Source: Planctomycetota bacterium (GTDB lineage: Bacteria; Planctomycetota; Planctomycetia; Gemmatales; Gemmataceae). Taken from it: 59,913 nt of DNA. The notes beneath the pieces are model-generated. The model had not been told where the DNA came from. It saw nothing but the letters and a program-made list of their open reading frames with translations, and did not search any database. The DNA is taken from positions 1 to 59,913 of the forward strand of contig VGZJ01000005.1 of assembly GCA_016872595.1 (NCBI GenBank), given 5' to 3'. The position numbers were made by a program, and so were the translations under genes. Below are positions 1 through 59,913 of the stretch, in pieces. Each line of letters starts with the position of its first letter. Within the stretch, counting starts at the first letter, position 1.

Positions 1-51
1 ACGGTGATGATGAAGAACGTCGCCGGACTCCACAACCGGATGTACGGGTAA
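1..51 (+). CDS. C-terminal tail of a transposase (partial)
   Basis: The frame starting at base 1 is open from the window edge to a TAA at 49-51 and ends in AGLHNRMYG. It sits about 45 bases inside the right terminal repeat of the putative IS, where a transposase stop codon is expected. Only 16 residues are visible, so the assignment rests on position and the terminal repeat rather than on domain evidence. It could instead be the tail of an unrelated gene. Confidence 0.4.
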   Translation, partial: TVMMKNVAGLHNRMYG

Positions 52-114
52 CGACCACACAGGATCGTCTGGCCGAAGTGCGACTGAACCAACACCTATT
101 GCGCAACGAGTCTA
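1..114 (+). mobile_element. 3' end of an insertion sequence (right terminus)
   Basis: Positions 96-114 read CTATTGCGCAACGAGTCTA. The exact reverse complement (19 of 19) lies at 59794-59812, directly ahead of a transposase-like start. The two sites therefore look like the right and left terminal inverted repeats of two same-orientation copies of one IS. A short frame ending at 49-51 fits the tail of a transposase. Only about 114 bases of this copy are in the window, so the family cannot be proven from this end. Confidence 0.65.
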
Positions 115-620
115 ACGACGACGGCATGAAACACGTCAAGGAACTGGCGGGCCTCGAACAACTCGTTCTCGGCAACACGTTGGTGACGGACGTCGGCCTT
201 GCCGAACTGAAGGGGCTGAAGAAGCTCAAGTCGCTAACCGTGTCCGGCTGTACCCGCATGTCCGACAAAAGTACGGAGACGATCGCGGGGTTCACCGATC
301 TCGAATACCTGTCGCTGCCAAGTACGATCACCGAGAAGGGCGTGAAGAACCTCGTCGGGCTGAAGAAGCTCACGGGCCTCTACATCGGCGGAGCCGTGAT
401 GACCGACGCCGCGATCAAGGACATTGCCGACAACATGCCGGAGTTGCAAAGCCTCGAACTCGGCGCGGGATTCGGTACCGACATCACGGACGCCTCGATA
501 CCCTCATTCTCGAAATTGAAGATGCTGAAGGAACTGGGAGTCGTCGGGTCGAAGATCACCGACAGCGGTCTGAAGTCGCTCCGCGACAAACTGCCCGATT
601 GCAAGATCACAGCAAAGTGA
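78..620 (+). CDS. Leucine-rich repeat protein, 5' end replaced by an IS
   Basis: Contains about five 24-26 residue LRR units of the planctomycete type (for example LTGLYIGGAVMTDAAIKDIA), which form a solenoid used in protein-protein contacts. The GTG at 78 and roughly the first 12 codons lie inside the IS terminus (96-114), so the native N-terminus, normally including a signal peptide, is missing. The frame is open back to base 3 but that upstream part is IS sequence. The remaining 168 or so residues are intact to the TGA. Most likely this is a truncated remnant; whether it is expressed from the IS is unknown. Confidence 0.75.
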   Translation: MRLNQHLLRNESNDDGMKHVKELAGLEQLVLGNTLVTDVGLAELKGLKKLKSLTVSGCTRMSDKSTETIAGFTDLEYLSLPSTITEKGVKNLVGLKKLTGLYIGGAVMTDAAIKDIADNMPELQSLELGAGFGTDITDASIPSFSKLKMLKELGVVGSKITDSGLKSLRDKLPDCKITAK

Positions 621-636
621 CGACCGGGGTGACCTC

Positions 637-1206
637 ATGGCGAAGAAGCATGAGCACGAACAATGGGCGCGGCCGGTCGACGAGCTGCGCGAGCGCGAGG
701 TCGCTATCGAAGACGGGCTGACCGAATCCGAGGCGCGCGACGCGGAGTATCGGTTCGGGTTCCGGTTTCCACCGGACCTGCGCGCGCTCCTGCAAACCGG
801 CCTTCCGGTGAGCGGCGGGTTTCCCGACTGGCGCGACGGCGACGAGGGCGCGCTGCGGAGTGCTCTGAACTGGCCGCTAGAAGGAATGCGGTTCGACATC
901 CAGAACAACGGGTTCTGGATCGCGGAGTGGGGGCCGCGCCCGCCCGCGTTAGAAGAAGCCTGTCAGATCGCCGCGCAAGCGGTCGCCGCCGTTCCGCGAC
1001 TGGTTCCCGTGTGCGGCCACAGGTACATTCCCGCGGAGCCGGCGCGGGCCGGCAACCCGGTCTTCTCGGTTTACCAGACAGACATCATCGTCTACGGCAA
1101 CGACTTGCTCAGCTACTTCGCGCACGAAATCGGCGGCGTTGCCAACTGGCACACGCCGCCGATGGACACGCGCCCGATTCGCTTCTGGGGCGCGCTGGCC
1201 GGGTAA
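637..1206 (+). CDS. SMI1/KNR4 (SUKH) family protein
   Basis: This 189-residue protein carries SUKH-superfamily features: an N-terminal acidic helix with LTESEARDAEYRFGFRFPPDLRALL (residues about 28-52) and the later GFWIAEWGPRP and IIVYGNDLLSYF segments. SUKH proteins in bacteria are commonly immunity proteins of toxin systems, but many are orphans. No toxin gene is visible nearby. The start follows a GGGGTGACCTC stretch and lies 16 bases after the LRR remnant's stop. Predicted cytoplasmic; no signal peptide. The role as immunity protein is inferred from the family only. Confidence 0.75.
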   Translation: MAKKHEHEQWARPVDELREREVAIEDGLTESEARDAEYRFGFRFPPDLRALLQTGLPVSGGFPDWRDGDEGALRSALNWPLEGMRFDIQNNGFWIAEWGPRPPALEEACQIAAQAVAAVPRLVPVCGHRYIPAEPARAGNPVFSVYQTDIIVYGNDLLSYFAHEIGGVANWHTPPMDTRPIRFWGALAG

Positions 1207-1222
1207 AGAATTGGAGGCGCGC

Positions 1223-2875
1223 TCAGCCCAGCGCGGCCCTGATGGTCATGGTGAACGTGCTGCCCTTGCCGGCTTCGCTCTGCACGGTGATTTGCCCGCC
1301 CATTGCGGCGCACAGCTTCTGGCTGATCGCGAGGCCGAGGCCGGTGCCGCCGAACTTGCGGCCGGCGCTCGAATCGACCTGCGTGAACGCCTGAAACAGC
1401 CGCCCCACCTGCTCCGGCGTCATCCCGATGCCGGTGTCGCTCACGGCCACCTTCAGCACGTCCGCGCCGCCCGCGGCGGTTTCGCGCCGCGCGGTCACGC
1501 GCACGGTGCCGTCCTTTGTGAACTTGCAGGCGTTGCCCACGAGGTTCAGCACGCACTGGCGGATGCGCGTCGGGTCGCCCACACCCTTGCCGAGGTCCGC
1601 GGGGATGTCCGCTTCCACCTTGTTGTTGTTCTTCTTCGCCAGCGGTTCCACCGAAACCATCAGGTCGCTCAGCAGGCTGCTCGGCGCGAACGGTTCCTTG
1701 CCGATCTCCAACTTCCCGGCGTCGATCTTGGAGAAGTCGAGGATGTCGTTGATGAGCATCAGCAGGTGGTGCCCGGACGTGTGAATCTGGTTCACGTCCG
1801 CGGTGTACTGCGGCAGGTTGTCGGCCTCGGCCTGTTCGAGCAGCATCTCGGCGTAGCCGATGATCGTGGTCAGCGGGGTGCGGAGTTCGTGGCTGACCAT
1901 TGCGAGGAACCCGCTCTTGGTGCGGTCGGCTTCCTCGGCCGCTTCCTTGGCGACGCGCAGGCGGTTGGCCTCTTCGTCGCGGTCGAGGCGTTGAAGCCCC
2001 GCGCCGACGGCCGTTGCGAGGAGTTGCACGACCTGCGCTTCGAGCGGGCCGATCTCGCGGCCCTTCGCGCGCTGCATCCGCGAGCCGTACACGACGCCGA
2101 CGACCTGTTCGTGCTCGTTGAAGACGGGCGACACGACGACGCCCTGCACCCCGACGAGGCTCTCGCCGCCGCCGATCCCGGCCGCGCCCATGAAGAACGT
2201 GCGCTTGCCGGCGAGCGCCTGATTCAGGATCGCGTGGCTGAACGCGCGGCCCTTGGGGGCGTCGTCGCGCGTGGTGTGCGCGGTGACCCGCCACGCGTCG
2301 CCGTCGCGCATCAGCACCATGCCGCTGTCCAACCCGATGCGCTCGACGAGCGCTTCCGCGGCCTTCTTGTAGAACTGTTCGCGGTCGCTGGACTTCTGCA
2401 CCTCGACGACGGTTTCGAGCCACGCGACGACCTCTTCGGGTCGCGCGGCCTCGTCGGTGCGCTCGATGATGGGCGGGGCCACCACCGTCTTGCCCCCGCC
2501 CCCGCCGGACGGCTTGCCGGGCGCGGCAATGGTGCGGAGCACGTTCACCGACAGCGGTTCGGCGTCGCCAGAATCGACGTCCACGACCGTTTCGCCGACC
2601 GCGAGGCGCACCGGCAACAGGTAGTCGCAGTCCGCGCCGGGGTTCAGCACCGCGTGCCCGTCGATGGTGAGCGGCGCTTTAGTGCTCAGGTTGACGACCT
2701 TGACCTTGCGCCCCGGCACTTCCTCAATGCGGATGTGGTCGCGCGAGACGAAGGCGTCTTTGACAACGACGCGCGCGGTGCCGGTGCGCGCCGGCCCGCG
2801 GCCGATCTCGAGCGGCCCCGCGTTGTGCGTGAGTTGCTGCGTTTCGAGCTTGTTCGCGACCGTGAGCGTGAGCAT
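1223..2875 (-). CDS. FHA-GAF sensor histidine kinase
   Basis: A soluble 550-residue hybrid. An FHA domain (about 20-100, with SRDHIRI) precedes a Gly-rich linker, a GAF domain (about 150-295), a HisKA dimerisation helix with phospho-acceptor His329 in MVSHELRTP, and a HATPase_c domain with an N box (NLVGNACKFTKDG) and G boxes (DTGIGM, GGTGLGL). FHA binds phosphothreonine, so the protein may link Ser/Thr kinase signalling to two-component signalling. There are no membrane helices and no response regulator gene is adjacent. It lies about 120 bases downstream of the Hsp70-like gene on the same strand, separated by two perfect hairpins. Confidence 0.9.
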   Translation of the reverse strand: MLTLTVANKLETQQLTHNAGPLEIGRGPARTGTARVVVKDAFVSRDHIRIEEVPGRKVKVVNLSTKAPLTIDGHAVLNPGADCDYLLPVRLAVGETVVDVDSGDAEPLSVNVLRTIAAPGKPSGGGGGKTVVAPPIIERTDEAARPEEVVAWLETVVEVQKSSDREQFYKKAAEALVERIGLDSGMVLMRDGDAWRVTAHTTRDDAPKGRAFSHAILNQALAGKRTFFMGAAGIGGGESLVGVQGVVVSPVFNEHEQVVGVVYGSRMQRAKGREIGPLEAQVVQLLATAVGAGLQRLDRDEEANRLRVAKEAAEEADRTKSGFLAMVSHELRTPLTTIIGYAEMLLEQAEADNLPQYTADVNQIHTSGHHLLMLINDILDFSKIDAGKLEIGKEPFAPSSLLSDLMVSVEPLAKKNNNKVEADIPADLGKGVGDPTRIRQCVLNLVGNACKFTKDGTVRVTARRETAAGGADVLKVAVSDTGIGMTPEQVGRLFQAFTQVDSSAGRKFGGTGLGLAISQKLCAAMGGQITVQSEAGKGSTFTMTIRAALG

Positions 2876-2905
2876 GGAAGTCTTCCCGCAACCTAACCCC
2901 GCAAC

Positions 2906-2978
2906 CCCCCTTCCCTAAGAGGGAAGGGGGTGAAAGGTCGGACGTGCTTTGTTCCCCCTTCCCTCTTCGGGAAGGGGG
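2906..2978. repeat. Pair of C/G-rich hairpins between Hsp70-like and kinase genes
   Basis: Stem one pairs CCCCCTTCCCT (2906-2916) with AGGGAAGGGGG (2920-2930) over a 3-base loop. Stem two pairs CCCCCTTCCC (2954-2963) with GGGAAGGGGG (2969-2978) over TCTTC. Both have the same arm sequence, so they look like two copies of a small dispersed palindrome. They may act as attenuators or mRNA processing sites between two co-oriented genes. Neither has a clear downstream T-run. Confidence 0.7.
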
Positions 2979-2993
2979 TTAGCTTCTTCGCGC

Positions 2994-5852
<2,859 letters not shown>

Positions 5853-5879
5853 CGGGCCAACCTGTATCTTGCGTGAACA

Positions 5880-6881
5880 ATGGCAACGTCAATCTTAGGG
5901 CTAGACATCGGCGGGGCGAACCTGAAGGCCGCAACACCGGATCGGCGCGCGGTGTCGGTTCCGTTCGCGCTGTGGAAGCACCCGGAGCAACTGCCGGCCG
6001 CGCTCGCCGCGCTGGTGGCGCAGTTTCCCGACGCAACGGAACTCGCGGTCACAATGACCGGCGAGCTGTGCGACTGCTTCGAGACCAAGCGCGAAGGTGT
6101 GAACACGATTGTGGACGCGGTGCAACAAGTCGCGGGAACGCGCGCCATGCGCGTGTGGAGCACAGACGGCAAGTTCCTGCAAGGATGGGAAGGCAAGGTG
6201 GATCAAAACTACATGAAGGTGGCGGCGGCGAACTGGCACGCGCTCGCGACCTTCGCGGGGCGATATGTACCGAGCGAGGGTGCGGTCTTGATCGACGTCG
6301 GGAGCACCACATCGGACATCATTCCGATTCTCGACGGGAAGCCGGTGCCCGAAGGGAAGACGGATTACGACCGCATCTTCACGAACGAGCTGCTGTACAC
6401 GGGCGTCCGGCGCACGCCGATCTGTTCGCTGTTCGGTTGGCAGGTCGCGGCGGAAGTCTTCGCCACTACGCTGGATGCCTATCTCCTTCTCGGCCTGATC
6501 CCGGAAGATCGGGATGATTGCGACACGGCCGACGAGCGCCCGGCGACCAAGCACCGCGCCCGTGCGCGTCTGTGCCGAATGTACTGCGGTGATATTGACA
6601 CGATCCCGACCGAGAACATCCAGACGCTCGCGGAAAGCGTTCGTGATCGTCAGCAAATGCAACTCTCGCACTGCATCGAGCAAGCCACGAACCGCTTGCG
6701 GCTTCTGAAGAAGGATGTTGGCATTCGTTTCATCGTGTCGGGTTCGGGCGATTTTCTCGCACGACTCGCAGTACGCGATGACCTTTGCACCGAATCGTTG
6801 AGCCGCAGACTCGGCCCGGCGGTCTCGGCGTGCGCGCCGGCGTACGCGGTCGCGGTGCTCGCGGCGGAGCGGCGGCCATGA
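5880..6881 (+). CDS. H4MPT-linked C1 transfer pathway protein (hydantoinase/oxoprolinase-like)
   Basis: A 333-residue ASKHA-fold protein with IGGANLKAA (about 9-17) and LIDVGSTTSDIIPI (about 139-152), matching the methanofuran-biosynthesis (MfnF-like) or H4MPT-linked family found in methanogens, methylotrophs and planctomycetes. The archaeal homologue joins the furan and tyramine-glutamate parts of methanofuran; the planctomycete role in the C1 cofactor pathway is inferred. The stop overlaps the start of the next gene (ATGA), indicating translational coupling to the kinase partner. Confidence 0.82.
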   Translation: MATSILGLDIGGANLKAATPDRRAVSVPFALWKHPEQLPAALAALVAQFPDATELAVTMTGELCDCFETKREGVNTIVDAVQQVAGTRAMRVWSTDGKFLQGWEGKVDQNYMKVAAANWHALATFAGRYVPSEGAVLIDVGSTTSDIIPILDGKPVPEGKTDYDRIFTNELLYTGVRRTPICSLFGWQVAAEVFATTLDAYLLLGLIPEDRDDCDTADERPATKHRARARLCRMYCGDIDTIPTENIQTLAESVRDRQQMQLSHCIEQATNRLRLLKKDVGIRFIVSGSGDFLARLAVRDDLCTESLSRRLGPAVSACAPAYAVAVLAAERRP

Positions 6882-7501
6882 TCGTCGTGAAGGTCGGCGG
6901 GAGCCTGTTCGACTCGCCCGCGCTCGCGCCGGCGCTGCGGGCGTTCGTCGAATCGCTCGCGCCAAGTGACGTACTGCTCGTGGGCGGCGGCGGGCCGGTC
7001 GCGGACGCCGTGCGCGAGTTGGACCGCACGCACGGGCTGGGGGAAGAAGCCGCGCACTGGCTGGCGCTGCGGTCGCTGGGGGTGACGCGCGCGTTGCTGG
7101 CCCGACTCGTCAGCGAGCGGCGCGGCGTAAGCCCGCCGGTGCGACACAACTTAGATTCGCTTAGCGATAATGCGGGGTGTAGCACCGGCGGGCTTACGCC
7201 GCGCCGCTCGCTCGTTGAAATCCTCGACCCCTTCGCCTTCGCCCAAGAGGACGAATCGCGTCCCGGCGCGCTTCCGCACATGTGGGCCGTGACCACCGAC
7301 TCCATCGCGGCGCGGGCGGCCCTCGTGTCCCGCGCCGAGCGGCTGATTCTACTCAAATCCGTGGACGTTCCGCCCGGTACGCCGTGGGAGGTGGCCGCCA
7401 CGAACGGCTGGGTGGACGCACACTTCCCCCAGATTGCGCCTCTCCTCGCGTGCCCCGTGGAGGTCGTGAACTTCCGGCGCGCCCTGTGTTCTCGCGCCTG
7501 A
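6878..7501 (+). CDS. Aminoacid-kinase-fold protein of the H4MPT-linked pathway (MfnE-like), with embedded palindrome
   Basis: The ATG at 6878 overlaps the preceding TGA by 4 bases, giving 207 residues. The N-terminus MIVVKVGGSLFDS and the LLVGGGGPVAD loop are the nucleotide-binding signatures of the aspartate/glutamate/uridylate kinase fold. With its neighbour this fits the MfnE kinase of methanofuran-type cofactor synthesis. A 99-bp perfect-armed palindrome at 7113-7211 adds exactly 33 codons in frame (reading SERRGVSPP...GGLTPRRSL), between LLARLV and VEILDPFAF. Whether the insertion is tolerated in an active enzyme is untested. Confidence 0.8.
   Translation: MIVVKVGGSLFDSPALAPALRAFVESLAPSDVLLVGGGGPVADAVRELDRTHGLGEEAAHWLALRSLGVTRALLARLVSERRGVSPPVRHNLDSLSDNAGCSTGGLTPRRSLVEILDPFAFAQEDESRPGALPHMWAVTTDSIAARAALVSRAERLILLKSVDVPPGTPWEVAATNGWVDAHFPQIAPLLACPVEVVNFRRALCSRA
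7113..7211. repeat. Palindromic element A, copy 1 (inside a coding gene)
   Basis: A 30-bp left arm (7113-7142) is perfectly complementary to the right arm (7182-7211); the arms start GCGAGCGGCGCGGCGTAAGC. The 39-bp centre is not related to that of copy 2 at 29937-30036, although the outer 28 bases of each arm are identical. Total length is 99 bp, a multiple of three, and all 33 codons are open in the kinase reading frame. Confidence 0.9.
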
Positions 7502-7517
7502 CCTGAAGGCGTGTACT

Positions 7518-9206
7518 ATGCTTGGCGCGAAACTCAGTTCGCACCGAACGGGCGCGCCAATGCGGTTCATCATCGCCGACGAGTTCTACCAGCAGATGAT
7601 CGCGGTGCCGGACCACACCCCGGACTGCTACGTCCGGCCCGGCGAGTACCTGCACCACATGTACATCGACGGCGTCAAGTACGCGGTCGCCCCCGCGGTG
7701 CTCGACTGCCTCGCGCAGGCCGAAGCGAAGGGGGACCAAGAGGCCGTCGCGCACCTGCGGCTGCACAAGCTGCACTTCGAAGCGCTGATGGCCGACGCGC
7801 ACCGAAACGGCACCCTCACCGAAGACGTGACGCTGCTCGGCGACGCGCCCCCCACCGACGAAGAGGCGATCCCGGTCACGGGCAACGCCTACGCCCCGCG
7901 CGTGCCCTCGCGCTGGGAGGACCTCGGCCTCGAACTGCCGTTCATCTTCGACCTCGCGCTGCGCACCATCTACACCCGCGGGCAGATCACCGGCGGCGAG
8001 CTGGCGCAGGCGATGGCCGTGCCGTTCGCCGTCGTGAACCCCGTGTTTCAGGCGATGCGGAAGCAGTCGCTCATCGACATCGTCGCCCAGCGCGGCAACA
8101 GCGGCGACGCCAGCTTCGTCTACGCGATCAAGCCTCCGAAGGGCGAGGACGCGCTCCGTGACGCGCTCGAAAAGACCAACTACGTCGGCCCGGCCCCGGT
8201 GCCGTTCGCGGACTACGTCGAATCGGTCATGGCCCAGACCATCAAGCGCCTCGTGGTCACGCGGCGCAGCATCCGCCGCGCGTTCGAAGACCTCATCATC
8301 ACCGACGAGTCGTTCAACGAGATCGGCCCGGCGATCAACTCCGCGCAGTCCATCTTCTTCTTCGGCTACCCCGGCAACGGCAAAACCAGCGTGGCCGAGC
8401 GCATCACGCGACTGATGGGCGATTCCATCTACGTGCCGCACGCGGTGGAGGCCAACGGCCAGATCATCAAGGTGTTCGACCCGATCCAGCACAACCCGAT
8501 TCAGGAGGCCGACGACCAACCCGTCACGGAAACCGTGCTCAAGCGCGGCACGCAGTTCGACCAGCGGTTCATTCGCGTCAAGCGGCCCACCATCGTGGTC
8601 GGCGGCGAACTCACGATGCCGATGCTCGACCTGAAGTACAACGAGATCGGCAAGTACTACGAAGCGCCGCTCCAGATGAAGGCCAACGGCGGCATCTTCA
8701 TGATCGACGACTTCGGCCGCCAACAGGTGCGCGCGATGGACCTGCTGAACCGCTGGATCGTGCCGTTGGAGAAGAAGTACGACTACCTGAACACGATCAC
8801 CGGCACGAAGATCGAAGTGCCCTTCGACCAGCTCCTGATCTTCAGCACGAACCTCGACCCGAACCAGCTCGCGGACGAGGCGTTCTTGCGCCGCATCAAG
8901 TTCAAGATCGAGATCCGCGACCCGGACGAGGCCCAGTACCGGAAAATCTGGGAACTGGTGTGCAAGGGGAAGCGCGTGGAGTTCGACTCGCGCGGCGTGG
9001 ACTACCTGATTCAGAAGTGGTACCGGCCGACGAACCGGCCGTTCCGCATGTGCCAGCCGCGCGACATCCTCGACCAGATGATGAGCATCGCGAAGTACAA
9101 CATGGAACGGGTGAACTTCTCGCCGGACCTGATCGACGCCGCGTGCGCGACGTACTTCATCAGCGCGCAGGCCAAGAACTTCGGCGCGAAGGTCCGCATG
9201 GAGTGA
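7518..9206 (+). CDS. AAA-type ATPase with N-terminal winged-helix-like region
   Basis: A 562-residue cytoplasmic protein. Residues 140-205 resemble a winged helix (IYTRGQITGGELAQAM...). The ATPase domain has Walker A GYPGNGKTS (283-291), Walker B FMIDDFGR (near 390) and a sensor-1-like FSTNLDP, followed by an alpha-helical lid. Similar ATPases are widespread in planctomycetes without an established function. The start at 7518 has GAAGG 9 bases upstream; an alternative ATG at 7560 (MRFIIADEFYQQ) is also credible because TACTAT at 7514 could be a -10 box. It follows the C1 gene pair by only 16 bases. Confidence 0.82.
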   Translation: MLGAKLSSHRTGAPMRFIIADEFYQQMIAVPDHTPDCYVRPGEYLHHMYIDGVKYAVAPAVLDCLAQAEAKGDQEAVAHLRLHKLHFEALMADAHRNGTLTEDVTLLGDAPPTDEEAIPVTGNAYAPRVPSRWEDLGLELPFIFDLALRTIYTRGQITGGELAQAMAVPFAVVNPVFQAMRKQSLIDIVAQRGNSGDASFVYAIKPPKGEDALRDALEKTNYVGPAPVPFADYVESVMAQTIKRLVVTRRSIRRAFEDLIITDESFNEIGPAINSAQSIFFFGYPGNGKTSVAERITRLMGDSIYVPHAVEANGQIIKVFDPIQHNPIQEADDQPVTETVLKRGTQFDQRFIRVKRPTIVVGGELTMPMLDLKYNEIGKYYEAPLQMKANGGIFMIDDFGRQQVRAMDLLNRWIVPLEKKYDYLNTITGTKIEVPFDQLLIFSTNLDPNQLADEAFLRRIKFKIEIRDPDEAQYRKIWELVCKGKRVEFDSRGVDYLIQKWYRPTNRPFRMCQPRDILDQMMSIAKYNMERVNFSPDLIDAACATYFISAQAKNFGAKVRME

Positions 9207-9370
9207 CGCCGCGCCCGTTGCTGACCTTTAGCTCGTTGGCCCAATCGCGGTGCGTTGCACCGGGCTACGCTGTCCCACCCCTTCGCGGTGAAGAGCGCAA
9301 ACGGTCCCCGAACCAGTCGACACAACCCGACGGCCTGCGGATCAGAAGCCGCAGGCTAGCGCGGCTCGTG
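9207..9370. other. Convergent intergenic region with small inverted repeats
   Basis: The 164 bases between the two convergent stops contain a 7-bp stem CCTGCGG/CCGCAGG (9334-9340 with 9349-9355) just before the minus-strand stop. They also hold a GCGGTGCGTTGCACCGGGC stretch that looks like part of another dispersed palindrome. It could terminate either gene. No ORF is convincing here. Confidence 0.4.
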
Positions 9371-9940
9371 TTACTTCCCGCCCTTCAACTGGAACGACTT
9401 CAGCGCGCGGGTCACGGTGACGGTGCCGTCGAGCGTTCGCGCGCGCTTCACCTCGCCGATGCCCCCGGCGTACCACGACGTGTACGTCGCGCCGTTCTGC
9501 TCCCAAACGACGCGCAGGGCGGTAAACGTGCCGGCCGGCACCTTGACCTCTTCCGGCCCGTACACGGTGCGCGTCCCGCCCTCCGGCATGTCCCACGAGT
9601 CGCCGGCTTTCACGTTCGTCTTGAGCACCCAACCGAGGTCGTCCGCCCCGTCGCGCGCCTGCCGCAGGCCGTCGGCCGAAACGACCATTTTCGTGTACAC
9701 CGTGCGGGTGCCGTCCGCGCCCGCGCGCGACACGATCAGGCCGCCGTCGGTCTTCTCCACCGCCGACACGACGGCCGTTTCGAGCAGCCCGTCGGCGGTC
9801 TCGTACACCCACTTCGCGCCGACCGCGGTGGGGAAGTAGACCGGCTTGCGGCCCGCGTCCTTGGGCACGGGCGCGGCGACCGACGGCGCGCCGACGAGCG
9901 CGACGGTAACGGCAACGGCAACGAGCACCGGGAATCGCAC
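9371..9940 (-). CDS. Secreted protein of unknown function
   Basis: 189 residues with a clear Sec signal peptide (MRFPVLVAVAVTVALVGAPSV..., cleavage likely near AA-APV at about 23). The mature part has YFPTAVGAKWVYE, VPAGTFTALRVVW and WYAGGIGEVKRA motifs. These recur in planctomycete extracytoplasmic proteins of beta-rich, lipocalin-like or DUF3108-like character. No catalytic motif is recognisable. It is a single gene convergent with the AAA ATPase gene. Confidence 0.75.
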   Translation of the reverse strand: MRFPVLVAVAVTVALVGAPSVAAPVPKDAGRKPVYFPTAVGAKWVYETADGLLETAVVSAVEKTDGGLIVSRAGADGTRTVYTKMVVSADGLRQARDGADDLGWVLKTNVKAGDSWDMPEGGTRTVYGPEEVKVPAGTFTALRVVWEQNGATYTSWYAGGIGEVKRARTLDGTVTVTRALKSFQLKGGK

Positions 9941-10387
9941 GGGCCACCTCCGCTTTGGGGTACACCCCCATTCTCAACGAACCGCGCGCCCGCGCCTATT
10001 CCGATCTGCGCGCGCCGCTCGCGTTCCGCGCCCGTGTCGCGTGCGGGCCCCCGGCACCAGCGCATAGGGGTCAGATTGCCAAAAGAGATCGTCAATTCCC
10101 GACCCAGAGCGCCAGTCCGCCCCCCAGAGCGCCACCTCTTTTGGAGTGGCGCTCTGGGTGAAACGCTTGTTTTTCTAGTGTTTGCCACCCCAGAGCGCCA
10201 GAGCGCCAACTCGTCTGGGGGTTGTGGCCCCGAAGCGGATACGCAAGTGCCGCGCTTATCGATGTGTACAAAATGTCCGTACGCCGCGGGAGCCGGGCAC
10301 CCGCTCGACTCCGCTCGCGGCGCGCGGACGGCCGCCGCTGGCCCGCGGCGCGGTCGGCGATCCGTAGCGCGGGGGCTGCCCGCGGCG
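9941..10387. other. 447-bp gene-free interval with clustered repeats
   Basis: No coding region is convincing. The element CCCAGAGCGCC appears at 10103-10113, 10123-10133 and 10189-10199, and inverted at about 10148-10158. One pair forms a perfect 13-bp stem (10123-10135 with 10146-10158) around CTCTTTTGGA. A second hairpin spans 10275-10329. The left part should also hold the promoter of the secreted protein gene at 9940, which I cannot pinpoint. Confidence 0.7.
10275..10329 (-). terminator. Possible terminator of the sulfatase operon
   Basis: GTCCG-CGCCGCG-GAGC (10275-10293) pairs imperfectly with GCTCGCGGCGCGCGGAC (10313-10329). Read on the minus strand, the stem is followed by ATTTTGT. 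It lies about 60 bases beyond the DUF1080 stop codon, the last gene of the minus-strand operon. Confidence 0.4.
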
Positions 10388-11131
10388 TCACTTGGGCTTG
10401 GGTTCGTACACGAACGCGCGGTCGTCGGCCGGCACCACCCACACGTTGCGGAACTTCACCGGGTTGTTGTGGTCTTGCAGGAACACCGGGCCGACGCTCG
10501 TTTTCTTCTGCTGGTCGCGGATCGCGTCGAGGTACGGCGTGTTGCCGAACCGGAACGGGTGGAACGTCGACTTCGGTTCGCCGAACTTCGTCCCGTCCTG
10601 CACCATCTTCCCGTTGAACCACACGCTCACGGTGCCCATCTCGGTGATCTTCCCGGCGTCGTCGCGCCGCGGCGCGCGATAGCGGATGTCGAACACCTGC
10701 CACTCGCCCGGCTTGCGGCAGGCGTTGACCAGCGGCGGCGAGAACCCGTACACCGCGCCCGCGTCGTCCTGCGTGACCTTCTCCTTGCCGAACGAGTTCA
10801 GAATCTGAATCTCGTAGTTCCCGTGGATGTACACGCCGCTGTTGGCCGGCCCCTTTTCGGGCAGCAGGAACTCGACGTGGATGTCCGCGTCCTTGAAGTG
10901 CAGCTTCGAGACGATGTGGTTCTGGTTCTTCTTGGGCGTGGACACGAGCGCGCCGTCGGTGAACGGCCAGTCGATCTTCTCGCCCGCCATGCTGAGGAAC
11001 TGGTGCGCGCCCTTGTCGTCGAGCAGCACGGTCGCGCCCTTCGGCGGCGCGACCGGGAGTTTGCTCTGATCGGGCTTGAAGTCGGGCGCGGGCGCGGCCA
11101 GCGCCAGCGCGAGCAGTACCGCGGGTGCCAT
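10388..11131 (-). CDS. Secreted DUF1080 protein (3-keto-disaccharide hydrolase family)
   Basis: 247 residues from the ATG at 11131, chosen because MAPAVLLALALAAPAP is a signal peptide. The concanavalin-like fold is recognised by SGVYIHGNYEIQILNSFG and FRNVWV near the C-terminus. DUF1080 proteins include 3-keto-glucoside hydrolases and glycan-binding modules. Last gene of the 16391-to-10388 operon, 23 bases after the first sulfatase stop, so a role in breaking down the same exported polysaccharide is likely. Confidence 0.85.
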   Translation of the reverse strand: MAPAVLLALALAAPAPDFKPDQSKLPVAPPKGATVLLDDKGAHQFLSMAGEKIDWPFTDGALVSTPKKNQNHIVSKLHFKDADIHVEFLLPEKGPANSGVYIHGNYEIQILNSFGKEKVTQDDAGAVYGFSPPLVNACRKPGEWQVFDIRYRAPRRDDAGKITEMGTVSVWFNGKMVQDGTKFGEPKSTFHPFRFGNTPYLDAIRDQQKKTSVGPVFLQDHNNPVKFRNVWVVPADDRAFVYEPKPK

Positions 11132-11154
11132 CGTTATCCCTCGTTGGTGCGCGG

Positions 11155-12711
11155 TCACTTCGCGCGCTTGTCCCAGATTACGTCTACGTCGTTCGTCTGT
11201 TTCGGCCCCGGCGTGCTGCGGCCCGTGCTCACGTAGCGCTCCATCAGCGCCGCGAGTTCCTTCACGCGCGCCGGTTCGGTCGCGTAGCGGTTGGTCTTCT
11301 GCGCCGGGTCTTTGGCGAGGTCGTACAGTTCGCCGGCCGCGGTGTGCGGCTCGTACCCGCGATCCGCGCGGAGCCACGCCGGTTCGCCCTTCTTGCCGTT
11401 GTCGTCGCCGCTCGGCGCGCAGATCAGCACCCAGTCGCCCTTGCGTACGGCGAACTTGCCCTGCGCGCTGTGGTGAACCGTTGCTTCGCGCAGGGGCGCA
11501 TTACGCTTCTCGCCCACGAGCGCCGGCAGCACGTTCACGCTGTCCGGGCCGGCGTCCGCGGGCAGCTTCGCGTTCAGCGCCGCGGCCAGCGTCGCCATCA
11601 GATCGACGTGACACACGGTTTCGGCGCACGTCGTGTTCGGTTTGATCTTCCCCGGCCAGCGGGCGATGAAGGGCACGCGGTGGCCGCCCTCCCACGCGTC
11701 GCGCTTGGTGCCGCGCAGCGCGCCCGCGCTCGCGTGCCCGAACTGCTTCAGCCGGTCGTACGCGCCGGGGTTCACTTCGCCCGAAATCTCCGGGCCGTTG
11801 TCGCTCGTGAAGATCACCAGCGTGTTTTCGGCCGCGCCGCCGCGCTTCAGCGCGTCCAGCACCGCGCCGAGCACGGCGTCGGTTTGCATGACGAAGTCGC
11901 CGTAGTCGCCGACCTTGCTCTTGCCCTTGAACGCGGCCGACGGAACGACGGGGAAGTGCGGCGAAGTGAGGGGGAGGTACAAGAAGAACGGCTTGTCGGC
12001 CTTCGCGGCCTTCTCGATGTACTCGACCGCGCGCTTCTCAAGGCCCGGCAGCACGTCCGCGAGTTTCCAGCCCGGCACCATCGGCCCGGCGATGTTGAAC
12101 GAGTCCTTCCCCACCGGGGCCGCGTCCGAGGGAACGCCCACGGTGCGCGCGTTCTCGATGAAGCAGTACGGCGGGTAGTTCGGCACGTCGGTCCCGAAGT
12201 ACACGTCGAACCCGCGGGCGGTCGGCCCGTCCGGGATCGGCTTCGTGAAGTCGCGCGCGCCGTTCGCGTCGGCTTTGGGCCAGCCCCAGCCGAGGTGCCA
12301 CTTCCCGACGCACGCGGTCGCGTAGCCCTGCGTGCGAAGGAACTCGGGCACCGTGAGCCGGCCCTCCGCGATCAGCGGCGGAGCGTACGGGCCGATGACG
12401 TTGCGCTGCAACCGGGTGCGCCACGCGTACCGGCCGGTGAGCAGCGCGTACCGCGTCGGCGTGCAGACGGCGGAGGGCGAATGCGCGTCGGTGAACCGCA
12501 CGCCCTCCTTCGCCAGTCGGTCGATGTTCGGGGTGGGAATCTTGGACGCCGGGTTGTAGCACCCGGGGTCGCCGTAACCGAGATCGTCGGCGAGTACGTA
12601 CACGACGTTCGGCCTCACCGGGTCCGCGGCGCGCGCCGGCGCACCGGCGGCGCACACCAGCGCGACGATCAGCACGCGCAACACATCGGCCCCTATGCGC
12701 GAACGCATCAT
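11155..12711 (-). CDS. Secreted sulfatase (formylglycine type), operon gene 4
   Basis: 518 residues. I place the start at 12711 (MMRSRIGADVLRVLIVALVC, a signal peptide), where ATG overlaps the preceding TGA. NVVYVLADDLGYGDPGCY binds the metal. Cys83 in CTPTR is the residue converted to formylglycine, and VIFTSDNGPE is a further metal ligand segment. It hydrolyses sulfate esters, probably on a polysaccharide, in the periplasm or outside. It needs a formylglycine-generating enzyme, which is not encoded in the window. Confidence 0.93.
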   Translation of the reverse strand: MMRSRIGADVLRVLIVALVCAAGAPARAADPVRPNVVYVLADDLGYGDPGCYNPASKIPTPNIDRLAKEGVRFTDAHSPSAVCTPTRYALLTGRYAWRTRLQRNVIGPYAPPLIAEGRLTVPEFLRTQGYATACVGKWHLGWGWPKADANGARDFTKPIPDGPTARGFDVYFGTDVPNYPPYCFIENARTVGVPSDAAPVGKDSFNIAGPMVPGWKLADVLPGLEKRAVEYIEKAAKADKPFFLYLPLTSPHFPVVPSAAFKGKSKVGDYGDFVMQTDAVLGAVLDALKRGGAAENTLVIFTSDNGPEISGEVNPGAYDRLKQFGHASAGALRGTKRDAWEGGHRVPFIARWPGKIKPNTTCAETVCHVDLMATLAAALNAKLPADAGPDSVNVLPALVGEKRNAPLREATVHHSAQGKFAVRKGDWVLICAPSGDDNGKKGEPAWLRADRGYEPHTAAGELYDLAKDPAQKTNRYATEPARVKELAALMERYVSTGRSTPGPKQTNDVDVIWDKRAK

Positions 12712-14309
12712 TTGTCCTTCGCGGGCGATTTCTTCACGGACGCGACGAAGGCGTCGGTCTGTTTCTGCCACAGGGCGCTCAGTTCCTTCACCTTGTCGGG
12801 CATCTTAGCGGCGAGGTTCTGTTGCTCGGCGCGGTCGGTTTTCAGGTCGTACAGTTCCCACGGGTCCTTCGCGCTCGCGACCAGCTTGTAATCCCCCACG
12901 CGCACCGCGCGGTGGTCGTCGTGCAGCCACCAGAGGAACTCCCGCGCGACGGTCACGTCTTTGGCGAGCGCCGGCACGAGGCTCTTGCCGGGGGCCGCCG
13001 GGACCGGCTCGCCGTTCCACACGTTCGGCTTCTCGATACCGGCGAGGTCGAGGACCGTGGGCACGAAGTCCACAAAGTGCGCCGGCGTGTGGCGCAGTTC
13101 GCCCTTCGCCGAAATGCCCTTCGGCCAGTGCGCGACCAGCGGCGTGCTCGTGCCGCCCTCGTGGACCCACGTCTTGTGGCGGCGGAACGGCGTGTTGCAC
13201 ACGCTCGAGAAGCCCGGCCCGAGGCACAGGTACGAGGCCGCGCTGCCGGGTTCGGCCGCGGGGTCGTGCCCGCCGTCGCGCACCATCATTTCGGCGCTCG
13301 CGCCGTTGTCCGAGGCGAACAGGATGAGCGTGTTGTCGAACGCGCCCATCGCCTTCAGTTGGGCGATCACGCGGCCGATCTCGCGGTCCATGCGGTCCAC
13401 CATCGCGGCGTGAATCGCCATCTTGGTCGCTTGGAACCGCTTCTGTTCCTTCGTCAGGTCGCCCCACGGCGGGGCGCGGTCGACCTCGCCCGCGCCGAGT
13501 TTCTTGAGCACGTCCGGGTAGCGGTACGGCGGCCCCAGTTCGCGCTCCACCGCCCCGAGCGCGGTGGTCACGAGGCCCATCTTCTTCTGGCGCTCGTAGC
13601 GCGCCTCGCGCGCTTTGTCCCACCCGTCGAGGTACGCGTCGCGGTACTTGGCGATGTCTTCGGGCAGCGCGTGGAGCGGGAAGTGCGGCGCGTGGAACGC
13701 GAGGTACTGGAAGAACGGGGCCTTCGCGTGGTTCTCCGCGTGGTCCTTCAGGCACGCGACCGCGTGGTCCGCGGTCGCGATGGTGACGTAGTAGCCCTTC
13801 TCGTCGGCGGGCACTTTCACCGCGACGTCGTCGCGCGCGGTGCCGCGCGCGGTGAACATGTTGCCGGGGTTGGCGACGTTGAGCGAGCGGTCGAACCCGC
13901 CGGCGAGCACCTTGCCGTCGATGTGCCACTTGCCGCTGTGGTAGCAGCGGTACCCGGCCGGCTTCAGGTGCTCCGGCAGGAGGCGCGCCCACGGCGGGCG
14001 CGCGCCGCCCACGCCGCCGCCGGCCACACCCGGCAGCTTGTCGCGGCGGACGTGCTGCGGGTAGTAGCCGCTCAGGAGCGCCGCGCGCGACGGCCAGCAC
14101 CGGGCCGCGTTGTAGCACTGCGTGAACCGCAGGCCGTTCCTAGCCAGCGCGTCGAGGTTCGGCGTGGCGATCTCGCCGCCGTAGCAGCCGAGGTCGGAGT
14201 ACCCGAGGTCGTCGGCGAGGATGAACACGACGTTCGGCTTGGGCGCGGCGCAGCGCGCCGGCCCCGCGCCGAACACCAGAGCCGCCGCGACCGCGATGAG
14301 CCGTGTCAT
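12708..14309 (-). CDS. Secreted sulfatase (formylglycine type), operon gene 3
   Basis: 533 residues with signal peptide MTRLIAVAAALVFGAGPARC. The metal site NVVFILADDLGYSDLGCY, formylglycine Cys71 in CWPSR and ILFASDNGAS are intact. Its first codon overlaps the previous esterase stop and its stop overlaps the next sulfatase start, so the three genes are translationally coupled. The specificity differs from the next sulfatase (CWPSR against CTPTR). The long upstream extension of the frame (to 15377) is a shadow of the esterase gene. Confidence 0.93.
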   Translation of the reverse strand: MTRLIAVAAALVFGAGPARCAAPKPNVVFILADDLGYSDLGCYGGEIATPNLDALARNGLRFTQCYNAARCWPSRAALLSGYYPQHVRRDKLPGVAGGGVGGARPPWARLLPEHLKPAGYRCYHSGKWHIDGKVLAGGFDRSLNVANPGNMFTARGTARDDVAVKVPADEKGYYVTIATADHAVACLKDHAENHAKAPFFQYLAFHAPHFPLHALPEDIAKYRDAYLDGWDKAREARYERQKKMGLVTTALGAVERELGPPYRYPDVLKKLGAGEVDRAPPWGDLTKEQKRFQATKMAIHAAMVDRMDREIGRVIAQLKAMGAFDNTLILFASDNGASAEMMVRDGGHDPAAEPGSAASYLCLGPGFSSVCNTPFRRHKTWVHEGGTSTPLVAHWPKGISAKGELRHTPAHFVDFVPTVLDLAGIEKPNVWNGEPVPAAPGKSLVPALAKDVTVAREFLWWLHDDHRAVRVGDYKLVASAKDPWELYDLKTDRAEQQNLAAKMPDKVKELSALWQKQTDAFVASVKKSPAKDK

Positions 14310-15406
14310 TTCGTCTCGCCCTTCAGCAGTTCTTCCATCGCGCGGCCGAGGCGCAGGCCCGTTTCCATGTACGTCTCGGCGTTGTGGTTGTAGTGGTACC
14401 CCTGATTCACCGGCGAGTCCGCGGCCTCGCGCCACAGGTCGCGGGTGTCGACGGCCTTCACGTTGCCCTTGAAGTCGGGGTACTTTTTCGCGTCGTTCAC
14501 CGCGAGCTGGGCCTCGGCGATCTTCTTCCCGAAGCCCTCGGTGCCGGGGTTCCCGCACCCGGTGGCGAGCACGAACTTCGCGCCCGGCGAATCGAAGTCC
14601 TTGCGCAGCGACGTGATGAGCCGCACGAGGTTCTCTTCGTACTTGCTCGCGTGCGCCGCGTTCTGGTCCTTGTGGCCCTGCCACCACACGAACCCGGCGA
14701 CCTCGTACCCCTGATCCTTGTAGTCCGGGAAGTACTTCTTCAGGTTCTTCAGCACGGCCTTCGCGTGCGCGGTGTCGGCGTCGTACTGCCGGCCCGCGTA
14801 CCAGTTCACGTCCTTCTTCGGCTGCCCCTCGATCCAAGAATCCGGCGTCTGCTTGTACCCGGCGTAGGTCTTCCCCTCGAAGACGAACGACTTGCTGCCC
14901 GGCGGCAGCAGGTCCCACCCCAAGCTGCGGTTGCCGATGCACGCCTTCAGCACCAGCACGGGTTCCTCCAGCGCGTTGCCCATCACGTGGCCGAAGCCCA
15001 ACTCCGGGCCGAAGTTGCCCTTCACCGTGAGCCAGTCGTTCTTCTGGTCGCCGAACTTCTCCATGTCCTTGAAGTCGACCCCGCGCTGGTCCATCACGTG
15101 AACGAACCGCACGTCCTTGCGGGTCGTCCACGCCCCGGCGTCGTCCTTGAGGAACCCGTACTTGCCCTTCTCGTGGATCATGTACTCCAGCGAGCCTTTG
15201 GTCTCCTTCGGCCCGACGCGCCCGAAGCCGAGCATGTTGGACTGGCCGAGCAGGACGAAGACCTTCACCTTCTTGGTGTGGTCGGCGGGTTTGCCGTCGG
15301 GCCGCGGCAGGGGCTTCGTGCCGTCGGCGCGCGCGATCGCGGACGCGCCGAGCGCCAGCGCGAGAAGGGCGACGCACGCCGCGCCGCGGAGAGTCACGTT
15401 CGGCAT
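14306..15406 (-). CDS. Secreted SASA-family acetyl esterase, operon gene 2
   Basis: 366 residues; signal peptide about 1-27. The SGNH-like SASA (CE6/DUF303) domain has the nucleophile Ser56 in VLLGQSNMLGFG and a distal GYHYNHNAETY segment supplying the catalytic His. These enzymes remove O-acetyl groups from sialic acids or from plant and algal glycans. Followed by two sulfatases with ATGA overlaps, which suggests sequential de-esterification of an acetylated, sulfated polysaccharide. Confidence 0.9.
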   Translation of the reverse strand: MPNVTLRGAACVALLALALGASAIARADGTKPLPRPDGKPADHTKKVKVFVLLGQSNMLGFGRVGPKETKGSLEYMIHEKGKYGFLKDDAGAWTTRKDVRFVHVMDQRGVDFKDMEKFGDQKNDWLTVKGNFGPELGFGHVMGNALEEPVLVLKACIGNRSLGWDLLPPGSKSFVFEGKTYAGYKQTPDSWIEGQPKKDVNWYAGRQYDADTAHAKAVLKNLKKYFPDYKDQGYEVAGFVWWQGHKDQNAAHASKYEENLVRLITSLRKDFDSPGAKFVLATGCGNPGTEGFGKKIAEAQLAVNDAKKYPDFKGNVKAVDTRDLWREAADSPVNQGYHYNHNAETYMETGLRLGRAMEELLKGETK

Positions 15407-15440
15407 CGGATGTCCTCGTCGTGTGGGGCGGTGCGGGCGG

Positions 15441-16391
15441 TCACTTCGCCGGCGGCTTCGCGCACAGCTTCACCATCGCGCGGCCCATCGCCTCACCGAT
15501 CAGGTAATACGTCTCGGCGTTGCTGTTCCAGTGGTAGCCCTGCTTGGTCGGCGAGTCGGCTTCCGCGCGCCAGAGGTGTTGCGTCTTCACGAACGCCACG
15601 TTCCCCTTGAACTCCTTGTGCTCGGCCACGGCCGCTTGCGCCTTCATGAGTGAGAGCGCGCGGGGGTGCTTCTCGTCCGGGCCGGTCATGCCGGTTTCGG
15701 CGATCACGAACGGCAGGTCTTTCGCGCCGAGGTCCTTGCGCACGTCGCGGATGAAGTGCGCCATGTTCTTCTCGTACTCGTCGTTGAACGCTTGGTTGAC
15801 GCGGTCGTTCCACCCCTGATGCCAGCCGAACCCGGCCAGTTCGTACCCGCGGTCGCCGAATTCCGGGAACTCCTTGTTGAGGTCTTTCAGCACGGCCTTC
15901 GTGCGGTCGATCACCTCCTTGTAGTACGGCCCCACCTCGCCGCCCGCGCTTGGCGGGCGGAAGTCCTTCGCGAGGCTCTTCCCGCCCCACGCGAGCTTGA
16001 CGAGCAGCACGGGTTCCTCGAAGGCGTCGCCGACCACCCAGCCGAACCCCAGTTCCGGGCCGATGCGGTCCTCCTTCACGCCGAACCCCGCGGTCAACTT
16101 CCCCTTGCGGTCGAGGTAGTGGATCCGCACGTCGTCGCGCACCGCCCACTTGCCGTCTTTGGTCAGCAGGTGCTTGAACTTGTCGGCACTCGCCGGGGCC
16201 TTCGCGACGTACTCGAGACTCCCCTTCCCGTCGTTGCGCTTCGGCTCGGCGGCCACGAACCCGTGCCCCTCCATGTTCGACTGCCCGGCGAGCACGAACA
16301 CCTTCAGCGGCTTGTCCGCGGCGCGCGCCGGAACCGCGGGCGCGGCCAGCCCGAGGCCGATAACGAGCGCGAGGAGTCTACGGGCCGACAT
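15441..16391 (-). CDS. Secreted SASA-family acetyl esterase, operon gene 1
   Basis: 316 residues with signal peptide (MSARRLLALVIGLGLAAPAV). The nucleophile is Ser38 in VLAGQSNMEGHG and the distal motif is GYHWNSNAETYYL. It is about 30-40 percent similar by eye to the following esterase, implying tandem duplication. First gene of the operon; 34 bases separate it from the next. Upstream is the end of the 500-residue unassigned gene, 36 bases away, so the transcript could begin further upstream. Confidence 0.9.
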   Translation of the reverse strand: MSARRLLALVIGLGLAAPAVPARAADKPLKVFVLAGQSNMEGHGFVAAEPKRNDGKGSLEYVAKAPASADKFKHLLTKDGKWAVRDDVRIHYLDRKGKLTAGFGVKEDRIGPELGFGWVVGDAFEEPVLLVKLAWGGKSLAKDFRPPSAGGEVGPYYKEVIDRTKAVLKDLNKEFPEFGDRGYELAGFGWHQGWNDRVNQAFNDEYEKNMAHFIRDVRKDLGAKDLPFVIAETGMTGPDEKHPRALSLMKAQAAVAEHKEFKGNVAFVKTQHLWRAEADSPTKQGYHWNSNAETYYLIGEAMGRAMVKLCAKPPAK

Positions 16392-16427
16392 GGTGGCACC
16401 TCAGAGGGGAGACCGAAGGCGGGGGCG

Positions 16428-17930
16428 TCACACCCACAACTGTAATACGCGCAGGGCGGTTTCTTGCCACAGGTCGAAGGCGTCCTCGGTGCTCTCGACC
16501 TCGCCGACCACGCCGTCGCCGTCGCCCAGTTCCGGGCGCGCGCCGCCGGCGATCAACTCGGTGATGACGACGTTGTCCATTTCCATCGCGAACGGCTCGG
16601 TCGCCGCGGCGAGGCAGTGGACCTGCGCCGTGCGCGACAGCCGCGCGAGGTACGTCATCGCGGCCTCTTTGCTTACGGTGGCGGCGTCCGCGGCGGCCTG
16701 CTCCGGGGTCGGCTTCGCCACGGCCGCCCGGTCCCCGGTCGCCACCAACCCGTCGCCGCGCTCCAGCGGCTCGCGCAACAGCAACCGCAGCAGCTTCGCC
16801 TCTTCTTCGAGCGGCGACTTCCCGCCCGCGTCTTGCACGAACAGCACCTCAAACCGGATCGCGTCCGTGCTCAGCCAGTCGGTGAGTTTGCGGACCAGCG
16901 CGACGACCAGCGACTGCACCAGCACGATGCGCTGGCACGGGAGGTCGGGGTCTTTGAACCGCGCCGCGATCAGGTCCGGGTACAGCACGAACACGAACGC
17001 CCGGCGGCGGCGCAGGAACTGGTTCTCGTCGCGCGAGTAGTAGAACAGCTCGTCGCGCACGAACTTCATGTCGAACAGGTCCGGGCTTTCCGGCTCCATG
17101 TACGCGAGCTGCGAGTGCAGCAGGCTCTCGATGGAGCCTTTGGTGGATATGGACGTGTACCCGCCGACGGGGTACTGGTCCTCGTCGAGCACGCGCGTGG
17201 GCACCTCCTTGCGCCCGACGAGGGGCTTGACCGGGCGCGCCGGGAGCTTCGCTTCGAGCTTCGCCGTAGTCTGAAGGATCTGCCGGTGCGCGACGTACTC
17301 GCCCATGTCGGCAATCGCGGTGCCCTGTTCGAGCGCGAGGATGTCCTCGGGCGCGAGCACCTCGGCCATGCGCCGCCCGGCCGAAACAATCGTCTCGTAG
17401 AAGGTGACGAGCAGCGCCGAGGGGCCGTCGCGCACGAGGCCGTCGTACCCGGTTTGCAGCACCTCGTCGGGGCTCGTGGTCATGAGCGCGCGAACGACCG
17501 CGGTGGAGAGGAGCACGCCGGGCAGCCCGCACCGCTCGCGAATCTGGTTCACCACGTACGCGAGGCCGCGGACCCGGTCGCCGTCCTTGTACTTGCGGAG
17601 TGCGTCGCCGGCGCGCTCGAACGTCCAGTCGGAGTACAGCTTGCCGAGGACGTGGTCCTCGTAGCTGCGGCCGAGGGCCGGGGGCCAGCCGGGAACGGGC
17701 ATCGCCTCCTTCATGCGCTGGTCCGCGTCCACGCCGAACGCGACGTTGCCCACGTCGGACACGAACCCGATGGGCGGGAGCGGGTGCCCGTCGTCGGCGA
17801 TCTTGATGGCCCACTCGAGGGCGCGCTTGACGGTGGCCGCGGCGGGCCGCACGGCGCGCTGGAGCCACAATCCCTCAAGGATGTAGCGCCGGGCGGCGTC
17901 GAGGTCGCGCAGTTCTTCGATCAGGCTCAT
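16428..17930 (-). CDS. Protein of unknown function (500 aa)
   Basis: The start is at 17930 (MSLIEELRDLDAARRYI). The protein is soluble with no signal peptide and no Walker or nuclease motif. An N-terminal helical part (1-230) is followed by a part with YPVGGYTSISTKGSIESLL, LFDMKFVRDELFYYSRDE and RRRRAFVFVLYPD, which resembles proteins encoded in multi-gene AAA/vWA-type conflict loci. No such partners lie beside it here. I do not recognise the family firmly. It is encoded just upstream of the glycan operon on the same strand. Confidence 0.7.
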   Translation of the reverse strand: MSLIEELRDLDAARRYILEGLWLQRAVRPAAATVKRALEWAIKIADDGHPLPPIGFVSDVGNVAFGVDADQRMKEAMPVPGWPPALGRSYEDHVLGKLYSDWTFERAGDALRKYKDGDRVRGLAYVVNQIRERCGLPGVLLSTAVVRALMTTSPDEVLQTGYDGLVRDGPSALLVTFYETIVSAGRRMAEVLAPEDILALEQGTAIADMGEYVAHRQILQTTAKLEAKLPARPVKPLVGRKEVPTRVLDEDQYPVGGYTSISTKGSIESLLHSQLAYMEPESPDLFDMKFVRDELFYYSRDENQFLRRRRAFVFVLYPDLIAARFKDPDLPCQRIVLVQSLVVALVRKLTDWLSTDAIRFEVLFVQDAGGKSPLEEEAKLLRLLLREPLERGDGLVATGDRAAVAKPTPEQAAADAATVSKEAAMTYLARLSRTAQVHCLAAATEPFAMEMDNVVITELIAGGARPELGDGDGVVGEVESTEDAFDLWQETALRVLQLWV

Positions 17931-18130
17931 GTGCGTTCCCGGGGCGCGGGCAACTTCTCCCAACTCCTTATATCGCGTCCGCGCCCCGGTTCCAACGACG
18001 GTTATGCCGGCACGCCCGGTGCGACCGCTACAGTCGCTAAAGTTTTCCGCGCCGCGGGTCGATCATAGACCCGACGTGGGATCGGATCGACCGGGTTATG
18101 GCCGTCGCGCGGCGGCGGGGCGAGGGGCGC

Positions 18131-19114
18131 ATGACGATCGCGCGGTTCCTACTAACCGGCTGTGTGTTCGCGGTCGCGGGCGGGGCGGCGCTCGCCCAAC
18201 CCGGCGGCTACAGTTTCGTTCCGTCCGTTCGGCCCGCGAACGCCGAGGACGAACTACCGCACGTGCCGCTGGCGCAGCCGGCGCGCGCCGCGGTCAGCCT
18301 CGAGGGTATGACGACCGGCGCGCCGCCGCCCGGCGCGGGCGACCCGGTGGGCACGCTCGTCGGCGCGCCGGCCGCGGGGTCGGGCTACCCGCCGGGCACG
18401 TACCCCAGCCCGTACTACACCGACGGCCCCGGCTGCTGCGGGCCGCTCGGCCGCGACGGGCGCGTCGGCTACGAGGTTCACACCTACACCGGCGTGAACG
18501 TCCCGTTCGGCACCGGCCTCGCGGACCTGCTCAACGCCGGCTGGACCGTGGGCGGCGGGGTCCGCACGCTGTTCTTCAACCCGACCCACACGCGGGCGTG
18601 GACCGTCGACCTCGGCCTGAGCTACACGCACAACTGGGGCGCGGGCGAGGACGACCCGGTGAACGTGTTCCTCCGCTCGCCGCCGCGCGTGAACCAGTTC
18701 ACCGGCGCGGTCACGGCCCAACCCGACCGGCTCGTGTTCACCGCGATCCGCGAGGTCCACCGCACCAGCTTCAACTACGCCTTCGGGCGTGACGTGTGGC
18801 TCTGGGGCAGTGGCGACACCGGCGGGATGCAGGGTACGAACGTCCGCGTCGGGGCGTGGTTCGGCGGGCGCTACGGCACGTCGCACGTGGACCAGATTCC
18901 GCTGAACGAGGTGAACGGGTACTCGCGGCGGCAGAACGTGTTCCACGGCATCCACGCCGGGGCGCACGCGACCTACGAGGTGCCGATGGGCGCGTGGGTC
19001 GGGTTCGGCGGGGTCCGGGCCGAGTACGGCCACGACTGGACGAACCTCACGCCGCCGCTGCAAGGGAACATCCACTACGTGAACCTGCAGTTCACGCTGG
19101 GCGTGCGGTACTAA
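18131..19114 (+). CDS. Outer-membrane beta-barrel-like protein
   Basis: 327 residues. The ATG at 18131 was chosen because MTIARFLLTGCVFAVAGGAALAQ is a signal peptide; the frame extends to 18098 but without one. A Pro/Gly/Ala-rich segment (about 60-110) precedes alternating amphipathic strands. The chain ends in ...LQFTLGVRY, an aromatic C-terminus typical of barrel proteins. No charge-specific pore motif is evident, so the substrate is unknown. Confidence 0.75.
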   Translation: MTIARFLLTGCVFAVAGGAALAQPGGYSFVPSVRPANAEDELPHVPLAQPARAAVSLEGMTTGAPPPGAGDPVGTLVGAPAAGSGYPPGTYPSPYYTDGPGCCGPLGRDGRVGYEVHTYTGVNVPFGTGLADLLNAGWTVGGGVRTLFFNPTHTRAWTVDLGLSYTHNWGAGEDDPVNVFLRSPPRVNQFTGAVTAQPDRLVFTAIREVHRTSFNYAFGRDVWLWGSGDTGGMQGTNVRVGAWFGGRYGTSHVDQIPLNEVNGYSRRQNVFHGIHAGAHATYEVPMGAWVGFGGVRAEYGHDWTNLTPPLQGNIHYVNLQFTLGVRY

Positions 19115-19115
19115 T

Positions 19116-19133
19116 GAAGCCGCTCGCGGCTTC
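19116..19133 (+). terminator. Short hairpin after the barrel gene
   Basis: GAAGCCGCTCGCGGCTTC lies two bases after the TAA. It has an 8-bp stem with a 2-base turn and no T-run. The same GAAGCCGCGAGCGGC core recurs after the FG-GAP gene (23199 and 23231), so it may be a dispersed repeat used as a terminator. Confidence 0.4.
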
Positions 19134-19221
19134 GCAACAACGACGGACCAGAGCCGGGGTGTTTGGGGGACGCCCCGGCGCGGCCCCGCGGTGCGAGTCA
19201 CCGCGGGGCCGTTCTCGTTGA

Positions 19222-20760
<1,539 letters not shown>

Positions 20761-20799
20761 CGCCCGAAGCCGCTCGTTTCAAGTTGGCGGCGCGGTACA

Positions 20800-21075
20800 T
20801 GTAGGTCGCGGTCGAGCGAGGCTTTGCGAGCGAGGTCCGACTGCCAGTGTGCAAAGCGTATCTGCCGGAGGCTGCCTTCGGTCATTTTTTGTAGCCGGCC
20901 TCTGCGAGGCCGGGGCGAACCGCGCATTCGATTCGCGTATCGCGCTGTTGCTGGATCGCGCGTGTAGCCCCGGCCTCGCAGAGGCCGGCTACAGAAAAGG
21001 GCACGCACGCGGGATACGCTTGTCTGTCTGGCAGTCGGGCCTCGCTCGCAAAGCCTCGCTCGACCGCGACCTACA
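20800..21075. repeat. Nested double palindrome (MITE-like), with 20761-21162 otherwise gene-free
   Basis: The outer arms 20800-20862 and 21013-21075 are inverted copies of about 60 bp with few mismatches (outer end TGTAGGTCGCGGTCGAGCGA). Within them a 27-bp perfect pair lies at 20890-20916 and 20967-20993. Both pairs end in TGTAG...CTACA, suggesting one element has inserted into another of the same family. There is no ORF of its own. It fills nearly all of the 402 bases between thiC and the methyltransferase gene. Confidence 0.85.
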
Positions 21076-21162
21076 GCGCGCTCACGCGAAGCTATCCGGT
21101 TGCCCCTTGCGCGCGGCTTCCCGGTCTGCTTCGCTTGTGGCTTGGCACAACGCGGGGTGTTC

Positions 21163-21831
21163 ATGAACCCTTCCCTTGAATACGCCCTGCGCTCGATTGC
21201 CGACTTCTTGACGTGGCAGCACCGCTTCCGCGACGTCGAGGGGTTCTTGCACGATCTGGAAGGGTACACCTTGCTCCAACTGGCCGCGACCGGGGGCGGG
21301 ACCGGCGCGGTCGTCGAGATCGGCAGCTACTTGGGCCGGTCCACCGCGTTCCTCGCGGCCGGGTCGAAGGGCGCGGGGCGCGAGCGCGTCGTCGCGGTGG
21401 ACCACTTCCGCGGCTCGCCCGAACACCAAGCCGGCCAGCCGTTCGCCAGCGCCACCCTCGCCCAAGAGGGCACCACGTTCCGCCACTTCCAGAGCAACCT
21501 GCGCCGGCTCGACCTCGACGACCACGTCGCGCCCGTCGTCGCCGCGTCCGCGGACGCGGCGGCGGCGTGGCGCGGCCCGATCCGCCTGCTGTTCATCGAC
21601 GGCGACCATTCGTATGAGGAGTCGAAGCGCGACTTCGAGTTGTGGTCGCGGTTCGTGGTCCCGCGCGGGCTGATCTGCTTCCACGACATCCGCGCGTGGC
21701 CCGGCGTGACGCAGTTCTACGACGAACTGCTGCGCGACACGAAACTCTACCGCGAGGTCGTCGCCGTCGTCAGCCTCCGCGTGATCGAGAAGCTCCCCAC
21801 CGCGCCAGAAGCGACGGCCATGCCACTCTGA
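21163..21831 (+). CDS. Class I SAM-dependent methyltransferase (Methyltransf_24 type)
   Basis: 222 residues from the ATG at 21163. The SAM-binding motif I is VVEIGSYLGRST (about 50-61). The acidic motif II is VVAVDHF, and LLFIDGDHSYEESKRDF is the hallmark of Methyltransf_24 enzymes. The substrate is unknown, often glycans or sugars. The gene starts about 90 bases after the nested palindrome and is probably transcribed alone. Confidence 0.8.
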   Translation: MNPSLEYALRSIADFLTWQHRFRDVEGFLHDLEGYTLLQLAATGGGTGAVVEIGSYLGRSTAFLAAGSKGAGRERVVAVDHFRGSPEHQAGQPFASATLAQEGTTFRHFQSNLRRLDLDDHVAPVVAASADAAAAWRGPIRLLFIDGDHSYEESKRDFELWSRFVVPRGLICFHDIRAWPGVTQFYDELLRDTKLYREVVAVVSLRVIEKLPTAPEATAMPL

Positions 21832-21929
21832 CAGCCCCAACACACTCGCCATCGCGTCTCTTCTCGCTCTCGCTTCCCTCGCGCGCTGTGGTACACTGCG
21901 CGGCTCGTGTTCCCCATCTGGAGTTTCCC

Positions 21930-23192
21930 ATGCGATTCGCTCTCGCCGCGGTTGCGGCGCTGGTGGCGTGGCCCGCGCTCGCGGGCGCGGCCGAACTGCC
22001 CAAGTTCAAGGCCCAAGAGATCGACACCGGCCTCAAGATCGGCTACGCGGTCATCACCGCCGACATCGACGGCGACAAGAAGCCCGACATCGTCGTCGTC
22101 GATCAACACAAGGTCGTTTGGTACAAGAACCCCGGCAAACAAGCGGGCGAGTGGAAGAAGTACACGATCCTCGACGGCAAGACGCGGCCCGACAACGTGT
22201 GCATCGCGGCCATCGACATCGACGGCGACGGCCTCCCGGAACTGGTCGTCGGGGCCGCGTGGAAGCCGTTCGACACCGCGAACGCGGCGCAGCTCGTGTG
22301 GCTCAAGCGCGGCACGGACGTCACGAAGGAATGGACCATGTACGACCTGCCGTGCGACGAGCCGACCGTTCACCGGGTCCGCGTGTTCGACATCGACGGC
22401 GACGGCAAACCGGAGATCGTTAACGTCCCGCTGATGGGTCGCGGGTCGAGCGCGAAGGGCCTGTGGGTGGACGGCAAGCCCGTGCGCGTGATCGCCATGA
22501 AGGTGCCCGCGAAGGACCCGGAGAAGAAGGAGAGTTGGAAGCCGGTCGTGCTGTCGGAAGAACTGAACGTGTGCCACAACTTCTGCCTCGGCGCGGAAGG
22601 CGGGTTCGCGCGCAAGGGCCGCCCGTTGCTCGTGACGGCCTACGAGGGCGTTCACATCGTTTACCCCGAAGGGCAGGGGGACAAGTGGACGACGCGCAAG
22701 ATGCACGAGGCGAACCAAGCGAACCCGAAGGGCAACCGCGGCGCGAGCGAGATCAAGCTGTCGGGCGACGCACGCGGCGTCATCGCCACCATCGAGCCGT
22801 GGCACGGCAATCAGGTGGTGGTCTACACGCCGGGCAAGCCGAACCCGGAGAAGGCGTTCTCGCTCGACCGGCACGTGATCGACGACCAACTGCGGTGGGG
22901 CCACGCGGTCTGGTTCGCGGACCTCGACGGCGACGGTGCGGACGAACTCATCATCGGCGTGCGCGACGACCCGAACCCGAAGGCCGGCGACACGTTCAAG
23001 GAGCGCCGCGGGGTGCGCGTCTACAAGTGCACGGACGGTAAGGGCGCGAAGTGGGACCGCACGATCCTCGACGACGGCGGCGTGGCGGTGGAAGACCTGA
23101 CCGCGGCCGACCTCGACGGCGACGGCCGGGTCGACATCGTCGCCGTGGGCCGCGCGACCGGGAACACCAAGATTTACTGGAACCAGAAGTAG
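21930..23192 (+). CDS. Secreted FG-GAP/VCBS-repeat protein
   Basis: 420 residues, signal peptide MRFALAAVAALVAWPALAGA. Several calcium-binding FG-GAP-like repeats are visible with the DIDGDKKPDI, DIDGDGLPEL, DIDGDGKPEI, DLDGDGADEL and DLDGDGRVDI cores. These form a seven-bladed beta-propeller, as in integrin alpha and many planctomycete exported proteins. The function is unknown, commonly cell-surface adhesion or ligand binding. Confidence 0.88.
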   Translation: MRFALAAVAALVAWPALAGAAELPKFKAQEIDTGLKIGYAVITADIDGDKKPDIVVVDQHKVVWYKNPGKQAGEWKKYTILDGKTRPDNVCIAAIDIDGDGLPELVVGAAWKPFDTANAAQLVWLKRGTDVTKEWTMYDLPCDEPTVHRVRVFDIDGDGKPEIVNVPLMGRGSSAKGLWVDGKPVRVIAMKVPAKDPEKKESWKPVVLSEELNVCHNFCLGAEGGFARKGRPLLVTAYEGVHIVYPEGQGDKWTTRKMHEANQANPKGNRGASEIKLSGDARGVIATIEPWHGNQVVVYTPGKPNPEKAFSLDRHVIDDQLRWGHAVWFADLDGDGADELIIGVRDDPNPKAGDTFKERRGVRVYKCTDGKGAKWDRTILDDGGVAVEDLTAADLDGDGRVDIVAVGRATGNTKIYWNQK

Positions 23193-23273
23193 GACGCGCG
23201 CGAAGCCGCGAGCGGCGCGCGGTAGGATCTTGAAGCCGCGAGCGGCTCGCGCCGCCCGCAGCCTCGCGCGCGC

Positions 23274-23675
23274 CTACACCTCAATCACCTCGAACGTCAG
23301 CTCCGGCGCGTAGCGCCGGCTGACCGCCCGTGCGACCTCGGCCCGCAGGTGCCCGGCCGCGCGCCCGACGCCGGCCGCGACCGCCGCGGCGCTCACGTCG
23401 GCCGGCGCGCCCAGCACCACGAGTAACCGCCCGGTGTGCGGGGCCGGTTGCACCGACAGCACCCGCGCGGCTTGCGCCGCGGGGTCGCCGCACGCGGCGA
23501 GCGCGCCGTCGAGCGCCTCGCGCGCCTGCGCGCACAGTTGCTTCGCCTTGCGGCCGGCCCGCTTCGCGCCGCCCCACGGCTTCGCGTGGAACTCTTTCGG
23601 GTCGCCGCCGTCCTCGCGCCCGCGCTCGGCCGCGAGCCTATCGAACTCGTCCGCGCTGTGTTTGCTCCGACTCAT
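23274..23675 (-). CDS. Ribosome-binding factor A-like protein
   Basis: 133 residues from the ATG at 23675. The C-terminal part (HTGRLLVVLGAP...GHLRAEVARAVSRRYAPELTFEVIEV) has the KH-like RbfA pattern, ending LR-E-A-----RY-PEL-F. RbfA aids 16S rRNA processing and cold adaptation. The N-terminal 55 residues are charged and unlike E. coli RbfA. The match is by eye, so moderate confidence; no infB or truB neighbour supports it. Confidence 0.6.
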   Translation of the reverse strand: MSRSKHSADEFDRLAAERGREDGGDPKEFHAKPWGGAKRAGRKAKQLCAQAREALDGALAACGDPAAQAARVLSVQPAPHTGRLLVVLGAPADVSAAAVAAGVGRAAGHLRAEVARAVSRRYAPELTFEVIEV

Positions 23676-23856
23676 CGGAGGAACCTCGGAAAGAAAGTAG
23701 GGTTGTGAATGCCGCACGAGTGGTGTTCGCAAGGGCACGCATACCGCACCTCCTTCCGGGCGGAACGGGGCAGGGGACGGGCGACGGACACGCGCCACGC
23801 GGCGCGGGTTCGCGGCGCATAGAACATCCCGGTCCGCCCTCACGAAAGGACGAGCG

Positions 23857-24993
23857 ATGAAGCCGCGCCTGTTCACCCCCGGCCCGACCCCCGTTCCCGA
23901 AGAGACGCTCCTCGAACTCGCGAAGCCGGTGACGTACCACCGCGCGGCCGAGGCGAAGGCGATACTGGCCGAGGTGAGCGAAGACCTGAAGTACGTGTTC
24001 CAGACCGCGCAGCCGGTGTACACGCTCACCTGCTCCGGCACCGGCGGGATGGAAGCGACCGTGTGCAACGCCCTCGCGCCCGGCGAGAAGGCGATCCTCT
24101 GCACCGCGGGGCGCTGGGGCGAGCGCTGGCGCGGCATCCTGAAAGCGTTCGGCGCGCAGATCGTGACCGTCGAAGCGCCCTACGGCAAGGCCGTTACGCC
24201 CGACGTGCTGCACGCCGCGCTCGCGGCGCACCCCGACACCGCGGCCGTGTTCGCCACGCTGAGCGAGACCAGCACCGGCGTCGGGCACGACCTCGAAGCG
24301 TTCGGGAAGATCGTCGCGAACACGCCGGCGCTCCTCGCGGTGGACGGCATCAGCGGCCTCGGCGCGATGGAGTGCCGCACCGACGCATGGGGCCTCGACC
24401 TCGTCGTGACCGGGTCGCAGAAGGCGCTCATGATGCCGCCGGGCCTCGCGTTCGTGAGCGCCAGCGCGAAGGCGTGGGCCAAGATCGACGCGACGCCGAT
24501 CCGCAGCTTCTACTTCGACCTGCGCCGCTACCGGAAGTCGCTGCTCGAAAGCGACACGCCGTTCACGCCCGCGAACACGCTCATCAAGGCGCAGCGCGCG
24601 AGCCTGAAGCGCGTACGCGCCGAGGGTATCGAGAACCTGTGGGCGCGACACGCGCGGGTCGCGCGGGCGTGCCGCGCCGGGGTCGGGGCAATGGGCCTGA
24701 CGGTGTTCGCCGAGCGCCCCAACAGCGCGCTCACCGTTATCACCGTGCCCGCGGGCGTGGACGGCTCCGCGACCCTGAAAGCGCTGGAGAAGAAGTACGG
24801 CTACAAGCTCGCCGACGGCCAAGACACGCTGAAGGGCCACATCTGGCGGCTGTCGCACATGGGCTACACGGACGCCTTCGATGTACTTGGTGCGCTGGCC
24901 GCATTGGAACTGGTGCTGATCGAAAGCGGGTTCAAGCTCGACGCCGGCGCGGGCGTGGCCGCGTTCCAGAAGGCCTACGCCGCGGGCGCGTGA
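23857..24993 (+). CDS. Class V aminotransferase (alanine-glyoxylate/serine-pyruvate type)
   Basis: 378 residues. FTPGPTPVPEE, TCSGTGGMEATV and the PLP Lys189 in TGSQKALMMPPGLAF are standard for the AGAT/SPT family. It transfers an amino group to glyoxylate or pyruvate, probably in glycine or serine metabolism; substrate choice cannot be read from the sequence. The downstream oxidoreductase starts about 60 bases later. Confidence 0.9.
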   Translation: MKPRLFTPGPTPVPEETLLELAKPVTYHRAAEAKAILAEVSEDLKYVFQTAQPVYTLTCSGTGGMEATVCNALAPGEKAILCTAGRWGERWRGILKAFGAQIVTVEAPYGKAVTPDVLHAALAAHPDTAAVFATLSETSTGVGHDLEAFGKIVANTPALLAVDGISGLGAMECRTDAWGLDLVVTGSQKALMMPPGLAFVSASAKAWAKIDATPIRSFYFDLRRYRKSLLESDTPFTPANTLIKAQRASLKRVRAEGIENLWARHARVARACRAGVGAMGLTVFAERPNSALTVITVPAGVDGSATLKALEKKYGYKLADGQDTLKGHIWRLSHMGYTDAFDVLGALAALELVLIESGFKLDAGAGVAAFQKAYAAGA

Positions 24994-25053
24994 GCGCCAC
25001 GCGCGAACAAGTTCGGGTTGCTACAATCTCCCGCACCACCACCGGGAGATGCC

Positions 25054-26109
25054 ATGCCCGACCAACTCGGTTTCGCCATCGTCGGCTGCGGGATGATCGC
25101 GCGGTTCCACGTTCAGGCCCTTCGCGCCATCCCCGCGGCGCGGGTCGCGGCCCTCGTCAGCCGGAGCAACGAGAGCGCCGCGAAGCTGATCGCTGACACC
25201 GGCCTCGGCGCGGTCCCGGTGTTCCACTCGGTCGAAGAGGCCGTTCGCGCGCCGGGCGTGGACGCGGTCGTCATCACCACGCCCAGCGGGGCGCACCGCG
25301 AACCGGCCCTCGTCGCCGCCGCCGCGGGCAAACACGTCGTCGTCGAGAAGCCGCTCGAAATCACCGGGCCGCGGTGCCAAGACGTCATCGACGCCTGCGC
25401 CCGCGCGAACGTCCAACTCTGCACCATCTTCCCCTCGCGCTTCGCCGACAGCAGCCAAGCGCTCAAGGCCGCGGTGGACGCGGGCAAGTTCGGGCGCGTC
25501 ACGCTGGGCGAAACGACCTGCAAGTGGTGGCGCTCGCAGGCCTACTACGACGAGGGCGGGTGGAAGGGCACGCAAGCCCTCGACGGCGGCGGCGCGATGA
25601 TGAACCAAGCGATCCACAACGTCGACCTGCTGCTGTGGATAATGGGCGACGCGACCCACGTTTCCGGGTTCACCGCGACGCTCGCGCACGAGCGCATCGA
25701 GGTCGAAGACACGGCGGTCGCGGCGATCCGGTTCAAGAGCGGCGCGCTGGGCGTGATTCAGGCCACGACGAGCGTTCACCCCGGCTACCCGAAGACGATT
25801 GCCGTTCACGGCGACCGCGGCTCCGCGGTGATCGAGCAAGAGGACGTGCTGCGCTGGGACTTCACACCGCCGACCGAGGACGACGCGAAGGTGAAGGAGC
25901 GGTTCGCGGCGAAGGTGGGCGTGTCCGGCGGCGCGGCCGACCCGAAGGCGATCAGCTTCGAGGGCCACCGCCGCCAACTCGCGGACTTCGTGGACGCCGT
26001 TCGCGCGAATCGCCCGCCCGCCGTAGACGGCCGCGAGGGGAAGAAGGCCGTCGATCTGATCTGCGCGCTCTACGAGAGCGCCCGCGCGGGAAGGGCAGTG
26101 GCGCTGTGA
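25054..26109 (+). CDS. Gfo/Idh/MocA-family oxidoreductase
   Basis: 351 residues. The Rossmann motif AIVGCGMIARFHVQAL (about 7-22) binds NAD(P), and EKPLEITG (about 98-105) is the family signature. The C-terminal domain carries GGGAMMNQAIHNVDLL, with the His that helps bind the substrate. The substrate is a sugar or inositol-like alcohol; the exact one is unknown. Start chosen at ATG 25054. Possibly co-transcribed with the aminotransferase. Confidence 0.92.
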   Translation: MPDQLGFAIVGCGMIARFHVQALRAIPAARVAALVSRSNESAAKLIADTGLGAVPVFHSVEEAVRAPGVDAVVITTPSGAHREPALVAAAAGKHVVVEKPLEITGPRCQDVIDACARANVQLCTIFPSRFADSSQALKAAVDAGKFGRVTLGETTCKWWRSQAYYDEGGWKGTQALDGGGAMMNQAIHNVDLLLWIMGDATHVSGFTATLAHERIEVEDTAVAAIRFKSGALGVIQATTSVHPGYPKTIAVHGDRGSAVIEQEDVLRWDFTPPTEDDAKVKERFAAKVGVSGGAADPKAISFEGHRRQLADFVDAVRANRPPAVDGREGKKAVDLICALYESARAGRAVAL

Positions 26110-26112
26110 ACG

Positions 26113-26376
26113 TCAAGCCGCATCGCCCGACCAATCCACAGACACGATGTAGACGATTCCGACGTCGATGTCGGGCACGAACAGCACCACGAGGGGCGGG
26201 TCAAAGAGAATGCGAACGTCGTTCTCGCGACTCTCGCCCTGTAGGTGGGCGTCGGTCGCGAGAGTTACTTCAATTCGTGTTGCTGCGACATCGACCGCGT
26301 CGGGATCGGTCGCGGTCGTCCACAGATCGAGAAGCTCTCGGAGCGCAGCGCGTGTCCAATTTACGATGAAGGTCAT
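26113..26376 (-). CDS. RelE/ParE-like type II toxin
   Basis: 87 residues. MTFIVNWTRAALRELLDLW, DVRILFDPPLVVLF and the C-terminal YIVSVDW give the RelE/ParE order: an N-terminal helix pair, then beta strands ending in an aromatic segment. RelE toxins cleave mRNA on the ribosome; ParE toxins inhibit gyrase. The sequence does not decide which. ATG overlaps the antitoxin stop by 4 bases (26373-26376). Confidence 0.78.
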   Translation of the reverse strand: MTFIVNWTRAALRELLDLWTTATDPDAVDVAATRIEVTLATDAHLQGESRENDVRILFDPPLVVLFVPDIDVGIVYIVSVDWSGDAA

Positions 26377-26627
26377 TGCGCGTCTCGCAACTTCCGGAAC
26401 TCGGCCAGTGTCATGCCGCCGGGTTCCTCGATGCGGCGCTGGATCTCCTCGCGCGTGAGGGTCGGGTCCCACGGGCACAGCGGTTCCGGCGTGACGCGGC
26501 CGATGCGCCGGCCGCTCGGCTCGTCGCGCAGTTCGACCGTTTTCGATTGGCCGATCAGCGCGGGGAGCAACTGTTCGGCGTCGGCCAGCGTACCGACCTT
26601 CGCCCCATCGACGTACAGCGCGACCAT
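26373..26627 (-). CDS. Antitoxin partner of the RelE/ParE-like toxin
   Basis: 84 residues from the ATG at 26627. The C-terminal helix LTREEIQRRIEEPGGMTLAEFRKLR is the likely toxin-binding region. The N-terminus (MVALYVDGAKVGTLADAEQ) may hold a beta-strand DNA-binding part; no clear HTH is seen. Gene order antitoxin-toxin and the 4-base overlap are typical. It follows the P450 gene by 29 bases on the same strand. Confidence 0.72.
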   Translation of the reverse strand: MVALYVDGAKVGTLADAEQLLPALIGQSKTVELRDEPSGRRIGRVTPEPLCPWDPTLTREEIQRRIEEPGGMTLAEFRKLRDAQ

Positions 26628-26656
26628 CTTGAAGCCCTCCGGGTGGGGCCATTGTA

Positions 26657-28045
26657 TCACGCGGCGACGCGCGCCGTGCCGGGCGCGGGCAGCGCCACCA
26701 TCTCGTGAATCGCGCCCGTGACCGGGCTGGTGCTGAACGCGCGGTCTTGGTCGCGGACCAGCACCGGGATGCCGGGGTCCGGGCGCAGGGTCAGCGTGGC
26801 GCGGCGGTCGATGCGGCTGTTGGGCACCACGGCGAGGCGGAACCGCGGCACGATGTGGCGCAGCGCGGTTTCGAGAAACATGGTAGCGAGCGGCGCGCCG
26901 AGGCACATCCGCGCGCCGCCCCCGAACGCGAGGTGCGCGTTCGGGCACGCGCCCAGCGCGAGCCAGCGCGCGGGGTCGAACCGCTCCGGGGCCGCGTAGG
27001 TCGCGGGCGCGTGGTGCGTGGCGTACAACCCCAACACGACCACCGAGCCGGGCGCGACGGTCGTATCGCCGAACCGGGCCGGCTCGGTCGCCTGCCGGCA
27101 CACGTACACGGGCGGCGGGAGGATGCGCAGGCTCTCGCGGATCACGCGGTCCAGCAGGCGCGCGTGATCGGCGCGCGGCGGCCCGGTGATTTCGTCCAGC
27201 AGCGCCGCGTTGATCTCCGGGTGCTGGCCCACGAGGAACAGCGTCCACGACAGGGCCGCGGTGACGGTGTGGTGCGAGGCATTGAAGAGCGAGTGAACGA
27301 GGCCGAGGACGTCTTGATCGGTGAGGGTGCCGGCGGCGCGCGCGGCCAGCAGGCGCGCGACCAGCAGGCGCGCGACCGCGGTTTCCGGCCCGGCGTTCCG
27401 CCGGCACGCGGCGATCAGCTCGCGCAGCAGCCCCGCCAAGTGTTCCGCCGAGCCGAGCAGGTGCTCGTACCCGTTCGGGCCGGGGTCGAGGTCGAACAGC
27501 GTCGCGAACGACACGCGGTGGTGTTGCGCGAGCCACGTGTCGAAGGCCTCGTCCACGCGCTTCGAGAGCGCGAGGTCGCCGCCGCCGAACAGGAGCCGGT
27601 CGGTCATCAGCAGCGACAGCGCCTTCATGTCGGCGTACAGGTCGCGCGTCTGGCCCGCGCGCCACGGGGCGATGATCTCTTGTACGCACGCGGCCAACTC
27701 CGGGCGGTGCCCCTCGGCGACCGGCTTGCGGAACGCGGGGAGCAGCAGCCCGCGCACGTGCTGGTGGTGCGGGCCGTTGATGCCGAACACGCCGCGGGTG
27801 AACGCGCGCTGGTCGCTGCCGCGCGGCCCCGGCAGGCCGAACGACAGGTGCAGACGGTCCGGGTGCGCGAACACCTCGCGCGCGTGTTCCGGGCCGGTCG
27901 CGAAGTACACGGTGCGCCCGTCCGCGGGGAACGCCGCCAAATCGCCGTGCGCGCGCCACACGTCCATCGTCCCGCCGACGGAGTCGTCGAGGAACCGGGC
28001 GAGCGCGGCGCGGTCGCCGGTCGGGAATCGCAAGTCCGCAGGCAT
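26657..28045 (-). CDS. Cytochrome P450
   Basis: 462 residues. The haem-binding loop FGGGARMCLG has Cys381. The K-helix ExxR is VIRESLR (303-308 region). The I-helix segment is FNASHHTVTAAL (about 254-265), where the usual acidic residue before Thr is replaced by His. This may alter proton delivery or indicate a non-oxygenase chemistry. No ferredoxin or reductase is adjacent. Lies 18 bases after the E2-like acyltransferase gene, so both are probably one transcript. Confidence 0.93.
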   Translation of the reverse strand: MPADLRFPTGDRAALARFLDDSVGGTMDVWRAHGDLAAFPADGRTVYFATGPEHAREVFAHPDRLHLSFGLPGPRGSDQRAFTRGVFGINGPHHQHVRGLLLPAFRKPVAEGHRPELAACVQEIIAPWRAGQTRDLYADMKALSLLMTDRLLFGGGDLALSKRVDEAFDTWLAQHHRVSFATLFDLDPGPNGYEHLLGSAEHLAGLLRELIAACRRNAGPETAVARLLVARLLAARAAGTLTDQDVLGLVHSLFNASHHTVTAALSWTLFLVGQHPEINAALLDEITGPPRADHARLLDRVIRESLRILPPPVYVCRQATEPARFGDTTVAPGSVVVLGLYATHHAPATYAAPERFDPARWLALGACPNAHLAFGGGARMCLGAPLATMFLETALRHIVPRFRLAVVPNSRIDRRATLTLRPDPGIPVLVRDQDRAFSTSPVTGAIHEMVALPAPGTARVAA

Positions 28046-28063
28046 TGTCCCCCCTCGCTGCCG

Positions 28064-28825
28064 TCAGCCCCCGGCCCCGGCCTTGACCTCGTCCAGAATC
28101 GGCCCGAGCAGCGCGCGCTCGGTCGCGACCAGCGCGCGCGCCGCGACCGCCCCGTCGTAAACCCGGTGGTCGAACGTGAGCCGCAGTTCGATCCGGCCCG
28201 CCGCGTCGAACAGCCCGTAGTGGAACGTGCTGGTCAGCGGCGCGACCACGTGCATCAGTCCGGCCCCCAGTGCCCCGACCGAGGTGAGTCCGAACGTGCC
28301 GCTGTGTCGCTCGCGCAGCCGACCGGAGGCGTGCAACCCGGCCCAGAGCGCGAGCCGGCGCAACGGGCGCGGCAACCGCGCCAGCCGCCGCGCGCGGCGC
28401 AGGCCCGCGACCTCGGCCGCGGGCCCGGCCTTCGCGTGCCGCAGGGCCGCGTCCAGTTCCCCCAGCGGGCGCGCGTGCGCCCCGTGCAACCGCACCGCGA
28501 ACACGATCGGTTCGCCCCCGTGGTCGCGCTCGACGGTCACCATCGCGATCGGCTCGGCGTGCTCGTACAGGTGGGCCCACGGGAACCCGATGTAGCTCTG
28601 GCGCAGCGCCCGCTCCTCCATTGAGGCGAGCGCGAACGCCTTCGCGAACAGCGCGACCCAAAGCGGCCGGGGCGCCGACCGTTCGCGCGCCGCGACCAGC
28701 GCCGACAGATCGACCGGCCGGTCCGCGACCACGGCCGGCACGTCGCGGCACGCGCGCAGCAGGTCCGCGACCAGCCGGCGCGCCGGCGACAGCGGCACCA
28801 CCCGGCCCCCACCGGATGCGGGCAT
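28064..28825 (-). CDS. Stand-alone 2-oxoacid dehydrogenase E2-type acyltransferase
   Basis: 253 residues containing the catalytic-core signature RLTFDHRVYDGA, with the HxxxDG active site, and GTFGLTSVGALG before it. There is no lipoyl domain, no peripheral-subunit-binding domain and no E1 or E3 gene nearby. It is thus not an ordinary pyruvate dehydrogenase E2. It may be a CoA-dependent acyltransferase used in a biosynthetic step with the adjacent P450. Substrate unknown. Confidence 0.82.
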   Translation of the reverse strand: MPASGGGRVVPLSPARRLVADLLRACRDVPAVVADRPVDLSALVAARERSAPRPLWVALFAKAFALASMEERALRQSYIGFPWAHLYEHAEPIAMVTVERDHGGEPIVFAVRLHGAHARPLGELDAALRHAKAGPAAEVAGLRRARRLARLPRPLRRLALWAGLHASGRLRERHSGTFGLTSVGALGAGLMHVVAPLTSTFHYGLFDAAGRIELRLTFDHRVYDGAVAARALVATERALLGPILDEVKAGAGG

Positions 28826-28986
28826 GCGACCCCCAACACGAAGTTCTGTAGGGCGGGGCGAATAGCCGCCGCGCGCGCCGGTGTCAAGAACCCAGTGCGC
28901 GGAATCTGTGGCCCGGGCCGGGCTTGTGCGCGCGGCGCGGGACCGGGTACGATTCGCGCCCCCGAACGCCGCGCCCCGGAGGAGCC

Positions 28987-29835
28987 ATGCGCACCCGCGA
29001 CCTGTTGCGATTCGTTCCCGGCCTGTCGCGGCTCGTGCGCGCGCTCGACTCGCGCGAGCGCGAGAGCCGCCTGCTCACCGAAGAGTGCCGCCGACTGGCG
29101 ACCGAGAACCACAAGTTGAAAGGCCCGGCCCCGCGCCGCGCGCGCCCGCTGCCCGCGGGCGAGGAGCCGCCGCTGCCGCCCGACGTGCTGCGCCTACTCG
29201 TCGCCGGCACCGACGACGCCGTTTGGTTCGCGGAAGCCGGCGAGCGCGCCGCGCAGTCGCTCGCGGCCCTGCTCGCGCGGCACGGCGTCGCGTTCGCCGC
29301 CGGTACGCGCGTCCTCGACTTCGGCTGCGGGTGCGGGCGCGTGATCCGGCACCTGCGGCACTCGGCCGCGGAGTTGCACGGCTGCGACACGAACCCGGTG
29401 GCGGTGGAGTGGTGCGCCGAGAACCTGCCGTTCGCGCGGTTCGCGGTCAACGCGCTAGAATCGCCCCTCGACTACGACGCGAACTCGTTCGACGTGGCCT
29501 ACGCGCTCTCGGTGTTCACGCACCTGCCGGAGCGCCTGCAACGGCACTGGATGGACGAGATGCGCCGCGTGCTGAAGCCCGGCGGCGTGCTGGTGGTGTC
29601 GCTGCACGGCGACGCGCTGCGCGGCCGGCTGACGCGCGCCGAGCGCGCCGACTACCGCGCCGGGCGGCTGGTGGTTCGCGGCGGCGACCTGATCGGCACG
29701 AACCACTGCGCCGCGTTCCACCCGCCGGCGCTCGTGCGCGGCGCGTTCGCCCGCGGCTTCGAGGTACTGGAACACGCCCCCGAAGGCGCGACCGGCAACC
29801 CGCCCCAAGATGCGTGGGTGCTGTGGAAGGTGTGA
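28987..29835 (+). CDS. SAM-dependent methyltransferase with coiled-coil N-terminus
   Basis: 282 residues from the ATG at 28987. An N-terminal helical, Arg/Glu-rich region (about 15-45) may be a short coiled coil. Motif I VLDFGCGCGRVIRHL (about 104-118) and the RVLKPGGVLVVSLHG post-motif define a class I (Methyltransf_11/25) enzyme. Divergently transcribed from the acyltransferase-P450 pair (161 bases apart), so a role in the same pathway is possible but unproven. Confidence 0.85.
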   Translation: MRTRDLLRFVPGLSRLVRALDSRERESRLLTEECRRLATENHKLKGPAPRRARPLPAGEEPPLPPDVLRLLVAGTDDAVWFAEAGERAAQSLAALLARHGVAFAAGTRVLDFGCGCGRVIRHLRHSAAELHGCDTNPVAVEWCAENLPFARFAVNALESPLDYDANSFDVAYALSVFTHLPERLQRHWMDEMRRVLKPGGVLVVSLHGDALRGRLTRAERADYRAGRLVVRGGDLIGTNHCAAFHPPALVRGAFARGFEVLEHAPEGATGNPPQDAWVLWKV

Positions 29836-29936
29836 ACCGAGAACCACTTTGATCGCGTTTTCACCCCGACGGGGTGTAATCGCATAGCTCGGGTGAACGC
29901 CGCCGATTTGTTGCTCTGTTGAGATGATGGAGTTCA

Positions 29937-30036
29937 GCGAGCGGCGCGGCGTAAGCCCGCCGGTAGCTGCACAACTGAGAAGGTCGTGCGCATCTGAAGT
30001 GCTCAGCCACCGGCGGGCTTACGCCGCGCCGCTCGC
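29937..30036. repeat. Palindromic element A, copy 2 (intergenic)
   Basis: Arms of 28 bp at 29937-29964 and 30009-30036 are perfectly complementary and identical to the outer arms of copy 1 at 7113-7211. The 44-bp centre is unrelated. It lies between the methyltransferase and CdiI-like genes. A smaller imperfect hairpin with ACCCCGACGGGGTG lies at about 29863-29877. Confidence 0.9.
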
Positions 30037-30091
30037 CACGATTTCAGCGGCGCACTCCTCCTCACCGTTCGCTGCTGCAGGTCGAACAGTC

Positions 30092-30502
30092 TCACACCCT
30101 CTCTTCGAGCAGCTTCATCACGGTCTCACGGTCGAACTCATCGAGTGTCGGGAGTGCGATTCGTAGCCGTTCGAGCACACGATCAACCCGTTCTCGGTGG
30201 CCGGCGTGCTCACTCCAGAACGTCTGGTCAACCTTCAACACCGCTGGCAACAGATCGCCGGGGTAGTAACTTCCCTCAGCGAGCGGTTCCACCTCCAAGC
30301 GTTCGAGGGCCAGCGGAATCAAATACGGCAAACTGATTTGTTGGCCGATCATGATGCGAAGGTCTTCGACTGTGAACTCGGCCAGCGGCTTGCGCCGCAG
30401 GGCGTGGCACGTGCGCACCAAGGAACTGTGATAGGTCGGCTCGCCCCAGTCGCTTTTCTCCAACTGCTGGAGCGATTGCCGCCTGTTGAAATCTGCTTCC
30501 AT
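30092..30502 (-). CDS. CdiI-like contact-dependent inhibition immunity protein
   Basis: 136 residues, soluble. The core SLVRTCHALRRKPLAEFTVEDLRIMIGQQISLPYLIP followed by YYPGDLLPAVL matches the CdiI_3-type immunity family. Such proteins neutralise the toxic tip of a CdiA or similar exported toxin. No CdiA-CT toxin gene is near, so it is an orphan. The ATG is 3 bases after the amidase stop, suggesting a shared transcript. Family assignment is from memory of the pattern. Confidence 0.7.
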   Translation of the reverse strand: MEADFNRRQSLQQLEKSDWGEPTYHSSLVRTCHALRRKPLAEFTVEDLRIMIGQQISLPYLIPLALERLEVEPLAEGSYYPGDLLPAVLKVDQTFWSEHAGHRERVDRVLERLRIALPTLDEFDRETVMKLLEERV

Positions 30503-30505
30503 CGC

Positions 30506-32176
30506 TCAGTCCTTCTTCTCCGCGACCCACGTGTCTTGTGGCGGGCGCTTGAGGTGGTGGCCGGTGGCGTCTTGGTAGGCCTTCGCCACCGCGAGCAGCG
30601 TGGTCTCGCCGTACAGCCGGCCGGTGAAGGTCAGCGACTTCGGCACGTCCGCGCCGCCGAGCTTGTAGAAGCCGCTCGGTAAGCAGACCGTCGGGTGGCC
30701 GGTCAGGTTCGTGATCGCGAGGTCGTTCCCGCCCGCGTACAGATCGACGCCCTCCATCACCTTCGCCATCTCCTGCATTACCAGCGCGCGGGCGCGCTGG
30801 GCCGTCAGATAATCGACCGCGCTCACGAACCGGCCGCGGCGGAACGTCGGCCCCCACATGCCCAACCCCTCGGTCGTGCCGGCGCGCGTCACCGCTTCGA
30901 ACGAGGTCGCCGATTCGACATCGAGAATGAGGCTGATGAGCGCGCTCGTGTTGCCGTAGGGGAGCTTGATCGGCACCAGCTTCGCGCCCAGCCCTTCGAG
31001 CACCTTCTTGTCGTCGGCCGCGAGGCCGCCTTCGACGAACCCGATTTTCAGTTCGTCGAACTTCGGGTGCGCGGGCCAGTTGAACGGCCGGTCGTGGGCG
31101 CTGGCGTCCTTGCCGTCGAAGCCGTGGATCGCGCCGAACACCAGCGCGCAGTCTTCGACGCTGCGGCACATCGGGCCGATCTTGTCGAGCGTCCAGCCGA
31201 GGGCCATGCACCCGTAGCGGCTGACGCGGCCGAACGTGGGCCGCAGGCCGGTCACGCCGCAGCGCGTGCTGGGCGACACGATGCTGCCGTGCGTCTCGCT
31301 GCCGAGGCCGAAGCCCACCAGCCCGGCCGCGACCGCGCTCGCCGTGCCCGCGGAGGAACCGCTGCTGCCCTGTTTGACGTTCCACGGGTTGCGCGTCGTG
31401 CCGCCGAACCACACGTCGCCCCACGCCAGCGCGCCGAGCGTCGTCTTGCACGACAGCACCGCGCCCGCGTCGTCGAGGCGCGCGGCCACGGTCGCCTTCT
31501 CCTTCAGTTCTTGGTTCTTGAAGTGCGCCGCGCCCCACGTGGTCTTGTAGCCGGGGTAGGCGATGAGGTCTTTCGCGGCCCACGGGATGCCGTGCAGCGG
31601 TCCGCGGTACTTCTTCGCGGCGATGTCCTTGTCCGCGTCCGCCGCTTGCTTCAGCGCGAGTTCTTCCGTCAGCGACACGACGCACAGCAGCGCCGGGTCG
31701 TACTTCTTGAGCCGCGCGAGGTACACCTTCGTCAGTTCGACGGACGTGATCTGCCGCTGCTCGATGAGCTTCGCGAGTTGCGTGAGCGGGAGGAACGCGA
31801 GGTCGTCGTCCTTGTCGGGGCGCACGGCCGCGGCCGGCTTGGGCCGCCAATCGACCTTGCCGCGCCCGCCGCTCGGCGCGTCCCACGGGGCCGGGTCGAA
31901 GTGCGCGACCGGTGCGACCGCGTACCCGATGTCGAGCTTGTGAAGGGAAGCTACGGTTTGCAGCGTGCGCGTCATGGTGCCGGCGACAGCCCGCCGCTGT
32001 TCCGCGGTCAGCTCGATCCCCGCGACCCACTCCGCGCCCTTCACCATCTCCTCGGTGATCGCCGCGCCCTTCGGCTGCGCGGCACCGGCGGCGACCACCG
32101 CGCGGTGGAAGGTCGCGCTCCCGACCCCGACCGCGGCGACCGCGGCCAGCAACTCGCGGCGAGAAACGTCGGACAT
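30506..32176 (-). CDS. Amidase-signature hydrolase with twin-arginine signal
   Basis: 556 residues. The N-terminal SRRELLAAVAAVGVG is a Tat-type signal. The catalytic Lys lies in WAAKDLIAYPG and the Gly/Ser-rich signature KQGSSGSSAGTASAVAAG carries the Ser-Ser of the Ser-cisSer-Lys triad. It hydrolyses an amide or glutaminyl bond outside the cytoplasm; substrate unknown. Followed directly by the CdiI-like gene. Confidence 0.9.
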   Translation of the reverse strand: MSDVSRRELLAAVAAVGVGSATFHRAVVAAGAAQPKGAAITEEMVKGAEWVAGIELTAEQRRAVAGTMTRTLQTVASLHKLDIGYAVAPVAHFDPAPWDAPSGGRGKVDWRPKPAAAVRPDKDDDLAFLPLTQLAKLIEQRQITSVELTKVYLARLKKYDPALLCVVSLTEELALKQAADADKDIAAKKYRGPLHGIPWAAKDLIAYPGYKTTWGAAHFKNQELKEKATVAARLDDAGAVLSCKTTLGALAWGDVWFGGTTRNPWNVKQGSSGSSAGTASAVAAGLVGFGLGSETHGSIVSPSTRCGVTGLRPTFGRVSRYGCMALGWTLDKIGPMCRSVEDCALVFGAIHGFDGKDASAHDRPFNWPAHPKFDELKIGFVEGGLAADDKKVLEGLGAKLVPIKLPYGNTSALISLILDVESATSFEAVTRAGTTEGLGMWGPTFRRGRFVSAVDYLTAQRARALVMQEMAKVMEGVDLYAGGNDLAITNLTGHPTVCLPSGFYKLGGADVPKSLTFTGRLYGETTLLAVAKAYQDATGHHLKRPPQDTWVAEKKD

Positions 32177-32253
32177 GGCTCGGCCCCAAGAACGTGAAGG
32201 CAGTGGGGCCGATTGTACACAAATGATTTGCCGCTTGCGGCTTCGCGAACGGT

Positions 32254-33444
32254 TTACTTAAACCTCTGCGCATCGTAGGTGGGCAGGTCTTTGGCGTCGA
32301 TGGCGAAGGCGTAGAGGCGGAACGGCTTCTCGGCGATGAAGTCGTTGTCCGCGGTGACGAGCAAGAGGCGGCGGCCGTCGGGCAGGGCCGGGCCGAACGC
32401 CAAGCCCTCGAACTTCTCAGGGCAGTCCTTCCCGGCGATGCCGTGCCGCTTGTCGAGCAAGTCGAGGAAGGGCTTCTTCTTCGCGGGCTTTGCGTCCTTC
32501 GGCAGGACGGCCGCGCCGCTCACGTCGGTCGCGCCGGTCAGGTCGATGTGGAACAGCTTCTTGCACTTCGCGTCGGTCCCGCCGAGGCCGTCGCGCTCCA
32601 GCACGAGGAACTCGGTCGCGCTCACGGCGACGATCTCGCTCACGCCGTTCGCGGCCGAATCGAGCCGGTACACGAACTCGCGGGTCTTCTTCGTCGCGAG
32701 GTCGATTTCGAGAACGCGGCAGTTCAGCCCGACGCGCTCGCCCTTCTCGCTCACGCCGCCGTCTTGGATCAGCGGGCTTTGCATGATGCCGAACAGCTTC
32801 GTGCCGTCGGGCGAGATCGCCAGCCCCTCCATGCCGCGGTTCGGCTGCCGGCCGACGGTGTTCTTCGGCGGCAGTTCGTGAATTGGCGTCTTGCCGGGCG
32901 CGGCGGGAAGGTAGTGGGCCGGCACCGGGAACCAGTCGATGCGCTTGCCCTTGGGGTCGAAGCGGTAGACCGTGGGGCCGTATTCGTCGGAGGTGTAGAG
33001 CGAGCCGTCGCGCCCGATCCGCGCGCCTTCGGGGTCGAACCGGCGGTTCTTCTCCGGTTGCTTCTGGCCGAAGGCGTCGAGGGCGCCGGTAAACGGTAGC
33101 TCCTTCTCGTCGGTCAGCAGCGTCGTAGCGAGCAGTTTGAGCGCGACGGGTTCCTTCGCGCCGGGCGTGACGCGGATATGGAACCGGTGCATTCGGCACA
33201 GGAAGTCGCTCGCGCCGTCCACCGGGCCGCGGTCGGACACGAGGACGTATTCGTCGTTCGCGCCGGTGTACGCGACGGACGAACCGTGTCCGCCGAGGCG
33301 GTCGTGGGGCGTGCCGTCCTTGGTTTTCCCCTTCAGGCCGGACAGGTCGCGCGCGTCGCCGGGCGCGGTGGCGACGCCAATCAGCGTCACATCGGCGCGG
33401 GCCGCGGTCGCGCCGAGGAGCAGGGCGAGAAGGCAAAGGCGCAT
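32254..33444 (-). CDS. Secreted esterase-like phytase-family protein (PF13449 type)
   Basis: 396 residues with signal peptide MRLCLLALLLGATAARA. RFDPEGARIGRDGSLYTSDEYGP and NRGMEGLAISPDGTKLFGIMQSPL are the hallmarks of the esterase-like activity of phytase family, a six-bladed propeller. It may hydrolyse phosphate esters. Located 69 bases downstream of the DUF1559 gene, it may share that gene's promoter, which has a PHO-box-like repeat. Confidence 0.85.
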   Translation of the reverse strand: MRLCLLALLLGATAARADVTLIGVATAPGDARDLSGLKGKTKDGTPHDRLGGHGSSVAYTGANDEYVLVSDRGPVDGASDFLCRMHRFHIRVTPGAKEPVALKLLATTLLTDEKELPFTGALDAFGQKQPEKNRRFDPEGARIGRDGSLYTSDEYGPTVYRFDPKGKRIDWFPVPAHYLPAAPGKTPIHELPPKNTVGRQPNRGMEGLAISPDGTKLFGIMQSPLIQDGGVSEKGERVGLNCRVLEIDLATKKTREFVYRLDSAANGVSEIVAVSATEFLVLERDGLGGTDAKCKKLFHIDLTGATDVSGAAVLPKDAKPAKKKPFLDLLDKRHGIAGKDCPEKFEGLAFGPALPDGRRLLLVTADNDFIAEKPFRLYAFAIDAKDLPTYDAQRFK

Positions 33445-33513
33445 GTCGCAGCTCCGGTACGGAACCGAACGGGCCGCCCGCGGGCGCGAGCGGCGCGACG
33501 GATACGAGCAACT

Positions 33514-34431
33514 TTAGTAGTTCGGCACGACGTCGCCGCCGTTGGCGGTGACGAGGTACGCGAACACCGTGGCAGAGGTGCTCTGCGACAGGAACTTCAC
33601 CGAGCCGTCGGCGAGCAGGACGTTGAGGCCGTTCGAGTGGAACGAGTAGGCCTCGCTGTCGTTCGTGCAGTTGATGAAACAGGTGCCGCCGGTGGCCCAG
33701 TTCGCGCCGAACGCGCCGGGCACGACGCCGTCCAAGCTGATGCCCGCGCCGTCCGGGTCGGCCCAGCCCCAGCCGTCGGCCGTCATACCGCCGGTGGAGC
33801 GGCCCTGCTGGTACACGTTGGGCCGCCCCGCGGACTCGACCAACAGGATCGTGTTCGAGGTGCCGTCGCCGATGGTCACGATGGGCGTGTCCATGTCCTT
33901 CGCCATCGCGCCGTTGGCCTCGTCGCCCGCGCCGGTGCCGGCGACCGGGAAGTTCGGGATGCCGTTGGCCGTGTAGAACCGGCGGCGCACCGCGTTCATC
34001 GTCACGTAGTCGCCGTAGCCGAGGTTGCCGATGGGCGAGGTCAGGCGCGAGTCCGGGGCCGACGGGCACTTGAACAACTTGAACGTGGTTTGCGCGGTGG
34101 TCAGGTTCGTGCCCGTGTTCCACTTCACGGTGTAGTTCCAGAGGCGACCGACGTTGTCCTGTTCGACGTAGGACAGCGCGAGCGGGGTCCACGCGCGGAA
34201 CTTGCTGCTGGGCGAGTTCACCCGCGTCGCGGGGAATTTGTTGTCGTTGGTCTGGGCGTAGTTGTGCAGCGCGAGGCCGAACTGCTTCATGTTGTTCTGG
34301 CAGCTCATGCGGGCCGCGGCCTCGCGCACCTTCTGAACCGCGGGCAACAGCAACCCGATCAGCACGGCGATAATGGCGATGACGACGAGCAACTCGATGA
34401 GCGTGAACGCACGGGGGACGCGGCGAAGCAT
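33514..34431 (-). CDS. DUF1559 pseudopilin-like protein
   Basis: 305 residues from the ATG at 34431, chosen because a strong GGAGG lies 7 bases upstream and the protein then begins [21 protein letters not shown]. That is a type IV prepilin leader cut before Phe. A DUF1559 (SBP_bac_10) domain follows with [22 protein letters not shown] and the C-terminal [13 protein letters not shown]. Such proteins are very numerous in planctomycetes. Their function is unknown; pilin-like cell-surface or secretion roles are proposed. Confidence 0.92.
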
Positions 34432-34504
34432 TCGAGACCTCCGGGTTGGTGTCGCGGTTCTTCGTAGACACCTTGACACACGGCGGAGTGAAAGTCGCAT
34501 CACC

Positions 34505-34548
34505 CTTGTGTGAGGCTTTGGTGAGGCAATTGTGAAGCAGAAGGTGCG
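34505..34548 (-). promoter_or_regulatory. Tandem 11-bp repeats resembling a PHO box
   Basis: On the minus strand CTTCACAATTG, CCTCACCAAAG and CCTCACACAAG follow head to tail (34527-34537, 34516-34526, 34505-34515), with a weaker unit at 34538-34548. A 7-bp core plus 4-bp spacer repeated every 11 bp is the architecture of PhoB/PhoP boxes, and the core resembles the actinobacterial TTCACC type. The near edge is 74 bases upstream of the DUF1559 start. Confidence 0.45.
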
Positions 34549-34619
34549 ATGTGCGGCGCGCGAAGATGTGGTGAAGAAGGGCGAAATCGCGCCGCGAAGC
34601 AAGGCTTGCGGCACGCGGG

Positions 34620-34946
34620 TTATTCGATGTATCCGAATCTGAGACTTGCGTGTGCGAACGCGGTCAGCGCCGCAATGAGACTTCCGACGTAGACCACGAT
34701 ACCCAACGCAACACCCACAATCACACGAGCACCCGTGGGCCACCGCCGAGGCAGGACCGAGACCGCACCAGCGATGGCGTGCGGAAGGCCAAAGAGACTC
34801 ACGAGCAGGACGGCGATGAAGAAGTAGGCCCATTCTGACCAATCAGGTCGCGCGACAGCGAGAGCCATCCAGCCGACCAGCGCGGCGCAATACGGAACGC
34901 TCGCGCCGACGATCAAGTATCGAACACCGATGTTGCGCGGTTCCAT
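34620..34946 (-). CDS. Small membrane protein of unknown function
   Basis: 108 residues from the ATG at 34946. Three hydrophobic helices: [44 protein letters not shown] and [23 protein letters not shown]. No motif is recognised. The frame opens further upstream to 35009 but that part lies over the Maf gene. It ends 188 bases before the DUF1559 start and is in the same orientation as its neighbours. Confidence 0.6.
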
Positions 34947-34963
34947 TGTTGCCTCGACAAGTC

Positions 34964-35584
34964 TCACCGGCCGGCGTAAGCCGGCCGTTCGCCAATGGTT
35001 TTCATCCACTCCAGCGCCTTCGCCAGCGACTCCATCGGCAGGCCGACGACGTTGCTCGTGCTGCCTTCCTCAATCGTCAGGTACGGGTCGTGGGGGAACT
35101 CGATGGAGTACGCCCCGCTGCAACCCTCCCACTTGCGCGTTTTCAGGTAATCGGCGATCTCGTCGTCGGTCAGCGCCTTCATGCGCACGAGGCTCCGCTC
35201 CTGCCAACACAGTTGCCAGTTCGTCGGGCGGTGCCAGAGACACACGCCGGTCCATAGCTCGTGGACGGTGCCGGACAGCGACGTGATGATGCGCCCGGCG
35301 TGGGCCTCGTCGTCGGGCTTGCCGATCACCTTACCGTGCAGCCAGCCCACGGTGTCGGCGGCGATGATGAGGCCGTCCGGCTCCTTCAGCGCGACGGCTT
35401 CGGCTTTCAGCCACGCCAGTTCGCCGACGTAGTGCCGGCAGTCGCCCAACCGGGCCTCGGTCGGCTCGTCGATGTTCGAGGGCTTCACTTCGAACGGATA
35501 GCCGGCCTGCTCCATCAGCCACTTGCGGCCCCACGAGCCGCTCGCGAGGATCAGGCGGAACGGGAACTGTGTTGCGAGCGCCAT
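34964..35584 (-). CDS. Maf-family nucleotide pyrophosphatase
   Basis: 206 residues. LILASGSWGRKWLMEQAGYPF (start of the fold), ADTVGWLHGKVIGKP (the catalytic Asp and Lys segment) and the GCSGAYSIEF region match Maf/HAM1-type enzymes. These hydrolyse non-canonical or modified nucleotides such as dTTP or m7GTP. The usual SGSPRR is SGSWGRK here. Its first 34 bases overlap the end of the preceding GT9 gene, implying translational coupling. Confidence 0.88.
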   Translation of the reverse strand: MALATQFPFRLILASGSWGRKWLMEQAGYPFEVKPSNIDEPTEARLGDCRHYVGELAWLKAEAVALKEPDGLIIAADTVGWLHGKVIGKPDDEAHAGRIITSLSGTVHELWTGVCLWHRPTNWQLCWQERSLVRMKALTDDEIADYLKTRKWEGCSGAYSIEFPHDPYLTIEEGSTSNVVGLPMESLAKALEWMKTIGERPAYAGR

Positions 35585-36618
35585 GCGTCGAGTGTCTCCG
35601 CGAGCTTCGGCCAGAGCCGGTCGGCGGTCAGCTCCGGCATACAGGCCATGTTACCGCATTTCTTGAGGTAGCTGCCCGCACACGCGACGTTCGTTTCTAC
35701 GCAGCGCGACGACTGCTGGTAGGGGCCGTGCAGCGCGACCCGCGTACACAGGTACGGGGCCACGCACGGCACGCCCAGCGCCGCGGCGAGGTGCAGCGGG
35801 CCAGTGTCGTTGCCCAGCATCGCGTCGCACTGCGACAGCACCGCGGCCAAGCGCGGGAGCGAGGTCCGGCCCGTCAGGTCGAGCGCCGGGCCGCGCAGCT
35901 TCGATGCGACTTCTAGTGACAACGCGGTGTCATCGGGCGCGCCGATGAACACGCACGAGCCGCCGAAGTGCGAATGGGCACGGTTCAGCGCCTCCGCGAA
36001 GTGCGCCGGGGGCCAGCGCTTGGTGAGCCACTTCGCCCCGATCGCGACCGCGACCACCGGGCGCGGCAGCGCCGCCAGCGTGTCGCGCGCGGCGCTCACC
36101 TCGGCCGGTTGTAGCGGTACGCGAAACGTTTTCGGCAAGTGGCCGACGCCAAACGCCTCGGCCACGGCCCACATGCGGTCCACCGCGTGCCCGGTGTCGC
36201 GCGCGGGCGACGCGATCTTGTGCGTGTAGGCGTACCGGCCCCCCTCGCGCGCGTCGCGGAACCCGACCCGGCGCGGCGCGCCGCTGGCCCACGCCATTAG
36301 CCCGCTGCGCAACAGCCCTTGCATGTCGATGACGAGGTCGAACCGGCAGCGGCGCATCCCCGCGACGAACGAGCACAGCGCGCCGACGGCGCGCACGCCC
36401 TTAAACGCGCCGCGGTCGAACGGCAGGGTGTCGGTCAGGTCCGGGTGGCCGGTCAGAAGGGACTCGTAGGCGCGGTTCACGACCCACGTGATGCGGGCCG
36501 CGGGGAACCGGGCGCGCAGCGCCGTCAGAACGGGCAGCGAGTGAACGATGTCGCCCAGCGCGCTCGGCTTGACGAGCGCGATCCGTCGCGCGTCGATCCG
36601 GTCCAACGACATCGGCAT
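35551..36618 (-). CDS. Glycosyltransferase family 9 (heptosyltransferase-like)
   Basis: 355 residues from MPMSLDRIDARRIALVKPSALGDIVHSLPVL. The GT-B fold has VKPSALGD near the N-terminus and GNDTGPLHLAAALGVPCVAPY for the nucleotide-sugar site. It probably adds a heptose or similar sugar to a lipopolysaccharide-like glycan at the cytoplasmic membrane. The C-terminus is rich in Cys. Downstream of the MFS gene by 20 bases and overlapping maf. Confidence 0.88.
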   Translation of the reverse strand: MPMSLDRIDARRIALVKPSALGDIVHSLPVLTALRARFPAARITWVVNRAYESLLTGHPDLTDTLPFDRGAFKGVRAVGALCSFVAGMRRCRFDLVIDMQGLLRSGLMAWASGAPRRVGFRDAREGGRYAYTHKIASPARDTGHAVDRMWAVAEAFGVGHLPKTFRVPLQPAEVSAARDTLAALPRPVVAVAIGAKWLTKRWPPAHFAEALNRAHSHFGGSCVFIGAPDDTALSLEVASKLRGPALDLTGRTSLPRLAAVLSQCDAMLGNDTGPLHLAAALGVPCVAPYLCTRVALHGPYQQSSRCVETNVACAGSYLKKCGNMACMPELTADRLWPKLAETLDAWRSQHSSRSA

Positions 36619-36638
36619 CCCTTCCGACAGTGCGCGAC

Positions 36639-37931
36639 TCACACCGGCCGTTCGCCTCTGATCTTGGGCAGCAGCGCGCCGACGAGCAGTAGCGTGAGGA
36701 CGGCGGCCAGATACGGCAGTGTGCGCGAAGGTTCGGCCTTGAACAAGACCGATCCGAGGAACGGGCCGAGGATGCGGCCGAGCGACGCGAACGACTGGTT
36801 CACGCCCATCACCTCGCCCTGCCGGGCCGGGTCGGCGCGCTTCGAGACCAGCGCCGACACCGACGGGTTCAGGTACGCGAACCCGGTCACGGCGATTGCT
36901 GCGGAGACGTAGAATAGCGGCTTCACGTAGCCCGCGCCGCGCGTGCCCGGCATTGAGGCCAGCAGCGCCACCACACCGACCAGCGCGAGGCCCAAAATCA
37001 TCAGGCCCAACCCCATCTGGAGCAGTTTCAACTCGCCGCGCTTCTTCGCCATGCCGCGATAGGAGCCGCCCGCGAACATCAGTACGCCGCCGACGAACGC
37101 GAACACGAGGAAGTTGTCGTCGTCGCTCATGTCGAACGCGGACTTGGTGAGCAGCGCGAGCGTGGCCTCGAAGTTGGCGAACGCGAAGATCGCGAGGAAG
37201 TAGACCAGCACCAGCGCGCCCACGGTCGGCATCGCCAGTACCTCGCGCGTCTTCGTCAGACTGAAGAACTCCTTCCCGGCTTTGTGGTCCGGGTTCTTCG
37301 TCTCCTTGAACGCGAGCAGCGCGATGACGAGCGCGACGAGCGACAGGAGGGAGGCGAGCGCGCCGACGCCCCACGGCTCCTTCGCGAACACCGCCAAGCC
37401 GAAGTACGCGATGAGCGGCCCGAGCGTGAACCCCGCGCCGAACGCGATGCCGATGAGCGCCATCCCCTTGGCCCGCTTCTCCGGGGGCGTGCAGTCGGCG
37501 ATGACGGCCGCCGCGGTGCCGACGCTCGCCCCGGCGATGCCCGCACCCACGCGCGACAGCAGCAGCAGCACGAGAGCGAGGCCCGCGTCGCTCGCCGGCA
37601 GCGACACCGCGTAGCCGTACAGCGCGTAGAAGGCGACCGACCCCAGCAGGCTGATGAGCAGCACCGGGCGGCGGCCGATGCGGTCCGAGACGCGGCCCCA
37701 CATCGGGCTGAACACGAACTGCATGAGCGAGAACACGGAGAACAGTACGCCGATGATCGCGCCCTCCGCGACCGCCGAGAACCCGAAGTGTTTCAGGTAC
37801 GGATCGACTTGGCGCGGCAGCACGGGCAGCACGATGCCGAAGCCCAGCAGGTCGATGAACACGACCAGCCAGACGATGCCGAGCGCGGCGTGATTGGACT
37901 TCTTGGGAGCGTCAGGCGTGGTGGGTGTCAT
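36639..37931 (-). CDS. MFS transporter (TetA-like)
   Basis: 430 residues with 12 predicted membrane helices. The motif A region between helices 2 and 3 reads GRVSDRIGRRPVLL, typical of drug:proton antiporters. NHAALGIVWLVVFIDLLGFGIVLPVLPRQ at the N-terminus is the TetA-type start. Substrate unknown; neighbours are housekeeping genes. Between hemH and the GT9 gene in one apparent operon. Confidence 0.88.
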   Translation of the reverse strand: MTPTTPDAPKKSNHAALGIVWLVVFIDLLGFGIVLPVLPRQVDPYLKHFGFSAVAEGAIIGVLFSVFSLMQFVFSPMWGRVSDRIGRRPVLLISLLGSVAFYALYGYAVSLPASDAGLALVLLLLSRVGAGIAGASVGTAAAVIADCTPPEKRAKGMALIGIAFGAGFTLGPLIAYFGLAVFAKEPWGVGALASLLSLVALVIALLAFKETKNPDHKAGKEFFSLTKTREVLAMPTVGALVLVYFLAIFAFANFEATLALLTKSAFDMSDDDNFLVFAFVGGVLMFAGGSYRGMAKKRGELKLLQMGLGLMILGLALVGVVALLASMPGTRGAGYVKPLFYVSAAIAVTGFAYLNPSVSALVSKRADPARQGEVMGVNQSFASLGRILGPFLGSVLFKAEPSRTLPYLAAVLTLLLVGALLPKIRGERPV

Positions 37932-37977
37932 GCAAGAACCTTACGACCCGCCGCGCCGCCCGCACAGCCCGCGCCGG

Positions 37978-38946
37978 TCACAGCCAGCCGGTGCCCTCTT
38001 CGCGCAGGACGCGCTCCAGCGCGTCGATCCATTTGGGGTGGTCGTTGAGGCAGGTGCCGCTCTTGAGGTGCTCGCCGCCGGCGTGCTCGAACACCTCGCG
38101 GCTCTCGGTGCCGATCTCGTCGAGCGTTTCGAGGCAGTCGGCCGTGAACCCCGGCAGGGCGACGTAGACGCGCTTCGTGCCCTTCTTAGCAAGCTCGGTC
38201 AGCACGTCGTCGGTGTACGGCTTCAGCCACGCGCTGCGCCCGAAGCGCGATTGATAGGTGTGCGTCCACTTATTGCGCGGCCAGCCCATGCGCTTCACCA
38301 GTGCCTGCGCGGTGCGGACGCAGTGCGTCGCGTAGGGGTCGCCCTTCTGGGCGTACTTCTGCGGGATGCCGTGGAAGCTGATGACGAAGTGTTCCGGCTC
38401 CCACGACAGTTTCGCGAGGTCATCGCGGACGCTCGCTTCGAGCGCGTCGAGGTACGCGGGGTGATCGTAGTACGGCGGCACGACGCGCACCGCGGGCACG
38501 CGGCGCACCGTCTTGAGCGCGGTGAACAGCGTGTCGGTGGCGCTGGCGAACGAGGTCGCGGAGTACTGCGGGAACATCGGCAGCGCGACGAGCTTCGTCA
38601 CTCCCGCGTCAACCATCTGCGCGAGGGTGTCGCGCAACGGCGGGTTGCCGACGATCATGCCGAACCGCACCGGGTTGGCCGGGAACCGTGCCTGCAGCAG
38701 TTCCGTTTGGCGCTTCGTGTAGTGCAGCAGCGGGGAGCCGGTCTTCGCGTCCCAGATACGGGCGTACTTGGCCGCGGACTCCGCGGGGCGCTTTCGCAGG
38801 ATGAACAGGCGCAGGATCAGCTTCCACTTCCAGCCCTGATTCTCGATCACGCGCGGGTCGGAAAGGAACTGGCGCAGGTACGGCTTGAGCGCCGCCGCGG
38901 TGGGCGCGTCCGGCGTGCCGAGTTGGATCAGCAGCAGACCAGTCAT
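37978..38946 (-). CDS. hemH: Ferrochelatase
   Basis: 322 residues. GLLLIQLGTPDAP at the N-terminus, SFHGIPQKYAQKGDPY (catalytic His and substrate pocket) and TYQSRFGRSAWLKPYTDD are ferrochelatase signatures, and GFTADCLETLDEI holds the conserved Glu. It inserts Fe2+ into protoporphyrin IX as the last step of haem synthesis. Soluble. Leads an MFS-GT9-maf series on the minus strand. Confidence 0.95.
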   Translation of the reverse strand: MTGLLLIQLGTPDAPTAAALKPYLRQFLSDPRVIENQGWKWKLILRLFILRKRPAESAAKYARIWDAKTGSPLLHYTKRQTELLQARFPANPVRFGMIVGNPPLRDTLAQMVDAGVTKLVALPMFPQYSATSFASATDTLFTALKTVRRVPAVRVVPPYYDHPAYLDALEASVRDDLAKLSWEPEHFVISFHGIPQKYAQKGDPYATHCVRTAQALVKRMGWPRNKWTHTYQSRFGRSAWLKPYTDDVLTELAKKGTKRVYVALPGFTADCLETLDEIGTESREVFEHAGGEHLKSGTCLNDHPKWIDALERVLREEGTGWL

Positions 38947-38954
38947 GGTGTCTC

Positions 38955-39069
38955 GTCGAAGGTCGTAAAGTCGAAGGTCGTAAAGTCAGAATACCAACCG
39001 GAGCGCGCGGCGAACCGCAACACCTCGTCGGTCTTCGACTTTACGACTTGCGACGTTGTGACCTTCGAC
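38955..39069. repeat. Imperfect palindrome between hemH and ferredoxin genes
   Basis: The left arm at 38955-38987 (GTCGAAGGTCGTAAAGTCGA...) is a 33-bp imperfect inverted copy of 39037-39069. Each arm is built from GTCGAAGG/TCGTAAA short repeats. The right arm abuts the ferredoxin stop codon. It belongs with the other heptamer-array palindromes at 19341, 54405 and 55229 in structure, not in sequence. Confidence 0.8.
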
Positions 39070-39380
39070 TACTTCTTCTTGCAGTCCGGCCCCTCTTTGG
39101 CGGGGCTCTTCTCGGTGACGTGGGCGTCGCCGCCCGCGGCCTTGAGCGCCGCGGCGCGCTCGACGTTGAGCTGGATGTAGCTCGACCACTGGCCGGGCGT
39201 GTTGGGCTCGGAGTAGATGGCCTCGACCGGGCACTCGGGAACGCACGCCTCGCAGTCGATGCAGTCCTCCGGGTCGATGTACAGCATCTTCTCGTCTTGA
39301 TAGAAGCACTCGACCGGGCAGACGACGCAGCAGTCGGTGTACTTGCAGTCGTTGCAGTTCGCGGTGACGACGTGGGCCAT
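39069..39380 (-). CDS. Seven-iron (3Fe-4S/4Fe-4S) ferredoxin
   Basis: 103 residues from the ATG at 39380. CNDCKYTDCCVVCPVECF and CIDCEACVPECPVEAIY give the ferredoxin FdxA pattern of one [3Fe-4S] and one [4Fe-4S] cluster. The C-terminal extension is typical of the Azotobacter type. It is an electron carrier; a partner is not identifiable, although the adjacent hemH needs only Fe2+. The frame extends to 39437 but the N-terminus there is not like the family. Confidence 0.92.
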   Translation of the reverse strand: MAHVVTANCNDCKYTDCCVVCPVECFYQDEKMLYIDPEDCIDCEACVPECPVEAIYSEPNTPGQWSSYIQLNVERAAALKAAGGDAHVTEKSPAKEGPDCKKK

Positions 39381-39510
39381 GACTGGCGAAACCCCTTCGT
39401 TACGAGTCGGAGCGGTGTTGGGAGAGTAATAGCACACCGCGCAGTACCGTCAAGGTACACGCGGGCACGGGCTTACCGCCAGTGGCAAGCGCGGATTTTT
39501 CCGGGCACGC

Positions 39511-41898
39511 TCACAACATGCTGTACGGGTCGATGTCCACTTGGAACTCGACGCCGCCGGGCGGCTTCGCCACGGCCAGCACCGTGCGCAGCACGTCGTG
39601 CAGCACCGCGCTGCTCTCGGACTGCAACTGGAAGTGGAACCGGTAGAAGTTGTTCAAGCGGAACACCGGGCACTCCGCCGGGCCGAGCAACCGTACCGTT
39701 GCGCGCGGCGCGGGCGTGTCCGTTGGTTGCGCGGACGGCAGCGCCACGAAGCCGGACGGCGCGGGTACGCGCTTCAGCGCGTCCTTGAACGCGCCCGCGA
39801 GCGTGTCCGCGAACGCGCTGGCCGCGTCCTCCTTCTCGCTCCGCACGATGAGCCGCGCCATGCGCTCGTAGGGCGGGTACTTGTGCTGCTTGCGGTGGAC
39901 CAGTTCCAGCTTCGCGAACTCGCCGTAGTTGTGGTGCGACGCCAGCGTGATGCACGGGTGCTCGGGCGTGAAGGTCTGCACGAGCACCTGCCCGCCCTTG
40001 TCGCCGCGGCCGGCGCGCCCGGCCACCTGCGCGAGCAACTGGAACGTGCGCTCCGCGCTGCGGAAGTCCGGCAGGTGCAGCCCCACGTCGGCGTTCACCA
40101 CGCCCACGAGCGTGACGTTGGGGAAGTCCAGTCCCTTCGCGATCATCTGCGTGCCGACGAGGATGTGGATGAGGCCGTCGCGGAAGGCGTCCAGCACGCG
40201 CTGGTGGCTGCCGGGTTTCTGCATCGTGTCAGAGTCCATGCGCTGGCACACGTTGCCGGGGAACTTCTCCTCGATCTCCGCTTGCAGCTTCTCCGTGCCC
40301 AACCCCTGATAGCGCATGGACGGCTGCTCGCACGCCGGGCACTTCTGGAACGGGGCCGTCTCGAACCCGCAGTAGTGGCACACGAGCGCCGACTTCGTGC
40401 GGTGGAAGGTGAGCGCGAGGTCGCAGTGCGCGCACTGCGCGACGTGCCCGCACGCCTCACAGTGAACGTGGGTGCTGAACCCGCGGCGGTTCAGCAGTAG
40501 GATGATCTGGCCCTTCGCCTTGAGCGTCTTTCGCATGGCGTCTTCGAGCGTCGGGCCGATGGCCCCGTGCTTGCCGGGCGTCTTCGGCTCGTGCCGCAGG
40601 TCGATCAGCTTCACCGCGGGCAGCGGGCGGCTCTCGACGCGGTTGGGCATGCTGAGGACCGTGTACGCGCCGCGCTCGGCGTTCGCCCAGCTCTCGAGGC
40701 TCGGCGTGGCGGACCCCATCAGAATGGGAATGCCTTCGAGCCGGGCGCGCATCACGGCCACGTCGCGGGCGTGGTAGCGCGGGGTCGATTCCTGCTTGAA
40801 ACTGTTCTCGTGCTCCTCGTCGATGACGATGAGGCCGAGCTTGCGCGTCGGGGCGAACACGGCGCTGCGCGCGCCGACCACGACCTGAATGTGCCCGGTG
40901 GCGACGCGCCGCCAGTACCCGCCGCGCTCGGCGTCGGTCAGGTGGCTGTGGAGGACGGCGAGGTTCCCGCACCGGCCCGCAAACCGCGACAGCGTTTGCG
41001 GCGTGAGCGAGATTTCCGGCACCAGAACGATGACTTCCTTGCCCTGCTTCACGACCTCTTCGATGGCGCGCAGGTACACTTCCGTTTTGCCGCTGCCGGT
41101 GACGCCGTGCAGCAGGAACGGGTGATAGCCGCCGGTCGCCAGCGCGCCTTTGAGTTGCTCCCACACGCGCGACTGATCGGCGTTCAATTCGAGTGGCGCT
41201 TGCGGCTTCGCGAGCGCGTCGGTGTCTTCGCTCGGCGCGGCGGCCTCGGTCTCGATGCGCTCGCTGAACTTGCGCACCAGCCCCTTCTTCACCAGTCCCG
41301 CGACGACGCCCGTGGTACACTTCGCGAGTCGCGCGAGCTGGAGCATTTCCAGCGGGCGGCCCTCCTTCTTCAGCTTCTCGAGCGCGGTCTTCTGTTGCGG
41401 GGTGACGGTGGGCAGCGGGTTCGGCAATTTCTCCTTCGGCAGCGGCTCGACGAACGACGCCACGCGCGTGCCGGCGTTCTCTCTCGCGCCCGCGGGCACG
41501 ACCGCGTGCAGCACCTGCCCCCACCCGCACAGGTAGTAGTCCGCCATCCACCGCGTCAGCTTCATCAGGTGATCGTCGACGATGGCGTCGTCGTCGAGCA
41601 CGCGCGCCACGGACTTGATCTCGTAGCCGTTGTCGGGCGGCTCGTGGGACACACCGACGCAGAACCCGGTGGTGGCCTTGCCGCCCTTACCGAACGGCAC
41701 CTCGACGCGCTTGCCGACGCCGACCTTCGCAACCAGATCGTCGGGCACGGCGTAGGTGTAGGCGTGATCGAGCGGCCGGTCGAAGACGACATCGGCGTAG
41801 AGCGCCGCGCGCGCCACCACCTTCGGCGCGCGGGGGGTGTCGGCCCCCTGATTGTCTTCGAGGGCGAACAGTGTGTCAGGAGTGGTGAGCATGTTCAT
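39511..41898 (-). CDS. priA: Primosomal protein N' (PriA helicase)
   Basis: 795 residues. The N-terminal DNA-binding region is followed by Walker A GVTGSGKTEVYLRA, the DEEH box and motifs up to QVAGRAGRG. A zinc-binding insert CEACGHVAQCAHCDLALTF...CHYCGF...CPACE has eight cysteines. It restarts stalled replication forks. The first 26 or so residues before ARAALYADVVFDRPLDHAYTY are extra. They contain NQGADTPRAP, encoded by palindrome family B (41826-41853). Confidence 0.95.
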   Translation of the reverse strand: MNMLTTPDTLFALEDNQGADTPRAPKVVARAALYADVVFDRPLDHAYTYAVPDDLVAKVGVGKRVEVPFGKGGKATTGFCVGVSHEPPDNGYEIKSVARVLDDDAIVDDHLMKLTRWMADYYLCGWGQVLHAVVPAGARENAGTRVASFVEPLPKEKLPNPLPTVTPQQKTALEKLKKEGRPLEMLQLARLAKCTTGVVAGLVKKGLVRKFSERIETEAAAPSEDTDALAKPQAPLELNADQSRVWEQLKGALATGGYHPFLLHGVTGSGKTEVYLRAIEEVVKQGKEVIVLVPEISLTPQTLSRFAGRCGNLAVLHSHLTDAERGGYWRRVATGHIQVVVGARSAVFAPTRKLGLIVIDEEHENSFKQESTPRYHARDVAVMRARLEGIPILMGSATPSLESWANAERGAYTVLSMPNRVESRPLPAVKLIDLRHEPKTPGKHGAIGPTLEDAMRKTLKAKGQIILLLNRRGFSTHVHCEACGHVAQCAHCDLALTFHRTKSALVCHYCGFETAPFQKCPACEQPSMRYQGLGTEKLQAEIEEKFPGNVCQRMDSDTMQKPGSHQRVLDAFRDGLIHILVGTQMIAKGLDFPNVTLVGVVNADVGLHLPDFRSAERTFQLLAQVAGRAGRGDKGGQVLVQTFTPEHPCITLASHHNYGEFAKLELVHRKQHKYPPYERMARLIVRSEKEDAASAFADTLAGAFKDALKRVPAPSGFVALPSAQPTDTPAPRATVRLLGPAECPVFRLNNFYRFHFQLQSESSAVLHDVLRTVLAVAKPPGGVEFQVDIDPYSML

Positions 41899-41991
41899 AC
41901 GCTCAGATTAGCAGCGCGCGCCCGTCGGCCGCAATCGCAGTAGCCCAATCGGTAACATCGGCAGAATTGGTAAGGAAGGGTGAGGAGAAGC

Positions 41992-42897
41992 TCACACCCA
42001 CTTCCAGTTGTGGCGCGTGAACGGCTTCAGGTCGGCGGCGTCCACGAACGCGAACGTGCCGTCGCCGTCGGCCCACTCCAGCACGCCGACGCTGCCGCGT
42101 TCGGGGTGGCCGTCGCGCGTGCGCATCTCGAACCCCGCGAGGTGATAAACCTCGGTCTGCTGGTGGGCGGAACCCCCAGCGGGTTCCCCCCGATCCCCCC
42201 TCCTGTCGTCGCGCTCGATGCGGCTGCCGTCGCCGCCGTAGTGCCCGAAGAACGCGAACCGCGGGTGCGCCAGTTCGATCAGCGTTTGGAGCAGTTCGCT
42301 GCCGCAGCCGGGGCGCTTGGCGTCGGGCGGGCCGTCGTGCATCAGCAGCACGTCGAACGCTTCGACCGTCAGCCGGTCCACCGCGCGCTCGTGAATGTAG
42401 CCGTGCGGCGGGAGGTTCTGCCGCGCGTTCGGGCCGTCGCCGTCCACGCCCCACACCGCCGCGACCTTCGGCCCGCGCGGGAACGGGTACACTTCGCCGT
42501 CCTTGATGCCGCGCACGCGGCAGTAGGCGTCCACCGCGAAGTCGCGCTGGTGGTCGCCGGAGGCCCGCGCGAACCGTTCGAGTTCGTCGAAGTCTTCGTG
42601 GTTGCCCGCGGTGAACCACAGGTCGAAGGTGGAGTCCGCGGCGTCGAACACGCGGTCCGCGATGTCGGTGCGCACGACGACATCGAGCGCGCCGAGTTCG
42701 AGCGGGTCGTCTTTCGCGTGCCGAAGGGTCGCTTTGTCGCAGTGGGAAAGGTCGGTGTAGTAGCCCATGTCGCCGACTTGGAGCAGCCCGGCGAGCGCGC
42801 GCCCGGTGCGCGCGGCCCAGTACGCGCCGAACCGGAACGCCGGCAGGATGCGCCCGTGCAGGTCGCCGAACACCAGAAACGTCGCGGGTGCGTCCAT
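41992..42897 (-). CDS. Metallophosphoesterase
   Basis: 301 residues with the calcineurin-like motif set: FGDLHGR (about 9-15), GDMGYYTD, GNHEDFDE, MHDGPP and GHYGGD. It hydrolyses a phosphomonoester or diester with two metal ions; substrate unknown. A C-rich repeat (42166-42205, containing GAACCCCCAGCGGGTTC) is read in frame as RDDRRGDRGEPAGGSAHQQ after GDGSRIE. This is probably a small insertion in an external loop. Confidence 0.85.
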   Translation of the reverse strand: MDAPATFLVFGDLHGRILPAFRFGAYWAARTGRALAGLLQVGDMGYYTDLSHCDKATLRHAKDDPLELGALDVVVRTDIADRVFDAADSTFDLWFTAGNHEDFDELERFARASGDHQRDFAVDAYCRVRGIKDGEVYPFPRGPKVAAVWGVDGDGPNARQNLPPHGYIHERAVDRLTVEAFDVLLMHDGPPDAKRPGCGSELLQTLIELAHPRFAFFGHYGGDGSRIERDDRRGDRGEPAGGSAHQQTEVYHLAGFEMRTRDGHPERGSVGVLEWADGDGTFAFVDAADLKPFTRHNWKWV

Positions 42898-42935
42898 ACG
42901 GGCGAGGACACGCCGCGCGCGCCGCGGGTTCAGCG

Positions 42936-43424
42936 CTACGGTTTGGGCTTGCTGAACTCGGCGAGCAGGTCGGAGACGTCGCCGGGCGCGGGCTTATCTT
43001 CTTCCGGCTTGTCCGAACAGGGGGCTGACGCCCCCCGCTCGCCAAGAACGAGCCAATCCATGAACTCTTCGCAACTCGTGACGGCGCTCCCGGCGCGGCG
43101 GGCGGCCTCGCGCACGCGCGCGTCGTTCGACACCACCGCCAGCCGGTCCGCGCGCGGCTCGGTCGCCAATATCTGTTCGATGAGGTCGTCCGCGGTCTGG
43201 CGGAACGCGAACCGCACCCGCACGCCGCGGTGGGCCGATTCGAGCGACGCGGCCGGGGCCTGTTGCGCGTCGAACACGACGCGCAGTTCGGCGCGGCCCG
43301 TCGCGCCGTCCGCGAGCCAGTCGAGAAACCGCGCGCGGGCGCGCTCGAAGTGCGCGGCCGGTGTCGTGCGGCCCGCCAGCCCCGCGGCGAACATCAGGTT
43401 GTAGCCGTCGATGAGGAAGGTCAC
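42936..43424 (-). CDS. NYN-domain RNA-binding/ribonuclease-like protein (YacP-type)
   Basis: 162 residues from a GTG at 43424 (VTFLIDGYNLMFAAG), the only start that gives the usual N-terminus. LIDGYNL and later VVFDAQQAP, VVSNDARVREAARRAGS are the PIN-like NYN signatures. YacP-type proteins act in rRNA maturation or mRNA turnover. Near its C-terminus GERGASAPCSDK is encoded by palindrome family B. A possible terminator hairpin for the upstream gene lies just before its start. Confidence 0.85.
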   Translation of the reverse strand: MTFLIDGYNLMFAAGLAGRTTPAAHFERARARFLDWLADGATGRAELRVVFDAQQAPAASLESAHRGVRVRFAFRQTADDLIEQILATEPRADRLAVVSNDARVREAARRAGSAVTSCEEFMDWLVLGERGASAPCSDKPEEDKPAPGDVSDLLAEFSKPKP

Positions 43425-43448
43425 ACGGGCAGTGTACCCGAAAATACC

Positions 43449-43478
43449 GAAGGCCGCGCGTCGCGACGCGCGGCCTTC
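43449..43478 (-). terminator. Perfect 30-bp palindrome downstream of yacG, possible terminator
   Basis: GAAGGCCGCGCGTCGCGACG and its exact complement form a 30-bp perfect palindrome. Read on the minus strand it is followed by GGTATTTT, giving a Rho-independent shape for the yacG transcript. It could also attenuate entry into the NYN gene. Confidence 0.6.
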
Positions 43479-43534
43479 GAGAGATCTATATGAGAGCGGC
43501 CGGAGTATCGGCCGGGGGAACAGCGGGCGGGCGG

Positions 43535-43717
43535 TCACTCGGCGTCGCCGGAATCGGCGGCGTCCGGCGGGGTCGGGTCGGGGATCGCGTACTTCTGGTC
43601 GAGCCAGCGCCCCAAATCGATCTTGCGACACCGCGCCGAGCAGAACGGGTAATCGGGGTACTCGTGCCAGCTCCCCGGCATGGTCGCGTCGCAGATCGGA
43701 CACCGCACACTATTCAT
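43535..43717 (-). CDS. yacG: DNA gyrase inhibitor YacG family protein
   Basis: 60 residues with the zinc site CPIC...CSARC and the [19 protein letters not shown] helix of YacG. It binds gyrase and limits supercoiling. The gene sits between the fmdB-like and NYN genes on the minus strand, in the same order seen near grpE in related genomes. Short but complete. Confidence 0.9.
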
Positions 43718-43777
43718 CGGATCGGCCCCACCCGGACTTCGGAAATTATCCCGACAACCGGGACAACCCGCGCCCGC

Positions 43778-44128
43778 TCACTTCCCCTTCTTCTTGCCGC
43801 CGCCCGTCCCGCCGGAATCGCCCTTCGGTTCCGGCTTGCTCTCGGTCTTCGTCTCTTTGGCCGCGGGCGCGGGCGCGTCGGCCTTCGCCTCTTTCGCCTC
43901 GGTCTTGGGCGCGTCGCCCTCGGCCTTTTCCGCCTTCTCCCCGGCGCGGCGGTAGTCGGTCTCGTAGAACCCGCCGCCCTTGAAGATGATCGCGCCGCCC
44001 CCGCCGAACAGCCGCTCCAGCTTGTTCTTCTTGCACTGCGGGCACTTGGTCAGCGGCGCGTCGTTGAACGATTGCAGTTCGTCGAACGTGTGCCCGCAGG
44101 CGTTGCAGCGGTAGTCGTAGGTCGGCAT
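43778..44128 (-). CDS. FmdB-type zinc ribbon protein
   Basis: 116 residues. MPTYDYRCNACGHTFDELQ with CPQCKKNKLERLFGGGGAIIFKGGGFYETDYR is the CxxC_CxxC_SSSS/FmdB pattern. FmdB-family members are proposed regulators but function is unclear. The C-terminal 50 residues are Lys/Glu/Ala-rich and low in complexity. Upstream (44129-44170) is a fragment of the GGATTGCAGATTGAAG repeat. Confidence 0.87.
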   Translation of the reverse strand: MPTYDYRCNACGHTFDELQSFNDAPLTKCPQCKKNKLERLFGGGGAIIFKGGGFYETDYRRAGEKAEKAEGDAPKTEAKEAKADAPAPAAKETKTESKPEPKGDSGGTGGGKKKGK

Positions 44129-44213
44129 GGGATTTCGGATTGAAGATATTGGATTGCAGATTGAAGGCGCGCCACAGTCAGCCGCGAGCCGCAGGCGATC
44201 GCGGCGCGCCTCG

Positions 44214-44708
44214 TTACCCCGCCACGATCACGGAGGCGGCGCGCAGGACGCGGTCGTAGAGCGCGAACCCCTGCTGCACCACCTGCACCACGTGGCCGGG
44301 TTCGAAGCCGCTGTCGGGCTGCTGCATGACGGCTTGGTGCAGGTTCGGGTCGAACGCGGCGCCGGGTTCGACCGCGATGGGCGTGACCCCGTGGCGCTTG
44401 AGGGCGTCGAGGAGCTGGAGCGCGGTCGCGGCCACGCCGGTGGCGAGCGGGCCGGTGTCGCCGGCGCGCTTGGCCGCGTCGAGGGCGCGCGCGAGGTTGT
44501 CGAGCGGTGCGAGCAGGTCGCGCACCAGCCCCTCGGCGGCGTACTTGCGGTCGACCTCGGCGTCGCGCAGCAGCCGCTTGCGGGTGTTCTCGAAGTCCGC
44601 GAGCCGGAGCTTGTAGTTGTGCAGTTCCTGTTCCGCGGCGTCGAGTTTGGCGCGGGCCGCGGCGAGGTCATCGGCGGGGTCGGTCGGGGGCGGGGTCACT
44701 TCGGTCAT
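44214..44708 (-). CDS. grpE: GrpE nucleotide-exchange factor
   Basis: 164 residues. A long N-terminal coiled coil (about 20-60) is followed by the GrpE core: LRLADFENTRKRLLRDAEVDRKYAAEGLVRDLLAPLDNL and the beta domain FDPNLHQAVMQQ. It exchanges ADP on DnaK. The main DnaK and DnaJ are not in the window; the Hsp70-like protein at 2994 has a non-DnaK C-terminus. Confidence 0.94.
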   Translation of the reverse strand: MTEVTPPPTDPADDLAAARAKLDAAEQELHNYKLRLADFENTRKRLLRDAEVDRKYAAEGLVRDLLAPLDNLARALDAAKRAGDTGPLATGVAATALQLLDALKRHGVTPIAVEPGAAFDPNLHQAVMQQPDSGFEPGHVVQVVQQGFALYDRVLRAASVIVAG

Positions 44709-44773
44709 CGTGAAATCCGGGCGCGCCCGCGCGCGCCCCTCCTGTTGCTGTGTCGTCGGGACTCGGACCGATT

Positions 44774-46552
44774 TTACCCGCGCTGGACCATGCCGAGCAG
44801 CCGCTCGACCGCGGGGCGGTGCGCCTCGGGCACCTTCTTGAGGTCGTCCGTTTCGGTCGTCTTGTCGCCGTCCTTGATGATGATTTTCGGAGCCTCGGTC
44901 CCGTTCGTCGAGCCGGTGATGGTGTAGGTCACGTCGCCCTGCCGGGCGCGCACGGTGAACGTCCCGTTGGAGATGCTGACGGAGGTGGAGTTGAAGCCGC
45001 CGGCCCCGCCGCCGATGACGACGCGCCCGCCGCCGCCGATGACGATGCGCCCGCCGCCACGGAACGGGGGCGGCTCCGGCCGCACCGGGCGCGGCGGGTC
45101 CACGGCCTTCGGGCGCTCGAACGCGCGCCCGGTCATCGCCTTCTCGACCTTGCCCAGTTCCGCCGAGATCGGCTCGACGCTCTCGCCCTTCTTGGCCGCG
45201 GCCTCGACCGCGTCGCGAAGGGCCGTCAGTTCCGGCGGGGCCTCGCCCGCCTTCACGCCCTTCGCCAGTGCCTTCTCCAGCTTCGCCGCGGCCTCGCGGA
45301 TCGCGGCCACGTTCTCGCCGCGCTTCTCGGCCGCCGCGATTGCGTCCTTCAGGTCGCCGAGGTCCACTACAGGCTCGGCAAAAGCGCGCACCTCAACCGG
45401 CAGGTCGCCGATGGGCGGGACCGGCGCGGGCAGCGGGTTCAGCGGCGGAACCACCGGCGCGATCGGCGGCAGGTCGCGGCCGTCCGGCGGTTCCGGCAGC
45501 AGGCCCGGCAGAGGCAGCACCGGGAACCCCGGTTGCGGCACCCGCGGTTGTGCGACTGCGGGCAGTTCAACCCCCTTCACCTCGACCTTCTTCCCCTTCC
45601 GCAGCACGACGATGTCGATCTTCTCGCCGGCCTTGACCGCGTTGACGCGGCGGATGAAGTCGTCGGTACTGTCGGTCACGGGCTTGCCGGCGAACTCGAC
45701 GATGATGTCGTGAACCTTCAGGCCGACCTTTTCGGCGACCGAGTTCGGCGTGACCATCGTGACCGCGATGCCGACCCCGGCCTCGAGGCCGAGCTGATCG
45801 ACCACGACGGCCGGCACGCGCTCGAGGCGGATGCCGAGGCGGGCGCGCTCCGGCAGGCGGCCGACGTCCGGGAAGTTGGGGAACGCGGGGAAGTCCGGCG
45901 GCACGACGGGCAGCGGCAACGGGATCGGGAGCGCCGGGTCCGGGTTCGCCCCGCGCGCGGCCTTCAGCAGCATCTCGTTCGCCTCGGCCAGCAACTTCTG
46001 CATCTCCTTGCGCACCGCCTCGTCGTTCGGGTTCTTCACCATCGCTTCGACGGCCTTGCGGCGTAGCTCCATCGCCTTGTTGAACATCTCGATGTCAACG
46101 CCGCCGGCGCGCGGGTTCGGCATCACCGGGAACGGCTGCGGGAACGGCACGATGGGCCGAATCGGGTTCGGGCGCGTCGGGTCCGTCGGGCGGGGCGGTT
46201 CCGTGACCGGCTTCGCCAGCGACTTGCCGGCGACGGCCACCTCGACCGCGGCCAGTTCTTTGGCGATCGTGTCCACGTTCTCGCCCTTCTTGGCCGCGGC
46301 ATCGACGGCGTTGCGGAGTGCCTGCAATTCGTCGGGCACGCGCCCGGCGGCCGGGGTCGGCTTGGCCTTCTCGAGTGCGGCCAGCGCGGTGCGGATCTCG
46401 TCCACGTTGTCGCCGCGCTTGGCGGCGGCGTCCACGGCCTCGCGCAGCGCGCTCAGGTCCGCGGGCTTGGCGTCCTGCGCGACAACGGTCAGTCCGGCCC
46501 AAGCCGCGGCGCACGCGACGACCGCGGCGGCAACCCAATGTACGGCACGCAT
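44774..46552 (-). CDS. Secreted PDZ-domain protein with four internal helical repeats
   Basis: 592 residues from the ATG at 46552 (signal peptide MRAVHWVAAAVVACAAAWAGL). Four units of about 33-36 residues read LRxAVxAAAKKGExVxxIxxEL; two (about 31-110) precede and two (from about 400) follow a PDZ domain around LGIRLERVPAVVVDQLGLEAG...VGLKVHDIIVEFAGKP. The two pairs look like an intragenic duplication. Pro-rich linkers separate the parts. No protease active site, so it may be a periplasmic scaffold or chaperone. Confidence 0.8.
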   Translation of the reverse strand: MRAVHWVAAAVVACAAAWAGLTVVAQDAKPADLSALREAVDAAAKRGDNVDEIRTALAALEKAKPTPAAGRVPDELQALRNAVDAAAKKGENVDTIAKELAAVEVAVAGKSLAKPVTEPPRPTDPTRPNPIRPIVPFPQPFPVMPNPRAGGVDIEMFNKAMELRRKAVEAMVKNPNDEAVRKEMQKLLAEANEMLLKAARGANPDPALPIPLPLPVVPPDFPAFPNFPDVGRLPERARLGIRLERVPAVVVDQLGLEAGVGIAVTMVTPNSVAEKVGLKVHDIIVEFAGKPVTDSTDDFIRRVNAVKAGEKIDIVVLRKGKKVEVKGVELPAVAQPRVPQPGFPVLPLPGLLPEPPDGRDLPPIAPVVPPLNPLPAPVPPIGDLPVEVRAFAEPVVDLGDLKDAIAAAEKRGENVAAIREAAAKLEKALAKGVKAGEAPPELTALRDAVEAAAKKGESVEPISAELGKVEKAMTGRAFERPKAVDPPRPVRPEPPPFRGGGRIVIGGGGRVVIGGGAGGFNSTSVSISNGTFTVRARQGDVTYTITGSTNGTEAPKIIIKDGDKTTETDDLKKVPEAHRPAVERLLGMVQRG

Positions 46553-46607
46553 GATCGGCACTCCCGAACAGGGGCAATATCGCACTCTGTAATTGAACAT
46601 ATGCGGG

Positions 46608-47090
46608 CTACGGTAGCAAGTCCGCAACCGGCAGCGTTACATTCGGGACCGCGCCCGGGGCGACCGCGTCCGCGGCGCTCAGCGTGAGTTGCGTGGCGTA
46701 GGTGTGGCCGTGGGTTGCGCCGGGGTCGGGCTTCGGGTCGCGGAACACCAGCAGTTGCCGCGCGGCCACGTCCAGCACCCAGTATTCGGGAACCCCGCCG
46801 GCCGCGTACAGCCCCGCCTTCACTGTCGTGTCGTAGCGCGGCGACGAATCGGGCACTTCGACCACGACCGCCGCGGTCGTGGGGTGTGCGGTCGTGCCGC
46901 GCGGCGAACCCGCGACAACGGCGACGTCCGGTTCGGGGTCCGTGGTCTGACCGAGAACGAGCGGCATCTGGCAGCACACGCGCCAGCCGGCCCCGAACGC
47001 AGTACGCAGCGCGGCTTCGGTCAGCTCGAGCGCGATCCGGTGCGGCGGGTTCATGGGCGCGTCCTCGATGATGACCCCGTCGATGAGCAT
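46608..47090 (-). CDS. Uma2-type restriction-endonuclease-fold protein, N-terminally truncated
   Basis: 160 residues from the ATG at 47090. The PD-(D/E)xK core shows EPDVAVVAG, VVVEVPDSS and EYWVLDVAARQLLVFRDP. Uma2 proteins are highly expanded in planctomycetes and cyanobacteria with unknown role, possibly nucleases. The upstream 135 bases encode the missing N-terminus in the same frame but hold an in-frame TAG at 47148-47150, so the gene is probably degraded or translated from an internal start. Confidence 0.78.
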   Translation of the reverse strand: MLIDGVIIEDAPMNPPHRIALELTEAALRTAFGAGWRVCCQMPLVLGQTTDPEPDVAVVAGSPRGTTAHPTTAAVVVEVPDSSPRYDTTVKAGLYAAGGVPEYWVLDVAARQLLVFRDPKPDPGATHGHTYATQLTLSAADAVAPGAVPNVTLPVADLLP

Positions 47091-47225
47091 GGCCCGCCGG
47101 CCCTCGAACGTGTCGAGGTCGCCGAGGTAATGGAACTGCTCGACGGTCTACAGCAAGGCGCGCGGCCCGGTCGCGGCGCGGCCCGCGGGAACCGGGGGCG
47201 GGGTGAGGGTCGGCATCGGCACCAT
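47091..47225 (-). pseudogene. 5' remnant of the Uma2 gene ending at an in-frame TAG
   Basis: ATG at 47225 opens MVPMPTLTPPPVPAGRAATG and reaches TAG at codon 26. The same frame continues TVEQFHYLGDLDTFEGRRA straight into the 160-residue ORF. Read through, the protein would be 205 residues, the normal family length. A single substitution (for example from CAG, TGG or AAG) would explain the loss. Confidence 0.75.
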
Positions 47226-47303
47226 GGCGCGGTCTCCTTTTCGCCCGTTCAGAGTAGCGGCGCGCCCGCTCCGGCACGAGGTCAACAGTTGCGCCGCGCG
47301 GTG

Positions 47304-48956
47304 TCACTTGTCGGCGAGCGCCGCTTCGATCTTTACGACGGCGGCGACGGCGGCGGTGCGCACGGCCTCGGTCGGGGACGCGGTCAGTTCCTTGAGCGCG
47401 GGCAGTGCGGGCTTGGCGTCCGCGCCGTACTCCGCGAGCGCGGCGATCACCGCGGGCTGCGTCGATTTGTCGGCGAGCCCGGTCGCCAGCGCGTCCACCT
47501 TGCTCCGGGCGTCGGCGTCGATGGCGTCGAGCTGTGCGAGACCGGCGAGCCGCCGCGCGCGGGTCGGAGCGCTGTTGGCGGGGTTCGGCGCGGCGACCGA
47601 GGCCAGCACCGCCGCCACGAACCGCCGGTCGTGCGGCGCGATCTTGGCAATCGCCGGGAACAGGTCGTAGTGCGGATCGGTGCCCCACAACTGCGGCTTG
47701 TCGTTGCACACCAGCAGCAGCGGGACGGTACACCCCGCGTCCGCGCCCAACTGGGCCAGTCGGTCGAGGGCCGCGCGGCGCTGGTTCGGTTGGCCGTGGA
47801 AGACCGTGACGAGGGGCACGTGCAGCGGCGGGTTCACGCGCTCCATCGCCTTGAACGCCGCGGCCTGCACGCCCGGCCCGTTGTCCAGCATGGCCTCGAT
47901 CAGGTACTCGCTCGCGCCCTTCGCTTCGGCCCCGAGCGCGCCGATCTGGTCGAGCGTCTCGATGCGGGCCTTCGGGTCGCGCGCCTGAAGGCCGGTCACG
48001 CACAGGGCAATCGTCTTGGCGTCCGGGTGGAACCGGGCCAGCGCCTCGGCCGCGGCGTCGCGCACCGCCTTCTCCTTGTCGCGCAGCGCGTCGATCACGG
48101 CGTCGCCCACGGTGGCCGCGCCCTTGCCGTACCCGGCGATCTTGTTGAGCGCCGCGACGCGGGCGTCCGTCCCTTTCGCCCTCAGTTCGCCGGCGAGGGC
48201 GAAAAGTTCCTTGCGGGCGCGCTCCGCGGCGTCGATGCTCACGAGCGCGCGGCGGGCGAGCAACTGAACGACCTCGTCCGGGTCGTCGGTGGCCGCGCGC
48301 ACCGCGGCGCGGGCCGGCTCCGCGTCGCCGCTCATTTCGCTCAGCGCCATCATCGCTTTGCGGCGCACGGTGGGATCGGACTTGGAAAGGAACCGCGCGA
48401 GCGCGGGCGCGGCCCCGCGCCGGGCCGACGGGTTCGGGTCGCGCGACCGGAGAACGGCCGCGTCGAGTTCCGCACTCAGGTCGCGCGGCGGCGGCGCGTC
48501 GCGCGGGCCGGGAACGGCCGGCACCGGCTGCACGGGCGGGATCACCTCTTCGGGTTCGATGGGACGCTTCTTCTTGGGCCGCGGCCCCTTCGCTTTCGGT
48601 TCCAACTCCGCGCGCGGCGGGTTGTCCTCGGCCACATCGACCGGTGCGGCGGGTTCCTTCGGCTTCTCCAACTGTTGCATCGCGAACCGGATCGTGAAGA
48701 TCATCGGCACGAGCACGAACAGGACGTAACCGAGGGGGATCGCGGCGCGCGCGAGCGACTCGCCGACCGACCGGGCGCGCGCCCGCGCGGGGGGTGGCGC
48801 GGGCGCGTCGGGTTCGTCGGGCGGTAACTCTTCGGCGACCGGGGCCGCGAGATCGATCCGCCCCGTGCACCGGGGGCAGTGGACCCACCCGCGGGCCGGA
48901 GCGCGGCCCAGCGTCAGCGCGGCGCTACAGTTTGGGCAAACGATGCGAAGCGACAT
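47304..48956 (-). CDS. Membrane-anchored HEAT-repeat protein with N-terminal zinc ribbon
   Basis: 550 residues. A zinc ribbon CPNCSAALTL...HCPRCTGRID (about 8-35) precedes a Pro/Ala linker, one membrane helix (IPLGYVLFVLVPMIFTIRF) and about eight HEAT/Armadillo-like units rich in Ala (for example ALVSIDAAERARKELFALAGELRAKG). The solenoid suggests protein binding, facing the side opposite the zinc ribbon. No enzyme motif. It precedes the Uma2 gene on the same strand. Confidence 0.86.
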   Translation of the reverse strand: MSLRIVCPNCSAALTLGRAPARGWVHCPRCTGRIDLAAPVAEELPPDEPDAPAPPPARARARSVGESLARAAIPLGYVLFVLVPMIFTIRFAMQQLEKPKEPAAPVDVAEDNPPRAELEPKAKGPRPKKKRPIEPEEVIPPVQPVPAVPGPRDAPPPRDLSAELDAAVLRSRDPNPSARRGAAPALARFLSKSDPTVRRKAMMALSEMSGDAEPARAAVRAATDDPDEVVQLLARRALVSIDAAERARKELFALAGELRAKGTDARVAALNKIAGYGKGAATVGDAVIDALRDKEKAVRDAAAEALARFHPDAKTIALCVTGLQARDPKARIETLDQIGALGAEAKGASEYLIEAMLDNGPGVQAAAFKAMERVNPPLHVPLVTVFHGQPNQRRAALDRLAQLGADAGCTVPLLLVCNDKPQLWGTDPHYDLFPAIAKIAPHDRRFVAAVLASVAAPNPANSAPTRARRLAGLAQLDAIDADARSKVDALATGLADKSTQPAVIAALAEYGADAKPALPALKELTASPTEAVRTAAVAAVVKIEAALADK

Positions 48957-49020
48957 GAGCGCGGCCCGGCGGGTCGGCGGCGAGAACTCGCCCCATCGTA
49001 AGCCCTCGCGCCGCGTCCGT

Positions 49021-49779
49021 CTACTTCTTCAGTTCCTTGACGCGGATGTTGCGGTAGCGGACGAACTGCTTCGTATAGTCGCCGCCGCCGTGGACCTGTA
49101 GGGCGATGCCGCCCTTGTCGCCCAGCCGCTTCTCGGTGTCTTGGTACTCCATGAACTTGACGCCCTTGATCCACGTCGTGATCTTCGGCGGGTTGCCCTC
49201 GATGCGCGCGCGGACCTCGTTCCACTCGCCGTGCTTCCAGAACTTGGGCCAGTCTTCGGCCGTCACCGGGCACGGGAACTCCTTGTACTCCTTCACCGCG
49301 ATCTTCGTCACGTCCGTTGTGAAGTCGAAGTTGCGGACGTGCGGCTTGCCCCCGATGCCCTCGCCGTAGATGCCCATCAGGTTGCCGCCCTTGTGGTAGT
49401 CGATCATCGCCTGATAGCACTTGCCCGTGTCGGTGCTGCGGAGGAACAGCCCGCTGTCGGGGCCGTCGTCGTTGTTCATCTCGAGCGCCACCTCGAAGTC
49501 GCCGTACTCCTTCTCGGTGATGATGATGCCCCCGTTGCCGGGTTCGTCTTGGCTGCCGACGATCGCGCCCTTCTCGACGACCCACTTGCCGGCGCTCTTG
49601 TTCTTGCTCTTACCGCTGTGCCCGGTCTTGGCGGACTGCTTCCAGCCGTCGAGTGTCTTGCCGTCGAAGATTTGGACGAACCCGGTGTCGTCGAACTTCT
49701 CCGGCTTCGGCGGCTCGGCCCGGACCCCGGCGAGGGACGCGGTGAGCGCGACGGCGACGATCAGCGCAGAGGAACGCAT
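49021..49779 (-). CDS. Secreted DUF1080 protein beside the sigma/kinase genes
   Basis: 252 residues with signal peptide MRSSALIVAVALTASLAGVRA. The DUF1080 fold has FVQIFDGKTLDGWK, IIITEKEYGDFEVALEMNN, DSGLFLRSTDTGK and YRNIRVKELKK. It may bind or cleave 3-keto-sugars. It is divergent from the ECF sigma gene (95 bases apart). The same motifs (TEKEYGDY, FRNIRVKEL) occur in the kinase fusion encoded next to that sigma factor. Confidence 0.88.
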   Translation of the reverse strand: MRSSALIVAVALTASLAGVRAEPPKPEKFDDTGFVQIFDGKTLDGWKQSAKTGHSGKSKNKSAGKWVVEKGAIVGSQDEPGNGGIIITEKEYGDFEVALEMNNDDGPDSGLFLRSTDTGKCYQAMIDYHKGGNLMGIYGEGIGGKPHVRNFDFTTDVTKIAVKEYKEFPCPVTAEDWPKFWKHGEWNEVRARIEGNPPKITTWIKGVKFMEYQDTEKRLGDKGGIALQVHGGGDYTKQFVRYRNIRVKELKK

Positions 49780-49874
49780 GAGAGGCTCCTAGGAAGGTGT
49801 GGGGGCGGCGGTCAGTATCGGCGACACGTGGGGCCTTGTCTAGCGGCCGAGCGGTATGCGAGAATACCAGTTCA

Positions 49875-50495
49875 ATGGATACTCCCGCGTCGGTCTCCCG
49901 TCTGAGCGGTTCCGTCACACGGTTCTTCGAGCAACTGCGCGACGGCGATTCCAACGCGGCCGAAGAACTCTGGGCGCGGTTCTTCCCACGGCTGGTTGCG
50001 CTCGCGCGTCGGGCACTGGCCGGGCGACCCCAGCGGGCGGCGGACGCCGACGACGCGGCGCTGAGTGCGTTCGCGTCGTTCTGCCTGAGGGTGAAAGCCG
50101 GCGAGTTCCACGTTCACGACCGCGACGAGTTGTGGAACCTGCTCGGTGTCATCACGGCACACAAGGCGCGGAAGCAGGTGAGACGGGAACTGGCCCAGAA
50201 GCGCGGCGGCGGGCGCGTGATCGGCGAAGGCACCCTGACCCGCCCCGACGGTTCGCCCCTCGCGCTCGATGAGATCGCCGCCGCACTTCCGCCCGATGAG
50301 TTCGACCTGCACTGTGAGGAACTGCTCGATCAGCTCGGCCCGGAATTACGCGACTTCGCCCTTCTCCGTCTCCTCGGTTTCCGCAATCGCGAGATCGCCG
50401 ACCGCCTCGACTGCACCGAGCGCAAGGTCGAGCGCAAACTGGCCCTCGTCCGCCTCAAGTGGGAAACCGCGTGGGGCCCGAGCGCGAGCGAATAA
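49875..50495 (+). CDS. ECF-type RNA polymerase sigma factor
   Basis: 206 residues from the ATG at 49875 (MDTPASVSRLSGSVTRFFEQLRDGDSNAAEELWARFFPRL). Region 2 is about 20-90 and region 4 carries the HTH RLLGFRNREIADRLDCTERKVERKL. This belongs to the planctomycete Sigma70_ECF group, usually partnered with a Ser/Thr kinase. The kinase gene starts 80 bases after the stop. No anti-sigma gene is present, which suggests kinase control. Confidence 0.9.
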   Translation: MDTPASVSRLSGSVTRFFEQLRDGDSNAAEELWARFFPRLVALARRALAGRPQRAADADDAALSAFASFCLRVKAGEFHVHDRDELWNLLGVITAHKARKQVRRELAQKRGGGRVIGEGTLTRPDGSPLALDEIAAALPPDEFDLHCEELLDQLGPELRDFALLRLLGFRNREIADRLDCTERKVERKLALVRLKWETAWGPSASE

Positions 50496-50575
50496 ACTTC
50501 AGAATGCCTGTCGGGAACCGGTCGCGGTCGGGAATGTACGCTCGCGGGTTGGTTCCCTACTTGCGGAGAGCCGTC

Positions 50576-53347
50576 ATGGCCGTCACCAACACTCCCCTGT
50601 CGGCCGCCGAGCGCGTGGACGCGGCGTGCGACTCGTTCGAGCGCGAATGGCGGGCCGGCCACAACCCCCGCGTCGAAGACTATCTGGCCGCGGCGCTGGA
50701 ACCCGAGCGCGCCGCGCTCCGCGCCGCGCTGGCCGCGGTCGAAGCGGAACTGAACTCGCACCGCGGAACGGGCGAGACCGGGGTCGGTGTCGAGAGCGTT
50801 CGATCGGAAAGCTCGGGGTACGCTCCCACGGTCGCGCGTCCCGCGGACCAGCCGCCGAGTCTGAGCCGGATCAACCGGTTCGAACTGCGGGCCGTCCTCG
50901 GCACCGGCGCGTTCGGCCGCGTGTATCGGGCCTACGATCCGAGCTTGGACCGTGAGGTCGCGCTGAAGGTGCCGATCGCGGACACGCTTCCCACTCCCGC
51001 CGACCGTGACCGCTTCCTGAAGGAAGCCCGCGCCGCCGCGGCCATCGACCATCCCAACGTCTGCCGCATTCACGAAGTCGGCGAGCACGCGGGGCAGCCC
51101 TACATCGTTATGTCGCTCGTGCCCGGTCAATCACTGGCCGAACTGCTCCGGGCGCGCGCCGAACCCCTCCCGGAACGGCAGGCCGCGGTTATCGTCCACA
51201 AGATCGCGTTGGCCCTCGAGGAGGCGCACAACAAGGGCGTCATTCACCGCGACCTGAAGCCCGCGAACGTGATGTTCGACAAGGACCGCAAAGACATCGT
51301 CGTGATGGATTTCGGCATGGCGCGGCGCACGGCTCAGGGCGACGCGCGCGAGACGCGGAGCGGGATGGTGATGGGCACCCCCGCGTACATGTCGCCGGAG
51401 CAGGCGAAGGGCGACGCGAAGGACGTCGGCCCCGAGGGCGACATCTTTTCGCTCGGCATCATCATGTACGAACTTCTGGCCGGGTCCCGGCCGTTCTCCG
51501 GTTCGGTACACGAAGTCATCGGCCAGATTCTCCTGCTCGACCCGGAACCGCCGTCGGCTCGCCGGCCCGGCGTGAACCCGCGGCTCGAAGCGATCTGCCT
51601 GAAGGCGATGGCGAAAGAACCTGTGGCACGGTTCGCGTCGATGCGGGAGCTCGCAGACGCCGTCGACGGCTACCTCCACCCGCCGGTGAACGCGGGCGAA
51701 GAGCTGGCTTGGGCCGTCGAACCGAAGCCCGATACCGGCGGCGGGGCCGGCCTGAGTACCGACACCCGGAAGCTGGCCGAGTTGTTTGAAGTGGTGTCTC
51801 GGCAGCGGAAGATCGAGAAGGCGGAAACCACCGCCGCCATCGAAGCCGCCGCCACGAGACACCGCACCCCGCGCTGGATCTTCGTCGCCTTCGCGCTGCT
51901 GATCGTGGGGGGGCTGGCCGCCATTTACTTCACGCGGAACGAGCAACCGGTCGTCAGGATCGAAACGGTTAAGGTCACGATCGAAGTGAAGGGGATCGAC
52001 TTCAGAGACACGCGCTACAGTTTCACACTCGACGACAAGCCGATTACCGGCGAGGAACTTTCCAAGGAAATCGAACTGACCGTGGGCCAACACGAGCTCG
52101 TGGTCTTCTGCGACGCGAAGCTCCTGATGCGCCTCGCCCTCACCGTGATCGGTGGTGACCATCCGCGGGCCGAGCCGCGTGTGGTCGAAGAACCGCCGCC
52201 GGCCGTCAGCCCGAAACTCGAGCCGAAGTTGCCCGCGGCCGAAGCCGGCTTCGTCCCGCTGTTCAACGGCCGAGATTTGGCCGGGTGGACCGCGGGCAAG
52301 AACGCGGACTCGTTTCGCGTGGACGCGGGGGGCAATCTGAGCGCCCGGAGCAACCCGACGCGAAACGAGACGTTCTGCCTGTTGACCGAGAAGGAGTACG
52401 GGGACTACGTTCTGCGGTTCGAGTTCTTGTTCGACAAGCCGCAGCCGACGGCCACGCACAGCAGTGTCGCGATTCGGACCGGCCCGGACCACGTCGACGG
52501 GAGGGGATGTCGATTGGAAGTACAGCTCCGGGACACCGGGAAGAACGCGTTGGGCCCCGGGGCCTTGATCTTCGTCCAAGGCAGTGAAAAGAAACCGATC
52601 ACCCCCGTTGGTGAGCTTGCGCCCGGTGCGTGGCACGCGGTCGAGATCGAGTTTCGTGACCGGCGGGTCAAGGTGTCCGTGAACGGCAAACTGGTCAACG
52701 ACGTGGACCTCTCGAAACTCACGGGCTTCCGCAGCTACTTTCAGAGAGAACTCGACCGCAAGCAGGGCCGAATCGGGTTGCAGAGCTACCGGGAGGAAAC
52801 CAAGTTCCGCAACATTCGCGTGAAGGAACTGGTCGCCCCGACAACGAACACGGTCGCCAGCACCTTCGACACGGATGACGACGGCTGGGTGGTGGCCGGC
52901 GACGCGCAGAGGGCCAAGCCGATCCACACCAAGGACGGCGGGAACCCCGGCGGGCACGTGTTGGCGCACGACAACGCGGTGGGCGGGGTGTGGTACTGGG
53001 TCGCGCCCGCAAAGTTCTTGGGCAACCGGTCCGCGTCCTACGGAAAGACCTTGTCGTTCGACCTGACCCAGTCCCGAACGGATTTCCAGTTCGAAGATTC
53101 CGACGTGATCCTCGAAGGCGAGACGACGACCCTTGTCTTCAAGCTCCCCAAGCATCCCGCTACGACGTGGACCAGTTACAAGATTCCGCTAACGGCATCG
53201 ACGGGTTGGAAGGTCAAGGCCACCGGCAAGGAGGCGAACGAGGACGAAATGAAGGCGGTGCTAAAATCACTCAAGCGGCTCTGGATTCGCGGCGAGTATC
53301 GCGACGGGGACGACACCGGACAACTCGATAACGTGGTGATGGAGTAG
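50576..53347 (+). CDS. Transmembrane Ser/Thr protein kinase fused to DUF1080 and laminin-B-like domains
   Basis: 923 residues from the ATG at 50576. A short N-terminal helical segment (AERVDAACDSFEREW) is followed by a complete kinase domain (about 102-368): GTGAFGRVYRAY, Lys131, HRDLKPANV with Asp226, DFGMAR 245-250, SPEQAKGD. One membrane helix spans about 435-452. Outside lie a DUF1080 module (about 558-755) and a C-terminal part (about 770-920) with WVAPAKFLG, LSFDLTQSRTD and DTGQLDNVVME that looks like laminin B/domain IV. The exterior may sense a glycan and signal to the ECF sigma factor. Confidence 0.92.
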   Translation: MAVTNTPLSAAERVDAACDSFEREWRAGHNPRVEDYLAAALEPERAALRAALAAVEAELNSHRGTGETGVGVESVRSESSGYAPTVARPADQPPSLSRINRFELRAVLGTGAFGRVYRAYDPSLDREVALKVPIADTLPTPADRDRFLKEARAAAAIDHPNVCRIHEVGEHAGQPYIVMSLVPGQSLAELLRARAEPLPERQAAVIVHKIALALEEAHNKGVIHRDLKPANVMFDKDRKDIVVMDFGMARRTAQGDARETRSGMVMGTPAYMSPEQAKGDAKDVGPEGDIFSLGIIMYELLAGSRPFSGSVHEVIGQILLLDPEPPSARRPGVNPRLEAICLKAMAKEPVARFASMRELADAVDGYLHPPVNAGEELAWAVEPKPDTGGGAGLSTDTRKLAELFEVVSRQRKIEKAETTAAIEAAATRHRTPRWIFVAFALLIVGGLAAIYFTRNEQPVVRIETVKVTIEVKGIDFRDTRYSFTLDDKPITGEELSKEIELTVGQHELVVFCDAKLLMRLALTVIGGDHPRAEPRVVEEPPPAVSPKLEPKLPAAEAGFVPLFNGRDLAGWTAGKNADSFRVDAGGNLSARSNPTRNETFCLLTEKEYGDYVLRFEFLFDKPQPTATHSSVAIRTGPDHVDGRGCRLEVQLRDTGKNALGPGALIFVQGSEKKPITPVGELAPGAWHAVEIEFRDRRVKVSVNGKLVNDVDLSKLTGFRSYFQRELDRKQGRIGLQSYREETKFRNIRVKELVAPTTNTVASTFDTDDDGWVVAGDAQRAKPIHTKDGGNPGGHVLAHDNAVGGVWYWVAPAKFLGNRSASYGKTLSFDLTQSRTDFQFEDSDVILEGETTTLVFKLPKHPATTWTSYKIPLTASTGWKVKATGKEANEDEMKAVLKSLKRLWIRGEYRDGDDTGQLDNVVME

Positions 53348-53500
53348 GCCCCGCGCACCGGAGTCCCGAGCGTCGTACCGGGTCCGAAGTGTGCGGAGTC
53401 GCCAACGATCGTTCCGGGACTAGGTGCAACCGAGCCGTGACCGCATGGACCGAACGGGCCGGATCGAACAGGGGGCGTAAGCCCCCCCTCGCCAAAGGCG
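53348..53500. other. Intergenic region with palindrome family B
   Basis: 153 bases between convergent genes. GAACAGGGGGCGTAAGCCCC at about 53466-53485, with CCCTCGCC after it, is the same element found in frame in the Hsp70, PriA and NYN genes. It probably forms a hairpin and could terminate either neighbour. No other feature is visible. Confidence 0.65.
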
Positions 53501-54391
53501 CTAATCCTTCTTGGGGCGCTTCATGCCCTTGATGGTGTGCAGGGGAAACAGCTTCCAGCCGGCGTCCACCTCGCCCACCAACCCGGCCAGCGTCGCCATC
53601 TTCCCGCCCATTTCCACCTGTTGCGGGATGATGACGATCTTCTCCACGTTGCCGATCTGCACCTCGATTGCCGCCGTCAGGTTGTTCGGGTCCACCGCGA
53701 CCGGGGTGAACGCGGTCACGGCGTCGTCGAGTTTGAGCGGGTCGCCCTTGCGCACGGTCGCGGTGTCGGTCAGCACTTCGACGCCGCCGGGCATGACGTA
53801 CAGGAACTTGAAGTTGGACGCTTTGAGGGTCGGGTTCTCGGCCTTCGGTTGCTCGATCTGCACGAGCCAGTTGGCCGGTCCGCGCTTGCCGACCGGCTTC
53901 GCGCCGGGGAACGCCACGCCCTTGATGTGATCCTTGGTGAAGACGCCGCCGCTGAACGTGGCGGCCTTGTCGCCCGCGGTGCCACCGAACGACAGCACGT
54001 TGATGCCCTTGTACTGAAGGGTGCCGGCCAGCGGTTCGGCCACGCCCTTCACGGCGACGCTGGCGACCTGCTTGTCGTAGTCGTACTTGATGGACTCGAC
54101 CGCGCCGACCGGGACGTAGGTGATGATGCCCTTGGCGTAGGTGGTGGAGTGCGGCTCGCGCAGTTCGAGCGCGAACGGCCCCTTTTTGGCGTCGTCGGTG
54201 GCACCGGCGGCATCGGCGAGCCACGCGAGGCGGCGCGTGCCGGTCCCGAACTTGAGGGCCGTTACCTTGACCTCTTTCCCCTCGACGTCCGTTACGGTCG
54301 CCTCGGTCGGTGTGTCGTCGGCGCGGGAGGCGGTTCCCGCGAGCCATCCGATCAGTACTACACCGACTACGGCCCAAGCCCGGCGCTGCAT
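53501..54391 (-). CDS. Secreted protein of unknown function
   Basis: 296 residues with signal peptide MQRRAWAVVGVVLIGWLAGTASRA. The mature part has a repeating beta-rich pattern with EVKVTALKFGTGTRRLAWLAD, YAKGIITYVPVGAVESIKYDYD and KGINVLSFGG. No known catalytic motif or domain is recognised. It ends in KGMKRPKKD. Convergent with the kinase gene. Confidence 0.7.
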   Translation of the reverse strand: MQRRAWAVVGVVLIGWLAGTASRADDTPTEATVTDVEGKEVKVTALKFGTGTRRLAWLADAAGATDDAKKGPFALELREPHSTTYAKGIITYVPVGAVESIKYDYDKQVASVAVKGVAEPLAGTLQYKGINVLSFGGTAGDKAATFSGGVFTKDHIKGVAFPGAKPVGKRGPANWLVQIEQPKAENPTLKASNFKFLYVMPGGVEVLTDTATVRKGDPLKLDDAVTAFTPVAVDPNNLTAAIEVQIGNVEKIVIIPQQVEMGGKMATLAGLVGEVDAGWKLFPLHTIKGMKRPKKD

Positions 54392-54404
54392 GAGTCACTC
54401 CTTC

Positions 54405-54508
54405 GAAGTTCCAAGTTCCAAGTTCCAAGCTCCCGTTCCGAGTTGAAGAGAAAACCGCGACTTTCGCGGTCTTCAACTCGGAACTTGGAACTTGGAACTT
54501 GGAACTTC
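54405..54508. repeat. Heptamer-array palindrome (TTCCAAG units)
   Basis: Left side: three tandem TTCCAAG units then CCCGTTCCGAGTTGAAGA. Right side: TCTTCAACTCGGAACTTGGA continuing as CTTGGAA units. The arms are near-perfectly inverted. The centre holds CCGCGACTTTCGCGG, itself a hairpin. It lies upstream of the secreted protein gene (54391), within its likely promoter region. Confidence 0.85.
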
Positions 54509-54708
54509 CTCTGTGGCGCGATTCATGGTGGGCCGGAACCGCGGGCCGGGCAAGGAAAAAGTGTGGAACTGTGACGCGGGCCGCCTTGCGGGCCGCGCGG
54601 GCGCGCGACATAATCACTCCACACTCGGCGCGGTTTCGGTGCCCGTAGCGCGTGCCCCCGTGGGCCGCCCCCGCCCGACCGCCACCCGACACGGAAACGG
54701 GTCCAGTC

Positions 54709-55203
54709 GTGGACGACATCTTCCTGCCCAGCGGCCGCCTCCGCCCGGATATTCTGGACGAGGCTACGACGCGCGTGCTCCGCGAGGCACTGGGTCACAC
54801 CCGCGCCACCAACTGGGACAGCGTGCGCACCCCGCACCTGTTCATGGGTCTGCTGGCCGCGCCCGATTCGGGCGTGTTCAAGTGGGCCACCAAACTGGGG
54901 GCCGACCTGCCCGGCCTGCTCGACCAGTTCCGCGACCTGTTCCATCAGGGCAACGCCGACCCGGTCCCGCCGCTGTTGCTCAACCGCGAGTTCCTCTCCG
55001 ACAACGTGATCCGCCTGTTGCGCGACGCCCACGGCCGGGCCTGCGACTGCGGGCGCGCCAGCCTCAGCCCGATGGACCTCCTCATCACCTTGTTCACCAC
55101 CCCCAATAGTATTGTGGCCGAGTGCTTCGAGCGCATCGGCGTGACCGCCGCGCGCCTGACCGAACTGGCCGTGATCGCCGAGCGCGACGTACCGGCGAAG
55201 TAG
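54709..55203 (+). CDS. Stand-alone Clp N-terminal (R) domain protein
   Basis: 164 residues from GTG 54709; a GTG at 54652 would add a Pro-rich 19-residue leader. The body is two Clp_N-type repeats: RPDILDEATTRVLREALGHTRATNWDSVRTPHLFMGLL and LLNREFLSDNVIRLLRDAHG...LSPMDLLITLF. In ClpA/ClpB this domain binds adaptors and substrates; here there is no AAA module. It may compete for Clp adaptors, but its partners are unknown. Confidence 0.75.
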   Translation: MDDIFLPSGRLRPDILDEATTRVLREALGHTRATNWDSVRTPHLFMGLLAAPDSGVFKWATKLGADLPGLLDQFRDLFHQGNADPVPPLLLNREFLSDNVIRLLRDAHGRACDCGRASLSPMDLLITLFTTPNSIVAECFERIGVTAARLTELAVIAERDVPAK

Positions 55204-55492
55204 GGGATAGTGGGCAGAAATGCAGATAGGCAGAAGAGTTTTGACAGGATGAACACGATGAACAGAGACAGGACGAGAGGGCCAACTCCACTCTTCATCC
55301 TGTTTATCCTGTCAAACTCTTCTGCCTTTCTGCCTTTCTGCCTTTCTGCCCACTGCCCACTGCCCACTGCCCTCTCTTCTTCCCCCGGCATAATCCGCAT
55401 TTTTGCCCCGAACGGCCCGGCACCGGGCGGAACCGTGAACTAGGCTCCCAGCGTCCGGCGGTCTGTCCGCGCCGGTGAGGGGGGCGTTACGT
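55204..55492. repeat. Imperfect palindrome with simple tandem units before the TadG/VWA gene
   Basis: GGCAGAAGAGTTTTGACAGG (55229-55248) is inverted as CCTGTCAAACTCTTCTGCC (55308-55326) with one extra T. It is followed by three CTTTCTGC-like and three CCACTGC tandem units up to about 55370. The remaining 120 bases include the Shine-Dalgarno region GTGAGGGG before ATG 55493. No protein-coding potential. Confidence 0.8.
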
Positions 55493-58393
55493 ATGCGCGT
55501 CACACGGTTCGCGAAGCGAGCGGTTCGCCGGGGCACGGTGCTGCCGATGCTCGGCGTGTGCATCGTCGGGTTGTTCGGGTTCGTGGCGCTCGCCGTCGAT
55601 CTCGGCATGTTGGCCGTGTCGCGGACCCAGTGCCAGAACGCGGCCGACGTTGCCGCGCTGGTGGGCACGCGCACGCTCAACAACAAAGACGGTGTGGCGT
55701 ACAGCAACCTGCCGGCCGCGCTGACCAACCTGCAGGCCGCGACCACGACGAACCCGCACATGAGCGGCACCTTCAGCAACAGCCAGATCACGAAGATCGA
55801 GGCCGGGCAGTACCTGTACAACCCGGCGACGCAAACGTTCCAAGTGGCGTCGTGGACCGACGTGACGAGCAACGGGGGGACCGTGACCGCGAGCAGCGGG
55901 TCGTGGACCGCGCTGCGGGTGACGATCACGGTGGCGCAGCCGACGTACTTCATGCGCGTGTTCGGGGTGAACTCGATGCCGAGCGGGGCGCGGGCCACGG
56001 CCGTGTACCGGCCGCGCGACATCGCGTTCGCGATCGACATGACCGGCTCGATGGCGTTCAGCAGCACGTTCAACTTCAACAACCTGTCGATGAACCCGGA
56101 CCCGCTGGTCCCGACCGCGGGGCACTACGCCTCCGGTCAGGGCGGCATCGTCGCGCTGGCGAACCAAGCCAACGGGAGCGGTGAGGCGATCCAGCGCAAC
56201 AACTACACGATCAGCACGCCGGGCGGGCCGCCCATCGTGCGCAACTTCTACTTCGACCCGACCAACATCAACGCCCCCGCGACCTCCGCGTACCCGCTGA
56301 CGACGAAGGCCGACGGGAGCCCGAACCTGCTGAACGCGTTCCACCGCTGGAGCCCGCCGGAGAGCGGCGGCAACTCGAACACGTACACCGCGGTGACGTA
56401 CACGTGGGACGGCTATGACCCGACGCACAAGGGGAACGAGGCCAACCCGAAAGGCCCGATCCCGGCCCCGAGCTTCTACGGCACCATGACCGACGGCGTC
56501 GTGAACTACAACGGCGACCGGTGGCGGCGCGGCGACGGGAGCATCAACAAGACGCAGACGAGTTGGGCCACCGGCAGCGCGAGCACGCGGGCCGCGTACC
56601 ACGCGGCGGACCTGCTCGGCTACGCCGCGGTCCCGACCGCGTCCCCCACGTTCACCGCGGACTGGCTCAACTTCCGCGACCCGGTTTGGGAGCAGTACGG
56701 GTACGACCTCGACATCGTGAAGTACCGGGCGCAGCGCGGCAGCGGCGCACCGATGAACCCGGCGACGTACCTCACGAACAACAGCAACAACACGGCGAAC
56801 ATCCTCGTGCCGGTCGCGGACCGGTTCGTCGGGTACTCGATGGGGCCGGGGTACTGGGGCAAGACGTTCTACGTGTGGCCGCCCGACCCGCGCGCCCCGG
56901 CGGGCAACCCCGGCGACACCGGGTATCAGGCCGGCGACTGGCGGCGGCGCTACTTCTACAACAAGTCGGGCGGCGCGCTGAACGCGCAGTCCGACAACAA
57001 CACCACGAACACCGCCGGCACCGTCGACGGCATCAACGAGGTGCTGTTCAACACCGCCGGCGGGCAGGTGCTGACCGCGACCGCGGGCACGCAGGTGAAC
57101 TACGCCGCGATCCTGCGCTGGATCAAGAGCGGGCCGCTGGTGCTGCCCCCGAACCTGCGCGCCGGCCGCGTGCTGTTCTACTCGTCCATCCCGGACGACG
57201 TGAACACCGGCACCGGCAGCGCGCAGCAGCAACTCGATAAGGCGTTCTGGAAGGCGTACATCGACTTCGTTCTCGGCATCGGGAACTACACCAGCGCCGC
57301 GAACATGTACGGCTCGTCCGACAGTTGGTCGCCGAGCACGCAGTCGATCACCGGCTCGGACCTGACGACGTACAAGTTCTCGTGGCAGCCGCTCCTCGAC
57401 GTGGCGAGCCGGCCGTACATGCGGTACACCGACAGCCCGCGCCGCCCGCGCCTGCACCTGTGGTTCGGGCCGCTCTCGATGATGGACTTTATGGGCGCGG
57501 CGAACGGGAACTGGATGCCCGGTACGGCGTACGAGGCCCAGTGCTGGCAGCTCAAGGCCGGCGTGAACGCGGTGCTGGACGACGTGAAGAACAACCACCC
57601 CAACGACAACGCCGGCATGGTGTTCTTCGCCACCAGCCACCACAACGGCGTGCGGGTGCCGATCAACCAGAACTTCAAGACCATCAAGAACGCCCTGTTC
57701 TACCCCAAGAGCCTGCTCACCGCCATCGACGGGGGCAACGTGACGAGCGAGTACCGGCCGTACAACACCGCGCTCGGCGGGTACAGTGCCGACGAGATCC
57801 CGAACTCGTCCGGCGGCACCGACCCGGCGACCGGCCTCGCCTACGCCTACAACATGTTGTCGTCGTCCACGATCACCGCGGCGCAGGCCGTGGGCACCGG
57901 CAGCGCGCGGCGCGGCGCGCAGAAGATCGTCATCTTCGAGACCGACGGCGTGCCCAACAGCTACCGCGTTCCCACCTACGTCCCGCGCGGGTTCAACTCG
58001 TACTACACGCTCGCCGGCGTCACCAGCGGCAACAACGGCGACACGACCGGCATCAATCACGCGTACGACGTGATCAAACAGATCGTGAAACCGATGGCGA
58101 CGACCGCGACCACCAGCGGCACCGGCGAGGACAGCGGCATGACCCTGCCCAACGCCCCGGCCCGCGTGTACCCCATCGCGTTCGGCGACCTGTTCGACGT
58201 GGAACTGGCCCCGACCGCCACCTACCGCGATCAGGCGAAGGCGTTCCTGAACCAGTGCGCGGTCCACGGCGGCACCGGGAGCCTGCCGGACACGCAGATC
58301 ATCACCGGGCCGTACGCCCAGCGCATCACCCGCCTCCGCGACTGCCTCGAGCGCATCTTCCAAGGCGGCGTGTCCGTCGTGCTCGTCGAGTGA
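55493..58393 (+). CDS. TadE/G-like membrane protein with von Willebrand A domain
   Basis: 966 residues from the ATG at 55493. RRGTVLPMLGVCIVGLFGFVALAVDLGMLAVSRTQCQNAADVAAL is the Tad/Flp pilus TadG-type N-terminus with a single helix. The VWA MIDAS is DMTGS at 182-186 (Asp182), with Thr in place of the usual first Ser. A large Asn/Thr/Gly-rich insert separates the MIDAS strand from later VWA parts such as KIVIFETDGVPN. The cell-surface role is unknown; no other tad genes are adjacent. Confidence 0.88.
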   Translation: MRVTRFAKRAVRRGTVLPMLGVCIVGLFGFVALAVDLGMLAVSRTQCQNAADVAALVGTRTLNNKDGVAYSNLPAALTNLQAATTTNPHMSGTFSNSQITKIEAGQYLYNPATQTFQVASWTDVTSNGGTVTASSGSWTALRVTITVAQPTYFMRVFGVNSMPSGARATAVYRPRDIAFAIDMTGSMAFSSTFNFNNLSMNPDPLVPTAGHYASGQGGIVALANQANGSGEAIQRNNYTISTPGGPPIVRNFYFDPTNINAPATSAYPLTTKADGSPNLLNAFHRWSPPESGGNSNTYTAVTYTWDGYDPTHKGNEANPKGPIPAPSFYGTMTDGVVNYNGDRWRRGDGSINKTQTSWATGSASTRAAYHAADLLGYAAVPTASPTFTADWLNFRDPVWEQYGYDLDIVKYRAQRGSGAPMNPATYLTNNSNNTANILVPVADRFVGYSMGPGYWGKTFYVWPPDPRAPAGNPGDTGYQAGDWRRRYFYNKSGGALNAQSDNNTTNTAGTVDGINEVLFNTAGGQVLTATAGTQVNYAAILRWIKSGPLVLPPNLRAGRVLFYSSIPDDVNTGTGSAQQQLDKAFWKAYIDFVLGIGNYTSAANMYGSSDSWSPSTQSITGSDLTTYKFSWQPLLDVASRPYMRYTDSPRRPRLHLWFGPLSMMDFMGAANGNWMPGTAYEAQCWQLKAGVNAVLDDVKNNHPNDNAGMVFFATSHHNGVRVPINQNFKTIKNALFYPKSLLTAIDGGNVTSEYRPYNTALGGYSADEIPNSSGGTDPATGLAYAYNMLSSSTITAAQAVGTGSARRGAQKIVIFETDGVPNSYRVPTYVPRGFNSYYTLAGVTSGNNGDTTGINHAYDVIKQIVKPMATTATTSGTGEDSGMTLPNAPARVYPIAFGDLFDVELAPTATYRDQAKAFLNQCAVHGGTGSLPDTQIITGPYAQRITRLRDCLERIFQGGVSVVLVE

Positions 58394-58419
58394 CGCGCGC
58401 CCGACTGACAAAAACACAC

Positions 58420-58450
58420 GCGGCCGGACCTTCGCAAGAGGTCCGGCCGC
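58420..58450. terminator. Bidirectional terminator between convergent genes
   Basis: GCGGCCGGACCT (58420-58431) pairs perfectly with AGGTCCGGCCGC (58439-58450) over a 7-base loop. On the minus strand the stem is followed by GTGTGTTTTTGTCA, a good T-run; the plus side has only TCGTTTG. Located 27 bases after the VWA stop and 25 bases beyond the stop of the HEAT-type gene. Confidence 0.85.
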
Positions 58451-58474
58451 GGTCGTTTGTGGGTTCGGTTGCGA

Positions 58475-59766
58475 TCAGGGGTTCTGTGGCGCGGGCGGCT
58501 TCGTCGGTTGGGGGAGCGGTTCCTTCTTGAGGCCGGCGCTCCACTCCTCGTAGGTGGTGCCGTGGTCCCGCCCGGTCAGCTCGCGCAGGGCGAACAGCAC
58601 CGAGGTCTGCTGCGGGTACGTCTTAGGGAGCTTGTTATCCTTCTCAAGCTTCTGAAAGGTGGTCACCTCTTGCTTGGTGAGCGGTCGGGTGCGCTGGAGA
58701 TAATCGTATCGCTGGTTTCCGGGCCACTTGCCAGAGTTCGCCACTGGTTGCACTACGGAGAAGTCTTGGCGGAGGTACGTCAGGTCGGCGCGGACAAACA
58801 ACCCGGTCTGCTCTTGGTAATAAAGCGGGGGAGGGTCTTCGTTCGGCATCGGCACCCGTCCGCGCACGAGGTCTTCACGCGATTGTGAGGGCGCATGGCA
58901 CAGCATGCAGTTGCACAAGTGGTTGATCTTGACCACTTCTTGCACGAGGTAGCTCTGCCCCGTCTTCACCGGCTGAGTCGGGTTCGGTTCCTTCAGCAGT
59001 TTGACCAACTCTGGGACAAGGTCGGTTCGCTGGAGCGCGACAACGGCTTCGGCGGCGTGGTCGGCGGCGGCAGGCCAACTGTACCGGAAACCGTAGTAGA
59101 GGACCGGCGTGTACTCCGTTGGGGGTCGGTCGGCGAGTGCCTTGACCGCCTTCTCGCGCACATCCGGCGACAGGTCAAAAACGGCGCGCCGGGCCAGCGC
59201 GATGCTCCTTCTTTACCCTTGATCTTTGCTAGCATCTCGACCAGTAGTAACCGGATGGGCGTGTTCTCGCCTTGCATCATTTGAGTCAGAGTCGGCAAGG
59301 CTTTCGCAGTTGCCCACTCGTCGTCGGTGAGCAACTTCCGCAAGACTTCCGGGTCGGGACGCACGTCGTCTTGCTTCACCGATTTGCGAAGCGCGGCGCG
59401 GAGTTTGACCGACAACACTTGGAGTTCTTCTGCCGCCTCCTTTCCCATCTCGCTGTTCGCACCCGTGTGCCACGGCAGAGCGAGTTGCTCAGTTCGCTTG
59501 GCCTTGTTGACAAGGAACGTGAAGAACTTGGGGCCGAGATCCGCTTGGAAGTTCTTCATGTTGTCGTCGCGCTTCACGAGCGGGCCGTAGAGCGCGTCAG
59601 CCGCCGGTTGATCGAAGCCGGTTTCGACGAGGGCTTGGAGTTGCTTGCGCAGTTCTTCATCCGTAGTCTGCGCTCGACGCTTCATCCCAGAATCGGGCTT
59701 GTTCGGTTGCGCGTCTTCGGCGGCGATCTCACGTGTGGAGAACGCGAGCGCGACGGTCGCGATCAA
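58475..59766 (-). pseudogene. Frameshifted HEAT-repeat/cytochrome-type exported protein, 5' end cut by an IS
   Basis: Upstream frame (59766 to about 59200) has a signal-like ATVALAFSTREIAAEDA and HEAT-like helices ending KIKGKEGA. Downstream frame (about 59205 to 58475) continues ALARRAVFDLSPDVREKAVKALADRP, then CNCMLCHA (a haem c-like CXXCH variant) and DLVRGRVPMPNE. Joined, these give one planctomycete family of about 450 residues; one base appears lost near 59200-59206. The only upstream start is TTG 59766. The native start was probably lost to the IS inserted at 59794. Confidence 0.75.
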
Positions 59767-59793
59767 CAGAAGTCGTGCGACTCGGGAAGATAA

Positions 59794-59913
59794 TAGACTC
59801 GTTGCGCAATAGCGATCGATGGCCTATTCATAGGGTTATGACGAATTACGAGAAATTGCGTCGGAAGCCGTTGTTGTTCCGCATGTTCACGGGGCTCTCG
59901 GCCGACGAGTTCG
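59794..59913 (+). mobile_element. 5' end of an insertion sequence (left terminus)
   Basis: TAGACTCGTTGCGCAATAG (59794-59812) is the exact complement of 96-114. The start codon of a transposase-like ORF follows 26 bases later at 59838. Both copies are in the same orientation, so the window is bounded by direct copies of one IS. The rest of this copy lies beyond the window. Confidence 0.7.
59838..59913 (+). CDS. Transposase N-terminus (IS5/DDE_Tnp_4-like), partial
   Basis: MTNYEKLRRKPLLFRMFTGL followed by SADEF is the N-terminal helix-turn-helix region typical of IS5-type (HTH_Tnp_4) transposases. Only 25 residues are visible. Assignment is by pattern; the catalytic DDE residues lie outside. 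Confidence 0.6.
   Translation, partial: MTNYEKLRRKPLLFRMFTGLSADEF

Follow-up and report, generated by a model that had tools for sequence, protein, structure and literature searches.

A dispersed palindromic element lying in frame within a planctomycete kinase gene, and its probable REPIN-like origin

How a long and nearly perfect palindrome can lie inside a coding sequence without closing its reading frame is the question raised by a locus in a 59,913-nt stretch of planctomycete DNA, hereafter the window, which belongs to a genome of 6.8 Mb (G000). The features considered are collected in Table 1. The initial annotation had described a 99-nt palindrome with perfect 30-nt arms placed in frame in an amino-acid-kinase-type gene, and the sequence, the coordinates and the open reading frame all agree with this description. 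Indeed, a repeat search returns slightly longer arms of 36 nt (7112-7147 and 7177-7212) that are 97% complementary, with the outermost 30 nt of the element pairing perfectly and one extra A:T pair just beyond. The frame stays open through the palindrome, by which the protein gains the residues ERRGVSPPVRHNLDSLSDNAGCSTGGLTPRRS.

Table 1. Position of the palindromic elements and of the neighbouring genes in the window.
Feature	Position	Strand	Remarks
Type A palindromic element, in-gene copy	7113..7211	.	99 nt, in frame
Left perfect arm	7113..7142	+	30 nt
Right perfect arm	7182..7211	-	30 nt
Host gene, MfnE-like amino-acid-kinase-fold protein	6878..7501	+	207 aa; start codon (ATG) overlapping the last bases of the preceding ORF
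Hydantoinase_A family gene, upstream and overlapping	5880..6881	+	
Second type A copy	29937..30036	.	100 nt, intergenic
Type B palindrome core, unrelated to type A	2906..2978	.	intergenic by coding-potential scan

The host protein is recognised by Pfam as AA_kinase (E 3.4e-9), and the NCBIfam MfnE model matches its residues 1-71 with 45.5 bits, below the cut-off of 300. The AlphaFold model of the kinase has MfnE (7qrh) as its best structural match (Z 19.0, rmsd 2.4, 173 aligned residues, 29% identity), the next entry having a Z of 16.3. In this model the pLDDT averages 57, 51 and 62 in the three blocks of the insert and is mostly above 90 in the remainder; the modelled MfnE fold is intact, and the insert leaves it as a loop of low confidence between helix 56-79 and strand 113-115. 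The sequences flanking the insert remain under constraint, as judged from dN/dS ratios of 0.31 against G014 (78 codons) and of 0.13-0.28 against eight other relatives; these are pairwise values, from which the date of the insertion is not derivable. Translation of the insert and neutrality of the loop which receives it are both presumed here.

The palindrome belongs to a dispersed family, designated type A, as had been proposed. When at most one mismatch is allowed, the 18-nt arm core CGGCGTAAGCCCGCCGGT matches the genome 69 + 64 times, and the same pattern reversed, taken as a control, 0 + 0 times; this is well beyond chance, and the arms are not confined to this locus. With up to four mismatches permitted over both arm cores combined, the genome contains at least 64 two-armed elements, besides at least 15 single arms. 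The gap between the cores is 45 nt in 30 of the 64 pairs, 44 nt in 13, and 43 and 46 nt in three each (49 of 64 within 43-46 nt); a short class of 9-18 nt accounts for 11 pairs, and gaps of 40, 42, 52 and 89 nt occur once each. The modal element is 101 nt long and three of the 64 copies measure 99 nt. The consensus of the 30 modal elements is self-complementary at 100 of its 101 positions, and the individual centres are therefore diverged versions of one palindrome. This bears on the second copy in the window, for which identical arms, a different centre and an intergenic position had been claimed: its outer 28 nt are indeed identical to those of the kinase copy and neither of its sides has coding potential, but its centre is better described as diverged than as different.

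The contrast between conserved arms and a variable centre, also anticipated in the initial annotation, is clear among the 30 modal copies, which differ pairwise by 7.2% on average over the outer 28 + 28 nt and by 40.2% over the centre. The two arms moreover change together: at the one arm position that varies they are complementary in 29 of the 30 modal copies, where shuffles expect 13.2, and in 60 of the 64 pairs overall. No overall covariation is found in the centre of the modal copies, pairing being 0.629 against 0.611 when shuffled, and there is no excess of wobble pairs (58 G-T against 65 A-C mismatches). The data do not favour selection for RNA pairing, and the conservation of the arms may reflect recognition by a transposase, gene conversion or both. 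The ends are ragged in some copies. A target-site duplication of at least 5 nt, a trait of classical MITEs, is absent from all 64 copies, and 4-nt duplications occur in three of 64 against 1.67 expected. Of the 128 element ends, 20 have GCGC immediately beyond them and only three have T as the first base outside, which might denote a target preference.

Beyond this genome, the exact long two-arm pattern was found in six of 95 genomes of the family, with 31 occurrences in G000, 7 in G014, 4 in G027, 3 in G016, 2 in G012 and 1 in G020. Dense arrays of three or more arms are seen at L301 (G016) and at L297-L300 (G027), some of them around a transposase gene.

Type A elements are only exceptionally located in genes. 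Coding potential was scanned with statistics trained on 27 ORFs from the window, an element being counted as genic when the sequence on either side of it is open and coding in the same frame. On this basis two of the 64 two-armed copies are in a gene (one of the 64, at L147, lies too near a contig end for the scan) and none of the 15 single arms is. One host is the MfnE-like kinase and the other a decarboxylase, UbiD, recognised by its Pfam UbiD domains; both copies are exactly 99 nt long and occupy the same phase, reading ERRGVSPPV...TGGLTPRRS. The 62 non-genic copies are situated between unidirectional genes (42), convergent genes (7) or divergent genes (5), with eight of unresolved context. 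In other genomes no type A element was found in a gene among 14 loci, three of which are too near a contig end for the scan.

A candidate for the mobilising enzyme emerged from the five Y1_Tnp matches of the genome, one of which, L074:1791-2372 (193 aa), sits directly between two type A elements, beginning at L074:1692 and 2373. Its product scores 43.5 bits with Pfam Y1_Tnp (cut-off 23), stays below the NCBIfam cut-offs, with 42.2 bits against 80 for REP transposases and 39.4 against 55 for IS200 transposases, and carries the motifs SNHVHLVV, WWTERGS and YVLNQQ. Homologues are present in 64 of the 95 family genomes, the nearest being that of G016 (74% identity, L301:1577-2104), which likewise lies between type A arms. 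The best homologues in the element-bearing genomes G012, G014, G020 and G027 reach only 34-49% identity (the G014 assembly being 65% complete); no close homologue was found in these four, and the cognate pair therefore rests on two genomes. From sequence, we infer that type A may be mobilised by this Y1 transposase.

The arrangement recalls REPINs with their RAYT or TnpA-REP transposases, which in the accessible text of PMC3116915 and PMC6006769 have inverted conserved arms at a set spacing, are mostly intergenic, and come with a Y1/HUH gene flanked by copies. Type A shares with them the inverted arms, the preferred spacing, the less conserved spacer, the mainly extragenic location, the flanked Y1 gene and the existence of single arms. 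It differs in being palindromic over its whole length of about 100 nt, centre included, and in having two copies within genes; also, the GTAG which makes the 5' foot of each REP is not clearly present at the outer ends of type A, a GTAG being seen at the inner edge of the arm (positions 27-30, the A in 73% of copies). The transposase itself resembles the published class 3 TnpA-Y1, for which the available portion of PMC6006769 gives the motifs NHVH, W[TA] and YV[VI][AENY]EQ, a mean length of 178, an occurrence mainly in Planctomycetes, Acidobacteria and Proteobacteria, and flanking by genome-repeated structures with a 5' CnGA foot. With that description it has in common the NHVH and WT motifs, a length of about 178-193 aa, a planctomycete host and repeated flanking structures. 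Judged by motif rather than by a class 3 profile, SNHVH and WWT are present in both G000 and G016, while the Y----Q pattern fits YVLNQQ (G000) and not YVKRQE (G016), both of which depart from the published YV[VI][AENY]EQ; no CnGA foot is found at the outer end of type A, CAGA occurring instead within the centre consensus.

We thus consider, with a probability of about 0.74, that type A is a REPIN-like non-autonomous mobile element spread by the flanked Y1 transposase, and that one copy has been retained in a surface loop of the kinase. Under this reading the element would consist of two conserved inverted arms of about 28 nt around a faster-changing, originally palindromic centre, and it would probably be spread, as folded single-stranded DNA, by a small transposase of the HUH single-tyrosine (Y1) type whose gene lies elsewhere in the genome between two of the copies. 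One copy would have entered the MfnE-like gene between the helix and the strand mentioned above, and would have been kept because it is 99 nt long, is free of stops in the phase used, and meets a surface loop that tolerates extra residues. Mobility is inferred here, and the empty sites are those of other species rather than of the same one.

A second and unrelated palindrome family, type B, is represented in the window by the pair CCCCCTTCCC...GGGAAGGGGG, which adjoins the end of a DnaK-like ORF (2994-5852). It is likewise a dispersed repeat, present in 11 of 19 genomes, with 54 + 57 matches in G000. Among the 21 clusters listed, seven lie in frame in genes in one phase (L325, L326, L328, L331, L337, L338 and L340 of G000; six when the stricter type A threshold is applied), encoding peptides of the kind EPNPPTPFPKREGG...SLLGKGVGGLGS; the P-type ATPase and the FtsK-like gene are the hosts compared across relatives. 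No type B core is found in the stretches around the five Y1 loci of the genome. At L337, the minus-strand ORF 421-3099 carries another type B-like segment, EPPPPTPLPEGRG...SPSLQGGGWWGG, closer to its start.

We have compared across relatives the loops which receive these inserts, delimited by fixed flanks, and scored the DNA hairpin of each as a z value against dinucleotide shuffles. Four genes were picked since G000 has inserts in them: the kinase, UbiD, which is the one further gene with a type A copy, and two out of the seven with type B. The kinase loop is readable in 46 genomes and attains z≤−3 in ten. Within the genus this holds for seven of 16 genomes (G011 −12.0, G000 −11.9, G009 −10.0, G013 −8.2, G010 −6.7, G012 −4.0 and G019 −3.1), the value of G000 denoting a strong hairpin, and outside it for G090, G044 and G029; the weak cases are insecure by z alone, because control windows reach −4.7 and G009 and G012 had none. 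Type B-like sequence occupies the loop in G024 and G026, with z short of the threshold, and in G014, the nearest relative by this gene, the contig ends in the start of a type B element at this loop. As the initial annotation had foreseen, some relatives are devoid of the 33 residues: the site is empty (0-15 nt) in G015, G016, G018 and G022, and distant genera lack the segment. Neither of the two observations named there as refuting the claim, arms restricted to this place or the segment in all distant orthologues, was made.

The three other genes give a similar picture. The UbiD loop has z≤−2.9 in nine of 18 genomes and −2.6 in G013; G009 and G010 are borderline because the worst control window is −3.1, and the loop is empty (9-18 nt) in G015, G018, G020 and G017. 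In the P-type ATPase the loop is located just before GDGIND; nine of 18 genomes are at z≤−3.4 (worst control −3.2), G020 is empty (9 nt) and G025 keeps an out-of-frame remnant of 19 nt. The FtsK-like loop has z≤−5.7 in six of 18 genomes, these values being without control windows, and only 0-12 nt in the remaining 12. Over the four genes there are 31 hairpin inserts, which are not 31 events because ancestry is shared, and 27 of them read through in frame; the other four, in the kinase of G009 (two stops) and G011 (frame) and in UbiD of G009 and G012, are broken. By eye, the palindrome families differ within each site, as in UbiD, which has type A in G000, type D in G019 (a dispersed repeat with matches in 14 of 19 genomes, 82 of them in G019) and C-like sequences in G010, G013 and G024. 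As a control, the gene next to the kinase (7557-9203), examined by match spans only, shows no inserts and aligns in a single piece of 1641-1656 nt in the 15 other genomes of the genus with a full orthologue. Decay is also seen: the ATPases of G009, G010 and G012 have in common a 114-nt insert from which the hairpin is gone (z 1.4, 0.9 and −0.8, respectively). Between G009 and G010 the dN/dS of this insert is 0.30 (7 non-synonymous and 8 synonymous changes), against 0.02 and 0 for its flanks, which suggests a translated, weakly constrained segment that outlived its element.

Different palindromes at one loop across species are best explained by permissive loops together with many active families. 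A further step can be envisaged, which we regard as tentative and somewhat doubtful: certain protein loops of this genus would be standing landing sites for unrelated palindrome families, with one loop per gene repeatedly invaded, emptied and overwritten, through homing to older palindromes or through a hairpin useful at that codon (for example as a translation pause between domains), and decayed inserts would persist as ordinary protein sequence. If this were true, mobile palindromes would be a steady supply of new protein segments. Different palindromes do occur at the same loops of the kinase and of three other genes, and mobile DNA therefore seems to keep adding stretches of protein at the same places.

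The comparison made in the initial annotation with the protein-coding elements (RPE) of Rickettsia, in which the peptide would maintain the element and genes would be its main niche, is not sustained for type A and appears unlikely. The two in-gene copies do agree in phase and length, and type B comes closer to such an element with its in-gene clusters in a single phase; however, the scan places 62 of the 64 type A copies outside genes, and both the anatomy and the Y1 transposase flanked by copies fit REPINs. Being mostly intergenic, with two in-gene copies of 99 nt in the same phase, type A is therefore RPE-like in effect rather than demonstrably an RPE. Slightly less credible is that the palindrome is not mobile and serves as a regulatory RNA hairpin, be it a terminator, a ribosome pause or a stabiliser of the mRNA. 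The strong fold of the kinase loop would agree with this, as would the stop trinucleotides found within 12 nt on either side of 42 of the 64 copies, a raw count without chance control, but an RNA function of the palindrome is argued against by an Rfam scan of the window, which returned no family at gathering score, and by the centre covariation equal to shuffles; nor do G-T mismatches exceed A-C ones there, and the decayed ATPase inserts persist at equal length with their hairpin gone.

The least probable explanation is a dead kinase gene or an assembly error, with the insert due to a mis-join. Although the same loop is broken in G009 and G011, both kinase flanks in G000 align unbroken to their orthologues with the frame kept across the insert, the catalytic-type motifs are intact by eye, dN/dS is well below 1, and UbiD carries a second in-frame copy. 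The transposase, the UbiD copy and the other palindrome families at the kinase loop of relatives are what the present analysis adds to the initial annotation.

In-frame palindromes as such have precedents. Those of Rickettsia and Wolbachia are described in the accessible parts of PMC10969869 and PMC4224334 as 100-150 nt palindromes translated in frame in unrelated genes in one phase, and these parts name no transposase. The likeness with type A, set against these parts, is the in-frame position and single phase of both in-gene copies, whose translation is predicted; the differences are the mostly intergenic distribution of type A, its flanked transposase gene, and the presence of several unrelated families at one loop across species. 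The consulted sections of PMC3733652 report GTAG/CGTC REPs inside ORFs, among them recB REPs at about the same site in two Xanthomonas species, as well as GTAG REPs in Planctomycetes; relative to these sections, all four genes studied here have different families at the same loop across the genus, together with precise empty sites. A literature search limited to titles and abstracts, and mostly outside subscription journals, found no in-gene palindromes in Gemmata or other planctomycetes. With intragenic REPs and the Rickettsia and Wolbachia palindromes in print, the kind as such has been described before; within the literature searched, the variant is new.

The known cases of protein-coding palindromes are mostly those of Rickettsia and Wolbachia; the kinase insert is one such palindrome whose family includes copies flanking an HUH transposase gene. 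Related free-living genomes display the same sites of conserved enzymes in filled, decayed and empty states, and this, together with the flanked transposase, makes the way in which mobile DNA turns into protein directly testable. Also, the little-studied class 3-like transposases gain a candidate substrate.

Other Y1 transposase genes have inverted repeats of their own in the vicinity. A palindrome with 26-nt arms, itself internally palindromic, is found at L079:1169-1260 beside one such gene (C296), and a 19-nt inverted repeat, CCGGCCTCTGCGAGGCCGG, lies at L075:1143-1237 upstream of another, whose product is above the NCBIfam cut-off for REP transposases (107.5 bits, cut-off 80).
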